From contig NZ_AFPK01000034.1 in NCBI RefSeq assembly GCF_000220525.1, positions 1 to 64,000 on the forward strand: a stretch of 64,000 nt of DNA. The letters run 5' to 3'. Of this stretch, positions 1-64,000 are shown one piece after another. The stretch's first letter is position 1, and each line of letters begins with the position of its first letter. The notes below the pieces were generated by a model, which had not been told where the DNA came from, ran no database searches, and was given only the letters and a program-made list of their open reading frames with translations. Made by a program: the position numbers and the translations under genes. This DNA is from Ochrovirga pacifica. GTDB taxonomy: Bacteria > Bacteroidota > Bacteroidia > Flavobacteriales > Flavobacteriaceae.

Positions 1-16
1 GGGTTATATCTTTTTA

Positions 17-61
17 ATTTACGTCGATAACCAGATTAATGTTCCGGATAACAACGTAAAT
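17..61. repeat. Palindromic site at the 3' end of the recombinase gene
   Basis: An 8-bp inverted repeat, ATTTACGT at 17-24 and ACGTAAAT at 54-61, encloses two direct copies of GATAAC (26-31 and 47-52) whose starts lie 21 bp apart. GGTTAT at 2-7 is an inverted partner of ATAACC. The right arm touches the recombinase stop codon (61-63). It could be a weak terminator or a recombinase-binding site. The window edge hides what lies to the left. Confidence 0.4.
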
Positions 62-1221
62 CAGTCGTCTTTATCTGCTATAAATATATTGTTTTTTTGC
101 TGATGTTTAAATTGTTCTATAATTAAATCTAGAGGATTGTTAATTTTTTGCAACGCTTCACTCTGTACATGTGTATATACCATGGTTGTTTCTGGCTTGC
201 TGTGTCCAAGTAGGGTTTGTATATACCTAATATCCGTTCCGCTTTCCAGCAAATGTGTTGCATAACTGTGTCGCAATGTATGCGGACTAACATATTTTTT
301 TATTCCGGCTACCTGCAGGCTTCTTTTCAAAAATGTTCTTACAGAACTAGGAGCATATTTTTCTTTGGTAACATCGTTTTCTATCAAGTAATAGTTAGGA
401 CCATAAGTGTTTATATAGTTGTGTAACATGGGTAATATGCTTTTGGCTATGGGTACATACCTGTCTTTTCTACCTTTACTCATGTCTATTCTAAGTAAAT
501 TTCTATCAAAATCAATGTCTTTTAATCTTAAATTTAGGAGCTCTCCTATACGCAAGCCAGAAGAGTATAGCAATGCTATGCAAATACGATGTTTTAAATT
601 TTTGGTTACCTGTATCAGTCTAATTACTTCTTCTTTAGACAATACATTAGGTAGTTTGTTGTCTTTTCTAGGGGCATCCGTCCTAAAATCTAATTTAAAA
701 TCAGCCTCTATATAATTTAGATAATGATTCATAGCACTTATAAATTGCCTATGGGTGCTAATTGATATTTTTTTAGGAACATAAACAGACTCAATAAATA
801 GCTCTATGGCTCTTTTGTTTTTAATTTCTTTTTGTTGATGAAATACCAAAAACTCGGCAACTAAGTAAGAGTATGTTTTAAGAGTACTATTGCTAAATCT
901 CTTTCCCTGTAAGTAATGGTAAAACCCTTTTACAGTTTCTCTTTCTGTTGTAGTCAATTTTTGTTTGATGTGTTTTTTGGGTTCCGTAGGTTTGTTGTTT
1001 TGTAAAGCCTTGTAATGAATATATGCATAAGATTGCATTTGTTTGTAAAACGTATTCAAGTCAAAATCAGAAGCATTAAAGTACCAGCTTTTTAACGACT
1101 TGCTCCAAATAGCTCCCATGCTTCTTACCAACGTTTTTAGTTTTTCGTCGTATTTAAAAGCTACACAAACAACAGAACTACTTTTGTGAAAGGCATATGT
1201 TAGGGTGATTTCTTTTTTCAT
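61..1221 (-). CDS. Tyrosine recombinase (XerD/phage-integrase family)
   Basis: A 386-residue site-specific recombinase that would cut and rejoin DNA through a covalent phosphotyrosine. All catalytic residues are visible: R224 (SGLRIGE), K252 (GRKDRYVP), H314 and R317 (SPHTLRHS), H340 (LLGHSKPE) and the nucleophile Y349 (VYTHV). A SAM-like core-binding domain lies at about 92-175. In front of it is an extra domain of about 75 residues (YDEKLK...GAIWSKSLKSWYF) that resembles the short HARP-like modules found at the start of some Bacteroidota integrases; that comparison is from memory. The start ATG at 1219-1221 follows an A/T-rich leader. The gene is divergent from the HU-like gene, and no phage or transposon genes lie to its right. 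The protein looks intact and active. Whether it serves an integron-like, phage or housekeeping role cannot be told here. Confidence 0.93.
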   Translation of the reverse strand: MKKEITLTYAFHKSSSVVCVAFKYDEKLKTLVRSMGAIWSKSLKSWYFNASDFDLNTFYKQMQSYAYIHYKALQNNKPTEPKKHIKQKLTTTERETVKGFYHYLQGKRFSNSTLKTYSYLVAEFLVFHQQKEIKNKRAIELFIESVYVPKKISISTHRQFISAMNHYLNYIEADFKLDFRTDAPRKDNKLPNVLSKEEVIRLIQVTKNLKHRICIALLYSSGLRIGELLNLRLKDIDFDRNLLRIDMSKGRKDRYVPIAKSILPMLHNYINTYGPNYYLIENDVTKEKYAPSSVRTFLKRSLQVAGIKKYVSPHTLRHSYATHLLESGTDIRYIQTLLGHSKPETTMVYTHVQSEALQKINNPLDLIIEQFKHQQKNNIFIADKDD

Positions 1222-1318
1222 AGCAGATATTAAAAATACAAAATAGAAGGCAATAAACCGGTTTTTTATATAGATAAATTATGTATATTGATGAAAAAAT
1301 GCATAAAAAAGAAAGTTT

Positions 1319-1699
1319 ATGATCAAATTAAAAACAGTTTGTAAGTCACAACCCCGTCATCCCGAAAAACAAAATTTGTACTATGCACAAGCGGTTGCCA
1401 AAGGGCGAGTAGATTTAGATCGCTTAGCAGATTTGATTGCAGGACAAACAACACTTAGCAGGGCAGATTGTTTTGCGGTAGTTGTAGCTATGGTCGATAC
1501 AATTTCAGATCAACTATTGCAAGGAAACATAGTGCAGGTAGATAGGTTAGGAGCTTTTAAACTAACAGTACAATCTAGCCCTTCCATTACTGCAACCGAG
1601 GTAAGCAAAAAATCAATTGTAAAAACCAAACTGAACTTTAGGCCCGATAGCAGGTTTAAAGAAAAGCTAAACACAGCATCTTTTAAACACGAATCTTAA
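1319..1699 (+). CDS. HU-like DNA-binding protein (HU-HIG type)
   Basis: A 126-residue protein with the fold signature of HU/IHF nucleoid proteins: an N-terminal helical part (DLDRLADLIAGQTTLSRADCFAVVVAMVD), the short GNIVQVDRLGAF strand-turn-strand, and a C-terminal NFRPDSRFKEKLN segment. The Bacteroidota HU-HIG family has this layout and length. Such proteins bend DNA and often assist recombinases. The gene starts 97 bp from the divergent recombinase and is followed directly by an A/T-tract array of about 21-bp period (1763-1955), so a joint role is an attractive inference. No SD-like sequence or clear TAnnTTTG box was found; the start is chosen by family length. Confidence 0.8.
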   Translation: MIKLKTVCKSQPRHPEKQNLYYAQAVAKGRVDLDRLADLIAGQTTLSRADCFAVVVAMVDTISDQLLQGNIVQVDRLGAFKLTVQSSPSITATEVSKKSIVKTKLNFRPDSRFKEKLNTASFKHES

Positions 1700-1762
1700 A
1701 GTTAAGCTTTTTTTTGCATAGACCTTTTGTGCTTTGTTTTTAAAGCAAGCCAACTTGTCAAT

Positions 1763-1955
1763 AAAAAGTCAAGAGTTTTTGTATAATACTCATGTCTTTA
1801 TTTTAAAAAGGACTTTGCTTTTGTATAAAAACACAAGAGTTTTTTTAAAAATATCAATAGTTTATTTAAAAAACACAAGGGGTTTTCATCAAAAGTAGCT
1901 TTGCGTGTTTACAAAAGTATAGTAACTTTTGTTAAAAACAACCAAAGCTTTTGTT
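1763..1955. repeat. Degenerate array of nine A-tract/T-tract units, period about 21 bp
   Basis: Units of the form A(4-6)-N(about 10)-TTTTGT begin near 1763, 1785, 1805, 1827, 1847, 1868, 1891, 1913 and 1934, giving intervals of 22, 20, 22, 20, 21, 23, 22 and 21 bp. The middles differ while the A and T tracts are kept. A spacing of two helical turns puts every A-tract on the same face, as in intrinsically curved DNA or a row of protein-binding sites. Looser copies may continue leftward to about 1705. No open reading frame was found in it. Confidence 0.6.
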
Positions 1956-1970
1956 CGCAAGTGGGATAAA

Positions 1971-1997
1971 AAAAAGGAACGCAATAGGTTCCTTTTT
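1971..1997. terminator. Bidirectional intrinsic terminator between the HU-like gene and ychF
   Basis: Perfect stem AAAAAGGAAC/GTTCCTTTTT around a 7-nt loop, A-rich on one side and T-rich on the other, so it can stop transcription from both convergent genes. Confidence 0.8.
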
Positions 1998-2023
1998 ATT
2001 TTGTGTTTTGTAGTATTATAACT

Positions 2024-3115
2024 TTATACATTAAATCTAAAGTTCATCATATCACCATCTTGTACAATGTATTCTTTTCCTTCTACAGATAATTTACCTG
2101 CTTCTTTAACTTTAGCCTCGCTACCCAAAGCAACATAGTCATCGTATTTAATTACTTCGGCACGAATAAATCCTTTTTCAAAATCTGTATGAATTACTCC
2201 AGCTGCTTGCGGAGCGGTGTCACCTATGTTAATGGTCCAAGCTCTTACTTCTTTTACACCCGCAGTAAAGTAGGTTTGTAGGTTTAAGAGTTTATAAGCG
2301 GCACGAATCAATTTTGCAGATCCGGGTTCATCCAAGCCAGCTTCTTCCAAAAACATTTGTCTTTCGTCGTAGTCCTCTAGTTCATTAATGTCTGCTTCTG
2401 TTCCTACGGCCAATACCAAAACTTCTGCATTTTCGTTGGCTACAGCAGTTTTTACTTTTTCTACAAATTCGTTACCAGATACTGCAGCACCTTCGTCTAC
2501 ATTACATACATACAATACGGGTTTTATGGTAATTAACTGTAAAGGTTTTACAAACTCTAGTTCTTTTTCTCCAAATTCTATAGCACGTACAGACTGTCCC
2601 GCTTCTAATGTGTTTTTAATCTTATCCAACGTTTCAAACTCAGCTTGGGCAGCTTTGTCTCCTGTTCTGGCAGCTTTTTTTACACGTTCCAAACGTTTTT
2701 CTACAGTTTCTAAATCCTTTAACTGCAATTCAATATCAATAGTTTCTTTGTCTCTAATAGGATCTACAGAACCATCAACGTGTACAATATTATCGTCTTC
2801 AAAACAACGTAACACATGCAAAATAGCATCGGTTTCTCTAATGTTTGCTAAAAACTGATTTCCCAGTCCTTCTCCCTTGCTAGCTCCTTTTACCAAACCT
2901 GCAATATCTACAATCTCTACGGTTGCAGGAACTACTTTTTCGGGGTTTACCAAGCTTTCTAGTTTTTCTAGTCTTGGGTCGGGTACGTTTACAACACCAA
3001 TATTAGGTTCTATGGTACAGAACGGAAAATTGGCACTTTGTGCTTTGGCATTAGACAAACAATTAAATAAGGTCGATTTTCCTACGTTGGGCAATCCTAC
3101 AATACCTGCTTTCAT
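2024..3115 (-). CDS. ychF: Ribosome-binding ATPase YchF (Obg-like family)
   Basis: A cytoplasmic P-loop ATPase of the Obg/OLA1 family that associates with ribosomes and is linked to stress responses. The protein starts MKAGIVGLPNVGKST, with the Walker A motif at residues 7-15, then DIAGLVKGASKGEGLGNQFL (G3), an anti-parallel coiled coil at about 125-200, and a C-terminal TGS domain ending MMNFRFNV. Starting at 3115 gives 363 residues, the usual YchF length. An in-frame upstream extension to 3208 exists but carries no family sequence, and a -7-like box (3136-3143) lies inside it, so it is rejected. Single gene, convergent with the HU-like gene. Confidence 0.97.
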   Translation of the reverse strand: MKAGIVGLPNVGKSTLFNCLSNAKAQSANFPFCTIEPNIGVVNVPDPRLEKLESLVNPEKVVPATVEIVDIAGLVKGASKGEGLGNQFLANIRETDAILHVLRCFEDDNIVHVDGSVDPIRDKETIDIELQLKDLETVEKRLERVKKAARTGDKAAQAEFETLDKIKNTLEAGQSVRAIEFGEKELEFVKPLQLITIKPVLYVCNVDEGAAVSGNEFVEKVKTAVANENAEVLVLAVGTEADINELEDYDERQMFLEEAGLDEPGSAKLIRAAYKLLNLQTYFTAGVKEVRAWTINIGDTAPQAAGVIHTDFEKGFIRAEVIKYDDYVALGSEAKVKEAGKLSVEGKEYIVQDGDMMNFRFNV

Positions 3116-3135
3116 GGTTATAATTTTTAGCGAGC

Positions 3136-3143
3136 CAAAGATA
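3136..3143 (-). promoter_or_regulatory. -7 box upstream of ychF
   Basis: TATCTTTG on the minus strand matches the Bacteroidota TAnnTTTG element and sits 21 bp before the ychF ATG. No TTG was found at the expected -33 distance. It supports the short ychF start. Confidence 0.5.
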
Positions 3144-3388
3144 CAAATTACTTCTTGAAAATTGATTGAATGTTCGCTTTCTACTTTTTGCCTATTACTA
3201 AAGATCAAACCAGTTGTTTTTGATGTGGTTGGTGGTGTAGAAGTAATTAAGCTAATAGAGTTCTTTTGAAATCTAGCCTAGCGACTGCTAACTTCTAATT
3301 GCTTAATACTGATTAACACTATCAAAAAACTAAATTGTAACTTTACCAATAAATCACTTTTTTAATACTAATAAAATAAATAAACTGT

Positions 3389-3778
3389 ATGAATTTAACC
3401 ATGAGTATTCCGGCTTTGTTGTTTCCGGCCATTTCTCTTAGTATGTTAGCCTATAATGCAAGGTATTTGGCAATTGCGGCTTTAGTAAGGCAGTTGCATA
3501 AAGAATACCAAACCTCTCATGAAAAAAATGTAGTAGCACAAATAAAAATTTTAAGCAAAAGGTTAACATTGATAAGAGCTACTCAGGGTTTTGCAATTTT
3601 AAGTTTTATAGGAAGTGTGCTTACAATGTTTCTTCTTTTTTTAATGTTGCCTATAATAGCCGATGTGGTTTTTATAGTAAGCCTTTGTTGTATGATGATT
3701 TCTTTGATTTTGTTGTTTGTAGAAATACAGATATCTACCAAAGCATTGCAAGTTCAATTAAAAGACATGGAGGTGTAG
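3389..3778 (+). CDS. DUF2721 family membrane protein
   Basis: A 129-residue integral membrane protein. The N-terminus (SIPALLFPAISLSMLAYNARYLAIAALVR) matches the DUF2721 signature, in which a first membrane helix is followed by a conserved L-x-x-L-x-R stretch. Two more hydrophobic helices lie at about 70-92 and 95-116. The loop between (35-65) is charged and probably cytoplasmic. The function of the family is unknown. The gene stands alone: ychF is divergent to the left and tRNA-Asn points towards it from the right. The start at 3389 leaves a short hydrophilic N-terminus before the first helix. Confidence 0.8.
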   Translation: MNLTMSIPALLFPAISLSMLAYNARYLAIAALVRQLHKEYQTSHEKNVVAQIKILSKRLTLIRATQGFAILSFIGSVLTMFLLFLMLPIIADVVFIVSLCCMMISLILLFVEIQISTKALQVQLKDMEV

Positions 3779-3852
3779 CAAAAGAATTTTAATAGTGGTT
3801 TTAAGAACGTTTGTTGCAAATAAAAAGAACGATAAATCTTAGGCATTGGCGT

Positions 3853-3971
3853 AAAAAAAGCGTTACCAAAATTGATAACGCTTTTGCTCCCCCTCTAGGG
3901 CTCGAACCTAGGACCCTCTGATTAACAGTCAGATGCTCTAACCAACTGAGCTAAGGAGGAGTTTGCTTCAA
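3853..3971. repeat. Left copy of a 119-bp inverted repeat containing tRNA-Asn
   Basis: The reverse complement of this segment matches 10852-10970 over 119 bp with one mismatch, in the hairpin after the tRNA. It covers the short tRNA leader, the whole tRNA gene and its terminator stem-loop (GCGTTAcC...GGTAACGC followed by seven T). The identity stops abruptly at both ends. Confidence 0.95.
3887..3960 (-). tRNA. tRNA-Asn (GTT), copy 1
   Basis: Cloverleaf on the minus strand: acceptor TCCTCCT/AGGGGGA, D-loop AGCTCAGTTGGTTAGAGC, anticodon loop CTGTTAA with anticodon GTT, T-arm CCTAGGTTCGAGCCCTAG and discriminator G. CCA is not encoded. A TATATTTG -7 box lies at 3998-4005 on the same strand. A second identical gene lies at 10863-10936 on the opposite strand. 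Confidence 0.97.
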
Positions 3972-3997
3972 AAAGTTGCCTTTTTGTTTTGCGAGTG

Positions 3998-4005
3998 CAA
4001 ATATA
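3998..4005 (-). promoter_or_regulatory. -7 box for tRNA-Asn copy 1
   Basis: TATATTTG followed by CAC, read on the minus strand, 37 bp before the tRNA. It is the same element as in the second copy. The nearest TTG is 16 nt upstream, shorter than the usual 19. Confidence 0.6.
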
Positions 4006-4178
4006 TACTTTTTTTAGAATACAACATAATTTTTCCTAAAAAAAACAAAAAAAATCAATCTGTTATAAATTGTATGATTTTTAAGAATTAGCACAATAAA
4101 CCAAAGCGGACTGCGATAAATACATTAATTTTGAAAATCGTATAAACGAACAACAATATTAAAAGTCAATAAATTATA

Positions 4179-6902
4179 ATGGATAAATTTTCATTTTTGA
4201 ATGCTGCTCACACAGGTTTTATTGCAGATTTGTACGAGCAATATCAAATAAATCCAGATAGTGTTGAGCCAAGTTGGAAAAGTTTTTTTCAAGGTTATGA
4301 TTTGGCCAACGAAACTTACGAAGGTGAAAACAACATAGAGGTGCCTGAAGAAGTTAAAAAGGAATTTTTAGTTTTGGACTTAATCAATGGTTACCGAACT
4401 CGTGGTCACTTGTTTACCAAAACCAATCCTGTAAGAGAAAGAAGACATTATCAACCAACTTTAGATATTGAAAACTTTGGACTGTCTCAGGAAGATTTAA
4501 AAACCGTATTTAATGCAGGTGAAGTGTTGGGGTTAAAATCTGCAACATTGCAAAATATTGTAGATCGGTTAAAAGAAATTTACTGCGACTCTATTGGAAT
4601 TGAGTACATGTACATTCGTCAACCAGACGAAATTAAGTGGTGGCAAAACAGACTAAATCAAAATGCAAATCATCCACAATTTTCTGCCGAGGAAAAAAAG
4701 TACATTCTTAAAAAATTAACACAGGCAGTTGGTTTCGAAAGCTTTTTACAAACCAAATACGTAGGGCAAAAACGATTCTCGGTAGAAGGAGGAGAGACCT
4801 TAATCCCTGCTTTGGCTACCGCATTAAAAAGTGCTTCAGAAAAATTTGGGGTAAAAGAATGTGTGTTAGGAATGGCTCACCGTGGTCGTTTAAATACCTT
4901 AACCAATATTTTTAAGAAACCTGTAAGAGATTTGTTTTCGGAGTTTGAAGGAAAAGACTTTGAAGAAGCAAATATTGATGGAGATGTTAAATATCACATG
5001 GGATTAACGCGTAGCAAAACCTATCAAAATGGGGCTGTTATGAAAATGAACTTGTTGCCCAATCCATCTCACTTAGAAACGGTAGGGCCTGTAGCACAAG
5101 GTGTAGCTAGAGCAAAAATAGACAACGATTATAACGGAAACGAAGATGCAATCTTACCAATCATTATTCATGGAGATGCTGCTGTAGCAGGACAAGGGGT
5201 GGTGTACGAGGTAATTCAGATGAGCAAATTAAACGGATACAAAACAGGAGGAACATTGCACTTGGTGGTAAACAACCAAGTTGGATTTACTACCAACTAT
5301 TTAGATGGACGTTCTAGTACGTATTGTACCGATGTAGCCAAAGTAACTTTGTCGCCAGTATTGCACGTAAATGCAGATGATGTAGAGGCTGTTTGTCATG
5401 CAATAGAATTAGCTTTAGAGTTTAGAATGAAGTTTAAACGCGATATTTTTATCGATTTATTAGGATATCGTAAGTACGGGCACAACGAGGGAGATGAGCC
5501 AAGGTTTACTCAGCCTCAGTTGTATAAAAATATTGCAAAGCACAAAAATCCAAGAGATATTTATGTAGATCAATTGTTGGCCGAAAAAAATATCAATCAA
5601 GAAGAAGTAAAACAATTACAAGAAGATTATAAAAACTTGTTAGAAGAAAAATTCTTGCAAGCAAAAGAAGATCAGACTTCTAGAGTAATTCCGTTTATGG
5701 AAGAAATCTGGAAGGACTTTGTAAGAGAAGGGTTAGATGAAATGCTAGCACCTGTAGATACAACCTACGAACAAAAAAAATTAGAAGATATTACCAAAGT
5801 GGTTTCTCAAAACCCAGAGGGAGTAAAGTTTGTTCGTAAAGCACAACGTATTATAGAGGCACGTGCCAAAATGGTGTTTGAAGACAATAAGTTAGATTGG
5901 GGAATGGCAGAAACGTTGGCCTACGGTTCTTTGTTAGAAGAAGGGTTTAATATTCGTATTTCAGGACAAGATGTAGAGCGTGGTACGTTTAGCCATCGTC
6001 ATGCTATTTTGCGTGATGAAATTTCTGAAGAACGTATCAACTTATTAAATACCAACCCAAACAATAAAGGAGAAATGACCATCTTTAACTCTCTATTATC
6101 AGAATATGGAGTTTTAGGTTTTGATTACGGATATGCAATGGCTCACCCAAATACGTTAACAATTTGGGAAGCTCAGTTTGGAGATTTTGGAAACGGAGCA
6201 CAAATTGTATTTGACCAATACATTTCATCAGCAGAAGATAAATGGAAGTTGCAAAACGGAATTGTTGTTTTGTTACCACATGGATACGAGGGACAAGGAC
6301 CTGAACACTCTTCGGCAAGAATAGAGCGATACTTACAATTGTGTGGAAATGATAATATGACCATTGCAAACTGTTCGGAACCAGCAAACATGTACCACTT
6401 GTTACGTCGTCATATGAAACGCAATCACCGCAAGCCGTTAATTGTGTTTACTCCTAAAAGTTTGTTGCGTCATCCAAAGGCTGTAAATACAATTGAAGAG
6501 TTAGCGGAAGGTTCTTTTAAAGAAGTAATAGATGATGTTTTAATAGACAAATCAAAAGTAAAAAAGCTAGTGTTCTGCATGGGTAAATTTTATTACGATT
6601 TGCTAGAAGAACGTGAAAAATTAAATAATGAGTCTGTAGCTTTGGTACGTATAGAGCAGTTGTTCCCATTGCACAAAGAAAAGATTCAAGAAGTAATAGA
6701 TAGCTATCCGTCGGATGTTGAATTTGTGTGGGCACAAGAAGAACCAGAAAACATGGGGGCTTGGTCTTATTTATTACAGCGTTTTAATCTAGTACCATTA
6801 AATGTAGCATCACGTAGATTTTACTCGGTACCAGCAGCAGGTTCTAGTGCAAGATTTAAAAAGAGACATCAAGAAGTAATAGATAAAGTGTTTCAAAAAT
6901 AA
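4179..6902 (+). CDS. sucA: 2-oxoglutarate dehydrogenase E1 component
   Basis: The thiamine-diphosphate-dependent E1 subunit of the 2-oxoglutarate dehydrogenase complex, which decarboxylates 2-oxoglutarate in the TCA cycle and passes the succinyl group to the lipoyl arm of SucB. The 907-residue length fits the family (about 930). The N-terminal LNAAHTGFIADLYEQYQ is the usual E1o assembly segment. MAHRGRLNTL, IIHGDAAVAGQGVVYE and NNQVGFTT belong to the ThDP-binding half; HGYEGQGPEHSSARIERYLQ and the C-terminal EEPENMGAWS belong to the transketolase-like half. A TAATTTTG -7-like box lies at 4126-4133. sucB follows 120 bp downstream on the same strand; E3 (lpd) is not in the window. Confidence 0.98.
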   Translation: MDKFSFLNAAHTGFIADLYEQYQINPDSVEPSWKSFFQGYDLANETYEGENNIEVPEEVKKEFLVLDLINGYRTRGHLFTKTNPVRERRHYQPTLDIENFGLSQEDLKTVFNAGEVLGLKSATLQNIVDRLKEIYCDSIGIEYMYIRQPDEIKWWQNRLNQNANHPQFSAEEKKYILKKLTQAVGFESFLQTKYVGQKRFSVEGGETLIPALATALKSASEKFGVKECVLGMAHRGRLNTLTNIFKKPVRDLFSEFEGKDFEEANIDGDVKYHMGLTRSKTYQNGAVMKMNLLPNPSHLETVGPVAQGVARAKIDNDYNGNEDAILPIIIHGDAAVAGQGVVYEVIQMSKLNGYKTGGTLHLVVNNQVGFTTNYLDGRSSTYCTDVAKVTLSPVLHVNADDVEAVCHAIELALEFRMKFKRDIFIDLLGYRKYGHNEGDEPRFTQPQLYKNIAKHKNPRDIYVDQLLAEKNINQEEVKQLQEDYKNLLEEKFLQAKEDQTSRVIPFMEEIWKDFVREGLDEMLAPVDTTYEQKKLEDITKVVSQNPEGVKFVRKAQRIIEARAKMVFEDNKLDWGMAETLAYGSLLEEGFNIRISGQDVERGTFSHRHAILRDEISEERINLLNTNPNNKGEMTIFNSLLSEYGVLGFDYGYAMAHPNTLTIWEAQFGDFGNGAQIVFDQYISSAEDKWKLQNGIVVLLPHGYEGQGPEHSSARIERYLQLCGNDNMTIANCSEPANMYHLLRRHMKRNHRKPLIVFTPKSLLRHPKAVNTIEELAEGSFKEVIDDVLIDKSKVKKLVFCMGKFYYDLLEEREKLNNESVALVRIEQLFPLHKEKIQEVIDSYPSDVEFVWAQEEPENMGAWSYLLQRFNLVPLNVASRRFYSVPAAGSSARFKKRHQEVIDKVFQK

Positions 6903-7022
6903 CACTTATAAACAAGTAGTTAGTGCAAGGTTTGTGGCAACAGTCTTTAACTTTGTACTACTTTTACATAACAATTACAGAAGAACAAAAACAATAAACA
7001 AATCATATAAAAATACAATCTA

Positions 7023-8249
7023 ATGGTTTTAGAAATGAAAGTCCCTTCTCCAGGGGAATCCATCACAGAAGTAGAAATCGCAACTTGGTTAGTTGAAGAT
7101 GGTGACTACGTAGAAAAAGACCAACCTATTGCTGAAGTTGATTCTGACAAGGCAACTTTAGAATTACCAGCAGAAGAAAGTGGGATTATTACACTAAAAG
7201 CTGAAGAAGGGGATGCAGTAGCTGTAGGTGCTGTTGTGTGTTTGATTGACATGGATGGTGATAAGCCAGAAGGTGCAAGCGAAACTAAAAAAGAAGAAGC
7301 TCCGCAGCAAAAAGAACAAGAGGCTACTCCAGAAGCTCCAAGAGCAGATGCTCCTTCTAACAACGAAAAAACTTATGCTTCTGGAACCGCATCACCTGCA
7401 GCAAAAAAGATATTAGACGAAAAAGGAATAGAGGCTTCTAACGTGCAAGGAACAGGAAAAGACGGACGTGTTACTAAAGAAGATGCCATAAATGCAGTAC
7501 CTGCAATGGGAACTACTACTGGTAGCCGTGCTTCTGAAAAGAAAAAAATGTCTATGTTGCGTAGAAAAGTTGCACAACGTTTGGTGTCTGTAAAAAACGA
7601 AACAGCGATGCTAACTACGTTTAACGAAGTAAATATGCAACCTGTTTTTGATTTACGTAAACAATACAAAGAAGAATTTAAAGCAAAACACGGAGTAGGA
7701 TTAGGGTTTATGTCTTTCTTTACTTTGGCGGTAACAAGAGCGTTAGAGTTGTATCCTGATGTAAACTCTATGATTGATGGAGATTACCAAATAAAAAACG
7801 AATTTGCGGATATTTCTATTGCTGTTTCAGGTCCTAAAGGATTGATGGTTCCAGTAATTAGAAATGCAGAAAACTTAACGTTTAGAGGAGTAGAGTCTGA
7901 AGTAAAACGATTGGCTTTAAGAGCACGTGACGGACAAATAACTGTAGATGAAATGACTGGAGGAACTTTTACTATTACCAATGGAGGAGTGTTTGGTTCT
8001 ATGTTGTCTACACCTATTATTAACCCACCGCAGTCTGCTATTTTGGGAATGCACAATATTGTAGAAAGACCAATGGCAGTAAACGGACAAGTGGTAATAC
8101 AGCCTATAATGTACGTTGCATTGTCTTACGACCATAGAATTATTGATGGACGTGAATCTGTAGGATTCTTGGTAGCGGTAAAAGAAGCTATAGAAAACCC
8201 AATAGAACTGTTGATGAATAACAATCCTAAAAAAGCATTAGAGCTTTAA
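7023..8249 (+). CDS. sucB: Dihydrolipoyllysine-residue succinyltransferase (E2)
   Basis: The core acyltransferase of the 2-oxoglutarate dehydrogenase complex, 408 residues. Domains in order: one lipoyl domain at 3-77 with the modified lysine K43 in DSDKATLE; an acidic, Ala/Pro/Glu-rich linker; a peripheral-subunit-binding domain at about 122-158 ([13 protein letters not shown]...[10 protein letters not shown]); and the catalytic domain with H371 and D375 in [17 protein letters not shown] in the catalytic domain is typical of E2o. The start ATG is 120 bp after the sucA stop, and a TAACTTTG box at 6948-6955 suggests that it may also have its own promoter. A strong terminator follows. Confidence 0.97.
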
Positions 8250-8292
8250 TTAGAATTTGTAAAGGGATACAACCTTTACCATTAGATCCAAA

Positions 8293-8334
8293 AAAAAAAG
8301 GATGGCAGCGATTTCGCTTGCCATCCTTTTTTTT
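8293..8334. terminator. Terminator between sucB and the convergent dehydrogenase gene
   Basis: A-rich arm followed by AAGGATGGCA-GCGA pairing with TCGCTTGCCATCCTT (one bulged base), then eight T. It is roughly symmetric, so it can serve both convergent genes. Confidence 0.85.
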
Positions 8335-8343
8335 AAAGCTATG

Positions 8344-10575
8344 TTATCGAATTTGTAAAAGCTCTTTTTCAGAATATACTCCATTTTTAGGAGTTAAGGT
8401 TCTTAATTTCTTTATTTTTTGGATGCTGATGGGTTTAGGGTCATCAGAAAATGTATGCTGTAAATATGCAATAATGTTTTGGATATCTTGGTCAGAATAA
8501 TCAGGGTTGTTTGCCAAGCCAGGCATGGTTGCCGTTAAATCGTACTGAATTCCGTTTACTTTAATAGGTCCTGATAATCCGTGTAAAATTACAGAAGCCA
8601 ATCGTTCGGTAGATTCGCTAATGTATTCCGAATTTACAAAAGGAGGAGCAAGACTGGCAATTCCTTCTCCTTTTTCTCCGTGGCAGTTTGCACACAAATT
8701 GTCGAATGTTATCTTACCTGCTTTTATCGCTTTTTGTTGGTTTTGAGTCTGTTTCTTTTGTTGATTTTTGAACTGGGTTTGTTGCTGTGTGATTGCTTTG
8801 TCTAACTGTTTGTACAACACAGTTTGTAAAGGCAGGTGTTGGGTAGCAAAATCTTTAAAAGCTTGTTCTTGTAAGTACAGGCTACTTAAAATACCCTCGT
8901 AAACTAGCGAGTTGTTGGGGTGATTTTGAGCTATTTTTATCAAGATAGGAAAAAATAAATCGGGACTGATAGCAATCCATTGTTGTAAAGAACTGGCTAC
9001 ATACAAATCTAATTCTAACTTATTTTTAGTAACAAGCCATTGCAGAGATTTTGCAGCTTTGGATGCAAAATTAGGATGTGCATGTTGTTCTAATAATACA
9101 ATTGCGTGACACAACGTTTCGGTTGGAGTGTTGGTGTTTTGTAGTAATTCATTCAGAAAATCAAAAGTCAAAGCCTCTAAACCATTCAGCGTATGCAAAG
9201 CGTGAATTTGTGTTGTTGCTAAATTGGTTTTAGAGATTAATTTCTGCAACAGAGGTACTGCCTTAAAATCCTGCCTGTAAACAAGAAGTTGCTGAGCTTT
9301 ATCTCTATACCATCCATTAGTGTGAGAAAGGTAAGGTATTAGTTTGCTTGTTCTTAGTTCTGCAAGGTTAATGGTGGTTTTAGGCTTAAAATCTTTTGGG
9401 TGTATTTTTAAAATTCTCCCCATGCCAATTACAGTATCTAATTGTTTTTGTTGATAGTGTTTTTTTAGATAAGGTGTAAGGTAAGCTTTGTCTTGTATAA
9501 TTCCCCTGTGCATGTCTACTACGTAAATAGATCCATCAGGAGCATTAAAAAGATTAACAGGCCTAAAGCCTTCGTCTGTGGCTGCTAAAAAATCTTTTTT
9601 AGGTGTAGGATGAATGGCTTTAAATTCAGGAATTGAAAAGTTCAATACATTTCTTTTGATAACATTAGCTTCTGGAGCACAGATAAAAGCATTTTGATGA
9701 TAAGCATCAGCAAAAGCATCTCCTCTATAAATTAAAGGGCCGCAAGTTGCTGTAACATTTACAAGAACACTGTCTTTGTCTAAACGTCCTTCAATATACC
9801 CTCTGTTAACAGAAGTAGCATGTAGCGGATATACGCGTTGGTTTTTGTTTAATTTTTTACCCAAAGCCTGTTCAGGTTTGTAGTTAGGGTTGTGGGTAAA
9901 GGTATTAGGTAGTACTAAATCTCCTTTAAGAATTACAGAATTGTTATTGTGATACAATCGACCAAAATTGTCTTTGGTTATTCCCCATTGTCCTCTAAAG
10001 TAAGTACGTTCTTTAATCCATTTTCCGTGTCTTCTTTGGTATCGAAAGCTAGATTTAGCATTGTAAATCCAGTTGTCTATATGCATCATCAATCCATTGG
10101 GTTGATGTTCTACATTTCCTCCTGTAACATATTTATCATCTACTAAAACCTTGTTAGTGGGCTTGTCGTTTACAATATCTACAAACCATAAATTTGGTGG
10201 TTCTGCATACAGCAAACCTCCGTACACATGAGCAATAGCCCTTGGTAATACCAAACTGTCTAAAAAAACAGTACTGTGATCGGTTACACCATCATGATCT
10301 AGGTCTTCTAAAATCACTATTCTACCATTGGGCATATGTTCCCCAGTACCTTCTAAGTTTTGCATATATCCCCTCATTTCTACCACCCAAAGACGACCTT
10401 TTTCATCAATATCTAAGGTAACAGGAGCTTCAATAAAAGGTTCGGAAGCAATGGCTTTAAGTTCAAAATCGGGATGTATTTGATAGGCATCTAAATTTAC
10501 GATTGGTTCATTAAAAGAAGGTTGGCTACAGCTGTATAAAAAAATGATAAAAAGGAAGTAAAAATAGGTTTTCAT
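8344..10575 (-). CDS. Lipoprotein membrane-bound dehydrogenase with C-terminal cytochrome c (PVC-type heme-binding family)
   Basis: A 743-residue exported lipoprotein. The signal peptide ends in the lipobox LYSC (C16 with the ATG at 10575). An N-terminal beta-propeller region (DEKGRLWVVEMRGYM, IVILEDLDHDGVTD, PNGLMMHIDNWIY, FNAPDGSIYVVDMHRG) is typical of the PVC-type membrane-bound dehydrogenase domain. A helical HEAT-like stretch follows at about 400-590. A class I cytochrome c domain has one heme site, CANCH, near residue 626, with a likely Met ligand in ATMPGL. The family is thought to oxidise sugars or other periplasmic substrates; the substrate is unknown. The longer frame to 10590 begins with TTG and adds only five residues, so the ATG just before the signal peptide is preferred. 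The gene lies inside the segment bounded by the tRNA-Asn inverted repeats. Confidence 0.85.
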   Translation of the reverse strand: MKTYFYFLFIIFLYSCSQPSFNEPIVNLDAYQIHPDFELKAIASEPFIEAPVTLDIDEKGRLWVVEMRGYMQNLEGTGEHMPNGRIVILEDLDHDGVTDHSTVFLDSLVLPRAIAHVYGGLLYAEPPNLWFVDIVNDKPTNKVLVDDKYVTGGNVEHQPNGLMMHIDNWIYNAKSSFRYQRRHGKWIKERTYFRGQWGITKDNFGRLYHNNNSVILKGDLVLPNTFTHNPNYKPEQALGKKLNKNQRVYPLHATSVNRGYIEGRLDKDSVLVNVTATCGPLIYRGDAFADAYHQNAFICAPEANVIKRNVLNFSIPEFKAIHPTPKKDFLAATDEGFRPVNLFNAPDGSIYVVDMHRGIIQDKAYLTPYLKKHYQQKQLDTVIGMGRILKIHPKDFKPKTTINLAELRTSKLIPYLSHTNGWYRDKAQQLLVYRQDFKAVPLLQKLISKTNLATTQIHALHTLNGLEALTFDFLNELLQNTNTPTETLCHAIVLLEQHAHPNFASKAAKSLQWLVTKNKLELDLYVASSLQQWIAISPDLFFPILIKIAQNHPNNSLVYEGILSSLYLQEQAFKDFATQHLPLQTVLYKQLDKAITQQQTQFKNQQKKQTQNQQKAIKAGKITFDNLCANCHGEKGEGIASLAPPFVNSEYISESTERLASVILHGLSGPIKVNGIQYDLTATMPGLANNPDYSDQDIQNIIAYLQHTFSDDPKPISIQKIKKLRTLTPKNGVYSEKELLQIR

Positions 10576-10632
10576 TAGGAAATGATTCAATATACTATAA
10601 ATGTCTTTGTTTTTTTATTGATAAAATTGCTG

Positions 10633-10640
10633 CAAAGATA
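10633..10640 (-). promoter_or_regulatory. -7 box upstream of the dehydrogenase/cytochrome lipoprotein
   Basis: TATCTTTG followed by CAG on the minus strand, about 58 bp before the start codon. No matching TTG at the -33 spacing was found. Confidence 0.45.
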
Positions 10641-10797
10641 TAGAAAATACATACAGCTAAAGAGGATGCGGTTGCTTAGTTTGTTATTTAAAATAAGAAC
10701 AAATGAAATGGGTGTGTAGTGGTGGAATTAGAATTGGATTGATTCATAGTTACTTATAAAAAAAAAGGAAAAGGAATAAAAAAATAAGGAAGAAGAG

Positions 10798-10827
10798 TTG
10801 TGAAAGTTAAAATAATACCTATATTTG
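10798..10827 (+). promoter_or_regulatory. Promoter of tRNA-Asn copy 2
   Basis: TTG (10798-10800), 19 nt, TATATTTG (10820-10827): an exact match to the Bacteroidota sigma-A consensus, 35 bp before the tRNA. Confidence 0.85.
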
Positions 10828-10851
10828 CACACGCAAAACAAGAAGCGATTC

Positions 10852-10970
10852 TTGAAGCAAACTCCTCCTTAGCTCAGTTGGTTAGAGCATCTGACTGTTA
10901 ATCAGAGGGTCCTAGGTTCGAGCCCTAGAGGGGGAGCAAAAGCGTTACCAATTTTGGTAACGCTTTTTTT
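10852..10970. repeat. Right copy of the 119-bp inverted repeat
   Basis: Inverted partner of 3853-3971, with one mismatch in 119 bp. It holds the tRNA leader (TTGAAGCAAAC), tRNA-Asn, and the hairpin GCGTTACC/GGTAACGC followed by seven T, which acts as terminator. Confidence 0.95.
10863..10936 (+). tRNA. tRNA-Asn (GTT), copy 2
   Basis: Identical in sequence to the copy at 3887-3960 on the other strand: acceptor TCCTCCT/AGGGGGA, anticodon GTT, discriminator G, no encoded CCA. It has its own consensus promoter and terminator. Confidence 0.98.
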
Positions 10971-11063
10971 GTATGCGGTTCTTTTTACACTTGTTAAAAA
11001 AAATAAACTATTACAGGCCATCAGCTACGAACTAGCTATCTTTGTACTATCAAATTTTCAATT

Positions 11064-12209
11064 ATGAACGAAGAGGTTTCTTTAATGCCAAAAAACGATA
11101 ATGCAGGACTGTTTATTGCTATTGCTGTAGTTATGTTTGTATTGGGTGCAGAGTACATGGCAGCACGTAGAAAAGGAAAAAAAATCTTCCGATTTGAAAA
11201 CACGATTGCTAACATCTCTATGGGAATTTTTGACAGAATTGCTGGAGTATTTATGGTGCCTATAATTTTCTTTTATTTTCACTTTTTACATCAGAACTTT
11301 GCCATTTTTAATATTCCAGAAACCACGGCATGGTTTTTAGTAGCAGTGTTGTGTTCAGATTTTACATGGTATTTTTACCACAGATCTGGGCACAGAATTA
11401 ATTTGTTTTGGGGAGCACATATTATTCATCATCAAAGTGAAGATTACAACTATACTGTAGCGTTTAATTTAACTCCTTTTCAGGTATTTGTGCGTGTTTT
11501 GTTTTGGTCTGCAATGCCTATTTTAGGATTTAGTGCAAAAACGGTTTTGGGAACTCATTTGGTTATTGGTTTGTATCAATTTCTATTGCATAGTCCTTTA
11601 ATTCCAAAATTAGGAATTATAGAAGAGTTTATGGTAACTCCATCGCACCACAGAGTACATCATGGTAGTAACGAAAAGTATTTAGATAAAAACTTTGGAG
11701 GAGTTTTTATTGTATGGGACCGATTGTTTGGAACCTTTGAACGTGAAGATGAAGAGGTAAGTTATGGAATTACCAAAGACATCAACTCTAGAGGGTTTTT
11801 AACGGGCGTGTTCCATTACTACGGAAACCTATTGCATATGATGCGACAAATGCCAACCTTTTCTGGAAAAATGAATGTATTGTTTAAAGGCCCCGATTGG
11901 GTACCAACAACGGGAGCATTACAACATCTTTCACTATATGTAGACAAAGGAACGTATCAATATAAAAAATACACATTAGCACAAAAAACATACATTATTT
12001 CTAGCTTGGTGCTTACCATTTTGGTCTTAGGATTTATGTCTGCTTACATTACCTATTTTCCTCCTTTTGGTTTAGAATTAGCAACTATGTTTATTTTAAC
12101 CACCTTAGTATCATTGGGAAGAATGATGGAAAAAGAACCTGTTTTATGGTTAGAATTAATAAAATACGGAGTTGTGTTTGGATATCTAGCCTATCAGTTT
12201 TTAGGCTGA
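11064..12209 (+). CDS. Sterol desaturase/fatty acid hydroxylase family membrane enzyme
   Basis: A 381-residue multi-pass membrane protein with the histidine clusters of the di-iron fatty acid hydroxylase superfamily: HRSGH (HX3H), HIIHHQ (HX2HH) and HRVHHG (HX2HH). Hydrophobic helices lie at about 15-33, 55-75, 85-105, 140-165 and, after the catalytic part, 305-335 and 360-380. The family hydroxylates or desaturates lipids with oxygen; the bacterial substrate is unknown. The C-terminal pair of helices after the catalytic core is an extension beyond the minimal domain. A TATCTTTG box at 11037-11044 lies 19 bp before the ATG. The gene reads alone, between tRNA-Asn and ruvB. Confidence 0.88.
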   Translation: MNEEVSLMPKNDNAGLFIAIAVVMFVLGAEYMAARRKGKKIFRFENTIANISMGIFDRIAGVFMVPIIFFYFHFLHQNFAIFNIPETTAWFLVAVLCSDFTWYFYHRSGHRINLFWGAHIIHHQSEDYNYTVAFNLTPFQVFVRVLFWSAMPILGFSAKTVLGTHLVIGLYQFLLHSPLIPKLGIIEEFMVTPSHHRVHHGSNEKYLDKNFGGVFIVWDRLFGTFEREDEEVSYGITKDINSRGFLTGVFHYYGNLLHMMRQMPTFSGKMNVLFKGPDWVPTTGALQHLSLYVDKGTYQYKKYTLAQKTYIISSLVLTILVLGFMSAYITYFPPFGLELATMFILTTLVSLGRMMEKEPVLWLELIKYGVVFGYLAYQFLG

Positions 12210-12268
12210 TGTAATAGTTTTTAATGCAAAAATCAATACATCTATAGGATTCCTTTCATAGTTATTTC

Positions 12269-12297
12269 TTGTCAAAGCCATCGAAAGTTTATATTTG
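12269..12297 (+). promoter_or_regulatory. Promoter of ruvB
   Basis: TTG (12269-12271), 18 nt, TATATTTG (12290-12297). Transcription would begin near 12304, leaving only a few bases of leader before the ruvB start. Confidence 0.7.
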
Positions 12298-12309
12298 TAA
12301 GAAGAATTA

Positions 12310-13338
12310 ATGCGCATGAACGAAAACCTTAATCCAGAGAACAGTTCTTTTTCTAACGAAGAGTTGGACGTTGAAAAGAGATTACGTCCCCTTTCTTTTG
12401 ATGATTTTACGGGGCAGGAACAAGCAATAGAAAATTTAAAAATCTTTGTAAAAGCAGCCAATCTTAGACAAGAAGCTTTAGATCATACTTTATTTCATGG
12501 ACCTCCGGGATTGGGAAAAACAACGTTAGCTCATATTTTGGCTAATGAGTTGAATGCAGGGATTAAAGTAACATCTGGACCAGTGCTAGACAAACCTGGA
12601 GATTTGGCTGGCTTGCTAACAGGACTAGACGAAAGAGATGTTTTGTTTATTGATGAAATTCATCGACTAAGCCCTATTGTAGAGGAATACCTATATTCTG
12701 CCATGGAAGATTTTAAGATTGATATAATGATAGAATCTGGACCCAATGCAAGAACGGTTCAAATCAATCTAGAACCATTTACACTCATAGGAGCAACTAC
12801 ACGATCTGGTTTGTTAACTGCCCCAATGCGAGCACGCTTTGGAATTTCTAGTAGATTGCAGTACTACAATACAGAATTGCTAAGTACTATTGTACAAAGA
12901 AGTGCAAAAATTCTAAAAGCACCCATTACTATGGAGGCAGCTATAGAAATTGCTGGTCGAAGCAGAGGAACCCCAAGAATTGCTAATGCTTTGTTAAGAA
13001 GGGTTCGAGATTTTGCACAAATTAAAGGAAATGGTAGTATTACAGTAGAGATTGCTAAGTTTGGATTAAAAGCACTAAATGTAGATGCTTTTGGTTTGGA
13101 TGAAATGGATAATAAAATTTTAACTACTATTATAGAAAAGTTTAAAGGAGGCCCAGTAGGAATTAGTACACTAGCTACTGCAGTAAGCGAAAACGCAGAA
13201 ACTATAGAAGAAGTATACGAACCTTTTCTTATTCAGCAAGGGTTTATTATTAGAACCCCAAGGGGTAGGGAGGTAACAGAGTTGGCGTATAAACATTTAG
13301 ATATATCTAAACCCAACAGCCAAGGAGAATTATTTTAA
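12310..13338 (+). CDS. ruvB: Holliday junction branch migration ATPase RuvB
   Basis: A 342-residue AAA+ motor that, with RuvA, drives branch migration of Holliday junctions in recombinational repair. Walker [10 protein letters not shown] (K70) and Walker [10 protein letters not shown] (D115, E116) are present, followed by sensor 1 (GATTRSG), the RuvB lid ([16 protein letters not shown]) and a C-terminal winged helix ending in [14 protein letters not shown]. The length is normal. ATG at 12310 or the next ATG two codons on could be used; the predicted transcription start is so close that translation may be nearly leaderless. The SulP gene follows after 10 bp and is probably co-transcribed. Confidence 0.98.
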
Positions 13339-13348
13339 ACAATAAGTA

Positions 13349-15073
13349 ATGAAAAAAGCAATTCCAATTTTAGAATGGTTGCCCAAATACAATTACAAAA
13401 AGTATTTAAAAGCTGATGTAGTTGGGGGGATGACTGTTGGAATTGTTTTAATTCCGCAAGGGATAGCCTATGCTTTAATTGCAGGAGTTCCTCCTATTTA
13501 TGGTTTGTACAGTGCCTTGTTGCCTCAAATTATGTATTTGTTATTTGGTACTTCTCAACGTGTAGCTGTAGGGCCTGTAGCTATGGACTCTTTAATTGTT
13601 GCCGCAGGGGTATCGACTTTGGCAACAGCAGGAACAGAGGCTTATTTAACCTTAGCAATTTTATTAGCTTTTTGCGTAGGAAGCATTCAGTTTTTACTAG
13701 GTATAGGAAAACTAGGGTTTATTGTAAATTTTTTATCCAAACCTGTTATAAGTGGTTTTAGTTCGGCAGCAGCAATTGTAATTGGTATCAATCAACTAAA
13801 GAATTTATCAGGAATTCCTATTCCTAGAAGTAATAGAATTCAAGAAATATTAGGGGTGCTTCTAAAAGAATATCATCAAGTAGAGTGGCAAACATTAACA
13901 GTAGGTTTGTTAACTGTTTTTATGTTGTGGGGGATTAAGTGGAGTAAATCTAAGTTGCCTGGGCCTTTGTTAGTAGTGGTTTTAGGGATTTTAGGCTTGC
14001 ACTTTTTTCATCAACAACTGCCTAAAGTTGCAGTACTTGAAAAAATCCCATCGGGTTTGCCCAGTTTTCAGTTTCCTGAATTTTCAATTTCGTTAATGAT
14101 TGACTTGTTTCCAATAGCGTTGACTTTGGCTATTATTGGTTTTTTAGAAACAGTATCCATAGGAAAAGCAATGGAAAAAAACACCGACGATTTAATGATT
14201 GTTCCCAACAAAGAACTAATAGCTTTAGGAATGATGAATATAGTAGGTTCTTTTTTTAAAGCCTATCCTACCACCGCAAGTTTTTCTAGATCGGCCGTAA
14301 ACGAAGATGCAGGAAGCAAAACAGGTCTAGCAGCTTTGTTTTCTGTTTTGATACTGGTGTTGGTTTTACTTTTTTTAACCCCCTATTTTTATTATTTGCC
14401 CAAAGCTGTACTTGCAGGAATCATTATTGTTTCTGTAGTAAAGTTGGTCAACTACAAAGAAGCCATGCGTTTGTGGTTGTTAAATAAAAATGATTTTTGG
14501 ATGTTGATGTCGACCTTTGTAGGAACATTATTTTTAGGTATTAAAGAAGGAATTTTTATAGGGGTAATTTTGTCTTTGTTGATGTTAATTGCCAGAACTT
14601 CTCGCCCCCATGTGGCTGTTTTAGGGAGAATTCCAAATACAAATATTTTTAGAAACTGTGAGCGTTTTGAAGAAGTAGAAGTAGATAAAGATGTACTAAT
14701 AGTAAGGTTTGATGCTAGAATTTACTTTGCGAACTCTGTATATTTTAATGATGTTTTGCAAGAAAAAGTGATAGAAAAAGGGAAAGCCTTAAAACTAATT
14801 CTCTTAGACTTTGAGTGTATTAATGGTGTAGATAGTACTGCCATTCAAATGTTAGAAAACACTATAGATTTTTACGCACACAAAGGTATAGAAATCTATT
14901 TCTCTAATGTAAAAGGGCCTGTTAGAGACATGCTTACGAAAAGTAAAATTGTAGATAAAGTAGGTGTAGAAAAGTTTTTTATTAACAACAACGATGCATT
15001 AACCTATTATAAAACAGGAAAATTGGATAGGCAACAAGACCTATCCAATTATATAGAACAAACCAATGTTTAA
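13349..15073 (+). CDS. SulP family anion transporter with STAS domain
   Basis: A 574-residue inner-membrane transporter of the SLC26/SulP family, which carries sulfate, bicarbonate or other anions. The N-terminal signature (VVGGMTVGIVLIPQGIAYALIAGVPPIYGLYSAL) is diagnostic, and 10 or more hydrophobic segments fill residues 20-430. A cytoplasmic STAS domain at about 450-555 contains LIVRFDARIYFANSVYF and ILLDFECINGVDSTAIQML. The gene starts 10 bp after ruvB. It ends 4 bp from the stop of the convergent DUF4301 gene, with no room for a terminator between them. The substrate cannot be inferred. Confidence 0.95.
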   Translation: MKKAIPILEWLPKYNYKKYLKADVVGGMTVGIVLIPQGIAYALIAGVPPIYGLYSALLPQIMYLLFGTSQRVAVGPVAMDSLIVAAGVSTLATAGTEAYLTLAILLAFCVGSIQFLLGIGKLGFIVNFLSKPVISGFSSAAAIVIGINQLKNLSGIPIPRSNRIQEILGVLLKEYHQVEWQTLTVGLLTVFMLWGIKWSKSKLPGPLLVVVLGILGLHFFHQQLPKVAVLEKIPSGLPSFQFPEFSISLMIDLFPIALTLAIIGFLETVSIGKAMEKNTDDLMIVPNKELIALGMMNIVGSFFKAYPTTASFSRSAVNEDAGSKTGLAALFSVLILVLVLLFLTPYFYYLPKAVLAGIIIVSVVKLVNYKEAMRLWLLNKNDFWMLMSTFVGTLFLGIKEGIFIGVILSLLMLIARTSRPHVAVLGRIPNTNIFRNCERFEEVEVDKDVLIVRFDARIYFANSVYFNDVLQEKVIEKGKALKLILLDFECINGVDSTAIQMLENTIDFYAHKGIEIYFSNVKGPVRDMLTKSKIVDKVGVEKFFINNNDALTYYKTGKLDRQQDLSNYIEQTNV

Positions 15074-15077
15074 AGCA

Positions 15078-16571
15078 TTAAGCTTGGTGCATTGGCGATA
15101 GTAAATCAGTAACTGTTTTTACAGGGTTGAAAGTTTCAATAGGAACTTCTACAAAAATTGTTAACCAGTCGTGCATTGCTCCGTTCCACAGTCCAGGTAA
15201 TTCTAATCCTTTTATTTTTATACCGTTTACTGTTTTGTCGGTAATAAATACAGCATCGTGGTTAATGTATTTGGTCAAATCGAATTTGTTTCCTTTAAAA
15301 TCTTTTACAGAACAAACAATATCTACAGGGTTAAAGTGAGTTGCCTGATACATGATTTCTTTCTGTTCGGGTTCGTCTTTGTTAATTTGTGCGCTTTCAA
15401 TAATTTGTAAAGAAGAAGTGCCTTTTTCTTCATCTTTAATCCAGAAAGGTCCCCCACCAGCATCTCCTTGATTTTTAATCATACCACAAACTCTGATAGG
15501 TCTGTTTAAGAATTCAATTAAACAATCTACACCACAATCTTCTTCCATGGTTACAAAAAAGTTTTCCATCAAAAAGAAACGAATTTCTTGCATGTTTGCT
15601 TCTTCAGGTGTTTCTGTTAAAGTTTTTAAGAATCCGTAAATTCTTTCTTGCAAAAACAACAACTTTCCTCCTAATACTTGCTTGTATTTAATGGTTTCCT
15701 CCATGTGGTTTTGGTGGCTTACGTTGTCTATGTTTTTTACAAAAATCAAATCGGCTTCAATTTCATTCAAGTTTTCAATCAAGGCACCATGACCTCCTGC
15801 TCTAAACAAATAATTGCCATTTTCGTCTTTAAAAGGAGTGTTGTCGTAGTTTAGGGCAATGGTATCTGTACTGGGTTTTTGAATAGAGTAAGAAATATTA
15901 AAAGTAACTCCAGAGTCTCCATAGTTTGCAGCAATGTAATCATCGGCTTTTTTCTTAAAATCTTCTATAAACAAAGGGCTTACAGTAAAATGGATGTTCA
16001 CATTTTGATTTTTGCAGATAGCGTAGTGGTATCCTTCATCAATTTGTTCTTCCAAAGCAGATTTGTTGTCTATATCGTATTGGTGGAATTTTATCAGCCC
16101 TTTAGGGGTTTTTTGATAGTTTAGTCCCTCATCGCTTAAAATAAAATTTAAAAAAGTCAACTTGTTAATCAAATTGTCTAATTTTTTTATTTGAGGATGT
16201 ACTCTGTGAAACTCTATAATGATGTCCTTGTAAAAAGGAAACTTGTGTAAGTTGTTAAAAAAATATTTAGACATTGGATTGTTGGTTTTGGTGTTGTAAA
16301 ACTCAGCCAATCCTTTAAACATTCTAGAAGCCAAACCCGATGCTGGGGTAAACTTGCAAATATCTATTTCTGTTTGTTTGATGTTGTAAATATTCATATA
16401 CTTACTTCTATCATAGCTGTTAATTTCTACAATACCATCGCCTAGAGTTGCTATTCTATCTAGTGTAATTGTTGGAGTTCCTTTGACAAACGCTAACATT
16501 TGATGTGCTAACATCTCTTTAGTAATTCCTCTTCTCTCAATTTCTTCCTTTAATTTTGGTTCTAGCCTCAT
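15078..16571 (-). CDS. DUF4301 family protein, probably nucleotidyltransferase-like
   Basis: A 497-residue soluble protein matching the Bacteroidota DUF4301 family in length and sequence. Near the N-terminus PASGLASRMFKGL resembles the nucleotide-binding loop of sugar-nucleotide pyrophosphorylases. Further on, GGHGALIENLNEIEADLIFVKNID resembles the segment of UDP-sugar pyrophosphorylases that ends in a metal-binding Asp. A GT-A nucleotidyltransferase role is therefore an inference; no experimental function is known to me. No signal peptide or membrane segment is seen. Its stop is 4 bp from that of the SulP gene on the other strand. Confidence 0.8.
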   Translation of the reverse strand: MRLEPKLKEEIERRGITKEMLAHQMLAFVKGTPTITLDRIATLGDGIVEINSYDRSKYMNIYNIKQTEIDICKFTPASGLASRMFKGLAEFYNTKTNNPMSKYFFNNLHKFPFYKDIIIEFHRVHPQIKKLDNLINKLTFLNFILSDEGLNYQKTPKGLIKFHQYDIDNKSALEEQIDEGYHYAICKNQNVNIHFTVSPLFIEDFKKKADDYIAANYGDSGVTFNISYSIQKPSTDTIALNYDNTPFKDENGNYLFRAGGHGALIENLNEIEADLIFVKNIDNVSHQNHMEETIKYKQVLGGKLLFLQERIYGFLKTLTETPEEANMQEIRFFLMENFFVTMEEDCGVDCLIEFLNRPIRVCGMIKNQGDAGGGPFWIKDEEKGTSSLQIIESAQINKDEPEQKEIMYQATHFNPVDIVCSVKDFKGNKFDLTKYINHDAVFITDKTVNGIKIKGLELPGLWNGAMHDWLTIFVEVPIETFNPVKTVTDLLSPMHQA

Positions 16572-16754
16572 GTGTTTAGATATTTTTTAGATAACATTTT
16601 TTTTAGTAGATTCTTACTACAAACATGGTAGTAAAAAACACAACAACAATATTAACGATAATTGTTAGAATAACAACCTGTCTAAAAACATGTTTTTGTA
16701 AAGGTTTTGTGAACTTAAAATAAATAAATGTTGTTTATATTAAAGGCAAAATTG

Positions 16755-17384
16755 CTAATCAACAATACCAGTAGCTTTTGTAGCTAGGGCTAGCGAGTAA
16801 TTTTCTATAGGATAAAAGTAAAATTTACAAGGCAATTCCAGTTCTGGAGTGTTGATAAAACCAGTTCCTGTAAATGCATTTAATTGATGAATTTCTAAAT
16901 CTTTCTTAAAATTCATCCCACCGCAAGGATGAATTTTAAACATAGATTCTTTAGCACCCCATATAAAGGTTAGTTTTTGGATGTAAGCACCTACACTTAA
17001 ATCTTGCTGAGGTTCATCTGTAAAGCGGTTTTTAATTACCAAAATTTTTTCTCTGTTTTTCTCAATATCAATTCCAATTATTTGATTTGATATGGCAATG
17101 GCAGAAAACTCAAAAGAATGTGTAATAGAAATATGTTTTCCATTCGTCAGTAAAGGTTTTCCGCAATTGTTATAAAACAAATCTTTATCAGACAAATGGA
17201 TATGTTTTAATAAGTGTCTAATACTTAAGAAACCTTTTTGATGTGCTTCAGATTTCATCGAAAGTAGTCTATCTAGACTCTTTTTAGATAAATTTATATC
17301 CTTTAAAAACGCTAGGCTTTCGGTAATTTTCCACACAAAAATAGTCGTGTTTTCACTGATTTCTATTGTTTTAAATAAAGGCAT
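16755..17384 (-). CDS. 4'-phosphopantetheinyl transferase family protein
   Basis: A 209-residue transferase that would move phosphopantetheine from CoA to a carrier-protein serine. GIDIEKNREK supplies the metal-binding Asp and Glu, and WGAKESMFK is the conserved second motif of Sfp/HetI-type enzymes; ISITHSFEFSAIAIS carries the usual SHS/THS-like segment. Which carrier protein it serves is not shown by the neighbours. The start ATG at 17382-17384 lies 55 bp from the divergent ahcY gene. The gap of 183 bp on its 3' side, before DUF4301, holds only A/T-rich sequence. Confidence 0.88.
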   Translation of the reverse strand: MPLFKTIEISENTTIFVWKITESLAFLKDINLSKKSLDRLLSMKSEAHQKGFLSIRHLLKHIHLSDKDLFYNNCGKPLLTNGKHISITHSFEFSAIAISNQIIGIDIEKNREKILVIKNRFTDEPQQDLSVGAYIQKLTFIWGAKESMFKIHPCGGMNFKKDLEIHQLNAFTGTGFINTPELELPCKFYFYPIENYSLALATKATGIVD

Positions 17385-17404
17385 TTATTGTAGTAAGGAT
17401 TTCG

Positions 17405-17412
17405 TAAATTTG
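17405..17412 (+). promoter_or_regulatory. -7 box of ahcY
   Basis: TAAATTTG 28 bp before the ahcY start. No TTG lies at the usual -33 spacing. Confidence 0.5.
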
Positions 17413-17439
17413 TAGTCTAAAAGAAACAAATATACTAAT

Positions 17440-18753
17440 ATGAGTTTAGAAACCACTTATGTTCCTTATAAAGTAAAGGATATCTCATTAGCAGAATGGG
17501 GAAGAAAAGAAATTCGTTTGGCCGAAGCAGAAATGCCAGGTTTGATGAGTATCAGAGAAGAATATAAAGGTCAAAAGCCCTTGGCAGGTGCTAGAATTGC
17601 AGGATGTTTGCACATGACAATTCAGACCGCAGTTTTAATAGAAACCTTAGTAGATTTAGGAGCTGAGGTTACCTGGTCTTCTTGTAATATCTTTTCTACT
17701 CAAGATCAGGCAGCTGCTGCCATTGCTGCTGCGGGTATTCCTGTGTATGCTTGGAAAGGGATGAACGAAGAAGAATTTGACTGGTGTATAGAGCAAACTT
17801 TGTTTTTTGGAGAAGACAGAAAACCATTAAACCTAATCTTAGATGATGGGGGAGATTTAACCAATATGGTTTTGGATAAATATCCAGAGTTGGTATCAGA
17901 AATCAAAGGATTGTCTGAAGAAACAACTACAGGAGTACACCGTTTGATAGAAAGAGTAAAAGAAGGTACGTTACCAATGCCAGCAATAAATGTGAACGAT
18001 TCTGTTACCAAATCTAAGTTTGATAACAAATACGGGTGTAAAGAATCTTTGGTAGATGCAATCCGTAGAGCTACAGACGTAATGATGGCTGGTAAAGTAG
18101 CAGTAGTAGCAGGTTATGGTGATGTGGGTAAAGGTTCTGCTGCTTCTTTACGTGGAGCAGGAGCTAGAGTTATTGTTACTGAAATTGATCCTATTTGTGC
18201 ATTGCAGGCAGCAATGGATGGTTTTGCAGTAAAGAAAATGGATGATGCTATTAAGGAGGCTGATATTGTAGTTACTACTACAGGTAATAAAGACATTATT
18301 GTAGGTCGTCATTTTGAGGCATTAAAAGACAAAGCTATAGTGTGTAATATTGGTCACTTTGATAATGAAATCGACATGGCTTGGTTAAACAAAAATTATG
18401 GAGACACCAAGACCGAAATTAAGCCTCAGGTAGATTTGTACAATGTAAAAGGAAATGATGTTATTATTTTAGCAGAAGGACGTTTGGTGAATTTAGGTTG
18501 TGCTACAGGGCATCCAAGTTTTGTAATGTCTAATTCTTTTACCAACCAAACATTGGCTCAGATTGAATTGTGGACCAACGCAGAGGCTTACGGGAACGAT
18601 GTGTATACCTTGCCAAAACATTTAGATGAAAAAGTTGCTCGTTTGCACTTGGCTAAAATTGGTGTAGAGTTAGATACATTAACAGAAGATCAGGCCAAAT
18701 ATATTGGGGTTACTGTAGAGGGACCTTACAAACCTGAATATTATAGGTACTAA
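17440..18753 (+). CDS. ahcY: Adenosylhomocysteinase
   Basis: A 437-residue NAD-dependent enzyme that splits S-adenosylhomocysteine to adenosine and homocysteine in the activated-methyl cycle. The nucleotide-binding motif [13 protein letters not shown] lies at about residue 223. Substrate-site segments include [16 protein letters not shown] near the N-terminus, [13 protein letters not shown] (with the catalytic Lys/Asp region), and a C-terminus ending KPEYYRY that completes the NAD site in the partner subunit of the tetramer. A TAAATTTG box lies at 17405-17412. A strong terminator follows at 18779. Confidence 0.98.
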
Positions 18754-18778
18754 GAAAGTTTTTTAGTAAAAACAATTA

Positions 18779-18810
18779 AAAAGCCTGTACACCACTGTAC
18801 AGGCTTTTTA
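18779..18810 (+). terminator. ahcY terminator
   Basis: AAGCCTGTAC/GTACAGGCTT stem with a 6-nt loop, followed by a T-run. Confidence 0.9.
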
Positions 18811-18843
18811 CATTTACAGGTTTAACGACAGCAATCTATTGGT

Positions 18844-18871
18844 TCGTCTACAGATATTGTTCAATCGTCTA
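18844..18871 (+). promoter_or_regulatory. Direct-repeat operator, unit A (TCGTCTA x2, 21 bp apart)
   Basis: TCGTCTA at 18844-18850 and 18865-18871 have starts exactly 21 bp apart. They lie upstream of a TATTTTTG box (18934-18941). They belong to the same motif family as the sites at 19011-19120 and 20040-20226. Confidence 0.5.
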
Positions 18872-18933
18872 ATAATTAAGCAAAAGGGATGTTTGATGCG
18901 TTAACTTTACAACGTAATTATAAACCAACCCTT

Positions 18934-19000
18934 TATTTTTGAACCTACCTTACAAGCGTTATGTTATATAAAAAGACCCAAGCTTTGCTTGGGTTTTTTT
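18934..19000 (+). ncRNA. Candidate short RNA of about 50 nt (unit A)
   Basis: A TATTTTTG -7 box (18934-18941) without a good -33 element is followed about 35 bp later by a strong terminator, ACCCAAGC/GCTTGGGT plus seven T (18976-19000). The transcript would start near 18947 and hold no convincing gene. It may be a small RNA or an attenuated leader of the glycosyltransferase gene downstream. Confidence 0.4.
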
Positions 19001-19010
19001 ATGCTTACCA

Positions 19011-19120
19011 ACCATTCGTCGAAGCATTTTATCGAACCATTCATCGAGTCTAAAACCCGACAAAAGGTTTTATCGTTTTAAGTTTAATATTGGTCTAAAG
19101 AGGAGGTTGTCTAGTCTAAA
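19011..19120 (+). promoter_or_regulatory. Cluster of CATTCGTCGA/GTCTAAA sites before the glycosyltransferase
   Basis: ACCATTCGTCGA at 19011-19022, CATTTTATCGA at 19025-19035, CATTCATCGA at 19038-19047, then GTCTAAA at 19048-19054, 19093-19099 and 19114-19120. The last two have starts 21 bp apart and end 28 bp before the -7 box at 19149, a position suited to an activator. Confidence 0.5.
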
Positions 19121-19148
19121 AAGCTGAAAAATAGGGTGGTTGCGAACG

Positions 19149-19156
19149 TACCTTTG
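19149..19156 (+). promoter_or_regulatory. -7 box of the glycosyltransferase gene
   Basis: TACCTTTG, 35 bp before the ATG. No TTG is found about 19 nt upstream, so an activator bound at the GTCTAAA repeats may replace the -33 contact. Confidence 0.55.
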
Positions 19157-19190
19157 AAGTGTAATTAGTAACCAACAAACCCTAAATATT

Positions 19191-19958
19191 ATGAAAACTG
19201 GAATCATCATCCCATGCTACAACGAAGCGACAAGATTAAACCAAGAAGCTTTTGTAAACTTTGCAAAGTCTCATGCAGACTACCATGTTTGTTTTGTAAA
19301 CGATGGAAGTGCAGACCATACTTTAGAAGTTTTAGAATCTGTAGCTGCTCAATCACCAGAAAATATTAGTGTAGTCGATGTAAAAATCAACGCAGGAAAA
19401 GCAGCCGCAGTACGAACAGGAGTAAAGGTGTTAAGCCAAGATGATTCTATAGAGTTTATCGGATTTATTGATGCTGATTTAAGTACAGACTTTGAGGACT
19501 TTAAGAGCTTGGTAACTACCTTAAAGAAAAACGACGATTTGACTTTTGTATACGGATCAAGAGGAAAGGGAGAAGGAGAAATCAAAAGAAATTTTTTCCG
19601 CAACGTTTTTTCTAAAATAGTAAAAAGTATTGTTTTCTTAATCTTAGGGTTGCCAATAGAGGATACGCAGTGTGGAGCAAAAGTATTTAGAAAAGAGATT
19701 ATAGGAGTTGCTTATGCAGAGAAATTCTTAACTCGTTGGTTGTTTGATGTAGAGATTTTTATCCGATTAAAAAAATTCTACGGATCTTCGGAGGTAATGC
19801 ATAAAATGCACGAACAACCTTTAACAAGATGGGTGCACATGGACGATTCTAAATTAGGAATGAAAGATGCCATTCAAATTCCATACAAATTACTTAGCAT
19901 TTGGGTTGCATACAGCATCTTAAAACCAACAACATCAGTAGTGTTTTCAGCAAATTAA
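19191..19958 (+). CDS. Family 2 glycosyltransferase (dolichyl-phosphate-sugar synthase-like)
   Basis: A 255-residue GT-A glycosyltransferase. GIIIPCYNEATRL opens the nucleotide-sugar fold, FVNDGSADHT follows, and FIGFIDADLSTDFEDF contains the DxD metal site. FRNVFSKIVKSIVFLILGLPIEDTQCGAKVFRKEI is the acceptor-side segment typical of DPM1/ALG5-like enzymes that load a sugar onto a polyprenyl phosphate. A hydrophobic stretch in that segment and one at the C-terminus suggest membrane association. The gene stands alone between two apparently non-coding units, and all three units carry related direct-repeat operators. Its control is therefore the most unusual thing about it. The sugar donor is unknown. 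Confidence 0.88.
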   Translation: MKTGIIIPCYNEATRLNQEAFVNFAKSHADYHVCFVNDGSADHTLEVLESVAAQSPENISVVDVKINAGKAAAVRTGVKVLSQDDSIEFIGFIDADLSTDFEDFKSLVTTLKKNDDLTFVYGSRGKGEGEIKRNFFRNVFSKIVKSIVFLILGLPIEDTQCGAKVFRKEIIGVAYAEKFLTRWLFDVEIFIRLKKFYGSSEVMHKMHEQPLTRWVHMDDSKLGMKDAIQIPYKLLSIWVAYSILKPTTSVVFSAN

Positions 19959-20003
19959 TTTTTACATAGATCATTCATTTTATTGTTTATTTTTTTTTTT
20001 TGA

Positions 20004-20036
20004 TGCAGGTTCAGGTTTTCTGAATCTGCATTTTTT
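20004..20036 (+). terminator. Terminator of the glycosyltransferase gene
   Basis: TGCAGGTTCAG/CTGAATCTGCA stem (one G-T pair) with a 5-nt loop, followed by nine T. Confidence 0.88.
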
Positions 20037-20039
20037 TTT

Positions 20040-20226
20040 ACCATTCGTCGATGTGAAGTTTTTGTTATGTTTTTACATATTAAATATGTGTTGTAAATTC
20101 TTAGTAGTTGATTTTTAATGAGGAAGCAAATAGGAAGATTGATTTGAGTTAGTTTGTTATTTAATGTTAAAGAAATGTTTAAGCAATATATGAGTTACAT
20201 TCGTCTTATGTTTAGTGTCATTCGTC
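20040..20226 (+). promoter_or_regulatory. CATTCGTC operators of unit C
   Basis: ACCATTCGTCGA at 20040-20051 repeats the 12 bp at 19011 exactly. CATTCGTC at 20198-20205 and again at 20219-20226 form a perfect 8-bp direct repeat with 21-bp spacing, ending 32 bp before a TAAATTTG box (20259-20266). Confidence 0.55.
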
Positions 20227-20272
20227 GAATATTGTACATTTTCATCATACTTTAGTGCTAAATTTGGAGTGT

Positions 20273-20563
20273 AGTTAAACTCTAACACAGAGTAGATATT
20301 ACAAAAGTGAGGCTATCATTGGTAGCTAAACCAGAAAAACAATTTTTTTTAGATAGGGGTATACTTTAAAAATTTGTTCAACGACAGTGATAAATTTTAC
20401 AAATAGACTGCTGTAGGTGGCTTTGTTAAATGAATTTTTTAAAATTAGGGGTAGTGTTAATCAATTCAAATTTAAAAGCTAGTTATAAAAGTAAAAGAGT
20501 AGGTTTATCGCTGTCTCACTTAAAAAAAAAGACTGTTAGAAATTTCTAACAGTCTTTTTAGTA
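20273..20563 (+). ncRNA. Candidate non-coding RNA of about 290 nt (unit C)
   Basis: This stretch runs from just after a TAAATTTG -7 box (20259-20266) to a strong terminator (20527-20560). I found no ATG frame of useful length; the best is a 20-codon GTG frame at about 20309. It lies in the 621-bp gap between the glycosyltransferase and the transketolase subunit and carries the best of the 21-bp direct-repeat operators. A regulatory RNA or an unrecognised small peptide gene is possible. Confidence 0.4.
20527..20560. terminator. Bidirectional terminator before the transketolase subunit gene
   Basis: Near-perfect palindrome: AAAAGACTGTTAGAAA pairs with TTTCTAACAGTCTTTT. It serves the convergent transketolase gene and the unit C transcript. 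Confidence 0.88.
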
Positions 20564-20579
20564 TCAGTTAAGGATTGTT

Positions 20580-21566
20580 TTAAGCTTGTTTTCTTTGTAT
20601 TGCTTTTTGAGCAGCCTCTACAACTGCAGCAGCATTTAATCCGTATTTGTCCATTAATTGAGCAGGAGTTCCAGATTCTCCAAAAGTGTCATTGGTTGCT
20701 ACAAATTCTTGAGGAGCTGGTGTGTTAAGAGCTAATGTTCTAGAAATACTTTCTCCTAAGCCACCTAAGAAGTTGTGTTCTTCAGCAGAAACTACGCATC
20801 CTGTTTTAGCAACAGATTTTAAAATAATTTCTTCATCCAAAGGTTTTATAGTGTGTATGTTGATTATTTCAGCACTAATTCCTTTAGCTTCTAATTCTTC
20901 TGCAGCCAAAAGAGATTCCCAAACCAAATGTCCTGTAGCAACAATGGTTACATCAGTACCTTCGGTCAATCGGATTCCTTTACCAATTTCAAATTTATTT
21001 TCATGTGTGGTATTCGTAAATTTTGGCATAAAAATAGGAACTACAGGTCTACCAAAGCGCAAGTAAACAGGTCCATGGTGTTCTGCAATAGCAATGGTTG
21101 CTGCTTCTGTTTGGTTGTAATCACAAGTGTTGATTACTGTCATACCAGGCAACATTTTCATCAAACCTAAATCTTCTAAAATTTGGTGAGTAGCACCATC
21201 TTCTCCTAACGTTAAACCTGCATGTGAAGCACAGATTTTAACATTTTTGTCAGAGTAGGCGATAGATTGTCTAATTTGATCGTATACACGACCCGTTGAA
21301 AATCCTGCAAAAGTACCAGTAAATGGAATTTTACCTCCAATGGTCATCCCTGCAGCAATACCCATCATGTTTGCTTCAGCAATTCCTATTTGGAAAAATC
21401 TTTCTGGGTTTTCTTTAATAAATTCCCCCATTTTTAAAGATCCAACTAAATCAGCACACAAAGCAACTACATTAGGATTTGTTCTTCCTAAGTGTGCCAA
21501 ACCAGCACCAAAACCTGAACGTGTATCTTTTTTTTCTGTGTAAGTGTATTTTTTCATTTTAGACAT
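20580..21566 (-). CDS. Transketolase, C-terminal subunit
   Basis: A 328-residue half-transketolase holding the pyrimidine-binding and C-terminal domains. The N-terminal part reads DTRSGFGAGLAHLGRTNPNVVALCADL. GIAEANMMGIAAGM contains the conserved Glu that activates thiamine diphosphate, and SHAGLTLGEDGATHQ follows. It would pair with a separate N-terminal subunit to transfer two-carbon units in the pentose phosphate pathway. In most flavobacteria as I know them, that subunit lies directly upstream on the same strand. Here the upstream neighbour is maf, and no N-terminal half is in the window. ATG at 21566 or the ATG three codons later could be used. A TACTTTTG box lies at 21585-21592. Confidence 0.92.
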   Translation of the reverse strand: MSKMKKYTYTEKKDTRSGFGAGLAHLGRTNPNVVALCADLVGSLKMGEFIKENPERFFQIGIAEANMMGIAAGMTIGGKIPFTGTFAGFSTGRVYDQIRQSIAYSDKNVKICASHAGLTLGEDGATHQILEDLGLMKMLPGMTVINTCDYNQTEAATIAIAEHHGPVYLRFGRPVVPIFMPKFTNTTHENKFEIGKGIRLTEGTDVTIVATGHLVWESLLAAEELEAKGISAEIINIHTIKPLDEEIILKSVAKTGCVVSAEEHNFLGGLGESISRTLALNTPAPQEFVATNDTFGESGTPAQLMDKYGLNAAAVVEAAQKAIQRKQA

Positions 21567-21618
21567 CTAACGTTTAATCGTCGACAAAAGTAATAATTTT
21601 ATAACTGTGTCTAGGCTT

Positions 21619-22197
21619 TTATAAAAAGTTTTTAAGTTCTTGGTATAACTTGTGGGTTGGTAAGCCTACAACGTTGGTGTAACTGCCTTCTATTTTTTCT
21701 ACACCAATTAAACCAATCCACTCTTGAATTCCATAACTACCAGCTTTGTCGTAAGGTTGATAGTGTTGAATGTAATGGGAAATTTCATCCGCATCCAACT
21801 TATTAAAATACACTAGGGTGGTGTCGGTAAAAAGTTTAGAATGTTTAGTAGTGGTTAATTTTACAGAGGTTATTACTTGGTGCCATTTTCCTGAAAGCTG
21901 TTGTAGCATTTGTGTTGCTTCTTTGGTATTACTAGGTTTTTCTAGGGCTTTGTTATTAGACCAAACAATAGTGTCTGAGGTTATTAAAAGTTCGTTATTG
22001 TTGATGGCAATATGTTTGGATTTTAAATCTGCTAAATAAGAAGTTATTTGTTCTTTTTGTAATTTATTAGAATATACTTCCTCTACTTCTGTTGTTCTGC
22101 ATGTAAAAGGAATGTTTAACTCTTTTAAAAATTGTTGTCTTCTGGGAGATTTAGATCCCAAAACAATTTGATAGCGTTCTAGCAATTCTTGTAACAT
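21619..22197 (-). CDS. maf: Maf-like nucleoside triphosphate pyrophosphatase
   Basis: A 192-residue house-cleaning pyrophosphatase that hydrolyses non-canonical or bulk nucleoside triphosphates to monophosphates. The signature GSKSPRRQQFLKEL at residues 14-27, the catalytic SDTIVW and the QQLSGKWHQVITSVKL segment all fit the family. YDKAGSYGIQEW is the conserved C-terminal motif with the active-site lysine and tyrosine. The stop of smpB lies 5 bp upstream, so the two genes are probably one transcript. Confidence 0.94.
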   Translation of the reverse strand: MLQELLERYQIVLGSKSPRRQQFLKELNIPFTCRTTEVEEVYSNKLQKEQITSYLADLKSKHIAINNNELLITSDTIVWSNNKALEKPSNTKEATQMLQQLSGKWHQVITSVKLTTTKHSKLFTDTTLVYFNKLDADEISHYIQHYQPYDKAGSYGIQEWIGLIGVEKIEGSYTNVVGLPTHKLYQELKNFL

Positions 22198-22202
22198 AGT
22201 GT

Positions 22203-22658
22203 TTAGTAACTTTTTTTCAATCGATCTAAAGATCTTTTGGTATCTCGTTCTTTTAAGGTTTGTCTTTTGTCGTACAATTTTTTACCTCTACAAAGAGCAA
22301 TTTCCAGTTTTGCAATACCTCTGTCATTTAAAAACAAACGTAAGGGAACTATAGTCAATCCAACATTCTGTACTTCTTTGTATAACCTTTTTAATTCTTT
22401 TTTATTTAGCAATAGTTTTCTAGAACTCTTAGGTTTGTGGTTGTAGGCATTACCGTACAAATATTCTTCTATAAACATGTTTATGGCAAAGAGTTCTCCA
22501 CGATCGTTAAATTCACAAAAACTTTCTGCAATTCTTGCCTTGCTAAGCCTTATGGATTTTATTTCGGTACCTGTTAGTACAATACCTGCAATATATTTGT
22601 CTAGAATTTCGTACTCAAAACGAGCCTTTTTATTCTGAATGTTTATTTTTTTCTGCAT
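22203..22658 (-). CDS. smpB: SsrA-binding protein SmpB
   Basis: A 151-residue partner of tmRNA in rescue of stalled ribosomes. The N-terminal NKKARFEYEILDKYIAGIVLTGTEIKSIR is the oligonucleotide-binding barrel, and the basic tail GKKLYDKRQTLKERDTKR is the part that enters the decoding channel. Length and order are normal. tmRNA itself (ssrA) is not in the window. maf follows 5 bp downstream, and the outer-membrane-like gene ends up 9 bp upstream. Confidence 0.97.
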   Translation of the reverse strand: MQKKINIQNKKARFEYEILDKYIAGIVLTGTEIKSIRLSKARIAESFCEFNDRGELFAINMFIEEYLYGNAYNHKPKSSRKLLLNKKELKRLYKEVQNVGLTIVPLRLFLNDRGIAKLEIALCRGKKLYDKRQTLKERDTKRSLDRLKKSY

Positions 22659-22667
22659 GGATTCTAA

Positions 22668-23102
22668 TTATATTTCGTTTATCCTGTAGCGGATGTTGAT
22701 TCCAAACTGTAAAAGTTTTAGACTCGTTCTAGAGATAATATTTAACTGTGGTCTCCAGTCCACACCTAGTGTTATAGGAGTTTTTTTAAAAAGATACTCA
22801 ATACCTGTTTCTCCGCTTACACCCAATACAAAAGGATCTCCCAAAAAAGCAGATAATCCTGTACCTATATAGTATTGAAAATTAGGATTATTAAATCTTT
22901 CTACTGTAAAATCATACAAAAGATTGGCTCCAATTCCTTCTCCAAAAGCAATATCACCGTGAAGTCTGGTATGATCATCAAAATTTACAATTCCGTCTAT
23001 AGCTACATTGCTGTAAGTAAACTCTCCTAATCTTATCCCGATTTCTTGTGCATGTATATGCAAGCTACAAGCTATTAAAATAATAAAAAATGTTTTTTTC
23101 AT
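22668..23102 (-). CDS. Hypothetical exported protein, small outer-membrane barrel-like
   Basis: A 144-residue protein with a clear signal peptide (MKKTFFIILIACSLHIHAQ, cleavage after HAQ). The mature part is built of alternating polar and hydrophobic short strands, such as YSNVAIDGIVNF, GANLLYDF, FQYYIGTGLSAFLG and LLQFGINIRYRINEI with an aromatic-containing final strand. This suggests a small beta-barrel in the outer membrane. I do not recognise a named family. It is the first gene of the run with smpB and maf, and a TATTTTTG box on the minus strand at 23120-23127 may be its promoter. Confidence 0.72.
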   Translation of the reverse strand: MKKTFFIILIACSLHIHAQEIGIRLGEFTYSNVAIDGIVNFDDHTRLHGDIAFGEGIGANLLYDFTVERFNNPNFQYYIGTGLSAFLGDPFVLGVSGETGIEYLFKKTPITLGVDWRPQLNIISRTSLKLLQFGINIRYRINEI

Positions 23103-23285
23103 GTTTTTTATTTTATATGCAAAAATACAAAGTTCCGTAGACTTTGTGTGTTTGTTTTGTAATAACGACTGACAAGTATTTATAGTATGTGTATACGTAG
23201 TTTGTTAAATAGGGTCACCATGCAAATGATAAAAAACACCTATAAAACAGTCAATAATAAAACAAAATTTTATATACCATATCAT

Positions 23286-23316
23286 TTGGGTACTTAATTT
23301 TAATTACTTAGTTTTG
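23286..23316 (+). promoter_or_regulatory. Orphan consensus promoter
   Basis: TTG (23286-23288), 20 nt, TAGTTTTG (23309-23316). No protein gene starts within 390 bp downstream. Confidence 0.55.
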
Positions 23317-23322
23317 TACGTA

Positions 23323-23633
23323 TAAATACTTAATTATGTTTGTGTCTAAGTTCTACATTCGTTGTGTGTTTTAATCGGCTTAATTGAACGTAAAAGTGGG
23401 AGTTTTTATGAAATAATTACACGGTTTAGTGTTGCTTTATGATGAATAGTTTAACGCTTTGCCTTAATTATAAATTCAGTTTTTGATAGATTTTGGTTTT
23501 ATCTACCATAAAATGCCAACGAACTGTAGAATCTTAAAGTTCACCTTGTATTATTTCTAAACAGTATTCCTGTAGTAATAATAGTTTCTAGTTGTTTATT
23601 GCCATATCAGTAGTCAGTTATGGCAATTTTTTT
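23323..23633 (+). ncRNA. Candidate non-coding RNA of about 310 nt upstream of an ABC-F gene
   Basis: The span from the predicted start of the promoter at 23286-23316 to a terminator, ATTGCCATA/TATGGCAAT followed by seven T (23598-23633). The longest ATG frames I find are 12-15 codons, so it looks non-coding. It is not rnpB, tmRNA or SRP RNA by their known signature sequences. It occupies most of the 610-bp gap between the outer-membrane-like gene and the ABC-F gene. Confidence 0.45.
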
Positions 23634-23648
23634 ATTTTTTATACGTAT

Positions 23649-23684
23649 AAAGCAGTACCAAATAAATATGGGTACTGCTTTTTT
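23649..23684 (+). terminator. Second terminator-like hairpin directly before the ABC-F promoter
   Basis: AAAGCAGTACC/GGTACTGCTTTT stem with an 11-nt loop and T-run. Its tail runs into the TATTTTTG box (23686-23693) that probably starts ABC-F transcription. It may insulate that promoter or act as an attenuator on read-through. Confidence 0.6.
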
Positions 23685-23712
23685 GTATTTTTGAAACGTA
23701 AAAAATAAATAG

Positions 23713-25344
23713 ATGATATCAATAGATAGTTTAGCGGTTGAGTTTAGTGGGAAAAAACTTTTTGACGATGTTTCCTTTGTGATTAATGAAAATGATAAAA
23801 TCGCACTGATGGGAAAAAATGGTGCAGGAAAATCGACCATGATGAAAATTATAGCAGGAAAGCAGCAAGCAACCCGAGGTGGAGTTCATTGCCCTAAAGA
23901 TACGGTTATTGCTTATTTGCCTCAACATTTATTGATAGATGACGATTGCACCGTAGTTGAAGAAGCTTCCAAAGCTTTTCAGAGTATTTTTGACATGAAA
24001 TCCGAACTAGATGATTTGAACAAACAACTAGAAACCCGCACAGATTACGAATCAGAAGCCTACATGAAAATTATTCAAAGAGTTTCAGATTTGGGCGAAA
24101 AGTATTATGCTTTGGAAGAAATAAACTTTGAAGCAGAAGTAGAAAAAGCTTTAAAAGGACTAGGGTTTAAATCCGAAGATTTTAGTCGTCAAACATCTGA
24201 GTTTAGTGGTGGTTGGCGAATGCGCATAGAGTTGGCTAAAATTTTACTTCAAAAACCTGACCTAATTTTATTAGACGAGCCTACCAATCACGTAGACATA
24301 GAATCTGTAATTTGGTTAGAAAACTTTTTGTTGACCAAAGCCAAGGCAGTGATTGTAATTTCGCATGACAAGGCTTTTGTTGACAATATTACCAATAGAA
24401 CTCTTGAAGTTTCTATGGGTAAGGTATACGATTACAAAGCCAATTATTCTCATTACTTAGAGCTTAGAAAAGAACGAAGAGCCAATCAGCAAAAAGCCTA
24501 CGACGAGCAACAAAAATTAATAGCAGACAACAAGCAGTATATAGAACGTTTTAAAGGAACGTACTCCAAAGCAGCATCGGTAGCTTCTAGAAAACGTATG
24601 TTGGATAAACTAGAAATTATAGAAGTTGATGAAGTGGATACTTCTTCTTTAAAAATGCGTTTTCCTCCATCACCAAGATCTGGAGATTATCCTGTTAAAG
24701 TTGAAAATATGAGTAAGTCTTACGGAGATCATACTGTGTTTAAGGATGCAAATATGGCTATAAGAAGAGGAGAAAAGGTAAGTTTTGTAGGAAGAAATGG
24801 AGAGGGGAAATCTACCATGATTAAAGCAATTATGGGACAGATAGATTTTAAAGGTTCTTGTGGATTAGGACACAATGCAAAGGTTGGATATTTTGCTCAA
24901 AACGAAGCATCATTGTTAGATAACGATCTTACTATTTTTGAAACAGTAGATAATATTGCTGTAGGAGATATTCGAACTCAAATAAAAAATATATTGGGTG
25001 CTTTTATGTTTAAAGGAGACGATATTGATAAAAAAGTAGACGTATTGTCTGGAGGAGAAAAAACACGTTTGGCAATGGTAAAGTTGCTACTAGAGCCTGT
25101 AAATGTTTTAATTTTAGACGAACCTACAAACCACCTAGACATTCGCTCTAAAGATGTGATTAAAGAGGCTTTAATGAATTTTGATGGAACATTAATCTTA
25201 GTTTCTCACGATCGAGATTTTTTAAAAGGACTTTCTCAAAAGGTATTTGAGTTTAAAGACAAACGTGTTGTAGAGCACTTCGAAACAATCGATGCTTTTT
25301 TAGAAAGGAATCAGGTAGAAAGCTTGAAAGAAATGGATTTATAA
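23713..25344 (+). CDS. ABC-F family ATP-binding protein
   Basis: A 543-residue soluble protein with two ABC cassettes and no membrane domain, the mark of ABC-F translation factors that bind the ribosomal E site. Cassette 1 has GKNGAGKST (about residues 35-43), SGGWRMRIELA and LLLDEPTNHVD. A charged helical linker at about 245-310 (RKERRANQQKAYDEQQ) is the P-site-tRNA interaction motif. Cassette 2 has GRNGEGKST, SGGEKTRLAM and ILDEPTNHLD. It is closest in feel to the YbiT/Uup-like housekeeping groups rather than a recognised antibiotic-resistance type; that is a judgement without a search. The ATG lies 20 bp after a TATTTTTG box. Confidence 0.92.
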   Translation: MISIDSLAVEFSGKKLFDDVSFVINENDKIALMGKNGAGKSTMMKIIAGKQQATRGGVHCPKDTVIAYLPQHLLIDDDCTVVEEASKAFQSIFDMKSELDDLNKQLETRTDYESEAYMKIIQRVSDLGEKYYALEEINFEAEVEKALKGLGFKSEDFSRQTSEFSGGWRMRIELAKILLQKPDLILLDEPTNHVDIESVIWLENFLLTKAKAVIVISHDKAFVDNITNRTLEVSMGKVYDYKANYSHYLELRKERRANQQKAYDEQQKLIADNKQYIERFKGTYSKAASVASRKRMLDKLEIIEVDEVDTSSLKMRFPPSPRSGDYPVKVENMSKSYGDHTVFKDANMAIRRGEKVSFVGRNGEGKSTMIKAIMGQIDFKGSCGLGHNAKVGYFAQNEASLLDNDLTIFETVDNIAVGDIRTQIKNILGAFMFKGDDIDKKVDVLSGGEKTRLAMVKLLLEPVNVLILDEPTNHLDIRSKDVIKEALMNFDGTLILVSHDRDFLKGLSQKVFEFKDKRVVEHFETIDAFLERNQVESLKEMDL

Positions 25345-25365
25345 CAGATAACCAACACTGTAATG

Positions 25366-25396
25366 AGGCTTTTGTGTAGTGCAAAAGCCTTTTTTA
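25366..25396 (+). terminator. Terminator of the ABC-F gene
   Basis: AGGCTTTTG/CAAAAGCCT stem with a 7-nt loop, followed by a T-run. Confidence 0.88.
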
Positions 25397-25499
25397 TAAA
25401 TAGCTGTAATTCTGTAGTGTATTATTGAATGTGTAGCTATTAAAAGACATAAAATTAACTGTTAAAAACTTTTAATGTTAATTTAATGTTAAATAATTG

Positions 25500-25529
25500 T
25501 TGTTTAATAATGAAATGTTTGTATATTTG
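25500..25529 (+). promoter_or_regulatory. Promoter of the MORN-like gene
   Basis: TTG (25500-25502), 19 nt, TATATTTG (25522-25529): a full consensus match. It lies inside a longer in-frame extension that begins at 25497, which shows that translation starts at the later ATG (25557). Confidence 0.8.
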
Positions 25530-25556
25530 CAGTATCAACTTATAAATACAATTATT

Positions 25557-25937
25557 ATGAACAGAGTTATTTTAATAGTAGGACTATTCATTGGATTTAT
25601 ATCATACGGTCAAGAGATCACTAGCAATAAAGAAGAGCAACCAGGAATCTACAAAGCAACAGTGTATCATGACAATGGAGAAATCGCTCAAACAGGTTTT
25701 ATTACTTTAGATAAAAAAGTACATGGAGTTTGGAAGGCTTATGATGTAAATGGAAATTTAAAATCTTTGGGTGAATATGCTCATGGAAAAAAAGTAGGAA
25801 CCTGGATTTTTTGGGATGGTAAAAAAATGAACAAGCACGTGTTTACTCGTGTAGACTATGATGTAGACAGTCAAATTGCAAAAATTTACAAGTCTACAGG
25901 ATATGCTCAAATTGCCGAAGTAGAATTGGATGAATAA
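25557..25937 (+). CDS. Exported MORN-repeat-like protein
   Basis: A 126-residue secreted or periplasmic protein. The start at 25557 gives a clean signal peptide (MNRVILIVGLFIGFISYGQ). The promoter at 25500-25529 excludes the frame start at 25497. The mature part carries three MORN/YwqK-like repeats: YHDNGEIAQTGFI, GVWKAYDVNGNLKSLGEY and GKKVGTWIFWDGKKMNKHVF, the pattern of x-G-x-W-x-x-[YF]-x-x-[ND]-G. Such repeats form beta-hairpin ribbons. They are common in Bacteroidota proteins of unknown role and in a family once annotated as toxin-antitoxin antidotes, but no toxin gene is adjacent. The gene is monocistronic. Confidence 0.82.
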   Translation: MNRVILIVGLFIGFISYGQEITSNKEEQPGIYKATVYHDNGEIAQTGFITLDKKVHGVWKAYDVNGNLKSLGEYAHGKKVGTWIFWDGKKMNKHVFTRVDYDVDSQIAKIYKSTGYAQIAEVELDE

Positions 25938-25971
25938 GCCAAAAGAATTAAAAAATTGTAAAGCAAAAGGA

Positions 25972-26000
25972 AACCACTCTGTTTAGAGTGGTTTTTTTGT
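25972..26000 (+). terminator. Terminator of the MORN-like gene
   Basis: AACCACTCT/AGAGTGGTT stem with a 4-nt loop and seven T. Confidence 0.88.
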
Positions 26001-26014
26001 GGAAAGAAAAGAGG

Positions 26015-26200
26015 TTAAACTTTTACAATATTTCCAGATTTTATTTTTACAGATCGGTGAACCCCTTTTACATAAGAATATTGGGTGTCACATCTAGAGC
26101 AAGTTAAAAATTCAGTAAAAAAAAGAAGACGTTTCAATTTCTTTTTCTTCTGCTTAGAACGTAAAGTAGATCCACAAGAGGGACAGTGTCTTTTTTTCAT
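26015..26200 (-). CDS. Small zinc-ribbon protein
   Basis: A 61-residue basic protein with two Cys pairs, CPSCG at residues 6-9 and CSRCD at 34-37, arranged as a four-cysteine zinc ribbon. Between them lies a Lys-rich stretch (SKQKKKKLKRLLFF). It could bind nucleic acid or be a structural protein; I do not recognise the family. The ATG at 26200 is followed directly by the first Cys pair. The stop lies 14 bp from the tail of the upstream convergent terminator. Confidence 0.65.
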   Translation of the reverse strand: MKKRHCPSCGSTLRSKQKKKKLKRLLFFTEFLTCSRCDTQYSYVKGVHRSVKIKSGNIVKV

Positions 26201-26297
26201 ATTTTTACTGTTTATTCATATATGTTGTGAAATTAATAATAAAAATAAGATTATAGCTTGATTTCTGTTAGTTGATCTTTTTTTTGCTGATAAAAAA

Positions 26298-27101
26298 TTA
26301 AGAAAGTATATACTTTTCAATAACTTCTGCAACTCCGTCGTTGTTGTTAGAAGCCACAATAAGATCGGCTTTATTTCTTAATTCAGGTGTAACATTAGCT
26401 ACCCAAACTCCCAAACCAGCAAATTCAACCATGGTCAAATCGTTTCCTGCATTTCCTACAGCAATGGTTTCTTTATGAGAAATTCCTAATTGATCAATTA
26501 AGCGTTTTAAGGTAGCAGCTTTGTCTATTCCTTTAGGCATCACTTCTAAAAAGAAAGGCTTAGACATAGAAATACTTAAATCGGGTCTGTCTAAGAGTAA
26601 TTTTTCTTCAATTGTTTTTAAATAAGAAGGTTCTTCTAATAGCAAACATTTTACACAATCTTTCTGAATTCTTTGCTCTATGTTTTCACAGACTTCATAA
26701 GGCATGCCTGTTAAATCTATTTCAACGTCTACATATTGGCTTTTTTTAGAGCTAACAATTGTATTCCCATCGTAGGTAAGGAAGGCTGTTTTATGGTTTT
26801 GACTAAATTGATATAAATAATGGATGTCTTTTACATGCAACGCTTGTTCAAAAATACAAGTTTCTGTAGCCATATTTATAATTTGACTACCATTGAAAGA
26901 AATGATAAAAGATTTGTAATGATCCAGTTCTAGTTCTCTTGCAAAACCAAGCATGGCAGGTGTGGGCCTACCAGAAGCCAATACCACGTAAACTCCTTTT
27001 TGTTGAGCAGCTTTAATGGCTTTTCTATTTCTGTCAGATATGGTATGTTCGTCGGTTAACAAGGTGTCATCCATATCTAAAACTATCATTTTATAACTCA
27101 T
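26298..27101 (-). CDS. Cof-type HAD-superfamily hydrolase
   Basis: A 267-residue cytoplasmic phosphatase of the Cof subfamily (type IIB cap), usually acting on sugar phosphates, pyridoxal phosphate or flavin nucleotides. Motif I is VLDMDDTLL with the nucleophile Asp at residue 9, motif II is LASGRPT, motif III is the Lys in KAATLKRLI, and motif IV is AVGNAGNDLTMVEFAG, where Asn replaces the more common Asp (GNAGND against GDxxND). The cap domain lies at about 85-185. The substrate cannot be predicted. The gene is divergent from glyA with 130 bp between. Confidence 0.92.
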   Translation of the reverse strand: MSYKMIVLDMDDTLLTDEHTISDRNRKAIKAAQQKGVYVVLASGRPTPAMLGFARELELDHYKSFIISFNGSQIINMATETCIFEQALHVKDIHYLYQFSQNHKTAFLTYDGNTIVSSKKSQYVDVEIDLTGMPYEVCENIEQRIQKDCVKCLLLEEPSYLKTIEEKLLLDRPDLSISMSKPFFLEVMPKGIDKAATLKRLIDQLGISHKETIAVGNAGNDLTMVEFAGLGVWVANVTPELRNKADLIVASNNNDGVAEVIEKYILS

Positions 27102-27189
27102 GTTGTTATTTTTTGGTTTGTTAAATCTATGGTAAAAATAGCCAAAATAGATTCTTAAAGGTTTTAGCTCAGTGTGAATAAATATTTAT

Positions 27190-27197
27190 TATTTTTG
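27190..27197 (+). promoter_or_regulatory. -7 box of glyA
   Basis: TATTTTTG followed by CAC, 34 bp before the glyA start. The -33 element is not evident. Confidence 0.55.
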
Positions 27198-27231
27198 CAC
27201 TTTATTTTCAACCTTCAAAAACATCAAAATT

Positions 27232-28506
27232 ATGAAACGTGATCAAATCATTTTTGATTTAATTCAGCAAGAAAAAGAAAGACAATTAAAAGGGATTGAA
27301 TTGATTGCTTCTGAGAACTTTGTGAGCGAGCAAGTAATGGAGGCTCAAGGATCTGTATTAACCAACAAATATGCAGAAGGATATCCTGGCAAAAGATATT
27401 ATGGAGGTTGTGAAGTTGTAGATGTAGTAGAGCAATTGGCTATAGATCGTGCAAAAGAGTTGTATGGAGCAGCTTATGTAAATGTACAACCGCACTCAGG
27501 ATCTCAAGCAAACGCAGCCGTTTATTTTGCGGTGTTGCAACCAGGAGATAAAATTTTAGGATTCGACTTGTCACACGGAGGACATTTAACTCACGGATCG
27601 CCAGTAAACTTTTCAGGAAAAATTTATCAAGCCGTACACTACGGAGTAGAGAAAGAAACGGGAGTTTTAAACTACGATAATATATTAGAAATAGCCAAAG
27701 CAGAAAAACCACAAATGATTGTGGCGGGTGCATCTTCTTACTCAAGAGACATTGACTTTGCTAAATTTAGAGCAATTGCAGATGAAGTAGGAGCTTATTT
27801 GTTGGCAGATATTTCTCATCCATCAGGAATGATTGCTACAGGGATTTTAAGTAACCCTATGCCTCACTGTCACTTTGTAACCACAACTACTCACAAAACC
27901 TTAAGAGGTCCAAGAGGAGGAATGATTATGATGGGACAAGATTTTGAGAATCGAGATGGAATTAAACTTAAAAATGGAAGCTTAAAGAAAATGTCTGCTA
28001 TGTTAAACGGAGCAGTTTTTCCAGGACAACAAGGTGGACCTTTAGAACATGTAATTGCAGCAAAAGCTATTGCTTTGGGAGAAGCATTAACACCAGAATA
28101 CAAAGAGTATCAATTGCAGGTAAAGAAAAATGCTGCAAAATTAGCTGCAGAATTGGTTGCAAAAGATTACCAAATTATTTCAGGAGGTACAGACAATCAC
28201 TGTATGTTAATTGATTTAAGAAATAAAAACTTATCTGGAAAAGATGCTGAAGGTGCTTTGGTAAAAGCAGATATTACTGCCAATAAAAATATGGTTCCTT
28301 TTGATGATAAATCGCCTTTTGTAACTTCAGGAATTCGATTAGGAACTTCTGCTGTAACCACAAGAGGATTAAAAGAAGAGGACATGGTAGTGGTTGCAGG
28401 ATTTATTGATGAAGTAATCAATAACTTTGAGAATGATGATGTATTAGAAGGAATTGCTAAAAAAGTAAATGAGTTTATGCAAGACAGACCATTGTTTCAG
28501 TGGTAA
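27232..28506 (+). CDS. glyA: Serine hydroxymethyltransferase
   Basis: A 424-residue pyridoxal-phosphate enzyme that interconverts serine and glycine and charges tetrahydrofolate with one-carbon units. [20 protein letters not shown] opens the protein, and YYGGCEVVD and [11 protein letters not shown] follow. The PLP lysine lies in [15 protein letters not shown], and the C-terminal [14 protein letters not shown] is conserved. Length is normal. A symmetric terminator follows 18 bp after the stop; its far arm lies inside the small peptide gene read from the other strand. Confidence 0.98.
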
Positions 28507-28523
28507 GAAGAATCATATAAATC

Positions 28524-28556
28524 AAAAAAAGAGTCAATTTATTGACTCTTTTTTTT
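28524..28556. terminator. Bidirectional terminator shared by glyA and the convergent peptide gene
   Basis: AAAAAAAGAGTCAAT/ATTGACTCTTTTTTT around a 2-nt loop. The stop codon of the minus-strand peptide (28539-28541) sits in the loop and stem. Confidence 0.85.
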
Positions 28557-28715
28557 GGGGGTTAACTTTTCGATTTTCAGTTGATGATATAATTTCCCTG
28601 TGTCTTTAGTGTAATCGCAGTCTTGAAAAATTCCGCAAGAGGTGTTAGCTCTTACCAAAGATTTTTTAGGCTGATATTTAGACAAAGCCTCTATATCTGG
28701 AGTTAAATACTTCAT
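28539..28715 (-). CDS. Small peptide 1 of a tandem paralogous pair (58 aa)
   Basis: A 58-codon frame with ATG at 28713-28715, beginning MKYLTPDIEALSKYQPK and containing TSCGIFQDCDY. It aligns without gaps over its first 35 residues with the next gene (28800-28955): MKYL, IEAL, K-x-LV, TS-x-GI and CD are shared, with third-base differences in the codons. This supports real coding. The last residues (KKKSQ) are encoded by the glyA terminator. No signal peptide, membrane segment or family is recognised. Two Cys lie seven residues apart. It could be a modified-peptide precursor or a small regulator; no modifying enzyme is adjacent. Confidence 0.65.
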   Translation of the reverse strand: MKYLTPDIEALSKYQPKKSLVRANTSCGIFQDCDYTKDTGKLYHQLKIEKLTPKKKSQ

Positions 28716-28799
28716 ATTGTTTCTTTTATAGCTTGTTTATAATATACGCATAAAACTATAAAAAAGCAAAGGATAGATAATTAATTAAATACTAACTAT

Positions 28800-28955
28800 T
28801 TAAGATGTTTTCTTAACGTTCTGAAGATAGTCACGTACTTTAGGACTATCAAAGTCACAGTTTAAAATAATTCCACCCGATGTGGAAGAATTTACCAATG
28901 TTTTTTCAGTAGCTCTTCTTCCTAATGCCTCAATGTTTTTGTTCAAATACTTCAT
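28800..28955 (-). CDS. Small peptide 2 of a tandem paralogous pair (51 aa)
   Basis: A 51-codon frame with ATG at 28953-28955, beginning MKYLNKNIEALGRRATEK and containing TSGGIILNCDF, then a charged tail (SPKVRDYLQNVKKTS). It is the paralogue of peptide 1, 84 bp further downstream on the same strand. The sequence is conserved up to the CD[YF] position and diverges after it, a pattern seen in short peptide families with a fixed leader and variable end. The Crp/Fnr-type gene is divergent, 207 bp away. No family is recognised. Confidence 0.65.
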   Translation of the reverse strand: MKYLNKNIEALGRRATEKTLVNSSTSGGIILNCDFDSPKVRDYLQNVKKTS

Positions 28956-29083
28956 TGCTTTAAAGTTTAAAAATTAGTACTGCTTGCTTAAGGTAAAATT
29001 AAAAAAGAGTGACAGTATATTAGATGACTTTTAGCAGGTTAAAAGAGGTTTTTAGATAATATTAAACAGTCTAATAGTTTTTT

Positions 29084-29098
29084 GTTTAAAATTTAAAC
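29084..29098. promoter_or_regulatory. Palindrome in the region between peptide 2 and the Crp-like gene
   Basis: GTTTAAA and TTTAAAC are 7-bp inverted arms around a single A. Crp/Fnr dimers bind such palindromes, so it may be an autoregulatory operator. Being all A/T apart from its ends, it could also be chance. Confidence 0.3.
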
Positions 29099-29162
29099 CA
29101 ATAAAGTGTGGCTGTTATTTTACAAAAAATAAATACTTTTAAGATGTACAAAAAACATAAAA

Positions 29163-29789
29163 ATGTATTCAGAGTTAGAAACGCATTATGGATATCTTTT
29201 TGAAAAAGAGCTGTTAGAGGAAATAAGTAAAATTGCTATCTACAAAGAAGTTACAAAAGGAACCACGCTTATGTCTATAGGTCAGTATGTAAAATCGATG
29301 CCTATATTGCTAAATGGAGCTATAAAAATTTTAAGAGAGGATTCTGAAGGAGATGAATTGCTACTGTACTTTTTAGAAAAAGGAGATACCTGTGCAATGA
29401 CATTAACGTGCTGTACTGGCAATAAAAAAAGTGAAATTAAAGCAATTACTGAGCTAGATACTCGGTTACTAATGATTCCTGTAGAAAAAATGGAAACTTG
29501 GCTAGCAACCTACAAATCATGGAGAGATTTTGTTTTAAACAGTTATCATCATAGGTTTATGGAGTTGTTAGATACAGTTGATACGATTGCTTTTAAAAAA
29601 ATGGACGAACGCTTGCTGAAATATTTAAAAGATAAAAAAGCAGTAACAGGTAATAAGGTCATTAAAAGCACACATCAAGAAATTGCATATGAATTGCATA
29701 CTTCTAGAGTTGTAATTTCTAGGTTGCTAAAAAAAATGGAGCAAGAAGGACGTATTTCTTTAAGAAGAAATGCAGTTTATGTATTGTAA
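29163..29789 (+). CDS. Crp/Fnr family transcriptional regulator
   Basis: A 208-residue regulator. Residues 10-125 form a cyclic-nucleotide-binding-type barrel (VTKGTTLMSIGQYVKSMPILLNGAIKILRED...LLYFLEKGDTCAMT). A long dimer helix follows, then a winged helix at about 145-205 with THQEIAYELHTSRVVISRLLKKMEQEG. The usual Arg/Ser contacts for cAMP are not obvious. The barrel contains CAMTLTCCTG, a Cys cluster with no Fnr-type N-terminal iron-sulfur site, so the signal is unknown. It is divergent from the two small peptide genes and may control them. A hairpin with T-run follows at 29795-29822. Confidence 0.9.
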   Translation: MYSELETHYGYLFEKELLEEISKIAIYKEVTKGTTLMSIGQYVKSMPILLNGAIKILREDSEGDELLLYFLEKGDTCAMTLTCCTGNKKSEIKAITELDTRLLMIPVEKMETWLATYKSWRDFVLNSYHHRFMELLDTVDTIAFKKMDERLLKYLKDKKAVTGNKVIKSTHQEIAYELHTSRVVISRLLKKMEQEGRISLRRNAVYVL

Positions 29790-29794
29790 TAAAA

Positions 29795-29822
29795 AAAGCC
29801 TAACCAAATTGGTTAAGCTTTT
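29795..29822 (+). terminator. Terminator of the Crp-like gene
   Basis: AAAAGCCTAACC/GGTTAAGCTTTT stem with one mismatch and a 5-nt loop. Confidence 0.6.
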
Positions 29823-29892
29823 CGATAGAAAATAATTTTCACCCATGTTTATTTTCTCTCATAGTAAAGTAATATATTGTATAAAGATTTTT

Positions 29893-30234
29893 TTAAATAG
29901 ATAAAGCGGTGTTCCCTATAGATTCTTTAGGGCTAAAGATAGCGTATACAGCATTTTCTACATATTGTATACCTTTTTCTATAGTACTAGTTTCTCTGTT
30001 AGTTTTTGCAACCACTTCAGAAGTTGGTTTAAAGGCAAATCTAGAATTGCTAACAATCATACAAGCCTTTTTAGCATTGTACTCATCTACAATAATAGCA
30101 ATTTTATTGTCAATCTTTTCAATACCTACAAAAATTGCAGATACTCTTTGGATTGCATTCTTTATTTGTAAAGCTTCTAATTTGTTAGTGCATGTATAAA
30201 TTGATGTCGGGGTTTTGATAGGGGTATTTTTCAT
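29893..30234 (-). CDS. Hypothetical protein (113 aa)
   Basis: A soluble, Lys/Ile-rich protein without signal peptide or membrane segment. It reads MKNTPIKTPTSIYTCTNKLEA, then a region with alternating strands (VSAIFVGIEKIDNKIAIIVDEYNAKKACMIV), ending in PKESIGNTALSI. The composition is that of a real mixed alpha/beta protein. A frame on the opposite strand (29909-30199) is hydrophobic and reads as its shadow. I do not recognise a family. The gene stands alone, between the Crp-like gene and a long A/T-rich gap. Confidence 0.55.
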   Translation of the reverse strand: MKNTPIKTPTSIYTCTNKLEALQIKNAIQRVSAIFVGIEKIDNKIAIIVDEYNAKKACMIVSNSRFAFKPTSEVVAKTNRETSTIEKGIQYVENAVYAIFSPKESIGNTALSI

Positions 30235-30720
30235 CTTGTTAAAAATTTAGGGGTTAGGGGTTTTGGGGTTTCTTTTTCAATGAGCTCTATTTACTGTGGG
30301 GCAATAAATAGTTGTTTGTTTTTCTTATTCTAAAATTAGAGAATATCTAAAGTGATTTCATTGACGTGTAACAATTTTATAATTGATTTAGGTTGTTGTT
30401 AAACTATGTAAAAGTTGATTTACTTGGCTTATTTATTTTTTTTCACATACAAAAACTTGTTAAAGTGTTGTTTTTTAGGTGTTTATATGTTTATTTGTCT
30501 TTGTTGATTTAAGCATAAGTCAACATGCTATTCAAATTAACTTAACATTGCAATGCTTATTGTCATTAACTTTTGTTATTTAATAAGTAAAACTTGCGGA
30601 AAGACACAGTTTAAAAAAGTTAGTTTTTATGCAAAAACCTACTAAAAAAGTAGAGATTGATGTTTTGAGAGGGGAGTAAAAAGTCAAATTGTACACAAGT
30701 AGCTTAAAAAAGTGAAGAAA
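30235..30720. other. Gap of about 490 bp with no gene found
   Basis: A/T-rich sequence without a credible frame on either strand. Near its left end are three G4 runs, at 30250-30253, 30257-30260 and 30265-30268, with a fourth at 30298-30301, just before the start of the hypothetical gene at 30234. No consensus promoter, tRNA or terminator was seen. Confidence 0.5.
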
Positions 30721-30758
30721 AACAACCTGTTTTTTTTTTTGACAACAAACAGGTTGTT
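30721..30758 (-). terminator. Terminator of the small lipoprotein gene
   Basis: AACAACCTGTTT/AAACAGGTTGTT stem with a 14-nt loop, followed by T residues on the minus strand. Confidence 0.75.
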
Positions 30759-30765
30759 TTGGTAA

Positions 30766-30963
30766 TTAATCTGTTACTTCTTTTACTGCTTCCACAGCTT
30801 TTTTAGATTTTTTTTCTAAATAAGTTCCAGCATCTTTTAATGCATCTTTGGTTTTGTCAATAGTACCATGTGCATCAACTTTAATTACTTTACGATCTTT
30901 TTTTTCACAGCCAATCAAAGCTAAGAGGGTTAAAAGGCCAAGTGTTAATACTGCGTTTTTCAT
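30766..30963 (-). CDS. Small lipoprotein (65 aa)
   Basis: A signal peptide ends in the lipobox ALIGC, with the lipidated Cys at residue 19. The mature 47 residues are charged and helical, with heptad-like spacing (TKDALKDAGTYLEKKSKKAVEAVKEVTD), suggesting one amphipathic helix or a coiled coil in the periplasm. Small lipoproteins of this shape are common in Bacteroidota and have no assigned role. It is divergent from ettA. Confidence 0.75.
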   Translation of the reverse strand: MKNAVLTLGLLTLLALIGCEKKDRKVIKVDAHGTIDKTKDALKDAGTYLEKKSKKAVEAVKEVTD

Positions 30964-31054
30964 ATACTGTAAATTTGTGTTGGGCTAAGCGAAATTAAAA
31001 AATAAAAAAAAGAATGGATTGTAGTATCTTGCAGTGCATTAAAACTATCTATAT

Positions 31055-32746
31055 ATGTCAGATTCAGAAAAGATTATATTTTCTATGCGTGGATTGAGTA
31101 AAACATATCAATCTACAGGAAAACAAGTATTAAAAAATATTCATTTAAGTTTTTTCTACGGAGCTAAAATCGGAATCTTAGGATTAAACGGATCGGGAAA
31201 ATCTACTTTGTTAAAAATTATTGCTGGTGTAGAAAAGAATTATCAAGGTGATATTAATTTTCTTCCAGGATATTCTGTTGGATACCTAGAACAAGAACCT
31301 CAGTTAGACGATGACAAAACCGTTATGGATATTGTAAAAGAAGGAGCGGCCGAAACTGTAGCTGTTTTAGAGGAGTACAATAAAATTAACGATATGTTTG
31401 GTTTAGAAGAAGTGTATTCTGATGCAGAAAAAATGGATGAGTTAATGGCCAGACAAGCAGAATTGCAAGACCAAATTGATGCTTCTAACGCTTGGGAGTT
31501 AGATACCAAACTAGAAATAGCCATGGATGCCTTGCGTACGCCAGAGGGAGATACTCCTATTAAAAACTTATCAGGAGGAGAAAGAAGAAGAGTTGCTTTG
31601 TGTAGGTTGTTGCTACAAGAGCCTGATATTTTGTTGTTAGACGAACCAACCAACCACTTAGATGCAGAATCGGTACATTGGCTAGAGCACCATCTACAAC
31701 AATATAAAGGAACTGTAATTGCGATTACTCACGATAGGTATTTCTTGGATAATGTTGCTGGTTGGATTTTAGAATTAGACAGAGGAGAGGGGATTCCTTG
31801 GAAAGGGAATTATTCTTCTTGGTTAGATCAAAAAGGAAAACGTTTGGCACAAGAAGAAAAAACAGCATCCAAACGTCAAAAAACATTAGAGCGAGAATTG
31901 GAATGGGTTCGTCAAGGAGCTAAAGGTCGTCAGGCAAAATCTAAAGCCCGTTTAAAGAATTACGACAAATTGATGAACCAAGATCAAAAGCAGGTAGAAG
32001 AGAAATTAGAAATTTATATTCCTAACGGACCTAGACTAGGATCTAATGTAATAGAAGCCAAAGGAGTTGCAAAAGCATTTGGAGAAAAGTTATTGTATGA
32101 CAATTTGGAGTTTAACTTACCACAAAACGGTATTGTAGGAATTATTGGGCCAAACGGAGCAGGAAAATCTACTATTTTTAGAATGATTATGGGCGAGCAA
32201 ACTCCAGATGGAGGAGAATTTGTTGTAGGAGATACGGCAAAAATTGCATATGTAGACCAAAGTCATGCAGATATAGATCCAGAAAAATCTATATGGGAAA
32301 ATTTTGCCGATGGACAAGAGCAAATCATGATGGGGGGAAGAATGGTAAATTCAAGAGCTTATTTATCACGTTTTAACTTTTCGGGATCTGAACAAAATAA
32401 AAAAGTAGCATTGTTGTCTGGAGGTGAGCGTAACCGCTTGCATTTAGCAATGACTCTTAGAGAAGAAGGAAACGTATTGTTGTTGGATGAACCTACCAAC
32501 GATTTGGATGTAAACACCCTACGTGCATTGGAAGAAGGTTTGGAGAACTTTGCAGGATGTGCCGTTGTTATTTCTCACGACCGTTGGTTTTTAGATAGAA
32601 TTTGTACTCATATTTTAGCTTTCGAAGGAGATTCTCAGGTGTATTTCTTTGAAGGTTCTTTTTCTGAATATGAAGAAAACAAAAAGAAACGTTTAGGGGG
32701 AGATACCATGCCAAAACGTATCAAATACAAAAAACTAATCCGTTAG
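31055..32746 (+). CDS. ettA: Energy-dependent translational throttle protein EttA
   Basis: A 563-residue ABC-F protein that binds the ribosomal E site and gates the first elongation step according to ATP level. Cassette 1: GLNGSGKST, LSGGERRRVAL and LLLDEPTNHLDAESVHWLE. The linker (LERELEWVRQGAKGRQAKSKARL) and the arm between are EttA-like. Cassette 2: GPNGAGKST, LSGGERNRLHLA and LLLDEPTNDLDVNTLRALE; DEPTNDLDV in the second cassette is an EttA hallmark. The start MSDSEKIIFSM and the end DTMPKRIKYKKL match the family. Monocistronic, with a strong terminator. Confidence 0.96.
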   Translation: MSDSEKIIFSMRGLSKTYQSTGKQVLKNIHLSFFYGAKIGILGLNGSGKSTLLKIIAGVEKNYQGDINFLPGYSVGYLEQEPQLDDDKTVMDIVKEGAAETVAVLEEYNKINDMFGLEEVYSDAEKMDELMARQAELQDQIDASNAWELDTKLEIAMDALRTPEGDTPIKNLSGGERRRVALCRLLLQEPDILLLDEPTNHLDAESVHWLEHHLQQYKGTVIAITHDRYFLDNVAGWILELDRGEGIPWKGNYSSWLDQKGKRLAQEEKTASKRQKTLERELEWVRQGAKGRQAKSKARLKNYDKLMNQDQKQVEEKLEIYIPNGPRLGSNVIEAKGVAKAFGEKLLYDNLEFNLPQNGIVGIIGPNGAGKSTIFRMIMGEQTPDGGEFVVGDTAKIAYVDQSHADIDPEKSIWENFADGQEQIMMGGRMVNSRAYLSRFNFSGSEQNKKVALLSGGERNRLHLAMTLREEGNVLLLDEPTNDLDVNTLRALEEGLENFAGCAVVISHDRWFLDRICTHILAFEGDSQVYFFEGSFSEYEENKKKRLGGDTMPKRIKYKKLIR

Positions 32747-32761
32747 TTTTTTTTTAAAGAA

Positions 32762-32796
32762 AAAGGTCGAAGCACAAACTTCGACCTTTCTTTTTT
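32762..32796. terminator. Terminator between ettA and the aldehyde dehydrogenase gene
   Basis: AAAGGTCGAAG/CTTCGACCTTT stem with a 6-nt loop and T-run. The A-rich left side lets it serve both convergent genes. Confidence 0.9.
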
Positions 32797-34135
32797 ATGA
32801 GATTACAATGGTTTTTTTGTTTAAAAAAGTATAGAAACCATCTTCTCCTAATTCTTTACCGTATCCAGAGTTTTTAACACCTCCAAAAGGTAATTTAGGA
32901 TCTGAAACCACAAGGTTGTTAATAGCTACATAACCAGATTCAATTTGTTTAGCTAGTTTGTTGGCTTTTTCTAAGTCCTTTGTCCAAACTGCTGCTCCCA
33001 AACCATAAGGGCTGTTGTTTACTTGATCAATCAATTCAGACTCTTTTTCGTATCCTATCAAACAAAGAACAGGGCCAAATATTTCTTCTTTTAAAAGAGG
33101 ATTGTCCTTTTCAACTACAAGAAGTGTTGGGCTGTAAAAAGGTGCATTTACTTTTCCTCCTTTGATAAGTTTTGCTCCATGCTGAATGGTTTTTTCTACC
33201 TGTTCTTGCAAAGTCTCTAGGAACTCTTCTTTTGCAATAGGCCCCATATTTACATTTTCATTCATAGGGTCTCCTAAAACCAAATGCTCCATTTTTTCTA
33301 AGAGGAAATCAGTAGCTTGAGAAATTTTAGTTTTAGGGACAAAAATTCTTTTTGCAGCAATACATACTTGTCCCGTATTTTTTAGTCTAGAAGTGAAAGC
33401 TGCAGATAATGCATCTTCTAAATTGGCATCGTCTAAAATGGCAAAGGCATCGGTGCCACCAAGTTCTAATACCGATTTTTTTAAGTGTTTTCCTGCCAAA
33501 GCAGCTACTGCACTTCCTGCTTTGTTGCTTCCAGTAACACATACACCTTGTATACAATCATGTTGTATTACTTGCTCTACTTGCGAAGAGTCTATAACAA
33601 GAGCTGTAAATACATTAGATGGAAACCCTGCTTTTAAAAATAGCTTTTCTAGTTCTAATGCACATCCTGTAACATTAGAAGCATGTTTTAGTACACAAAC
33701 ATTACCTGCCATAATATTGGGAAAAGCATATCTAAAAACTTGCCAAAAAGGGAAATTCCAGGGCATGATACCAAAAACAGCTCCTTGTGGCTGATAAGAA
33801 ATATAGCTGGATTCATTTTTGGGTTGATCTTGTAAAAATTGCGAAAAATGATTTGTGAAATAACGAACCAAAGTGGCACACTTTTCTATTTCCGCAATCG
33901 ATTCTTTGTATGGTTTTCCCATTTCAAGGGTAATCATCTTAGCTAAAGATTCTTTGTTTTCTAAAACTATTTTCTCAAAAATATTTCCTAATTTTTGTCT
34001 GTAAGAAATATCAGATGCTTTCCAGAAACGGTAAGACTGTTCAATAAGGACAAGTTTGTCATCAATCTCTGATTCAGATAAAGTAGGATATTGTTCTAAT
34101 TCTTTTTGAGTATAGGGATTGTAAGTTTTTATCAT
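32795..34135 (-). CDS. NAD(P)-dependent aldehyde dehydrogenase (succinate-semialdehyde dehydrogenase-like)
   Basis: A 446-residue enzyme oxidising an aldehyde to an acid. The catalytic Cys is C258 in NTGQVCIAAKR and the general base is E224 in ELGGTDAF. The cofactor loop is GIMPWNFPFWQVFR, and VTGSNKAG is the Rossmann turn. The short N-terminus and the sequence around the active site resemble YneI/Sad-type succinate-semialdehyde dehydrogenases. The true aldehyde is not fixed by context. Divergent from the MmcQ-like gene. Confidence 0.9.
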   Translation of the reverse strand: MIKTYNPYTQKELEQYPTLSESEIDDKLVLIEQSYRFWKASDISYRQKLGNIFEKIVLENKESLAKMITLEMGKPYKESIAEIEKCATLVRYFTNHFSQFLQDQPKNESSYISYQPQGAVFGIMPWNFPFWQVFRYAFPNIMAGNVCVLKHASNVTGCALELEKLFLKAGFPSNVFTALVIDSSQVEQVIQHDCIQGVCVTGSNKAGSAVAALAGKHLKKSVLELGGTDAFAILDDANLEDALSAAFTSRLKNTGQVCIAAKRIFVPKTKISQATDFLLEKMEHLVLGDPMNENVNMGPIAKEEFLETLQEQVEKTIQHGAKLIKGGKVNAPFYSPTLLVVEKDNPLLKEEIFGPVLCLIGYEKESELIDQVNNSPYGLGAAVWTKDLEKANKLAKQIESGYVAINNLVVSDPKLPFGGVKNSGYGKELGEDGFYTFLNKKTIVIS

Positions 34136-34206
34136 ATAAAAGTTGTCGAGTTTGGTCAGTAAAATTACAAAACATGAAATTAAAAATAGAGACTAATACA
34201 ATAGAT

Positions 34207-34560
34207 ATGGATATAGAACAACTAAGAATGTATTGTTTGCAAAAAAAACAAGTCACTGAAAGTTTTCCTTTTGATGAGCAAACATTGGTTTTTAAAGTAA
34301 GTGATAAAATGTTTGCTGTGATTGGTTTAGAAAAACACCCACATTCGGTAAATTTAAAGTGCAATCCCGAAAAAGCTTTGGAACTAAGAGAGCGTTACCA
34401 AGCCGTAAGTCCTGAGTATCATATGAGCAAGAAACATTGGAACACCATTCAGTTGGCATACGATATGTCTTCGGAAGAATTAAAGTACTGGATAGATCAT
34501 TCGTACCACCTTGTAGTTAATGGATTTAGTAAAAAAAAGCAAAAAGAACTAGGACTTTAA
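34207..34560 (+). CDS. MmcQ/YjbR family DNA-binding protein
   Basis: A 117-residue protein of the MmcQ/YjbR family (CyaY-like fold), starting at MDIEQLRMYCLQKKQVTESFPFDE. KVSDKMFAVIGLEKHP, LKCNPEKALELRERY and HWNTIQLAYDMSSEELKYWIDHSY are the conserved blocks. An in-frame ATG at 34174 would add 11 residues, but the family begins at the later ATG. The earlier one would also leave only 38 bp for the divergent promoter region, so 34207 is preferred. Function is unknown; binding to DNA is assumed from family naming only. Confidence 0.88.
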   Translation: MDIEQLRMYCLQKKQVTESFPFDEQTLVFKVSDKMFAVIGLEKHPHSVNLKCNPEKALELRERYQAVSPEYHMSKKHWNTIQLAYDMSSEELKYWIDHSYHLVVNGFSKKKQKELGL

Positions 34561-34606
34561 AGTGCTTATATAACAGATGTTTAGGTTTTTTTATAACTAG
34601 AATAAG

Positions 34607-34614
34607 TATATTTG
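34607..34614 (+). promoter_or_regulatory. -7 box of the SGNH hydrolase/esterase pair
   Basis: TATATTTG followed by CAA, 25 bp before the ATG of the SGNH gene. No TTG lies at the -33 spacing. Confidence 0.55.
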
Positions 34615-34639
34615 CAATCCATTTTTAAAGATTAGGAAG

Positions 34640-35248
34640 ATGTTTTGGTATCATGAAGAATTGAATAGACTTGAAGAAGAAAAAAAGGAATTAGCTTATA
34701 TCCCAGAGACGATCTTTTACGGAAGTTCCTCTTTTAATTTATGGGATGATTTAGAAGCTTTATTCCAAGAGTATAAACCTATCAATTTAGCGTTTGGTGG
34801 ATCTACTTTAGCCGCTTGCTCTTGGTTCTACAAAAAGAATTTTAAAGGACTAAAGCCTAAGCATGTGCTTATTTATGCAGGAGATAATGACTTAGGAGAA
34901 GGTCGTCATCCAGAAGAAGTTGTACTGTTTTTTAAGACTTTGTTAACACAAATTAGAGAAGATTATGGAAATATCCCTGTTACATTTGTATCTATAAAAC
35001 CAAGTCCAAGCAGATGGCATTTGGCAGGTAGCATACGCTATACCAATAGCAATATAAAAGAGTTGGTAAAAAAAGATGAAAATCTACATTACTTAAATAT
35101 CTTTGATGCTACTTTGGATGAATCAGGAAAACCAAATCCGTTGTATTTTATGGAGGATCGATTGCATTTAAATAAAATAGGATACAAAATTTGGTACGAC
35201 ATTATTTCTAAACACCTAAAGTCTTTGCCTGTGCTTGTAAACTCGTAA
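34640..35248 (+). CDS. SGNH/GDSL-family hydrolase
   Basis: A 202-residue esterase-type hydrolase. Block I is FYGSSSFNLWDD with the nucleophile probably S30, block II has NLAFGGST, block III is YAGDNDLGEGRHPEE and block V is EDRLHLNKIGYKIW with Asp and His. No signal peptide is seen, so it appears cytoplasmic. Related proteins remove acyl groups from carbohydrates or lipids; the substrate is not known. An esterase gene follows after 15 bp, probably in the same transcript. Confidence 0.88.
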   Translation: MFWYHEELNRLEEEKKELAYIPETIFYGSSSFNLWDDLEALFQEYKPINLAFGGSTLAACSWFYKKNFKGLKPKHVLIYAGDNDLGEGRHPEEVVLFFKTLLTQIREDYGNIPVTFVSIKPSPSRWHLAGSIRYTNSNIKELVKKDENLHYLNIFDATLDESGKPNPLYFMEDRLHLNKIGYKIWYDIISKHLKSLPVLVNS

Positions 35249-35263
35249 AATGTAAAAGATGCT

Positions 35264-35992
35264 ATGAATAGAGAATACCATAAGTGGTATAGTTCAGTTT
35301 TAGAAAGAGATATGGAATTGTTGGTTTTTGGTCATGCAGGTACCAAGGTTCTTTTTTTTCCACCAAGAATGGGGCGTTTTTACGACTACGAAAATTGGAG
35401 AGTTATTAAATCTTTACAACCTAAAATTGAAGCTGGTCACATTCAAGTGTATTGCTTAGATAGCATTGATACAGAAACATTTTACAACAAAGAATCGCAC
35501 CCCGGACACAGAATTTACCGACATTGTTTGTATGAAAATTACATTCTAAATGAAGTGTTTCCTTTAATGGAACAGTTAAATGATCATCCAGATGTGATTT
35601 CGGCAGGATGTAGCTTAGGAGCGTATCATGCCATGAACATAGCACTAAGGCATCCGTCTAAATTTTGCAAAGTAGTTGGGATGAGTGGTAGGTACGATTT
35701 AACATTTTCCAAAGCTTATTTTGATGATTTAATGTCAGGTTATCATGATGAAAATGTATATTTTAATATGCCTACACAGTATTTAAAAAATGTAGGAGAT
35801 CCTGTGTATTTAAACCAAATTGATCAAATGGATATTATTTTGGTCATTGGAAAAGAAGATTTATTTTTAGAAAACAATTATCAGCTAAAAGAAATTTTAG
35901 ATGCAAAGGGAATTTCTTATCAATTTTATGAATGGGAAGAAGAAGCGCATAAAGCGTATTATTGGAGAAGAATGGTAAAATTATACATATAA
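35264..35992 (+). CDS. Alpha/beta-hydrolase, esterase D-like
   Basis: A 242-residue protein of the putative esterase family (PF00756 type). The nucleophile elbow is AGCSLGAYHA with S117, the Asp is in GKEDLFLENN and the His in EEEAHKAYYWRRM. The N-terminal NREYHKWYSSVLERDMELLVFGHAGTKVLFFP resembles cytoplasmic esterases of this group. It is paired with the SGNH hydrolase 15 bp upstream, suggesting related deacylation steps. A terminator follows at once. Confidence 0.86.
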   Translation: MNREYHKWYSSVLERDMELLVFGHAGTKVLFFPPRMGRFYDYENWRVIKSLQPKIEAGHIQVYCLDSIDTETFYNKESHPGHRIYRHCLYENYILNEVFPLMEQLNDHPDVISAGCSLGAYHAMNIALRHPSKFCKVVGMSGRYDLTFSKAYFDDLMSGYHDENVYFNMPTQYLKNVGDPVYLNQIDQMDIILVIGKEDLFLENNYQLKEILDAKGISYQFYEWEEEAHKAYYWRRMVKLYI

Positions 35993-36025
35993 AAAAGGAG
36001 CGATAGTAGAAAGTCGCTCCTTTTT
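35992..36025. terminator. Terminator between the esterase and peptidase genes
   Basis: AAAAAGGAGCGA/TCGCTCCTTTTT perfect 12-bp stem with a 10-nt loop; symmetric for both convergent genes. Confidence 0.92.
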
Positions 36026-36028
36026 GCA

Positions 36029-37423
36029 TTAAGAGTTTTTATAGAGTTCTGTAAAGTGCTGGTAAAAATAAGGAATGGTTTCTATACCCTTAAAAAAGTT
36101 AAATAAACCAAAATGTTCGTTAGGAGAGTGGATGGCATCGGTGTTTAAACCAAAACCCATTAATATGGTATGACTGCCAAAAACATCGTTGAATAATGAT
36201 ACTATTGGAATGCTACCACCCGAGGGTTGTGGTATAGGAGGGGTTTTAAAAGTTTGAGAATATGCCTTATGGGCTGCTTGGTATCCTATAGAATCTAAGG
36301 GAGTTAAATAAGCCTTACCTCCATGATGAGGTGTTATTTTAACAGTAACAGATTCTGGAGCTAAACTCAAAAAATGGCGAGTAAACAATTCTGTAATTTT
36401 ATCAGGGTCTTGATTGGCTACCAATCGCATAGAGATTTTAGCATAGGCTTTAGAAGGCAATACTGTTTTGGCTCCTTTGCCTATATAGCCTCCCCAAATT
36501 CCATTTACGTCTAGTGTAGGTCTTACAGAGCTTCTTTCTAAAGTACTGTACCCCTTTTCTCCAGCTTCTTTAGAAATGGCAATAGATTTATTATATGTTT
36601 GCTGGTCAAAAGGAGCTTTGGCCATTTCTTCTCTATCAGTTTCAGATAACTCTAGCACATCGTCGTAAAAGCCAGGAATGGTAATTTTGTTATTTTCGTC
36701 ATGCAGTTCAGCAATCATCTTGCTTAGAATATTAATAGGGTTGGCTACGGCACCTCCATAAAAACCAGAATGTAAGTCTCTATTAGGACCTGTCACTTCG
36801 ACTTCAACATAACTTAGTCCACGCAAACCTGTAGTAATTGACGGTTGAGTGTTAGAAATCATTCCTGTATCTGAAATTAGAATCACATCGTTTTTAAAGA
36901 GTTCTTTATATTCTTTAATAGTAGCTTCTAAACTAGGAGAGCCAATTTCTTCTTCTCCCTCTACCATAAATTTTATATTGCATGGTAGTTGATTGGTTGT
37001 TATTAAATATTCAATTGCTTTAACATGCATAAAAAACTGCCCTTTGTCATCACAAGCACCTCGTGCAAAAATTGCTCCTTCTGGGTGTATAAGAGTGTTT
37101 TTAATTGTGGGTTCAAAAGGTTCACTTTCCCATAAATCTAAAGGATCAGCAGGTTGTACATCGTAATGGCCGTATACCAAAACTGTAGGGAGCTTGGTGT
37201 CTATAATCTTATCAGCGTAAACTACTGGGTTTCCTTGGGTCTGAATTTCTTGAACATGGTCGCATCCTATTTTTTCTAAAGCAGAGGCAACTTGTTTTGC
37301 TGTTTTAGCAATTTGTGGTTTGTAGTCAGAGTCTGCACTAATAGATGGAGTGCGTAAAAGGTCAAATAACTCTTCTACAAATCGATTTCGATGTGTTTCT
37401 ATGTACTTTTGTAAAGTATTCAT
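36029..37423 (-). CDS. M20 family metallopeptidase (dipeptidase)
   Basis: A 464-residue zinc peptidase. Metal-site motifs in order: VYGHYDVQPADP (His, Asp), ARGACDDKGQFF (Asp), EGEEEIGSP (catalytic Glu and metal Glu), and a late His in DAIHSPNEHFGLFNF. GLRGLSYVEVEVTGPNRDLHSGFYGG starts the lid domain. It matches the carnosinase/CNDP-like group that cleaves di- and tripeptides in the cytoplasm; there is no signal peptide. Monocistronic, 91 bp from the tRNA-Leu gene. Confidence 0.94.
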   Translation of the reverse strand: MNTLQKYIETHRNRFVEELFDLLRTPSISADSDYKPQIAKTAKQVASALEKIGCDHVQEIQTQGNPVVYADKIIDTKLPTVLVYGHYDVQPADPLDLWESEPFEPTIKNTLIHPEGAIFARGACDDKGQFFMHVKAIEYLITTNQLPCNIKFMVEGEEEIGSPSLEATIKEYKELFKNDVILISDTGMISNTQPSITTGLRGLSYVEVEVTGPNRDLHSGFYGGAVANPINILSKMIAELHDENNKITIPGFYDDVLELSETDREEMAKAPFDQQTYNKSIAISKEAGEKGYSTLERSSVRPTLDVNGIWGGYIGKGAKTVLPSKAYAKISMRLVANQDPDKITELFTRHFLSLAPESVTVKITPHHGGKAYLTPLDSIGYQAAHKAYSQTFKTPPIPQPSGGSIPIVSLFNDVFGSHTILMGFGLNTDAIHSPNEHFGLFNFFKGIETIPYFYQHFTELYKNS

Positions 37424-37464
37424 GGGGTTTTGGTTTTTATAGTACTAAAATATAATTTTTCTCT

Positions 37465-37493
37465 TTGGTATTTGTAACTATTGTGTATATTTG
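37465..37493 (+). promoter_or_regulatory. Promoter of tRNA-Leu
   Basis: TTG (37465-37467), 18 nt, TATATTTG (37486-37493), 21 bp before the tRNA. Confidence 0.8.
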
Positions 37494-37514
37494 CACTCGT
37501 TAAAATTAAGAATT

Positions 37515-37596
37515 GCGGGCGTGGTGGAATTGGTAGACACGCTAGACTTAGGATCTAGTGCCGCAAGGTGTGAGAGTTCGAGTCTCTCCGCCCGTA
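37515..37596 (+). tRNA. tRNA-Leu (TAG)
   Basis: An 82-nt class II tRNA. Acceptor GCGGGCG/CGCCCGT (terminal G-U), anticodon stem CTAGA/TCTAG with loop CTTAGGA giving anticodon TAG, a long variable arm TGCCGCAAGGTGT, T-arm GAGAGTTCGAGTCTCTC and discriminator A. CCA is not encoded. Confidence 0.97.
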
Positions 37597-37603
37597 CAAA
37601 AAA

Positions 37604-37632
37604 AACTTCTGTGAAAACAGAAGTTTTTTTCT
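37604..37632 (+). terminator. Terminator of tRNA-Leu
   Basis: AACTTCTGT/ACAGAAGTT stem with a 4-nt loop and T-run. Confidence 0.9.
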
Positions 37633-37687
37633 TTTTAATAAACTTTAAAATTGATGCTTGGCTATGACTGATGTTTTGGCGAGTGAT

Positions 37688-38326
37688 TTACGACTTTACT
37701 AGTTGTTTAACTTTGTTAAATAATATTCCCATCTCTGCTGCAATTAGCAAAGAGGTTTCTAGGTAAGCTTGTTTCTGATTTTCGGTATCATCATAAACTT
37801 TAGGGTCTTTATAAGGCAAATGAAAGCGTGCTTCTGCATCTAAAATTACGGGACAATTTTCATCAGCATCATTGCAAGTTGTAATGGCTAGAAAAGGAGT
37901 TGAATTAATGGAATGATCTACTAATTTAGAAAAACCAATAATTTCTTTTTCAGCATCTTTATAGTTAATAATGTATTTTGGATTTTTATGACTAAACTCT
38001 TCCAAGCTAAATTTAAATCCTGAAGCTTCTAAAGTTTTTAATGTGTTGGCATGAAAACAGGTGGCTTCGGTTCCTCCAGAAAAACTATAACCATTAGTTA
38101 TACCGTAATATTCCATGGCATAATAAGCCCAGGTTTGGGCTATCAAACTACGTCTAGAATTATGTGTACAGATAAAGTTTAGGTTTACAGTTCTTTTGTT
38201 ATTTAAAATTTCAGCAATTTTATTTGCAATGTCTTGTAGTATATGTTCTCTATTAATCGTTAATTTTGTGGTATTAATAGCTTTTTCAAACAAGTCTTTT
38301 ACGTTTTTTTGTGGAATAGTGGTCAT
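37688..38326 (-). CDS. Low-molecular-weight phosphatase/arsenate reductase-like protein
   Basis: A 212-residue protein with the LMW protein-tyrosine-phosphatase P-loop FICTHNSRRSLIAQ (CX5R). An N-terminal extension of about 50 residues precedes it, and TTCNDADENCPV lies near the C-terminus where the general-acid Asp and the resolving Cys of arsenate reductases are expected. It may therefore be a thioredoxin-coupled arsenate reductase or a phosphatase; no arsenic genes are adjacent. The frame extends two codons upstream to a GTG at 38332, but ATG at 38324-38326 is the likelier start. Confidence 0.82.
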   Translation of the reverse strand: MTTIPQKNVKDLFEKAINTTKLTINREHILQDIANKIAEILNNKRTVNLNFICTHNSRRSLIAQTWAYYAMEYYGITNGYSFSGGTEATCFHANTLKTLEASGFKFSLEEFSHKNPKYIINYKDAEKEIIGFSKLVDHSINSTPFLAITTCNDADENCPVILDAEARFHLPYKDPKVYDDTENQKQAYLETSLLIAAEMGILFNKVKQLVKS

Positions 38327-38403
38327 CAGCACTTTTTTTATTAGCTAAAAAACAAATATAAAGGGAAACCGATAGTCAAATGTTAATATATAATTAAGTA
38401 AAA

Positions 38404-38943
38404 ATGAAACTTAAAATAGGTGATAAGGTCTTGATGAAAGATAGTGTAGGAAAAGGAGTAGTAGTCAAGGTTTCTAAAGGGCAAGTAATGGTTTTGGATG
38501 AATATGGGTTTGAGTTGCCTTATAGAGAAAATCAGCTAATTTTAATAGAGGTTGAACAGTCTGAGCTTTCTAAATTTAATGACATCAACAACAAGATGTT
38601 ACGTCAAAAAGAACAGTTGGTAGAAACTTCTAAGCGAAGTACTAAAAAGTCAAAGCAAGAAAAATACGGAGTGGTGATGGAGGTAGATTTACATATAGAA
38701 AAATTAGTAAAGTCGATTTCGGGGATGAATAATGCAGATATTTTAAACAAACAGTTAGATACTGCTAAACACAAGGTTGAGTTTGCTATAAGAAATAGAA
38801 TTCCCAAAATTGTGTTTATTCACGGAGTAGGAGAAGGAATACTAAAGGAAGAGTTGTATCGTTTGTTTCATAGATATTCTCTAAGATATGAAGATGCTTC
38901 ATATCAAAAATATGGATTAGGAGCTACTGAAGTTTCTTTCTAA
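38404..38943 (+). CDS. Smr-domain protein
   Basis: A 179-residue protein. The N-terminal half has the KOW-like pattern IGDKVLMKDSVGKGVVVKVSKGQVMVLDEYGFELPY; a Lys-rich linker follows; the C-terminal half is an Smr domain with VDLHIEKLV and the loop IHGVGEGILKEEL. Smr domains nick or bind nucleic acid. Outside MutS2 the stand-alone form with this N-terminus is common in Bacteroidota (annotated DUF2027/Smr). No MutS ATPase part is present. Monocistronic with a strong terminator. Confidence 0.88.
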   Translation: MKLKIGDKVLMKDSVGKGVVVKVSKGQVMVLDEYGFELPYRENQLILIEVEQSELSKFNDINNKMLRQKEQLVETSKRSTKKSKQEKYGVVMEVDLHIEKLVKSISGMNNADILNKQLDTAKHKVEFAIRNRIPKIVFIHGVGEGILKEELYRLFHRYSLRYEDASYQKYGLGATEVSF

Positions 38944-38944
38944 A

Positions 38945-38980
38945 AAAAAAACATGTTTTACAAAGTAAAACATGTTTTTT
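38945..38980. terminator. Terminator between the Smr and phosphohexomutase genes
   Basis: AAAAAACATGTTTTA/TAAAACATGTTTTTT 15-bp stem with a 5-nt loop; symmetric. Confidence 0.9.
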
Positions 38981-39004
38981 TAGTAATGAATTTAGTTACA
39001 GTAT

Positions 39005-40726
39005 TTAGTTAAGTTTTAACTCTTCTATAACTTGTGCTATTTTATGATCTAATGCAGCTTCTGCTTCTTCAGCATTTTCTATGCTATCTAAATTTCCTTT
39101 AACACCAAAGTAAAATTTAATTTTTGGTTCTGTTCCACTTGGTCTTACGCATACTTTGGTTCCGTCCTCAGTATGGTAAATCAATACGTTAGATTTAGGC
39201 ATATCCATTACGGTTTCTTCACCAGTAAGTACATTTTTCTGAATAGAAGATTGATAATCACAAATGTATTTTACTTTAGATCCTACAATTTCTTTCATTG
39301 GGTTTTCTCTAAAGTCCACTAACATTTGCTGAATCTGAGCTGCTCCATCCATTCCTTTTTTAGTAATAGAAATCAATGCTTCTTTGTACAATCCGTGTTT
39401 GGCATAAATATCTAACAACTGTTGGTACAAAGTGGTTCCTTTTGCTTTCGCATGTGCAGCCATTTCGCAAGCCAACAGACACGATGTTACTGCATCTTTG
39501 TCTCTTACAAAGTCACCAATCATGTAACCGTAGCTTTCTTCGCCTCCTCCAATAAATTCTTTTTTAGGGAAGTCGGCAATAGATTTTCCAATCCATTTAA
39601 AACCAGTTAAGGTAATTACGGTTTCCAATCCATAATAATCAGCCAGTACTTTTAACATTTCGGTAGATACAATAGTGGTTGCAATAAACTGATTGTCTTT
39701 TAATCCTCCATTGTTCTTTTTTTGTTGTATCAAGAAGTCGGTCATCAAGATCATGGTTTGATTTCCGTTTAACAATTTCATGTTTCCTTCTAAATCTCTA
39801 ACAGCAATTCCTAATCGGTCACTATCTGGGTCGGTTCCCATTAAAATATCAGCTCCAATTTGGTTGGCTAAATTGGTAGCCATTTCTAAAGCTTCTGTTT
39901 CTTCTGGGTTTGGAGATTTAACTGTAGGGAAATTTCCGTTAGGTTGTTCTTGCTCTTTTACGATGTGTACATCAGAAAAACCTGCTCTGTGCAATACTGC
40001 AGGCACAGACATTACGGAAGTTCCGTGTAATGGAGTAAATACAATTTTTACATCTCCTCGGTCTATTTGATCTCCAAAAGTTCCGTGTTTTATAGAGGCC
40101 AAATGAAAAGCATCATCAATTTCTTCTCCAATATAGGTTAATAACTTTTCGTCTGCTTCAAATTTAATAGCATCAAAAGTTACGTTGTTTACTTCATCTA
40201 TAATCATACTGTCTAATGGTGGAGTAACTTGACATCCATCAGCACCGTATACTTTGTACCCATTGTATTCTGGAGGATTATGAGAGGCTGTTAGCACAAT
40301 TCCTGCATCACATCCTAAATAACGAACAGCAAAGGATAATTCTGGTGTAGTTCTTAAGTCATCAAACAAAAAAACTTGAATTCCGTTGGCGGTAAATACA
40401 TCAGCAACAACTTTGGCAAATTCTTTACTATTGTTACGACAATCGTAAGCAATTACTGTTTTTAGTTCTTTGTTAGGACTGTTTGCTATTAAAAAGTTAG
40501 ACAATCCTTGTGTTGCTTTACCAATGGTGTATTTGTTAATTCTATTGGTACCTGCACCCATAACCCCACGCATACCTCCTGTACCAAACTCCATGTTTTT
40601 GTAAAAACGATCGGTTAGCTCTTCTGGGTTATTGTCTATTAAATCTTGAATTTCTTTTTGTGTATCTGCATCAAATGTAGGGCTTAGCCATAATTTTGAA
40701 GCTTCGATAATTTCTGAAGTTACCAT
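39005..40726 (-). CDS. Phospho-sugar mutase (phosphoglucomutase/phosphomannomutase, PGM2-like)
   Basis: A 573-residue alpha-D-phosphohexomutase that shifts phosphate between C1 and C6 of glucose or mannose. The phosphoserine loop is VLTASHNPPEYNGYKVY with S148, the metal loop is GTDPDSDRLGIAV, the sugar-binding loop is GGGEESYGYM, and the phosphate-binding loop is VRPSGTEPKIKFY. FGTGGMRGVMGAGTNRIN near the N-terminus and the length are those of the PGM2/PgcA-like group. Glucose against mannose preference cannot be read here. Confidence 0.95.
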   Translation of the reverse strand: MVTSEIIEASKLWLSPTFDADTQKEIQDLIDNNPEELTDRFYKNMEFGTGGMRGVMGAGTNRINKYTIGKATQGLSNFLIANSPNKELKTVIAYDCRNNSKEFAKVVADVFTANGIQVFLFDDLRTTPELSFAVRYLGCDAGIVLTASHNPPEYNGYKVYGADGCQVTPPLDSMIIDEVNNVTFDAIKFEADEKLLTYIGEEIDDAFHLASIKHGTFGDQIDRGDVKIVFTPLHGTSVMSVPAVLHRAGFSDVHIVKEQEQPNGNFPTVKSPNPEETEALEMATNLANQIGADILMGTDPDSDRLGIAVRDLEGNMKLLNGNQTMILMTDFLIQQKKNNGGLKDNQFIATTIVSTEMLKVLADYYGLETVITLTGFKWIGKSIADFPKKEFIGGGEESYGYMIGDFVRDKDAVTSCLLACEMAAHAKAKGTTLYQQLLDIYAKHGLYKEALISITKKGMDGAAQIQQMLVDFRENPMKEIVGSKVKYICDYQSSIQKNVLTGEETVMDMPKSNVLIYHTEDGTKVCVRPSGTEPKIKFYFGVKGNLDSIENAEEAEAALDHKIAQVIEELKLN

Positions 40727-40777
40727 GATAAGTTTAAGTTATTCTGTTTTGTTGGGTTAAATATATAGAATATTGAT

Positions 40778-41731
40778 TTATATTTCTTTTTCTGTGTAAT
40801 ATAAATTTGTTATTTTTCTATTCTTTAGAATCATTTCTCCTATAAACCCTGCTATAAATAGCTGTGTTCCCAAAATCATACTGGTTAGTGCTATGTAAAA
40901 CAAAGGATTGTTGGTGATAAGTTTCGCTGTTTGATGAAAGTAAAAAACGGTTATTAGTTTATGAATTCCTAAGTAGATGGCAACTCCAAAACCAATTAAA
41001 AACATAAAAGTCCCTATCAATCCAAAAAAATGCATGGGTCTTTTGCCAAATTTGGATAAAAACCAAAGAGTGATTAAATCTAAAAATCCATTGGTAAAGC
41101 GATCAATACCAAACTTAGTTTCTCCATGCAGTCTAGCTTGATGTTGTACTACTTTTTCTCCAATTTTTATGAATCCTACATTTTTAGCCAAGATGGGAAT
41201 GTAGCGGTGCATTTCACCAGTAACATCAATGTTTTTTATAACTTTATTTCGGTACGCTTTTAGTCCACAGTTAAAATCGTTTAAAGCAATTCCTGATGTT
41301 TTTCTAGCGGCCCAATTAAATAGTTTAGATGGAATGTTTTTACGAATGGCTGAATCGTATCTTTTTTTCTTCCAACCACTTACCAAATCATAATTTTGGT
41401 GAACAATCATTTGGTACAATTCCGGAATTTCTTCAGGACTGTCTTGCAAATCGGCATCCATAGTAATTACTACCTCTCCTTCTGCCTTTTTAAAGCCAGC
41501 ATTTAGTCCCTGAGATTTTCCAAAGTTTTTTAGGAATTTAATTCCTTTTACATATGGGTTTTTTGCTTTTAACTCACAAATTACATCCCAAGATGTGTCG
41601 GTACTACCATCGTCTATAAAAATAATTTCGTAAGAAAATTGATGTTGTTCCATTACAGAAACAATCCATCGATGTAACTCTGGAAGAGACTCTGCTTCGT
41701 TTAGCAATGGAATTACAATAGATAATTGCAT
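40778..41731 (-). CDS. Family 2 glycosyltransferase with two C-terminal membrane helices
   Basis: A 317-residue GT2 enzyme of the DPM1/GtrB/ArnC-like group. SIVIPLLNEAESLPEL, FIDDGSTDTSWDV and VITMDADLQDSPEEIPEL (DxD) build the GT-A core. Two hydrophobic helices at about 235-260 and 275-300 anchor it in the inner membrane. These enzymes move a sugar or aminosugar onto undecaprenyl phosphate. The DUF4199 gene ends 9 bp upstream, so the two are co-transcribed, a pairing I associate with Bacteroidota. Confidence 0.92.
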   Translation of the reverse strand: MQLSIVIPLLNEAESLPELHRWIVSVMEQHQFSYEIIFIDDGSTDTSWDVICELKAKNPYVKGIKFLKNFGKSQGLNAGFKKAEGEVVITMDADLQDSPEEIPELYQMIVHQNYDLVSGWKKKRYDSAIRKNIPSKLFNWAARKTSGIALNDFNCGLKAYRNKVIKNIDVTGEMHRYIPILAKNVGFIKIGEKVVQHQARLHGETKFGIDRFTNGFLDLITLWFLSKFGKRPMHFFGLIGTFMFLIGFGVAIYLGIHKLITVFYFHQTAKLITNNPLFYIALTSMILGTQLFIAGFIGEMILKNRKITNLYYTEKEI

Positions 41732-41740
41732 ACAAGGTGT

Positions 41741-42256
41741 TTATTTGTTTTTAACAAAAATTCCCGTTACTACCGCAGCTAAAAAACCGATAAATAAATT
41801 TACTGCAAGGCTAAACAAAATAGTACCAGGAATAAAAGCATTATTGGCTAATTGGATGGCATTTTTTAAATTCTCTGGGTTTTCAAAATTACCTGTAGCC
41901 ACCAAACGTTCTCTATTCATTGCTTCAAATTTGGTTAGTGTGTCGGGTTCAATGTTGTAAATAAATAACAAAGAATACACAATGTAAACAAAAGCTGTTA
42001 AAGCACCTATAATTAACCCTGGTTTTATAATTTGACCAAAACTTGTAAAACCAACATGCTTTTTTAAGTAGTTAATAGCAACCATTATAACAACAATAGG
42101 AATAATTAAACCCAAAGCCGAAAAAATAGAAGTACGTTCACTTATGTAAGGATTGCTACCCGTAGTTGCATAAATAATTAACTCGTTTAAAACGATTAAA
42201 AAACCTGAAATTAACCCGAATTTTAAGATGGGTTTGCTACTAAAAAATGAATTCAT
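41741..42256 (-). CDS. DUF4199 family membrane protein
   Basis: A 171-residue inner-membrane protein with four hydrophobic helices at about 12-30, 45-65, 80-102 and 145-167. The stretch KPILKFGLISGFLIVLNELIIY and the long loop with TLTKFEAMNRERLVATG match DUF4199. Function unknown. It is followed after 9 bp by the glycosyltransferase gene and probably works with it, for example in lipid-linked sugar handling; that is inference. Confidence 0.82.
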   Translation of the reverse strand: MNSFFSSKPILKFGLISGFLIVLNELIIYATTGSNPYISERTSIFSALGLIIPIVVIMVAINYLKKHVGFTSFGQIIKPGLIIGALTAFVYIVYSLLFIYNIEPDTLTKFEAMNRERLVATGNFENPENLKNAIQLANNAFIPGTILFSLAVNLFIGFLAAVVTGIFVKNK

Positions 42257-42362
42257 TGGAACGATTTCTTGTTAAAATTTGGAGCAAATATAACTAATTA
42301 TTGTCCTAAAGTACCCTGTTACAGTAAGATGAATTAAATGTTAAAAAATGATGTATTAAATG

Positions 42363-42393
42363 TTGCAAGAATTGTATTTAGGTTGTAAATTTG
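42363..42393 (+). promoter_or_regulatory. Promoter of the SRP RNA
   Basis: TTG (42363-42365), 20 nt, TAAATTTG (42386-42393), directly before the RNA. Confidence 0.75.
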
Positions 42394-42398
42394 CAGCC

Positions 42399-42500
42399 GG
42401 GTAAGTCCTACACAACTAGCTCCCTCGGAATCCCCCAGGGCGGGAACGCAGCAAGGGTACTTGGTCGTAGCAGTGTGATGTAGATCGCTTGCCCTTTTTT
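42399..42500 (+). ncRNA. ffs: Signal recognition particle RNA, small bacterial type (4.5S)
   Basis: The conserved domain IV tetraloop and asymmetric-loop sequence GGGCGGGAACGCAGCAAGGG lies at 42438-42457. The ends pair: GGGTAAGT at 42399-42406 with GCTTGCCC at 42487-42494, and ACAC with GTGT further in. A T-run (42495-42501) ends it. The predicted start from the promoter agrees with the 5' end of the helix. It binds Ffh (not in the window) for co-translational targeting. Confidence 0.95.
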
Positions 42501-42532
42501 TATGTTACAATAAATAGTAAGTTTATTCATAT

Positions 42533-42558
42533 AAAATCCAGCAAGTTTGCTGGATTTT
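42533..42558. terminator. Hairpin downstream of the SRP RNA
   Basis: AAAATCCAGCAA/TTGCTGGATTTT with a 2-nt loop; a back-up terminator before the DUF4494 gene. Confidence 0.7.
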
Positions 42559-42674
42559 GTATTTTCTAGCAACTAGGTTTGTTTTTTTGTTGAAAACTCT
42601 AAAATATTCGCACAAAATAGTCCTCCAAACTTGTAACGGATTCTTTATTTTTGAAAATCTAAAATGATGACACT

Positions 42675-43235
42675 ATGTGGTTCGAAGTAAAAGTAAAATA
42701 TAGCAAAATTGACGATAACGAAAAGGTAAAAACCTTTAATCAACCTTATTTATTTGATGCCTTAACTTTTACAGAGGCCGAAGCACGTGCCAATGAAGAA
42801 ATGGCCAAATACTTATCCGAAGGTTTTAAAATAACCAACATTAAAGTAGCCAATTTTTCTGAAATTTTTCCGAGTGAACACGGAGATAGATGGTTTAAAT
42901 GTAAAGTGTCTTTGGTAACTTTGGATGAAGACAAAGGCCTTGAAAGAAGAACCAACACTTATGTACTGGTACAAGCCAACGATGTAAAAGATGCTTTTGA
43001 ATATTTAATTGATCAATTTTCTGATACGGTTTCTGATTTTTCTATTCCAAGCATTACCGAATCTCCTATTATTGATATTTTTCCATTTTTTGATGAAGAC
43101 CAAGAGTTAGAACCTAAAATCGTTCCATCTTCAGAAGTATCAGCAGAAACTTATGACGAAGAAAATTTAGAAGATCAAGCTTTTGATGCTGTAAACGAAG
43201 AAGAACAAGAAGACGATTCAGAAATTTCTCAATAA
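42675..43235 (+). CDS. DUF4494 family protein
   Basis: A 186-residue soluble protein. The folded part is residues 1-140 (MWFEVKVKYSKIDDNEKVKTFNQPYLFDALTFTEAEAR..., GDRWFKCKVSLVTLDEDKG), matching DUF4494 of Bacteroidota. The last 45 residues are very acidic and probably disordered (ENLEDQAFDAVNEEEQEDDSE). The function is unknown. DUF423 follows after 5 bp and an LETM1-like gene overlaps that, so it heads a three-gene run. Confidence 0.85.
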   Translation: MWFEVKVKYSKIDDNEKVKTFNQPYLFDALTFTEAEARANEEMAKYLSEGFKITNIKVANFSEIFPSEHGDRWFKCKVSLVTLDEDKGLERRTNTYVLVQANDVKDAFEYLIDQFSDTVSDFSIPSITESPIIDIFPFFDEDQELEPKIVPSSEVSAETYDEENLEDQAFDAVNEEEQEDDSEISQ

Positions 43236-43240
43236 TTATC

Positions 43241-43627
43241 ATGCAACAATTTGCCTACTTATTTGGAGGTTTTTTTGGTGTGTTAGCCATAGTCTTTGGA
43301 GCGTTTGCTAGCCATTTACTAAAGAAAAAATGGACACCATCAATAATAGATAGTTTTGAAATAGGGGTAAGGTACCAAATGTACCATGCTCTATTTTTAG
43401 TACTAATAGCCAATACGTTAACTTTTGAATACGTATTAGACACATTATCAGTAATTTTTGCGATAGTTGGTGTGTTTTTGTTTTCGGGAAGTATTTACGG
43501 AATATGTAGTTTAAAAAGTCGTAAACTTCCTGTTAAATTTTTAGGACCCATTACTCCATTAGGAGGTTTATGTTTACTTTTGTCTTGGTTGTTTTTTATA
43601 GCTACAACCATTGTGCATGGAAGCTAA
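43241..43627 (+). CDS. DUF423 family membrane protein (YgdD-like)
   Basis: A 128-residue inner-membrane protein with four helices. The family signature is plain: GVLAIVFGAFASHLLKK at the start, IGVRYQMYHALFLVLIA in the middle and FLGPITPLGGLCLLLSWLFF at the end. The function of YgdD/DUF423 is unknown. Its last 11 bp overlap the next gene, so translation is probably coupled. Confidence 0.9.
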   Translation: MQQFAYLFGGFFGVLAIVFGAFASHLLKKKWTPSIIDSFEIGVRYQMYHALFLVLIANTLTFEYVLDTLSVIFAIVGVFLFSGSIYGICSLKSRKLPVKFLGPITPLGGLCLLLSWLFFIATTIVHGS

Positions 43628-43979
43628 AAAAAAATCGAGGTCTTATAGGTTGTTTCGTGTTTTTGTATATAGAAATAGAACAAAAATTGCATTGGCTCTA
43701 GATGTTTTTTTTATGGGCTTAAAGCATGGTGCACAAGACACACAAAAGACTACAGCCATTATTCAAACCTTTGTGTTGAAAGGTAAAATAGATAAAGAAG
43801 ATGAAAAAATCCTAAAACTTTATCTATCTGATATATTAAAGGTAGTGGGTATTGGGATTCCTTTTATATTGTTACCAGGTGCTAGTATTATCATCCCTTT
43901 TTTAATTCGTGCTGCCGAAAAAAGAAACATAGATTTAATTCCGTCCAACTTTAAGAATAAATCCAAACAAGCAAAATAA
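43617..43979 (+). CDS. LETM1-like small protein
   Basis: A 120-residue basic protein. DILKVVGIGIPFILLPGASIIIPFLIRAAEKRNIDLIPSNF resembles the LETM1 ribosome-binding-like domain, with its conserved Pro/Gly membrane-adjacent segment, as in the short Bacteroidota LETM1-like proteins. The ATG at 43617 overlaps the end of DUF423; the frame also reaches a TTG two codons upstream. Role unknown; mitochondrial LETM1 acts in K+/H+ exchange, which cannot be transferred to this short form. Confidence 0.75.
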   Translation: MEAKKKSRSYRLFRVFVYRNRTKIALALDVFFMGLKHGAQDTQKTTAIIQTFVLKGKIDKEDEKILKLYLSDILKVVGIGIPFILLPGASIIIPFLIRAAEKRNIDLIPSNFKNKSKQAK

Positions 43980-44048
43980 CCTCTGTTGTTTTTCTATGTG
44001 GTTAATAATCCGTAACTTAAATGGAGTTTAACCAAAAAACATATTATT

Positions 44049-44498
44049 ATGACAGGAACAAAAATTGTTTTTAAGAATGCATTAAAAATCTATGCTTTAA
44101 TTGTTGGGTTTTACTTTTTAATCAAAGTAATTGGTTTTTCTCATATAATGGGGCTTAGATTTGTAAATATTTTATTTGTATTGTGGGGTGTAAATACTGC
44201 TATCAAAACAAATATTACAGAAAGATACGACTCCGTATACTTTAATAATCTTTTTGTAGGATTTGCTACGAGTTTTTTAGCTGTATTGGCAACATTAATT
44301 AGCATGGTTTTGTATGTAAGTTTTATAGACGATTCGCTGTTATTAATGTTACAGCAATCTTCATTCTGGGGAAATCACTTAACCTTGCCCCGAATTGTGT
44401 TTGCAATGACTATAGAAGGAGCAGCATCGTGTATTATTAGTACGTTTATGTTAATGCAGTACTGGAAAAAACATAAGGTAACTTCTTATGTATCGTAA
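44049..44498 (+). CDS. Hypothetical four-helix membrane protein
   Basis: A 149-residue protein with hydrophobic stretches at about 10-28, 33-48, 68-92 and 115-135 and a short basic tail (YWKKHKVTSYVS). Its layout is reminiscent of DUF4199, but the diagnostic residues are not clear enough for me to assign it. A terminator follows at 44503-44533. No neighbour points to a function. Confidence 0.65.
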   Translation: MTGTKIVFKNALKIYALIVGFYFLIKVIGFSHIMGLRFVNILFVLWGVNTAIKTNITERYDSVYFNNLFVGFATSFLAVLATLISMVLYVSFIDDSLLLMLQQSSFWGNHLTLPRIVFAMTIEGAASCIISTFMLMQYWKKHKVTSYVS

Positions 44499-44502
44499 CC
44501 TT

Positions 44503-44535
44503 AAAAAACTCAATCTTTTTGATTGAGTTTTTTAT
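44503..44535 (+). terminator. Terminator after the four-helix membrane protein gene
   Basis: AAAAAACTCAATC/GATTGAGTTTTTT stem with a 5-nt loop and T-run. Confidence 0.88.
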
Positions 44536-44571
44536 TTTATGTACTACATTTAGGATTTAAAATTATCCGGC

Positions 44572-44859
44572 ATGTTTACACTTAAAAACTTTAAAATAAT
44601 TGCTTTACTAGAAGGTATATCTTACTTAATTCTTTTAGGAATAGGAACCCCGTTAAAACACCTTACAGGAAACGACGTAATTGTAAGATTTTTTGGAATG
44701 CCTCATGGAGTGTTGTTTGTTGCTTATGTGATTTTTGCTTTTGTTTTAAAAAGTGAAATGAAATGGAATAATAAAGAGTTTTTTATGATTCTGATTTGTT
44801 CTGTGCTTCCTTTTGGTACTTTTTACGCAGATAAAAAATACTTAAAACCACAAGTATGA
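44572..44859 (+). CDS. DUF3817 family membrane protein
   Basis: A 95-residue inner-membrane protein with three helices. IIALLEGISYLILLGIGTPLKHLTG and MPHGVLFVAYVIFAF, then PFGTFYADKKYL, are the conserved blocks of DUF3817 (YdzA-like). The stop overlaps the start of the CBM9-like lipoprotein gene (ATGA), a sign of translational coupling. Function unknown. Confidence 0.85.
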   Translation: MFTLKNFKIIALLEGISYLILLGIGTPLKHLTGNDVIVRFFGMPHGVLFVAYVIFAFVLKSEMKWNNKEFFMILICSVLPFGTFYADKKYLKPQV

Positions 44860-45632
44860 AACTACTTTTTAAGCATATTTATTTACTAATGATTCCCTGT
44901 TTATTGGGATGTGAAAATACCTTAAACAAAGAGTTGTCTCTAACGGACAGACCGGTTTACAAAGTTCATAAAGTAAAACAAGCTCCTGTAATTGATGGGG
45001 TAATTGATTTAAAGGAATGGGAGCATGCTGAAACGGTCAGTTTTGATTATTATTACCTTACCGAAAACGAACAAGAGCAGCAGCCAACCCAATACAGAAT
45101 GTTATGGGACGATGAAAATATTTATGTCTCTTTTCAGATGGAAGATCGTTTCATCAATGCAAAAGAAACACAACGAGATGGAGCTCCTTATTTAGATGAT
45201 TGTGTTGAACTTTTTTTAATTCCATCACCTAGTGCTGCAGATGTTCATATTTGCTTTGAAATAAATCCTAACAAGGCAGTAAATGATTTGGTGTATGTAA
45301 ATAATTTCCACAACGGAAAAAATGCACCAATTCGTTCTTTTGATCCAGAAATAACGGTTGAAGTTTCTATTCAAGGTACGGTAAATAACAATAAAGATTT
45401 AGACAAAGGATGGGCCTTAGAAATGGCAATTCCTGTAAAAACTTTTAGAGGTATTGCGAGTCAATATCCTGTAGCTAAGGGAAGTCAATGGGCTTTTTTG
45501 GCTTTAAAACAAATGAGAGATGTAGATGCTATTGGGAGGAGAATGATGTCTACTCTTTTTCCAGTAGAAAACATCAAGGAAAAAGATGTACATCAGCCTA
45601 ATATGTTTGGTTTGTTAATGTTTGTAGAATAA
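44856..45632 (+). CDS. Lipoprotein with a CBM9-like carbohydrate-binding domain
   Basis: A 258-residue lipoprotein; the signal peptide ends in LLGC with the lipidated Cys at residue 19. The rest is a single CBM9_1-like beta-sandwich: APVIDGVIDLKEWEHAE at its start, YRMLWDDENIYVSFQMEDRFI in the middle, DDCVELFL and a C-terminal FLALKQMRDVD. Such domains bind sugars or act as heme-free relatives of cytochrome-like DOMON folds. The start overlaps DUF3817 by 4 bp. The agarase-like GH16 gene lies 1.1 kb downstream with murB between. A role in glycan capture at the cell surface is an inference. Confidence 0.82.
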   Translation: MKLLFKHIYLLMIPCLLGCENTLNKELSLTDRPVYKVHKVKQAPVIDGVIDLKEWEHAETVSFDYYYLTENEQEQQPTQYRMLWDDENIYVSFQMEDRFINAKETQRDGAPYLDDCVELFLIPSPSAADVHICFEINPNKAVNDLVYVNNFHNGKNAPIRSFDPEITVEVSIQGTVNNNKDLDKGWALEMAIPVKTFRGIASQYPVAKGSQWAFLALKQMRDVDAIGRRMMSTLFPVENIKEKDVHQPNMFGLLMFVE

Positions 45633-45647
45633 GAGTCGTTGTTGTTT

Positions 45648-46649
45648 ATGCAGTATTATACCCAGTTTTCGTTAAAAGAATACAATACTTTTGGAATAGA
45701 TGTTAACGCCAAAAAGTTTGTTTCTGTACAAAGTCTGTCTGAGTTAAAAGAAGTCCTAGCACATCAGAAAGAGGTGTTTCTGCTAGGAGGAGGAAGCAAT
45801 ATGTTGCTAACAAAGGATGTAGATAAAACAGTTGTGCATTTAAACCTCAAAGGAATCACTGTAAATCATCAAACAGAAAAATTTGTTGAGGTTACAGCCA
45901 TGGCAGGAGAAAATTGGCATGAGTTTGTACTTTGGTGTATAAATCAAAATTATGGAGGTCTAGAAAACTTATCACTAATCCCTGGAAATGTAGGGACTTG
46001 CCCTATTCAGAATATTGGTGCATATGGCTTTGAAGTGAAGGATACTATAGTTTGTCTAGAGGCATTAAATTTAGAAACCTTAGAGTTAGAAAGGTTTAGT
46101 AATACAGAATGTGAATTTGGTTATAGAAATTCTATTTTTAAAACTTGGGCAAAAAACAAATATGCAATTGTAAGTGTTACTTTTAGGTTGACTACAAAAA
46201 ATCATCAAACTAATATTTCGTACGGAGCTATTCAAACGCAATTAGAAGGAAAGTTAAATCCTACATTAAAAGAAATCAGTAATGCGGTAATTGCTATTAG
46301 AAACAGTAAGTTGCCCAATCCTAAAGAAATAGGAAACAGTGGAAGTTTTTTTAAAAACCCAGTAATTTCAGTAGAAAAATTTCAGCAACTTCAGCAAAAA
46401 TACCCAGATGTTCCCAGTTATACAGTTTCTGAAAAACTAGTAAAAGTACCTGCGGGTTGGTTAATAGAAACTGCTGGTTTTAAAGGAAAGTCTTTTGGAA
46501 AAGCAGGTGTGCACAACAAACAGGCTTTGGTATTGGTAAATTATGGAACAGCTAACGGAATGGAAATTTTGAATATTGCTACGACCATTCAGAAAAAAAT
46601 AAAAGAGTTATTTGGGGTCGAATTAGAAATAGAAGTTAACATTTTTTAG
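45648..46649 (+). CDS. murB: UDP-N-acetylenolpyruvoylglucosamine reductase
   Basis: A 333-residue FAD enzyme that makes UDP-N-acetylmuramate for peptidoglycan. FSLKEYNTFGIDVNAKKFV and the FAD loop LLGGGSNMLLTKDV open the protein; GLENLSLIPGNVGTCPIQNIGAYGFEVKD follows, with YGY-type residues in EFGYRNSIFK. The catalytic Ser loop is GNSGSFFKNPVIS. It is the longer type I form without the type II deletion. The frame extends to a TTG at 45639, but ATG at 45648 gives the usual N-terminus. Confidence 0.96.
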   Translation: MQYYTQFSLKEYNTFGIDVNAKKFVSVQSLSELKEVLAHQKEVFLLGGGSNMLLTKDVDKTVVHLNLKGITVNHQTEKFVEVTAMAGENWHEFVLWCINQNYGGLENLSLIPGNVGTCPIQNIGAYGFEVKDTIVCLEALNLETLELERFSNTECEFGYRNSIFKTWAKNKYAIVSVTFRLTTKNHQTNISYGAIQTQLEGKLNPTLKEISNAVIAIRNSKLPNPKEIGNSGSFFKNPVISVEKFQQLQQKYPDVPSYTVSEKLVKVPAGWLIETAGFKGKSFGKAGVHNKQALVLVNYGTANGMEILNIATTIQKKIKELFGVELEIEVNIF

Positions 46650-46746
46650 TTTTTTTGCACATTTGTGGTAGCATCTTGTTTTCTAGAGGTATTTTAATAC
46701 TTGCTTGTTTGTTACTTTGGTCAAGTAATTTTTAATCTTATTAATA

Positions 46747-47760
46747 ATGACCGTACATTCTTTATTTAAATCTTACATAGCTTTAGCAGCTTTGTTGATA
46801 GCAGTTCCTTTTGCAATGGCTTGTTCTAGTGGAGATTCAGATGTGTTTATACCTCCAACAGAAAATAAAAATAATCCGAAAGATGAAGATTCTGAGAAAG
46901 GAGAAGAAAACAATGATAGCGCTCAAGTTGATAGAACCACTCCCTTTTTTATAGAAATAGATCCTGTTCCGAATGATAAAAAATGGGTAAAAGTAGAAGA
47001 GTTGTCTGATGAATTTAATGATGGTTTTGATGATGATAAATGGTATAGAGACCCAGCTAAAGATCCTTTTGGTTGGTATGGAAGACCACCAGCACTTTTT
47101 GAATCGGACAATGTAACGGTAAAAGATGGAAACTTAAACGTAACTGTAGAAAAATTTGCAAGCCCCAAAAAGGTTAATGGAACCACGTGGACACATGGAG
47201 GAGCAATTTTGCGTTCTAAAGCAAAAGCCAAGTATGGACAGTATTATGAGTGTAGAATGCAAGCCAACAAAACGGTAATGTCTTCTACCTTTTGGATTGC
47301 TTTTTTACAAAACTGTAGTATGGGACCACAAAAAAAGTTGGAGTTGGATATACAAGAATGCGTAGGAAGAGTGCATGATGGTACAGATAGTTGGGCTACC
47401 AATTGGGATCAGAGCTATCATTCTAATACTTGGAGGCATGCTAGAAGTTGTGATGTAGAAAAGTCTTTAAACTCTCCTGCGGTAACTAAAATGGAAGAGA
47501 AGAACAATTCTAGATATTTTGTATATGGTTGTTGGTGGAAATCTCCCAATGAAATTTTATTTTACTTAGATGGAAAACATGTGCATTCCATTACCAATCC
47601 TCCAGCAGATTTTGATATAGAAGGGTATATTACCATGGCTATTGAAACCTATGACTGGAATCCTATAGACGAAGCAAATATTTTAGAATCGGGAACGTGG
47701 GATCAAAGAACTACTAAATATGATTGGGTAAGAACTTGGAAATTAGCAGAAAAAGAATAA
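46747..47760 (+). CDS. GH16 family lipoprotein, agarase/porphyranase-like
   Basis: A 337-residue lipoprotein with the lipidated Cys at 26 (FAMAC). An acidic linker at 30-62 is followed by a GH16 jelly-roll at about 75-335. The catalytic motif is E199-L-D201-I-Q-E204 followed by CVG, close to the EIDVIE-C-YG pattern of beta-agarases and porphyranases. LSDEFNDGFDDDKWY, GRPPALFESDNV, MSSTFWIAF and ETYDWNP also match that branch. It would cut agar- or porphyran-type galactans of red algae at the cell surface; kappa-carrageenan or laminarin activity is less likely from the motif context but not excluded. It lies 3.4 kb from the SusC/D locus, outside that operon. Confidence 0.85.
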   Translation: MTVHSLFKSYIALAALLIAVPFAMACSSGDSDVFIPPTENKNNPKDEDSEKGEENNDSAQVDRTTPFFIEIDPVPNDKKWVKVEELSDEFNDGFDDDKWYRDPAKDPFGWYGRPPALFESDNVTVKDGNLNVTVEKFASPKKVNGTTWTHGGAILRSKAKAKYGQYYECRMQANKTVMSSTFWIAFLQNCSMGPQKKLELDIQECVGRVHDGTDSWATNWDQSYHSNTWRHARSCDVEKSLNSPAVTKMEEKNNSRYFVYGCWWKSPNEILFYLDGKHVHSITNPPADFDIEGYITMAIETYDWNPIDEANILESGTWDQRTTKYDWVRTWKLAEKE

Positions 47761-47773
47761 TGGAATAAAAACA

Positions 47774-47816
47774 AAAAAAACAGACTCCCTAAAAAAATTA
47801 GGGAGTCTGTTTTTTT
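47774..47816. terminator. Terminator between the GH16 and DUF1501 genes
   Basis: AACAGACTCCCT/AGGGAGTCTGTT stem with a 9-nt A-rich loop and symmetric A/T tails. Confidence 0.9.
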
Positions 47817-47827
47817 AATAACCTAAC

Positions 47828-49021
47828 TTATATAAAGTTCATCAACTCGTAAGAATTTCCTAGTACTTTTTTAGCATCGGCTTCTAGCCACTTGTCTAGT
47901 ACGGTTGCGTAGATTTGTCTAAAATCGATAGCATATTTTAAGTCTCCGTTTTTGTCCAAATCATCAAGATGAACAGCATCGTTGTAAATTCCTGGTTTTT
48001 TTAGATTTTCTGTCAATAAAAATAAATTATTTGCTGCTCCGTGATCGGTTCCCATTCCCGCATTTTCTTCAACTCGTCTACCAAACTCGGTAAACACCAT
48101 AATTAAAGTGTCTTTAAATGTATCGTGTTTTTTTAAATCGTTTACAAAAACTTCCAAACCTTCAGAAAGAATTTTCATCAGTCTTTTGTGCTTAGCGGGC
48201 TGTTGCACATGTGTGTCAAATCCACCCATAGAAACGTAGTAAACTTTGGTCTCTAAATGAGAGTTGATGAACTGAGCTGTTGTAGCTAGTTGTTTTCCGA
48301 ACTGATTTTTAGGATATTCTGTTTGGGTGTTGTAAGTCTTAGAGTTTTCGTAAATATAAGAAGCAGAGGACTCAGCTTGTATCAATTGTTTGTACAGATA
48401 TCCTAAATTTTCTTCGCTATGATGAGTATCCTTGTGGTGTTTTTGAAGTACTTTTTTAAAAAAAGGATCTTGTGTATTTCTGTTCAAATTTTTAGGATCA
48501 AAAGCCGAAATACCACTAGTCTTAGCCCCTTTTAGAGCTAATGATAATTTGTTATCAACATCAATAGCCATATGTGCATCTTGTTTAAAAACATCTAAGT
48601 AATCACCTAACCAACCTGTAGACTTGTACTGGTTGGCATCGCTTGCTGTTTGCCAGATATCGGAAGATCTAAAGTGCGATCTTATAGGGTTTGGGTATCC
48701 AACATTGTTTACAATACTAAGGTAGCCTCTATCGTATAGGTTTTTTAGGGGAGAAAGGTAATCTGGTACTCCTAATTCACCATTTAAACTAAGTATTTGT
48801 TCAGGTTTTATAGATATTCTAGGTCTTTTTTTGTAATACAAATCGTTTCTAAAAGGAACAATAGTGTTCAATCCATCGTTACCTCCAGCAAGTTGTATTA
48901 CAACTAATTTTTTGTGTCCCAACTTGTTTTTAGGAATTTTTTCAAAAGCTCTTAAAAAATTTGGAGCCAATAACATTCCGCTAGCCAAAGAACTGTTAAT
49001 GATAAAATCTCTTCTTTTCAT
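47828..49021 (-). CDS. DUF1501 exported protein
   Basis: A 397-residue protein with a twin-arginine-like N-terminus (MKRRDFIINSSLASGMLLAP), so it is probably exported folded. VVIQLAGGNDGLNTIVPF, the SHFRSSDIWQTA block, YVSMGGFDTHVQQ and MVFTEFGRRVEENAGMGTDHGAAN are the DUF1501 signatures. They resemble the metal-binding motifs of the alkaline-phosphatase/sulfatase fold. The DUF1800 gene ends 12 bp upstream. The two families are regularly paired in Bacteroidota and Planctomycetes, but the joint function is unknown. Confidence 0.9.
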   Translation of the reverse strand: MKRRDFIINSSLASGMLLAPNFLRAFEKIPKNKLGHKKLVVIQLAGGNDGLNTIVPFRNDLYYKKRPRISIKPEQILSLNGELGVPDYLSPLKNLYDRGYLSIVNNVGYPNPIRSHFRSSDIWQTASDANQYKSTGWLGDYLDVFKQDAHMAIDVDNKLSLALKGAKTSGISAFDPKNLNRNTQDPFFKKVLQKHHKDTHHSEENLGYLYKQLIQAESSASYIYENSKTYNTQTEYPKNQFGKQLATTAQFINSHLETKVYYVSMGGFDTHVQQPAKHKRLMKILSEGLEVFVNDLKKHDTFKDTLIMVFTEFGRRVEENAGMGTDHGAANNLFLLTENLKKPGIYNDAVHLDDLDKNGDLKYAIDFRQIYATVLDKWLEADAKKVLGNSYELMNFI

Positions 49022-49033
49022 ATGTTGATGTTT

Positions 49034-50404
49034 TTAGCACATTTGATATTCTGGTAAAGACATAAGTGCGATACAGAACTCTCTAGGTGTATGATGGTTA
49101 ATGGTTTGTATTACTTGTTCGGTTTCTTTAGATAGTTTGTTGCCCAAAAGTACTTGTTTCCAATCTTCTAGGTTAGTGCCTTCTTGTGCGTTTTGAAATG
49201 GAGTCCAGTTAAGATTGGTAAAAATAAAATACGCTTTGTTTTTTTTACGTTTGCTAATCATGTCAAAATCATCTTCAAAATCAGATTCTGCAGCAATTTC
49301 AATAGCTCTTTGTTGTGCAATAGCTGAGGTTAATTTTAGGCGAATCATAATGGTATTTGCATCAATCCATTGTTTGTCTCCTGGCCAACCTGCTACGTTT
49401 GGCGGATATAGTAACTTTTGTCCTAAATTAAATTGCAGATATTGAAAATAGCGTTCTTTTTTAAACTCAAAAGGAATCACTTTATGAATTCCTACCAACA
49501 GTTCTACAGGAGATTTAATTTTAACATGCATGTTTTCAGTATCGTAAAACCAATCAGAAGTTAAGGTGTATTTCATCAAATCATCAATGCGATATTTTTT
49601 TCTAAACACCTTTGCCATTTTTTTTATGTGCTTGCTATTGGGATTGGGGTTTACAAACTCTTTGTAAACTTTTTCACAGATAAACAATGCACATTCAGGT
49701 TGTTCTAGGATAATGTTTATAATGTCTGTGCCATCAAACTTTCCAGTTTTTCCTAAAAAAGTTTTGGTTCCGTAATCGTGTTGTTTGTCCCTAAAAACAA
49801 ATTCATTTTTTGCGTTAGTTCCCCATCCTGTAAAAGCTCTTGCAGATTCTTTTATGTCTTGTTCAGTATAGTGTCCTACTCCCAAAGTAAATAACTCCAT
49901 CAATTCTCTTGCATAGTTTTCGTTGGGTTTTTTCTTTCTGTTTTGTTGATTGTTTAAGTAGCGAATCATCATAGGGTTTTTAGAGATAGCAACAACAAAA
50001 TCCCTAAAATCTCCTAAAGCATGTTTTTGAATTACTTTTAAATATTGTTCTGTCTGATCTACAAAATTACTAGAACATACAAAATGATTTGTCCAAAACA
50101 AGCACATTTTATCTTGTAGTAAAGATTCAGAAGAATACAAGTTTTTAAACCACAGTGTGTTTAGCTTAACTAAAAGTTTTCTGTGTACTTTCTGCAACAT
50201 CATTCTTTTTTCTCGTTCATTTTTTACATGATCGTATTTGCTTAACTCAGATGTGTTAACCTTTAAAGGTTGTTGTTTTTTTGCTTTTTTTAGAAGCAAA
50301 TCAACATGTTCATCAACACTAAGGTGACTTATTTTTTTAAGTTCATTTGGAAGTAAACCAAAACCGACTCTATTATATAAGTGTATAATTTTTTGTGGAT
50401 TCAT
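49034..50404 (-). CDS. DUF1800 family protein
   Basis: A 456-residue helical protein. YNRVGFGLLPNELKK at the start, MCLFWTNHFVCSSN, NYARELMELFTLGVGHYTEQDIKESARAFTGWG and the C-terminal LLYPPNVAGWPGDKQWIDANTIMIRLKLT are the DUF1800 blocks. No signal peptide is apparent at this start, although its partner DUF1501 has one. It heads the two-gene operon and is divergent from the initiator tRNA gene 276 bp away. Function unknown. Confidence 0.9.
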   Translation of the reverse strand: MNPQKIIHLYNRVGFGLLPNELKKISHLSVDEHVDLLLKKAKKQQPLKVNTSELSKYDHVKNEREKRMMLQKVHRKLLVKLNTLWFKNLYSSESLLQDKMCLFWTNHFVCSSNFVDQTEQYLKVIQKHALGDFRDFVVAISKNPMMIRYLNNQQNRKKKPNENYARELMELFTLGVGHYTEQDIKESARAFTGWGTNAKNEFVFRDKQHDYGTKTFLGKTGKFDGTDIINIILEQPECALFICEKVYKEFVNPNPNSKHIKKMAKVFRKKYRIDDLMKYTLTSDWFYDTENMHVKIKSPVELLVGIHKVIPFEFKKERYFQYLQFNLGQKLLYPPNVAGWPGDKQWIDANTIMIRLKLTSAIAQQRAIEIAAESDFEDDFDMISKRKKNKAYFIFTNLNWTPFQNAQEGTNLEDWKQVLLGNKLSKETEQVIQTINHHTPREFCIALMSLPEYQMC

Positions 50405-50639
50405 ACCGTTTAAGTTTTAGTTTGGTATGTCTTTATGACTGTTGTTTTTGCATAAAGTTTAATTAATAACATTTATGTTTTTTAAAAATGTAGTTTTAGG
50501 TCTGTTTTGATGATGTAAATTTAACTATAGATGATTATTTTTTTTATTTTAATGATTCGAAGCTGTCGGATTGCATTTGTTTGATTTTTAGTTTGTTAAG
50601 TTTTGGTTAAAAAAATACTAAAAAAAGCCTCGTTTATAT

Positions 50640-50670
50640 TTGTTCAAAACATATGTATCCGCTATCTTTG
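50640..50670 (+). promoter_or_regulatory. Promoter of the initiator tRNA
   Basis: TTG (50640-50642), 20 nt, TATCTTTG (50663-50670), 10 bp before the tRNA. Confidence 0.75.
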
Positions 50671-50680
50671 CAGTCCAAAT

Positions 50681-50753
<73 letters not shown>

Positions 50754-50762
50754 CTAGCAAGA

Positions 50763-50790
50763 GCACCTTTTTATAAAGGTGCTTTTTTTT
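50763..50790 (+). terminator. Terminator of the initiator tRNA
   Basis: GCACCTTT/AAAGGTGC stem with a 4-nt loop and eight T. Confidence 0.9.
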
Positions 50791-51040
50791 GTCCAAAATT
50801 TAGCCAGCAAATATTATCAGCAAACTTTTTGACAACTTTCAAAAGTTTGGATTAAAAAGAACTTAGTAGCTGAATTAAATTGTTAAGAAAAATCACAGTT
50901 CTAATATAATTATAGGTTTAGAAATATAAATATACTTCTTAAGTAATTCAAACTATAAAAAAGATAGGTAATACCACGTAACAGAAGTATATTAGATTGC
51001 TGTGTTTTTTATTTTAAAAAGGGGATGTTTTTGTGTAAAT

Positions 51041-51091
51041 ACTGTAAAACACTGTTTTTTATTGCGTTTTTGTTGGTTGATTCTACATTTG
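51041..51091 (+). promoter_or_regulatory. Promoter and candidate activator site of the susC operon
   Basis: TTG (51062-51064), 19 nt, TACATTTG (51084-51091) is a full consensus match. Transcription would start near 51098, 76 nt before the ATG. Just upstream lie tandem 10-bp units ending in ACTGT (ACTGT at 51041-51045 and 51051-51055), on the same helix face and 6 bp from the -33 box, a fitting place for the AraC-type output domain of the regulator at 58210-62436. The 250 bp further upstream (50791-51040) hold no gene. Confidence 0.6.
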
Positions 51092-51173
51092 ATGTAGTGA
51101 TTTGTTAATGCGTTACGTTTCCAAATTCGGAATTTTTTCAAATTTGTTACCGTAATATAAACATACTTAAACT

Positions 51174-54100
51174 ATGAGATTTAAATTATTTGAAAACTTG
51201 AAGATGAGGGGCGTGCTATTCGCACTCATTACTGTTTTTAGTTTTAATCTGATACATGCACAAACGAATAAAGTTTCGGGTATTGTAACAGATGAAAAAG
51301 GAGAGCCGTTAATTGGGGTAACGGTTAGTGTGAAAAGCACAGGTAAATTAACAATTACGGATTTTGATGGTAGATACGAGCTTGCTATTAATAAAGGGGA
51401 TATAATAGTAGCAAGTTATCTAGGATTTAGTACGAAAGAAGTAGAAGTTAAAGAACAACGAATTATTAACATTCAATTAGAGTCTAGTGCAGAAAACCTA
51501 GATGAGGTTATCGTAGTGGGGTACGGTACTCAAAAACAAAAAGAAGTTACTGGAGCGGTAGCAAAGGTAAAAGCTGAAGTTATTGAGCAAACAGCAACTG
51601 CCGATTTAGGAGCTGCAATTCAAGGACAAATTGCAGGGGTAAACGTTGTTGCTGCATCCGGAGAACCAGGAGAAGAATCAAACATTCAGATTCGTGGTGT
51701 AAGTTCAATCTTTGGAGATAACAGACCTTTGTATGTTGTAGACGGTATTCCGTATGACAACGATCCAAAATTGAGTATGAATGAAATTGAAAGTATTGAT
51801 GTATTAAAAGATGGTGCATCGGCTGCTATTTATGGTACTCGTGGTTCTGCAGGGGTAATCTTAATTACTACCAAAAAAGCAAAAGAAGGAGAAATGAAAA
51901 TTAGTTTGAATAGCTACTATGGTATTCAAAAAATTACATCTAGCACTCCTGTTTTAAACAGAGAACAAAAGTTGTTTCAGTTACACCTAAGAGGAGAGTC
52001 TTTAAACGGAACTCGTTTTGGTAACACTTGGACAACAGTAGAACGTTCTCCTCACTTTATTACAAACGATACCAATTTGTTTGATTTGATTGAAAATGAC
52101 AATGCAGCTATCCAAAACCACAACTTAAGTATTTCAGGAGGTAAAAACGGATTGTCTTACAATGTAAATGCAAGTTACTTTAGCCAAGAGGGAGTTTTGT
52201 ACAATTCTCAATACGATCGTTTTAACTTAAGATCTAACACACAATACAAAAAAGGAAAATGGACTGTAAGAACAGGACTTTCTTTAAGAGTAATTGATAA
52301 TACTGTGTCTCCTTGGGGATTGATTCAGGATGCTATTAAATACGATCCTTTAAGACCAGCTTTGGTTACAGATACAGATGTCTTAGAAAATGTAGGTGAT
52401 GAAAACGAAGCTCAAAATATTTCTTTCTTAGGACAAAAATTGTCACAAATAAACACCAGAGAGAGTCACTATTTTGATGTAAACATCAATGCTTCGTATG
52501 ATATTACAGATGATTTAAAATTTACAACAAGAGCTGCAGTAAGTTATGATAACGGAGATCAAATTTTAGTAAATCCAAATTTCGTAGCTGTTAGAGATGA
52601 CGGTACAAGAATTATCAATTCACCTTCTAGCGTAACCAATACAAGTACTCTAAGAAAAAAGAAAACTTGGGATGGTTTCTTAAACTACAAAAAGAGCTTA
52701 GGAAGTCATAATTTAGATTTTACCTTGGCTTATTCAGCAGAGCAGTACGATTACTCTCAATTTTTAGCTCGTAAATTTGATTTGTTTAACAACGAAATTA
52801 CAGTATTGAACAATGCTTTGCAAGATGAAGCGTATGTAGAATCTGGAACAAACAACTGGACAGAAAACAGTACGATGACTTTGATTGGTAGTTTGGCAAG
52901 AATGCAGTACAACTACAAAGGAAAATATTTACTTAGTGCATTTGTACGTAGAGACGGATCTTCTAAGTTTACAAATGATCCTTACGGAATTTTCCCTTCT
53001 ATAAGTTTAGGATGGAATGTACATGATGAATATTTCTGGATGCCTATCAAAAGAGTGGTTTCTCAGTTTAAAATTAGAGCCAGTAGAGGTACAACAGGTA
53101 ACAACGGAGCTCCTTATTACGGAACAGTTCCGGTGCTTCAGTTAAATAGAGATTATGTATTTGGAAGTGATGGAGGAGAAGTTCTGTACAGAGGAGCTAC
53201 CCAAGAATCTTTTGCAGATAAAAACTTAAAATGGGAAACATCAATCTCTAACAACTTAGGATTCGACATGGCTTTCTTTTCAAACAAATTGACTTTAAAT
53301 GTTGACTTATATAAAAATGATAAAAACGACATGTTGTTACCAAGAAGGTTGGCACCATCAGAAGGAGGGGGAAGCTTAACTGAAAGTGTAGTCGTAAACG
53401 TAGGAGACATGACCAACAAAGGATTGGAGATTGCGACCAACTATAGACACAAAGGAAAGTTTTCTTGGAACGTAGGAGCAACCTTTACTAAAAATGAGAA
53501 TGAAATCACAAGAATGCACGAAAGTAACCCAATTATTTATTTTGATGGGAGTACTATTTCAGGACATGCTAACGATGCTGATTTAACAACGTCTGCAAGA
53601 GTAGGATACGAAGCTGGAGCGTTCTTTTTACATGAAACTAATGGAGTAATCCAAACACAAGAACAATTAGACGATTATTTGTTGATTGATCCAAATGCAA
53701 AAATTGGAGACCTGATTTATGTAGATGAAAACGGAGATGGAGTGATTACTATTGACGATAGAACTTATGCAGGAAGTGGAGTGCCAGATTTTGAGATGGG
53801 ATTGAACTTTGGAGCATATTACAAAGGATTTGATATGTCTATGCAATGGTATGGTTCTTTTGGAGGAGAAATCTTAAACGGAAACAAAGCCTTAGCATAC
53901 AAGTCTGCTAACCACGAAGAATTATTGTATCAATGGACAACCTTTAACAACGATTCTAACATCCCTGTAGATAGAGGAGCTAACCATAACAATTACAGAG
54001 GTCATACAGATTATTGGTTAGAAGACGGAACTTTTGCAAGATTACGTAACATTACTATTGGTTACACTATACCAAAAAAGAAAACACAAAAAATAGGAGT

Positions 54101-54266
54101 AAACAAATTAAGAGTTTACGTAGCAGCACAAAATGCATTGACATTTACAAAATACACAGGTTACGATCCTGAAGTAGGAGGAAATGGATTGAGTACAAGA
54201 GGAATTGATAAAGGAAACTACCCTGTTACCGCACAAGTTAGAGGAGGTATTCAATTAGAATTTTAA
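51174..54266 (+). CDS. SusC/RagA-type TonB-dependent outer-membrane transporter
   Basis: A 1030-residue outer-membrane glycan importer. A signal peptide ends at about residue 29 (LIHAQ). A carboxypeptidase-like domain lies at about 33-110 (VSGIVTDEKGEPLIGVTVSV). LDEVIVVGYGTQKQKEVTGAV is the SusC linker, and the plug runs at about 120-235 (IQIRGVSSIFGDNRPLYVVDGIPYD, IESIDVLKDGASAAIYGTRGSAGVI). The barrel fills the rest and ends with an aromatic residue (IQLEF). There is no STN domain, so it should not signal through an anti-sigma factor. This fits control by the hybrid two-component system nearby. The SusD gene follows after 18 bp. The substrate is not shown. Confidence 0.96.
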   Translation: MRFKLFENLKMRGVLFALITVFSFNLIHAQTNKVSGIVTDEKGEPLIGVTVSVKSTGKLTITDFDGRYELAINKGDIIVASYLGFSTKEVEVKEQRIINIQLESSAENLDEVIVVGYGTQKQKEVTGAVAKVKAEVIEQTATADLGAAIQGQIAGVNVVAASGEPGEESNIQIRGVSSIFGDNRPLYVVDGIPYDNDPKLSMNEIESIDVLKDGASAAIYGTRGSAGVILITTKKAKEGEMKISLNSYYGIQKITSSTPVLNREQKLFQLHLRGESLNGTRFGNTWTTVERSPHFITNDTNLFDLIENDNAAIQNHNLSISGGKNGLSYNVNASYFSQEGVLYNSQYDRFNLRSNTQYKKGKWTVRTGLSLRVIDNTVSPWGLIQDAIKYDPLRPALVTDTDVLENVGDENEAQNISFLGQKLSQINTRESHYFDVNINASYDITDDLKFTTRAAVSYDNGDQILVNPNFVAVRDDGTRIINSPSSVTNTSTLRKKKTWDGFLNYKKSLGSHNLDFTLAYSAEQYDYSQFLARKFDLFNNEITVLNNALQDEAYVESGTNNWTENSTMTLIGSLARMQYNYKGKYLLSAFVRRDGSSKFTNDPYGIFPSISLGWNVHDEYFWMPIKRVVSQFKIRASRGTTGNNGAPYYGTVPVLQLNRDYVFGSDGGEVLYRGATQESFADKNLKWETSISNNLGFDMAFFSNKLTLNVDLYKNDKNDMLLPRRLAPSEGGGSLTESVVVNVGDMTNKGLEIATNYRHKGKFSWNVGATFTKNENEITRMHESNPIIYFDGSTISGHANDADLTTSARVGYEAGAFFLHETNGVIQTQEQLDDYLLIDPNAKIGDLIYVDENGDGVITIDDRTYAGSGVPDFEMGLNFGAYYKGFDMSMQWYGSFGGEILNGNKALAYKSANHEELLYQWTTFNNDSNIPVDRGANHNNYRGHTDYWLEDGTFARLRNITIGYTIPKKKTQKIGVNKLRVYVAAQNALTFTKYTGYDPEVGGNGLSTRGIDKGNYPVTAQVRGGIQLEF

Positions 54267-54284
54267 TCTAAAAAAGTCGAAAAC

Positions 54285-56132
54285 ATGAAAACAATAAAAA
54301 AGATAATACACATAAAGTTGGCCGTCTTATCGATGTTGGCTTTAACTTTTACCAGTTGTCAAGATGATTTTCTTGAACAAGAAAACCCCAATGCACCTTC
54401 TACTTCAACTTTCTGGAAAACTCTAGAAGATTTAGAGTACGGGTTGATAGGTGCTTATAAAAACTTTGGAAGTACACAAAATATTCGTTTGATTGACGAT
54501 ATGAGTTGTAGTGATTTGGCTTGGGCCAGTGGTTGGCAAAGACCTACAAACTCTAACGAGTATTATTTGCAAATATTTAATGAAGCTTCTGATGCAGTTA
54601 ACAGAAAATGGCATCAAAACTACAGAACTATATTTTCTGCAAACCAAGTAATTGCTGCTTGTGAGAAGTTAATAGGAACATTTAATTCTGAAGTAGAAGA
54701 AGAAAGAGCGAATCAAATTTTAGCTGAAGCAAGATTTATTAGAGGATATATGTACTTTTTATTACACAATGCTTATAATGAAGGTGCTGTTGTAATTAAA
54801 GACAAACCATCAGAATCTGAAGAAGATTATTCTTCACCACTTCAATCAGCAGAAAAAGTAAAAGAGTTTCTTTTGGCAGATTTAGACTTTGCTTCTAAAA
54901 ACTTACCAATTTCTTGGGCAAACGGACATAGAGGGCGTGTAACTGCAGGTGCAGCAGTAGCTTTAATGGGGCAAACAGCTATGTATCATGGAGATTTTGC
55001 TACAGCAGCAGAATATTTTAAAAGAGTTATTAATGATTATGGATATGCATTAACACCAGATATCGGAAGTAATTTTACTACACGTGACGAATTAAATGAA
55101 GAATCTATCATAGAAGTGGTTTACTCTATGGATTTCAAAAATAACTTAGGACCTTGGGACTCTAGAGACGTAGCCAATACATCTTATCACAAAAGATTAA
55201 CAGGTGTAAATGGATGGTGGGGAGCTGTTGCTGCCAACTGGTTAATTTTAGAGTATAGAAATGATGCTATAGATACTGCGGATCCTAGAAATGTTATTAT
55301 TACAGAAAATCCTGATGGAACTACTTCTCAAAGATTTAGATCTTTTAGTCCTAGAACCTCTCAATCTGTAGCTTTGGTAGATGAGTTAGATACACCATAC
55401 TATAAAAACTCAAATCCAGAAAAAGGAGACTTGCCAGGTCAAGTAACAAACTTTAATGTAAAAATGACATGTTTCTGGAGAAAACATACCAACTGGGATT
55501 TAGGAGCTGTAAATGAGGATGCATTGTCTCCTGGTAAAGTTCGTTCAGGAATTAATGAAAGATTACTCCGTTTGGCTGAAATTTATTTACAGTACGCAGA
55601 ATGCCAGATTGAGTTAGGGAATATGGATGAAGCAATGAAGTTTATCAACAGAGTAAGAAGACGTGCAGGTGTTGTTTTGTTGGGACCAGTAGGAACAGGA
55701 GAATACCCTAATAACGACCATGACAATATTACTTATACACCACAAACTTTAATGGAGCATTTACGTTTAAAAGAATATCCATTAGAATTGTCTTGTGAAG
55801 GTGATGGAGATAGAAATATCGACTTAAGAAGATGGGCTAAATATGGTAATTATGCTATTGAAGACTTTAAGAAAAAGCGTTTTGAAGAATTAGCTTCAAG
55901 AAGATATGATGCTTTAGACCATGAGGTAATCATGAAAGATGGAACAAAAGTTACTAGATGGGGATCTATTGTGGTTGAGGTACCAGAAAATGACCCAGAG
56001 GTTGATGTAACTTGGAATGAGTTTCAAAGAGCAGCTGAAAACTATAATCAGACAAAAGCTTATTGGCCAGTTCCAAATTCAGAAATTATTGCAAACGGAA
56101 ACTTGTATAACGATATTCCGGCAGATGAATAA
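54285..56132 (+). CDS. SusD/RagB-type surface glycan-binding lipoprotein
   Basis: A 615-residue lipoprotein with the lipidated Cys in FTSC (residue 25). ENPNAPSTSTFWKTLEDLEYGLIGAYKNF opens the SusD fold, followed by TPR-like helices (EARFIRGYMYFLLHNAYNEGAVVI) and the C-terminal RLAEIYLQYAECQIELGNMDEAMKFINRVRRRAGV block. It forms the lid of the SusC channel and binds the oligosaccharide. It is longer than SusD itself (551), mainly in the second half. It is in one operon with the SusC gene. Confidence 0.95.
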   Translation: MKTIKKIIHIKLAVLSMLALTFTSCQDDFLEQENPNAPSTSTFWKTLEDLEYGLIGAYKNFGSTQNIRLIDDMSCSDLAWASGWQRPTNSNEYYLQIFNEASDAVNRKWHQNYRTIFSANQVIAACEKLIGTFNSEVEEERANQILAEARFIRGYMYFLLHNAYNEGAVVIKDKPSESEEDYSSPLQSAEKVKEFLLADLDFASKNLPISWANGHRGRVTAGAAVALMGQTAMYHGDFATAAEYFKRVINDYGYALTPDIGSNFTTRDELNEESIIEVVYSMDFKNNLGPWDSRDVANTSYHKRLTGVNGWWGAVAANWLILEYRNDAIDTADPRNVIITENPDGTTSQRFRSFSPRTSQSVALVDELDTPYYKNSNPEKGDLPGQVTNFNVKMTCFWRKHTNWDLGAVNEDALSPGKVRSGINERLLRLAEIYLQYAECQIELGNMDEAMKFINRVRRRAGVVLLGPVGTGEYPNNDHDNITYTPQTLMEHLRLKEYPLELSCEGDGDRNIDLRRWAKYGNYAIEDFKKKRFEELASRRYDALDHEVIMKDGTKVTRWGSIVVEVPENDPEVDVTWNEFQRAAENYNQTKAYWPVPNSEIIANGNLYNDIPADE

Positions 56133-56177
56133 TAAATTCTGAAAAGTAACTGTTAGTCGAATTAAAATTTTAAAGAA

Positions 56178-57785
56178 ATGAAAAATAAATTAATAATAGC
56201 ATTAATAACGTTGTCTGCATTCGTCATAGGATGTACAACAGGAGGTTATGAATCTCCAGACGATTTTTCTGATGTTGGTTTTTACAACTCAGAAGGAAAC
56301 ACTCAGATATTGCAAAAAAATATCTACGATTATATGACTTTTTCTGACTTGTCTATCGGAGCAACTCAGCACGCATGGACTATTGAAACAGGAAACGCAT
56401 TCTTAAAAGGACCTATTAGCCGTGTTCCTACCAATTTAGAAGGAATGATTATTAATGAAGGAGATACTGTTTCTAACGCAAAAACGGTAAATGTCTTTTT
56501 TAGAAAATCAGGAATGCAAAAGGTAAGATTGTACAATGAATTTAAAGATTCAGTAGCTTTTAGAGGAAGCAGAGGTGGAGAAGATTACGACTGGCCTGCA
56601 ACTAAAGTTGGTAACAAATGGGTAATAGATACAACTTTTGTTGTAAAAGTATTTGATACCATTATTGCAGAGTTAGAAGTAAGACAAAATGATGTCGTAA
56701 TAGATCACAAATCTACAGACACCATTTATGTTGAAGCTGGAGAGTCTCTTAATTTTATAGACAAAACAACAATAGGTGAACCTACAGGACGTAACTTTTT
56801 TGTAAGAACTCCAGTAGTACCAGGTGACCCATCTACAGGAAAAAATGTTGCAAATAGCAGTGCTGAAGATGCGACTTTATTGATGAAAAAACTAGGTGTT
56901 TTTGAAGGAGGTATTACTGCAAACAGAACAGGAGAAACCATACCTGGAGATTCAGATACCTATGTGTTTCCTGCTCCAATTAAAGTAATTCCATCTTCTC
57001 AGCCTTTCCAATTGGCTGGAAGCATTTATGAGTTACCTAATGAAACAATTAGATTGCCATTTAACGGAGAGTTTGTGCCAGCAACTGGGCAAGAAGCCTT
57101 CTTTGAAGTAAAAGTAAACGGAAGTGTTTTTGCAATAGAGAGTGTAACAGTAAACGATACTGATGCCACTTTCTTAGACATTAAATTAGTAGATGCTATT
57201 TACAGACCAGATGTAATTACGGTAACCATGCTAGATGGTAGTGACTTAGAGTCTACTGATACAAGAACACCTGTTGCGTTTGTAGATGAACCAGTGAAAA
57301 TGAATGATATTAATTTATTAGTTCCAGATATTGCAGGGTTAGAACAAGGTTCTTTATGGCAGCCTTTGGATGCTTCGGTACCAATTACTTTATCTAGGTC
57401 TACAGAGCAGGCTGCTACTGGAAGTTACAGTTTAAAAGTCGAAGTAAAACCTGGTACTCCAAATGCAACATGGTTCTTGGCTAACTTGCCAGAAGGATTG
57501 GTATTAGACCCAAATAAAGAATATTTGCTTAAGTACAAAGTATATGTTGATCCATCTAGTACATCATTGCCAGGAGAAATCGGTACATGGTTATTGCCAA
57601 ATTGGACTCAAAGATTATGGGGAAATCCATCTAACTTTGCAACAGGTCAATGGGTAGAAAGAGAGCAAGTGTTAAGTGGTTTAACTTCTCTAACAATTTT
57701 CAGAATGAGATTAATTGGTACAACAAGTGATGCTGTATTCTATTTTGATGATTTTTTCTTACAAGATATTGAAACTAGACCTTAA
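56178..57785 (+). CDS. Surface lipoprotein in the SusE/F position, C-terminal carbohydrate-binding-like domain
   Basis: A 535-residue lipoprotein with the lipidated Cys in VIGC (residue 19). The N-terminal part (residues 25-200) looks like an Ig/PKD-type beta-domain region with AWTIETGNAFLKG and KVRLYNEF. The C-terminal 145 residues (SYSLKVEVKPGTPNATWFL, EYLLKYKVYVDPSS, DAVFYFDDFFLQDIE) have the pattern of CBM4/CBM9-like jelly-rolls. By position it should be a third surface glycan-binding protein of the locus, but it is not a recognisable SusE or SusF. It ends the operon, with a strong terminator 25 bp after the stop. Confidence 0.8.
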   Translation: MKNKLIIALITLSAFVIGCTTGGYESPDDFSDVGFYNSEGNTQILQKNIYDYMTFSDLSIGATQHAWTIETGNAFLKGPISRVPTNLEGMIINEGDTVSNAKTVNVFFRKSGMQKVRLYNEFKDSVAFRGSRGGEDYDWPATKVGNKWVIDTTFVVKVFDTIIAELEVRQNDVVIDHKSTDTIYVEAGESLNFIDKTTIGEPTGRNFFVRTPVVPGDPSTGKNVANSSAEDATLLMKKLGVFEGGITANRTGETIPGDSDTYVFPAPIKVIPSSQPFQLAGSIYELPNETIRLPFNGEFVPATGQEAFFEVKVNGSVFAIESVTVNDTDATFLDIKLVDAIYRPDVITVTMLDGSDLESTDTRTPVAFVDEPVKMNDINLLVPDIAGLEQGSLWQPLDASVPITLSRSTEQAATGSYSLKVEVKPGTPNATWFLANLPEGLVLDPNKEYLLKYKVYVDPSSTSLPGEIGTWLLPNWTQRLWGNPSNFATGQWVEREQVLSGLTSLTIFRMRLIGTTSDAVFYFDDFFLQDIETRP

Positions 57786-57810
57786 TATTTAATTGAAATA
57801 AATAATAAGG

Positions 57811-57848
57811 AACTGCCTGATAAGAAATTATCAGGCAGTTTTTTTTGC
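57811..57848 (+). terminator. Terminator of the susC operon
   Basis: AACTGCCTGATAA/TTATCAGGCAGTT 13-bp stem with a 4-nt loop and eight T. Confidence 0.95.
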
Positions 57849-58144
57849 TTCTTAGTTTGTATTTTTTAATCTTTTCTAAAATTAAACTGTGTGTCTCAGC
57901 AGGAGGCTGAATTTGTTAAATCAAACTCACTTTAAATCTTTATATCAAGCTTGTATATTATCAATCGATAAATGTTATATCCCTTTTAAGTCAAAATAAC
58001 GGATGATACATAAAACAAATGCTGAAGTACCATAACCTTTCTAAGAAAGGCTTTATAAAAAATAAATAGGATAATAATTTAGCCAATCAATACCTTTCCT
58101 TTTAGATGTTTGGATATTATAAAAATCAGAACAAAAGGCATATA
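57849..58144. other. Gap of about 300 bp with no gene found
   Basis: Between the operon terminator and the regulator terminator. A/T-rich, with no credible frame, promoter or RNA seen. There is no trace of a glycoside hydrolase or transposase remnant that I can recognise. Confidence 0.5.
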
Positions 58145-58187
58145 AATAAAACGACTGATAGAAATTATATCTACCAGTCGTTTTATT
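58145..58187 (-). terminator. Terminator of the hybrid regulator gene
   Basis: AATAAAACGACTG/CAGTCGTTTTATT 13-bp stem with a 17-nt loop, A/T-rich at both sides. Confidence 0.85.
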
Positions 58188-58209
58188 GTTTACAAGTTTC
58201 TATGTATTG

Positions 58210-61200
58210 TTATTTGTCTAGCAAATCATCTACAGAAATATTTCCAGAATTGCCTTTTTTCTTATTCAAGTAGTCACTTGGTTTGGCTCCAAATTGCTTT
58301 TTAAAGCACTTAGAAAAATAAGAAGCTGTACTAAAACCTGTTTTATACATAACTTCTTTTACTGGTAAGTCAGTAGTGTCAAACAACTGCATGGCTCTTT
58401 TTAAACGGATACTACGGATAAATTCGCTAGAAGATAATCCTGTAATTTCTTTTAGTTTTAGGTACAAGTTACTTCTACTTTGTCCAATTTCGTTTACCAA
58501 CGTTTCTACACTAAACTCGGTATTTGTCATGTGTTTGTCTATAATTTCAATTACTTGTTTTAAAAAACGTTCGTCGGCAGAAGTTACGGTAACTTCTTCG
58601 GGTTGTAGGTCTACTTCTCTGTTGAAACGTTTTCTGAGCAATGCTCTTTTTTTGGTAATGTTTTTTAGCTTTAGGTTAAGCAATTCAATATCAAAAGGTT
58701 TTCTGATATAATCGTCTGCTCCATGCTGCAAACTTTCTAATTCTTTTTCTTGTGATAATTTTGCAGAAAGAATCAGAACAGGAATATGACTTGTGGTTAC
58801 AGTGGTTTTAAGTTTTTCACAGAGTTCAATTCCATCCATAATATGCATTACCAAATCAGTAATAATTACGTTAGGGATAATTTTGGTTGCAATTTCAAAT
58901 CCTTCTTTTCCGTTTTCTGCTTCGTATATTTTGTATTCATCTTCTAATGAATAACGTATAAAAGAGCGAATATCTTTATTGTCATCAACAATTAAAAGAA
59001 TAGGTAATTCATTAGACCTTTGCTTGGCAATACTTTCATCGGCAATATCATCATTCATATCAATAGCAATAGATTCAGATTCTGAACTTCTTCTGGCATA
59101 ATCTCCATCACTATCTTCTTTACAAACAATTTCAGGAATATTTAAGTAAGCTTCTTTTTCTATAGGAAGCTGTATTGTAAATTCTGTTCCTTGGTTGGGT
59201 TCACTTTTTACTTCAATAGTACCTTGGTGTAGTTCTACTAGATTTTTGGTAAAAGCCAATCCTATTCCAATTCCTTTAGGATTGTTTTCATTTTTATCTT
59301 TTTTAGTATAATATCTTTCAAAAATATTTTTCATTCTGTCTGGGGCAATACCTATACCAGAATCTTTTACTTGAATTACCACTTTGTTTTCGTTTTCTGA
59401 AACAGATACTTCTATGGTTCCTTCTTTAGGTGTAAATTTATATGCATTAGACAGTAGGTTGTTGATGATTTTTTCGATGGCATCATGGTCGAACCAACTG
59501 TAAATACTATTAGAGCTATTGTTTATGGTAAAATTTATTTCTTTTTTATGAACTAAAAACTGAAAAGGTTCTGCAACTTCTTTTATAAAACTAACAATAT
59601 TACTATTTCTCATAACCAAGGTTGTTTTTCCTTGATTCATTTTTCTAAAATCTAACAGTTGATTGACAAGACGTAACAAGTAATTGGTGTTTTTTTCCAT
59701 CAATCGTAGTTGTTCCTTAAAGGCATCTGGTTTTAGCTCTAAGCCTCTTTTTTGAAGTACGTCTAAAGGTCCTTTTATTAACGTTAGTGGGGTTCTAAAC
59801 TCGTGCGAAACATTGGTGAAGAATTCTAGTTTTAAGTTTTGAAGTTCTTCTTTCTTCTCTTTTTCTAATTCTTTAACTTCTAGTTGATGTTTGTTTTTAG
59901 CTTTGTTTAAAATGTATTTCCAAAATAAAATAAGCAGTAAAATAAATGCAATAGAATAAATTACATAGGCTTGAGTTGTTTTCCAAAAAGGAGGAACAAT
60001 TTTTATTGCCATTTCAGTGTAGTTTTCTTCCCAAATATTGTCGTTGTTAGCAGCTTTTACCTTTAGTGTATAATTTCCTGGGCTTAGATTGGTGTAGTTA
60101 GCAAAACGCTTTTTGGCATTGGTATAAATCCAACTTTTATCAAAGCCTTCTAGTTTGTACGCAAATTTATTTTTGGAAGGTACAGAATAATGCAAAGCAG
60201 CAAACTCAAACGAAATACTATTTTCATCATATTTAAGTTCTAATTCTTTGGTTTCGTATATGGCTTTGTCAAAAATAACACGATTGTTAAACTTATCTCC
60301 TCTTTTAATAGGTTGATTATCTATAGAGAATTTAGTAATTACTGCATTGGCTTTGTGTGGGTTGTCTTTAATTTTTTTAGGCCTAAAAACATTAAAACCG
60401 TTGGTACCTCCAAAAAGCAATTCTCCATTTTTTCTTTTAATGCTAGAGGTTTCTACAAATTCATTTCCTTGCAGCCCATCGTTTTGATCGTAATTTTTAA
60501 AAGTTTTATTGTTAAGGTCAAACTTAGAGATTCCTTTGTTTGATGAAATCCATAAATTTCCTTCATCATCTTCTAAAAAGCCTTTGATTACATTGTTAGA
60601 AAGTCCATCTTTTTCTGAAAAATGAATAAACGATGCTTTGTTTTGGTCTATTGCGGTGGTAAGCTTATTAATTCCACCACCTAAAGTACCAATCCATAGA
60701 GATTTGTCTTTGGTTTGTTTTACTTGTAAGATGTAATTGTGACTGATGCTTTTTTCGTTACTAGGGTTGTGGTAGTAATTGATAAATTTTGGACTGTTTT
60801 TATCAATTTCAGATACGACTAATTTACTTAGCCCATTAGCGGTACCTAACCAAATATTTCCTAAGTGATCTTCATGAATAGCTCTAATAATATCACTAGG
60901 TAAACTATTAGGGTCTGAAGGTTCATGATACAATCTTTCTTTTTTATAAGTATTGTTTTTTTTGTCTTTTAACCATCTGTACAAGCCACCATTATAGGTA
61001 CCAATCCACACATTTTTATTGCTGTCTTCTAGCATGCTAAAAACACTTTCTTTAACATCGTTAGCTACCAAGTCTTTTTCAGAGATGTTTTCAATGTTTT
61101 TAATTTTTTTTAAATCCAATTCATACAATCCAGGGTAAGATTCAAATCCTAGTAACATTTTGGTATCATTGTCAATACCTTGGATAGAAAAGCATTTTTT

Positions 61201-62436
61201 AATAGATGTTTCTATTTTAAAAAACTCCTTATAGTCGTTCCCTTTTTTACAGATATTAATTCCCCCACCAGAAGTTCCAATCCACAAGTTTTGATTTTTA
61301 TCTTCATAAAAAGTACGTACTGTGTTGTAACTTAAACTCTTTTCGTCAATCGTATTTTTTACGAGCTGGAATTGTTTTTTTTCATGGTCTATTTTATTCA
61401 CTCCTCCTCCTTGAGTTCCAATCCAAACAATTCCTGTTTTGTCTACAAACAAAGAACTAATTACATTGTTGTTAATGCTATTTTGATCTTCTGGACTGTA
61501 CCTAAATTTTTCTATAAAACGAGGAGATTCGTCCTTGTTAACAATCTTAAATTGAAACAAACCACCGTAGCCACCAAGCCAAAGATTGTCTTTTTTGTCT
61601 ATGGTCATAGAGTTAATAAAGCCCCAGAATATTTGTTTTACTTTTTTATCAAACTTATTAGGGTCGTACATAAAAGCACCAACTCCAGTACCAATAATAA
61701 TTCTTCCGTACTTGTCTTCTATCATATCATTAACAGGAGCTTTGGGTAAACCTAACATGTTGTTGATATGCTTAAAATAAATTTCGTCCATAGAATCCCT
61801 AGACATCATAAACAAACCCTCTGTATCTCCCACCCAAATTTGGTTCTGACTGTCTTGAAATATACTATGCACTCTATTTTTGTTAGATCTGCTAGCAATT
61901 TCTTCTCCTGTAATTTTAAAATGTTTAAAATTTAAAGAACCATTAAAGTCTTTAATGCTTGCCACGTCTAACCCTTTGTTGTTCCCTACCCACAAGCGAT
62001 CTTCTTTATCTATAAAAACGCAGCTAACATGATTGTTTCTAAGACTGTTAGGGTCATTTTTGTCGTGTGTAAAATGTAAAAATTCATCCTTTACTTTATC
62101 GTAATAGTTTACCCCTTTTCCTGTAGTTCCTATCCAGATATTGTTATGCTTATCTCCTGCAATAGAGTATACCAGGTTACTATTAATAGAGGTTTTATCA
62201 TTAATGTCAGGTTTGTATACCGTAAAATCATATCCGTCAAATTTGTTAAGGCCATCGTGTGTTCCAAACCACATAAAACCTTTTTGATCTTGATAAATAG
62301 TGTTTATATCTCCTTGAGACAATCCATTACTTGTAGTAATATGGTCAAAATAAATACTTTTCTGGGCAAAAAATAATTGTGTTATTAAGAAAAAAACAAT
62401 CGAAAATAGTTGTTTTAATTTATGAGATGTAGTCAT
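58210..62436 (-). CDS. Hybrid two-component system sensor/AraC-type regulator (HTCS)
   Basis: A 1408-residue single-chain two-component system that senses a glycan in the periplasm and activates its utilisation locus. Order: signal peptide (1-24); two-bladed propeller sensor of Reg_prop repeats (NTIYQDQKGFMWFGTHDGLNKFDG and similar) to about 690; Y_Y_Y domain at about 740-810; one membrane helix at 822-844; histidine kinase with H878 in NVSHEFRTPL; HATPase with NLLSNAYKFTP and GIGIGLAFTKNLVELH; receiver domain with phospho-acceptor D1194 in IITDLVMHIMD; AraC helix-turn-helix at about 1310-1395 (LVNEIGQSRSNLYLKLKEITG). All catalytic residues are present. It is convergent with the susC operon and almost certainly controls it. 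Confidence 0.95.
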   Translation of the reverse strand: MTTSHKLKQLFSIVFFLITQLFFAQKSIYFDHITTSNGLSQGDINTIYQDQKGFMWFGTHDGLNKFDGYDFTVYKPDINDKTSINSNLVYSIAGDKHNNIWIGTTGKGVNYYDKVKDEFLHFTHDKNDPNSLRNNHVSCVFIDKEDRLWVGNNKGLDVASIKDFNGSLNFKHFKITGEEIASRSNKNRVHSIFQDSQNQIWVGDTEGLFMMSRDSMDEIYFKHINNMLGLPKAPVNDMIEDKYGRIIIGTGVGAFMYDPNKFDKKVKQIFWGFINSMTIDKKDNLWLGGYGGLFQFKIVNKDESPRFIEKFRYSPEDQNSINNNVISSLFVDKTGIVWIGTQGGGVNKIDHEKKQFQLVKNTIDEKSLSYNTVRTFYEDKNQNLWIGTSGGGINICKKGNDYKEFFKIETSIKKCFSIQGIDNDTKMLLGFESYPGLYELDLKKIKNIENISEKDLVANDVKESVFSMLEDSNKNVWIGTYNGGLYRWLKDKKNNTYKKERLYHEPSDPNSLPSDIIRAIHEDHLGNIWLGTANGLSKLVVSEIDKNSPKFINYYHNPSNEKSISHNYILQVKQTKDKSLWIGTLGGGINKLTTAIDQNKASFIHFSEKDGLSNNVIKGFLEDDEGNLWISSNKGISKFDLNNKTFKNYDQNDGLQGNEFVETSSIKRKNGELLFGGTNGFNVFRPKKIKDNPHKANAVITKFSIDNQPIKRGDKFNNRVIFDKAIYETKELELKYDENSISFEFAALHYSVPSKNKFAYKLEGFDKSWIYTNAKKRFANYTNLSPGNYTLKVKAANNDNIWEENYTEMAIKIVPPFWKTTQAYVIYSIAFILLLILFWKYILNKAKNKHQLEVKELEKEKKEELQNLKLEFFTNVSHEFRTPLTLIKGPLDVLQKRGLELKPDAFKEQLRLMEKNTNYLLRLVNQLLDFRKMNQGKTTLVMRNSNIVSFIKEVAEPFQFLVHKKEINFTINNSSNSIYSWFDHDAIEKIINNLLSNAYKFTPKEGTIEVSVSENENKVVIQVKDSGIGIAPDRMKNIFERYYTKKDKNENNPKGIGIGLAFTKNLVELHQGTIEVKSEPNQGTEFTIQLPIEKEAYLNIPEIVCKEDSDGDYARRSSESESIAIDMNDDIADESIAKQRSNELPILLIVDDNKDIRSFIRYSLEDEYKIYEAENGKEGFEIATKIIPNVIITDLVMHIMDGIELCEKLKTTVTTSHIPVLILSAKLSQEKELESLQHGADDYIRKPFDIELLNLKLKNITKKRALLRKRFNREVDLQPEEVTVTSADERFLKQVIEIIDKHMTNTEFSVETLVNEIGQSRSNLYLKLKEITGLSSSEFIRSIRLKRAMQLFDTTDLPVKEVMYKTGFSTASYFSKCFKKQFGAKPSDYLNKKKGNSGNISVDDLLDK

Positions 62437-62461
62437 ATATAATCCTTGTTCTTGATTCTTT

Positions 62462-62469
62462 CAAATTTA
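62462..62469 (-). promoter_or_regulatory. -7 box of the hybrid regulator gene
   Basis: TAAATTTG on the minus strand, 25 bp before the ATG. No -33 TTG at the usual distance. Confidence 0.5.
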
Positions 62470-62626
62470 AGAAAATCTTAAGAAGTAATACGATTCTAAC
62501 TGTTTTGAATTACTGGTTTAAACATTTGTTGTTGATTTTGTTCATAACTCTTTTAATAACTTAAGTTTTTTATGATATTAAACAATAAGATAAAAAGGTA
62601 TTTTTATATTTATAAAAGAGTTTTTA

Positions 62627-63079
62627 GTGTTTTATTATTCGTTCCAAGTAGTTTTTAAAGAAGTCCCTAAGCATATCAGTTTGTGTTTTTCCATTTGTGG
62701 CTGCCCGTTAAGGTGTAAGGGGTGTCATTCTCCATTCTTGTTTAAAAATGAAAATGGGAAAAAACTATACAAACCAGATTATGTAAAAAAGTTAAAATCG
62801 TATCAAAATTTGGCTACTTGTGTTTTGTTTATGGGAGGCGAATGGGAGCAAGAAGCACTGATAGATTTTTTAAGAATTGCTAAACAGCATCATTACAAAA
62901 CTTGTTTGTATACAGGACTTAATCATGTAGATCTTAGCATAAGCCAGTATTTAGATTATTTAAAAACCGGAAGTTGGCAAGCCAGTCTGGGGGGCTTAGA
63001 AAGTAGACAAACCAATCAGCGATTTACAGAATTGGCTACAGGTAAAATATTGAACTCATATTTTCAAAAAAATACATAA
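62627..63079 (+). CDS. nrdG: Anaerobic ribonucleoside-triphosphate reductase activating protein
   Basis: A 150-residue radical-SAM activase that installs the glycyl radical on NrdD. The iron-sulfur motif is GCPLRCKGCH (CX3CX2C), followed by FLFKNENGKKLY and the glycine-rich VLFMGGEWEQ of the SAM site. The start is a GTG at 62627, chosen because EVPKHISLCFSICGCPLRCKGC needs the upstream residues seen in the family (YYSFQVVFKEVP); no ATG lies in frame before the motif. The nrdD ATG follows the stop codon directly, with no base between. Having nrdG before nrdD is the reverse of the E. coli order. Confidence 0.92.
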   Translation: MFYYSFQVVFKEVPKHISLCFSICGCPLRCKGCHSPFLFKNENGKKLYKPDYVKKLKSYQNLATCVLFMGGEWEQEALIDFLRIAKQHHYKTCLYTGLNHVDLSISQYLDYLKTGSWQASLGGLESRQTNQRFTELATGKILNSYFQKNT

Positions 63080-64000
63080 ATGATACAATTAACACAAGAT
63101 CAGATAAACAAAAAAGTAGCGTATATTCAGTATTATTTACAAGCAAACAATGCTGCAGATGCCTCTAAATTAGATGCCAATGCCAATGTTACACACAAAA
63201 ATATAGCCACATTAGAGGCAGAGCTGAACAAAGATGTGAACATACAAGTCAATAGAGCTTTGGTAAAGCGTAAGATAGCTTCTATTTTTAATGAGTCTTT
63301 GGCTAATGAATACGAACGCCAAATAGAATCTCATGAAATTTATATACACGATGAAACGTCTCTAAAACCTTATTGTGTTTCTATCAATATGTACCCTTTT
63401 TTACTAGATGGATTGACAAAACTGGGAGGAGAAAGTAAAGCTCCCAAACATTTAGAAAGTTTTTGTGGGGAATTTGTGAACTTAGTTTTTGCAATCAGCT
63501 CTCAGTTTGCCGGAGCGTTGGCAACAGTAGAATTTTTAATGTATTTTGATTATTTTTCAGCGGTCGATTATGGAGAGGATTATTTAGAAACGTTTCCAGA
63601 CACCATTCAAAATCATTTACAACATGTGGTGTATGCCATCAATCAACCAGCGGCAGCCCGTGGCTATCAGTCCGTTTTTTGGAATATTTCTTTGTATGAT
63701 GAGTTTTATTTTAAAAGCATGTTTGGCAATTTTGTTTTTCCTGATGGAGTGAAACCTCAATGGGAGCGATTAAAAAAATTACAGCAATTTTTTATGACTT
63801 GGTTCAATGCCGAGAGAACAAAAGCAATCCTAACATTCCCTGTAGTTACAGCGGCTATGTTAACTGAAAATAATCAGCCAAAAGATGTTGGTTTTGCGTG
63901 GATGTGTGCCAAAGAGTTAAGCCAAGGCAATTCTTTCTTTATATATCAATCAGAAAATGCAGATAGCTTGGCTTCTTGTTGTAGGCTAAGAAACGAAATT
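63080..64000 (+). CDS. nrdD: Anaerobic ribonucleoside-triphosphate reductase, N-terminal part (runs off the window)
   Basis: An open frame of 307 codons from ATG at 63080 to the window end, beginning MIQLTQDQINKKVAYIQYYL. IYIHDETSLKPYCVSINMYPFLLDGL, SFCGEFVNLVFAISSQFAGALATVEFLMYFDYF, FWNISLYDEFYF, LTFPVVTAAML and the final ADSLASCCRLRNEI match class III ribonucleotide reductases, the last containing the active-site Cys region. No ATP-cone domain precedes the catalytic part. The glycyl-radical C-terminus lies beyond the window. With nrdG it makes dNTPs without oxygen. Confidence 0.93.
   Translation, partial: MIQLTQDQINKKVAYIQYYLQANNAADASKLDANANVTHKNIATLEAELNKDVNIQVNRALVKRKIASIFNESLANEYERQIESHEIYIHDETSLKPYCVSINMYPFLLDGLTKLGGESKAPKHLESFCGEFVNLVFAISSQFAGALATVEFLMYFDYFSAVDYGEDYLETFPDTIQNHLQHVVYAINQPAAARGYQSVFWNISLYDEFYFKSMFGNFVFPDGVKPQWERLKKLQQFFMTWFNAERTKAILTFPVVTAAMLTENNQPKDVGFAWMCAKELSQGNSFFIYQSENADSLASCCRLRNEI

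Follow-up and report, generated by a model that had tools for sequence, protein, structure and literature searches.

Three transcription units in the window (the whole 64,000-nucleotide stretch of Ochrovirga pacifica DNA analysed) carry the same operator-promoter. We think it probable, judging from sequence, that these units, A, B and C, belong as outliers to a single regulon activated by a LytTR-type regulator, most likely the LytTR protein encoded on contig C49 of the same genome. Unit B contains a glycosyltransferase gene, whereas the products of units A and C appear to be short RNAs and not proteins. The operator, its spacing, the conservation of the glycosyltransferase promoter, the gene context and the co-occurrence with a regulator were all read from DNA or protein sequences. 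Coordinates are collected in Table 1.

Table 1. Features of units A, B and C, with positions in the window.
Feature	Position	Strand	Remarks
Unit A operator	18843..18871	+	TTCGTCTA 18843-18850, ATCGTCTA 18864-18871, 21 bp apart; found by model R1
Unit A -7 box	18902..18909	+	TAACTTTA; 59 bp from first half-site start
Unit A predicted transcript	18914..18997	+	~80 nt; hairpin 18976-18994, then T run
Auxiliary single half-site	19011..19022	+	ACCATTCGTCGA; between unit A terminator and unit B operator
Auxiliary single half-site	19036..19047	+	ACCATTCATCGA; CATTCGTCTA and ACCGTTCATCTA at the corresponding place in the C49 twin
Duplicated block, promoter and gene	19058..19962	+	905 bp; 99.1% identical to C49, 8 differences
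Unit B operator	19090..19118	+	TTGGTCTA 19090-19097, CTAGTCTA 19111-19118
Unit B -7 box	19149..19156	+	TACCTTTG; 59 bp from first half-site
Family 2 glycosyltransferase	19191..19958	+	255 aa; PF00535, E 3.2e-21
Glycosyltransferase-unit terminator	20002..20039	+	
Auxiliary single half-site	20040..20051	+	ACCATTCGTCGA; directly after glycosyltransferase-unit terminator
Unit C operator	20200..20228	+	TTCGTCTT 20200-20207, TTCGTCGA 20221-20228
Unit C -7 box	20259..20266	+	TAAATTTG; 59 bp from first half-site
Unit C predicted structured RNA	20271..20563	+	~290 nt; long hairpin 20383-20515, terminator 20526-20559

In each unit the operator consists of two 8-bp direct repeats with 13 bp between them (21 bp start to start), and the -7 box begins 59 bp from the first half-site and 38 bp from the second. 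A shared operator had been proposed in a preliminary description of this DNA, from the repeats TCGTCTA (18844 and 18865), GTCTAAA (19093 and 19114) and CATTCGTC (20198 and 20219); all were present at these places, each pair 21 bp apart, and the proposal is supported by the geometry of all three units. The second constant, the distance to the -7 box, had been missed, and with it the -7 box of unit A, which had been implied at 18934 with a transcript of about 50 nt. The candidate at that place, TATTTTTG, is separated from the second half-site by 70 bp, which is seen in no other member; the 59-bp constant therefore places the box at 18902, which lengthens the predicted transcript. Its start was deduced by setting the -7 box at -12 to -5, as given in the available part of PMC9723704. 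The 12-mer ACCATTCGTCGA, described at 19011 and 20040, exists in exactly two copies genome-wide, both in this region, and CATTCATCGA was likewise found at 19038. With up to one mismatch, CATTCGTCGA occurs 5 times in the window against 1.03 expected, a count reached in 0 of 100 shuffles. No operator-promoter was listed by the matrices at a score of at least 12 for the half-site at 19011-19022. A further TTCATC is found at 20241-20246, past the unit C operator. Terminator-like sites between 18700 and 20700 number 4 versus 0.7 expected; the scan places the A and C terminators on the minus strand, and their plus-strand hairpins and T runs were seen in the sequence.

The three promoters had also been described as lacking a good -33 TTG, as activator-dependent promoters would, and this holds: of 97 promoters of the operator type, 2 have a TTG at 20-24 nt upstream of the -7 box, versus 6.0% of shuffled spacers. 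Among the same 97 promoters the distance from half-site to -7 box is 59 bp in 82, 58 in 12 and 60 in 3, only 58-60 being allowed. Canonical LytTR sites are pairs of 9-bp direct repeats 10-13 bp apart (PMC11347149), the AgrA site is centred near -60 (PMC4227749), and the critical bases of the Clostridioides difficile RgaR site are at -72 and -51 (PMC10602386), according to the portions available of these papers. The operators of A, B and C agree with this pattern: they are 8-bp direct repeats with 13 bp between, set at a constant place immediately before the -35/-33 region and centred near -60, counting from inferred transcription starts.

To search the genome, a model, R1, was trained on six promoters, all outside the window and two of them seeds from this genome. 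Its best non-seed matches in the 3.38-Mb genome were, in order, a site on contig C13 (E 2.4e-5), the C49 twin of the glycosyltransferase (0.028) and units B (0.041), A (0.068) and C (0.17); the next match (E 0.24) lies inside an ORF. Because only 150 of 3,824 candidates were scored, the regulon list is incomplete. As single sites, units A, B and C have E-values of only 0.04-0.17. Other sites in the genome precede genes for a choice-of-anchor-A adhesin (C7), a DUF6923 surface protein (C13), a DUF4114 T9SS protein (C44, about 84845) and a GT4 (C49); a search of a plasmid collection gave no match. Repeat pairs alone were dropped as a test, since loose TTCRTC pairs at 20-22 bp show no genome-wide enrichment (17, versus 27 for the reversed pattern). 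The concern that such pairs might be scattered through coding DNA proved right for these loose pairs, 12 of the 17 falling within ORFs at least 100 aa long; the five outside belong to unit C (two, overlapping), the C7 adhesin, the C49 H-NOX operon and the C13 kinase promoter. In a 400-kb sample of the genome (C52, C34 and C65) it did not hold for the pair taken together with a -7 box 59 bp away: there, a matrix that had been trained on promoters from relatives (66 in all) and included the -7 spacing gave no match of at least 16. Units A and C score 23.6 and 28.2 with this matrix; at a score of at least 14, unit B, the GT4 and the DUF4114 gene are not listed. With a window-free matrix, units A and B score 25.7 and 26.8.

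Conservation in close relatives, which the preliminary description had made a test, was clear for the glycosyltransferase promoter. Fifty-one loci were fetched by the glycosyltransferase protein alone (two are training loci, and some are near relatives of each other), and the operator-promoter was found upstream of the gene in 47, or in 45 of 49 when the training loci are left out. Mononucleotide shuffles produced it in 1 of 1,071 cases, and a matrix-free distance count gave 26 at 59 bp versus 0.47 per distance on average. The motif stands, in ten relatives, before several units of a cluster combining REC, H-NOX, histidine kinase, HPt and LytTR genes with polysaccharide genes, and the clusters bearing it also include surface-protein genes.

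A LytTR protein had been named as candidate regulator, and LytTR genes are indeed present. The one at G000:C49:157783-158556 (PF04397, 75.6 bits) is the last gene of an operon coding for REC, H-NOX, a PAS histidine kinase, a FIST protein, a second kinase, HPt and LytTR, in which LytTR is the only DNA-binding domain shown by Pfam. This operon itself carries the operator, as do its counterparts in G032, G014, G001 and G019 and, more weakly, G034; the genome thus encodes a candidate cognate LytTR whose own operon bears the site. Across 56 non-training genomes, with LytTR scored by hand and E≤0.025 as one of three cut-offs tried, 12 had both the motif and a C49-type LytTR, 2 the motif only, 1 the LytTR only and 41 neither (p 2e-9). 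The exceptions are G018, with LytTR and no motif, and G003 and G037, with the motif and no orthologue. When the cut-off is E≤0.1, the motif occurs without a C49-type LytTR in twenty genomes.

A YxSxR motif and an adjoining histidine kinase are marks of H-NOX nitric-oxide signalling systems. Here the H-NOX protein (PF07700, 127 bits) is encoded next to a kinase gene, and YxSxR is found in 6 of 7 sequences (all six relatives looked at), with YKSDK in this genome; the gene was scored as an HNOB-domain protein of this kind, and gas binding is predicted. The label NosP was rejected for the FIST protein, at 52.5 bits versus an NCBIfam cut-off of 450. In the clusters that were read, H-NOX is missing from G005, and both the FIST protein and the second kinase are absent from G032, G034, G019 and G005; the signal may thus be something other than NO. 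LytTR control of the units is, on this sequence evidence, well supported; LytTR binding and an NO signal are what we infer.

In the mechanism that we propose, the LytTR-type response regulator would bind the two 8-bp repeats on the same helix face, at about -71 and -50, immediately ahead of the place that a -33 element would take. Once bound, it would recruit RNA polymerase to promoters that have the flavobacterial -7 box only. The C49 LytTR would most likely be this regulator, and the operator before its own operon would provide autoregulation. It may receive phosphate through a relay starting at H-NOX, and the signal would therefore be a gas (NO). The products of the regulon would be a surface polysaccharide and secreted surface proteins, and in the window the regulator would drive a second glycosyltransferase copy (dosage) and two flanking short transcripts, A and C, presumed to be made and to act as RNAs. 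Extended to a gas-responsive H-NOX/HPt/LytTR phosphorelay of Flavobacteriaceae that controls surface polysaccharide, adhesins and, in this lineage, RNA A and a new, strongly structured regulatory RNA C on either side of the duplicated gene, as a Bacteroidota counterpart of AgrA-RNAIII and VirR-VR-RNA, the proposal becomes tentative, and we consider it unlikely to hold as a whole.

Unit B is, as its sequence reads, a derived second copy of a glycosyltransferase gene. Its protein is identical to that of G000:C49:146282-147046, and the duplication reaches 133 bp upstream of the gene. All six coding differences are synonymous third positions, and both copies therefore look maintained.

The preliminary view that two of the units look non-coding also survived at the level of sequence, as both A and C have a promoter and a terminator and neither has a credible ORF. 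Unit A had no match besides its own locus in the 2.46 Mb of loci searched. By DNA search, no homologue of unit C was found in 397 family genomes, few candidates being scored per genome; 34 short matches in 27 other genomes were returned, 15 of them to the terminator hairpin. A single-sequence covariance model of the long hairpin also found no homologue in the 397 genomes, with at most 8 candidates scored in each. An Rfam identity was rejected for A and C, no match attaining the gathering score. The best of 13 sub-threshold matches was MicX, a Vibrio sRNA, at 27.9 bits versus 75 needed (E 0.0011); it spans the ahcY terminator and unit A. Against the translation starts of the regulon, neither A nor C showed unusual predicted pairing (best ranks 27 and 23 of 291).

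How far other explanations compete with this reading differs from one part to another. That repeats and spacings arose by chance in AT-rich intergenic DNA is very improbable: the half-sites are short and degenerate, and loose pairs show no genome-wide excess, but the signal that includes the -7 spacing is absent from the 400-kb sample and present at 47 of 51 orthologous genes. The operator could also be of LytTR type and be read by another of the six LytTR proteins of the genome, most likely that of the C13 kinase/LytTR pair, or by several. Two motif-bearing genes, one for a surface protein and one for a small peptide, are found within 2 kb of this pair, and the DNA upstream of the pair contains a weak operator, TTCATCAA-21-TTCATCAT-38-TTATTTTG, which nevertheless scores below 14 with the relatives' matrix. 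It is the C49-type LytTR, however, that the motif follows across genera, and the cluster LytTR of G014 and G019 is followed immediately by a gene, with its own motif, for a homologue of the C13 surface protein (in G005 the gene there is a weaker, DUF4114-type homologue). We judge control by one of the five other LytTR proteins improbable.

The status of A and C as RNA genes is much less settled, and the opposite reading has only slightly less than an even chance: A may be an upstream promoter and attenuator for the glycosyltransferase, and C a promoter that has lost its gene. In W. marina and W. gilva, an operator-type promoter directly follows the glycosyltransferase and is succeeded by a leader of 264 and 255 nt and then an ORF for a 64-aa membrane peptide. 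The W. marina peptide was not found in this genome, the W. marina leader folds no better than expected (z -0.41), and the failure to find unit C among the 397 genomes also fits a lost gene. The hairpin terminators that end both units argue for RNA genes, as does the strand-specific fold of unit C, which without its terminator lies well beyond shuffles (z -5.9, 0 of 200 shuffles; opposite strand only -1.3). By a cheaper folding method its z was -4.8, while 100 further stretches of 251 nt from the window went no lower than -3.7.

AlgR, RgaR and VirR are LytTR proteins. The AlgZR/AlgR system of Pseudomonas aeruginosa resembles the present one as a response regulator of exopolysaccharide genes, and the AlgR site CCGTTCGTC, as given in the accessible text of PMC4064291, is one base apart from CCATTCGTC here; the AlgR sites at algD, however, are at -470, -394 and, reversed, -45, whereas here a single rigid pair precedes a Bacteroidota -7 box by 38 bp. 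AgrA (RNAIII), VirR (VR-RNA) and RgaR (SpoZ) are also activators whose direct-repeat sites lie immediately before the promoter, with critical bases 21 bp apart for RgaR (PMC10602386), and, in the parts of PMC4227749, PMC2838878 and PMC10602386 at hand, their sites drive regulatory RNAs, while A and C are predicted RNAs only. These Firmicutes systems differ in phylum, promoter type and sensor. RcoM1, a gas-sensing LytTR protein, has 8-bp direct repeats TTCNNGCA with 12-13 bp between them, in threes (PMC11347149, available sections), and three phased half-sites lie similarly upstream of the G010 glycosyltransferase. RcoM1 and CoxC are single CO-sensing proteins, and CoxC is a repressor, unlike the separate H-NOX and kinase/HPt relay proposed here. 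In the accessible portion of a review on H-NOX signalling in Shewanella and Vibrio (PMC8738867), H-NOX is likewise combined with kinases, and there is transcriptional feedback through HnoC, but the outputs named are a diguanylate cyclase, HnoC and quorum sensing, and LytTR does not appear. In the open-access literature we found no description of H-NOX with LytTR in Bacteroidetes, which may have been described elsewhere, nor of a LytTR direct-repeat exopolysaccharide operator in flavobacteria; the open-access papers found on LytTR regulons in Bacteroidetes concern, in the parts available, other matters.

The operator code, half-site, 13 bp, half-site, 30 bp and TAnnTTTG, can serve to look for a surface-polysaccharide regulon across marine flavobacteria and ties it to a candidate gas-sensing relay. 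Should A and C prove functional, the control of regulatory RNAs by LytTR proteins, as described in the cited work on Firmicutes, would extend to Bacteroidota.

The window was placed on contig C44 of a genome of 3.38 Mb in 77 contigs, and the nearest named genomes, judged by the glycosyltransferase of unit B, are those of Wenyingzhuangia (79, 74 and 73% identity), which points to a marine member of the Flavobacteriaceae, probably near that genus. Three plus-strand units, namely A, B and C, occupy the interval between two genes which, judged by their sequences, we take to be ahcY and a transketolase-like gene. All the repeats cited in the preliminary description were found in the sequence where it had placed them. 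They form an operator of two 8-bp half-sites of consensus TTCRTCKA, followed in each unit by a TAnnTTTR box exactly 59 bp after the start of the first half-site and 38 bp after that of the second. Since the TAnnTTTG box of Flavobacterium psychrophilum spans −12 to −5 (PMC9723704), the half-sites would lie at about −71 and −50. The initial observation stands, and the operator is now better defined.

Positions of units A to C and of their flanking genes
Feature	Position	Strand	−7 box TAnnTTTR
ahcY (presumed), left flank	17440-18753		
Unit A half-sites (starts)	18843/18864	+	18902
Unit B half-sites (starts)	19090/19111	+	19149
Unit C half-sites (starts)	20200/20221	+	20259
Transketolase-like gene (presumed), right flank	20580-21566	−	

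The genome shows no enrichment of half-site pairs as such (17 loose pairs, versus 27 for the reversed pattern), so that any test has to include the spacing to the −7 box. Coding DNA had been named as the place where scattered pairs would speak against the operator, and 12 of the 17 loose pairs do lie inside ORFs of at least 100 aa; the other five are in unit C (two, overlapping), before a C7 adhesin, before the C49 H-NOX operon and in a C13 kinase promoter. With the −7 spacing included, a matrix derived from 66 distinct promoters in relatives gave no match of 16 or more in 400 kb of the genome (20 stretches, C52, C34 and C65; best 15.6), compared to 23.6 for unit A and 28.2 for unit C. Unit B, GT4 and a C44 DUF4114 gene were not among its matches listed at 14 or more. 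With a matrix from eight promoters, excluding A, B and C, these units scored 25.7, 26.8 and 28.9, and the next best place in the window 13.5; a matrix including them found no match of at least 18 in ten first-order resamplings of the window. A sequence-only model (R1) of six promoters, none in the window, was used to rank the whole genome, scoring 150 of 3,824 candidates rather than giving a full list. The ranking is headed by its two seeds from this genome, followed by C13 (E 2.4e-5), the twin glycosyltransferase on C49 (0.028), B (0.041), A (0.068), C (0.17) and a match within an ORF (0.24). Outside the window, the same layout of operator and −7 box precedes a C7 surface adhesin, a C13 surface protein, the C49 H-NOX operon and, in three relatives, the glycosyltransferase; the six promoters of R1 are of this layout.

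Conservation in relatives was examined with one scan of genome contigs by the glycosyltransferase protein, which yielded 80 loci; the first 51 (L209-L259) were used, leaving out the 29 most distant. The promoter (matrix without A, B and C, score at least 16) was present within 250 bp upstream in 47 of the 51, several of which are near relatives of one another, and in 45 of 49 outside the training loci L212 and L230. Its first half-site lies 90-93 bp before the start of the glycosyltransferase match in 46 of these 47 loci, and 101 bp in L250. Mononucleotide-shuffled upstream regions gave 1 promoter in 1,071. Counted without a matrix, exact TTCRTCKA was followed by TAnnTTTR at 59 bp 26 times, versus an average of 0.47 for each of 110 distances. 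No promoter of at least 16 was found at L209, L233, L240 and L257, a weaker version being visible by eye in L209.

C49 carries a duplicate of the glycosyltransferase together with 133 bp of its upstream DNA; 8 differences separate the two over 905 bp, and extra half-sites lie directly outside the block in both copies. Of the two, the copy in the window is most probably derived, because the divergent neighbour of the C49 copy is also that of the glycosyltransferase in W. marina, W. gilva, Wenyingzhuangia sp. 2_MG-2023, G019, G005 and G010. Both copies look maintained, since each of the six differences in the coding part is synonymous and falls on a third position. In several relatives (L020-L028, e.g. 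L022:1111-2220) the enzyme carries a response-regulator receiver domain fused to its N-terminus (by Pfam for L022, by REC and GT2 matches in one ORF for the others), which suggests that it is under direct phospho-control.

Units A and C had been described as looking non-coding. Their ORFs do run into the terminators, which agrees with this, and the two may act as RNAs. Unit A would give a transcript of about 80 nt (terminator hairpin z −2.4), its first ORF of at least 22 aa reading through the terminator, and it had no match beyond its own locus in this genome and 316 loci. Unit C would give about 290 nt, with a 39-aa ORF ending inside the terminator. Unit C folds far more stably than shuffled sequences (z −8.2 for the whole unit, −5.9 once the terminator is removed, reached by none of 200 shuffles in either case), while the opposite strand folds ordinarily (z −1.3); a cheaper folding method gave −4.8 versus −3.7 for the lowest of 100 other stretches. 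The strong fold and its strand specificity point to selection on the predicted RNA. Speaking against it, no unit C homologue was found in 397 genomes by DNA or single-sequence covariance model, with few candidates scored per genome; pairing of A and C with regulon starts was nothing unusual; and of the two Wenyingzhuangia units directly after the glycosyltransferase, one has a structured leader (z −5.3) and the other does not (−0.41). A fair rival is that unit C is a surviving promoter whose gene was lost, because both of these Wenyingzhuangia units run on into a membrane peptide of 64 aa, for which a search of this genome found no counterpart. This peptide (L210:7183-7377, same place in L232), behind a promoter of the operator type, has a signal-like start, a polyproline stretch and a C-terminal helix with KLKK; it had no Pfam match in L210, and we take it to resemble a PEP/PID-CTERM sorting peptide.

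Among the loci scanned, a first ORF of 22-74 aa followed 11 of 97 distinct promoters, A and C included, some being merely a short ORF ahead of a long gene. On C13, a second operator-promoter upstream of the surface gene leads to a 35-aa peptide with its own terminator (L093:8250-8790, minus strand), which looks like a single membrane helix; similar peptides of 37 aa (G026, L172) and 38 aa (G001, L175) lie behind the cluster LytTR gene. The C44 DUF4114 gene, encoding a T9SS protein, is preceded by an operator-type promoter at L187:8845 (G000:C44 about 84845), 65 kb from units A-C, which scores 23.6 with the matrix trained without them; in L181, a DUF4114 protein follows the cluster LytTR. Minus-strand matches that belong to no recognised polysaccharide cluster occur at L186:9731 (G003) and L182:10159 (G038), the latter before a run of 231-239-aa proteins.

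There is a strong case, from the arrangement of its sites, that the operator would work like a LytTR operator. LytTR sites of the canonical kind consist of two 9-bp direct repeats separated by 10-13 bp, and those of RcoM1 of three 8-bp repeats TTCNNGCA (PMC11347149); AgrA repeats centre near −60 and AgrA drives RNAIII (PMC4227749); in an sRNA promoter, the bases critical for RgaR sit at −72 and −51 (PMC10602386); and VirR drives three regulatory RNAs (PMC2838878). The AlgR site reads CCGTTCGTC (PMC4064291), compared to CCATTCGTC in this genome. The lack of a good −33 TTG, noticed earlier at the three units, extends to the whole set (TTG at 20-24 nt in 2 of 97 promoters versus 6.0% expected) and fits activation.

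In ten relatives (G032, G036, G026, G014, G001, G034, G019, G005, G010 and G008) the operator-promoter precedes several units of one gene cluster, other units having no motif. One group of its genes encodes REC, H-NOX, a PAS kinase, FIST, a second kinase, HPt and LytTR; a second group TPR, STAS, flippase, GT4, a membrane protein of 1027 aa, a glycoside-hydrolase-like protein and GT2; and a third T9SS surface proteins. H-NOX is missing in G005, both FIST and the second kinase in G032, G034, G019 and G005, and the polysaccharide gene set of G034 differs. In the C49 operon, the LytTR protein carries the sole DNA-binding domain shown by Pfam. A LytTR of the C49 type was called present by hand, from 59% identity upwards over the whole protein or 64% over its DNA-binding half; G038 was included, and G059 (47%), G003 (41%) and G033 (39%) were not. 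Among 56 genomes without training members, with 79 motif candidates scored in each, motif and LytTR were both present in 12 at E≤0.025, motif only in 2 (G003, G037), LytTR only in 1 (G018) and neither in 41 (Fisher 2e-9). The corresponding counts were 8/1/5/42 at E≤0.01 (Fisher 7e-6) and 12/20/1/23 at E≤0.1 (0.003). Both the site geometry and this co-occurrence support the LytTR candidate of the preliminary description.

The genome has five further LytTR genes, and reading of the operator by the kinase/LytTR pair on C13 remains a rival: that operon has a weak operator of its own, TTCATCAA-21-TTCATCAT-38-TTATTTTG (L093:11951, minus strand), which hints at cross-talk or autoregulation. The best reading is a surface regulon under LytTR control, with the C49 protein quite probably the particular regulator. 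A gas signal would plausibly reach this regulon. Direct action of NO on a LytTR protein is proposed for the cysteines of AgrA (PMC6769237), and by analogy NO could be a direct effector of a LytTR protein here.
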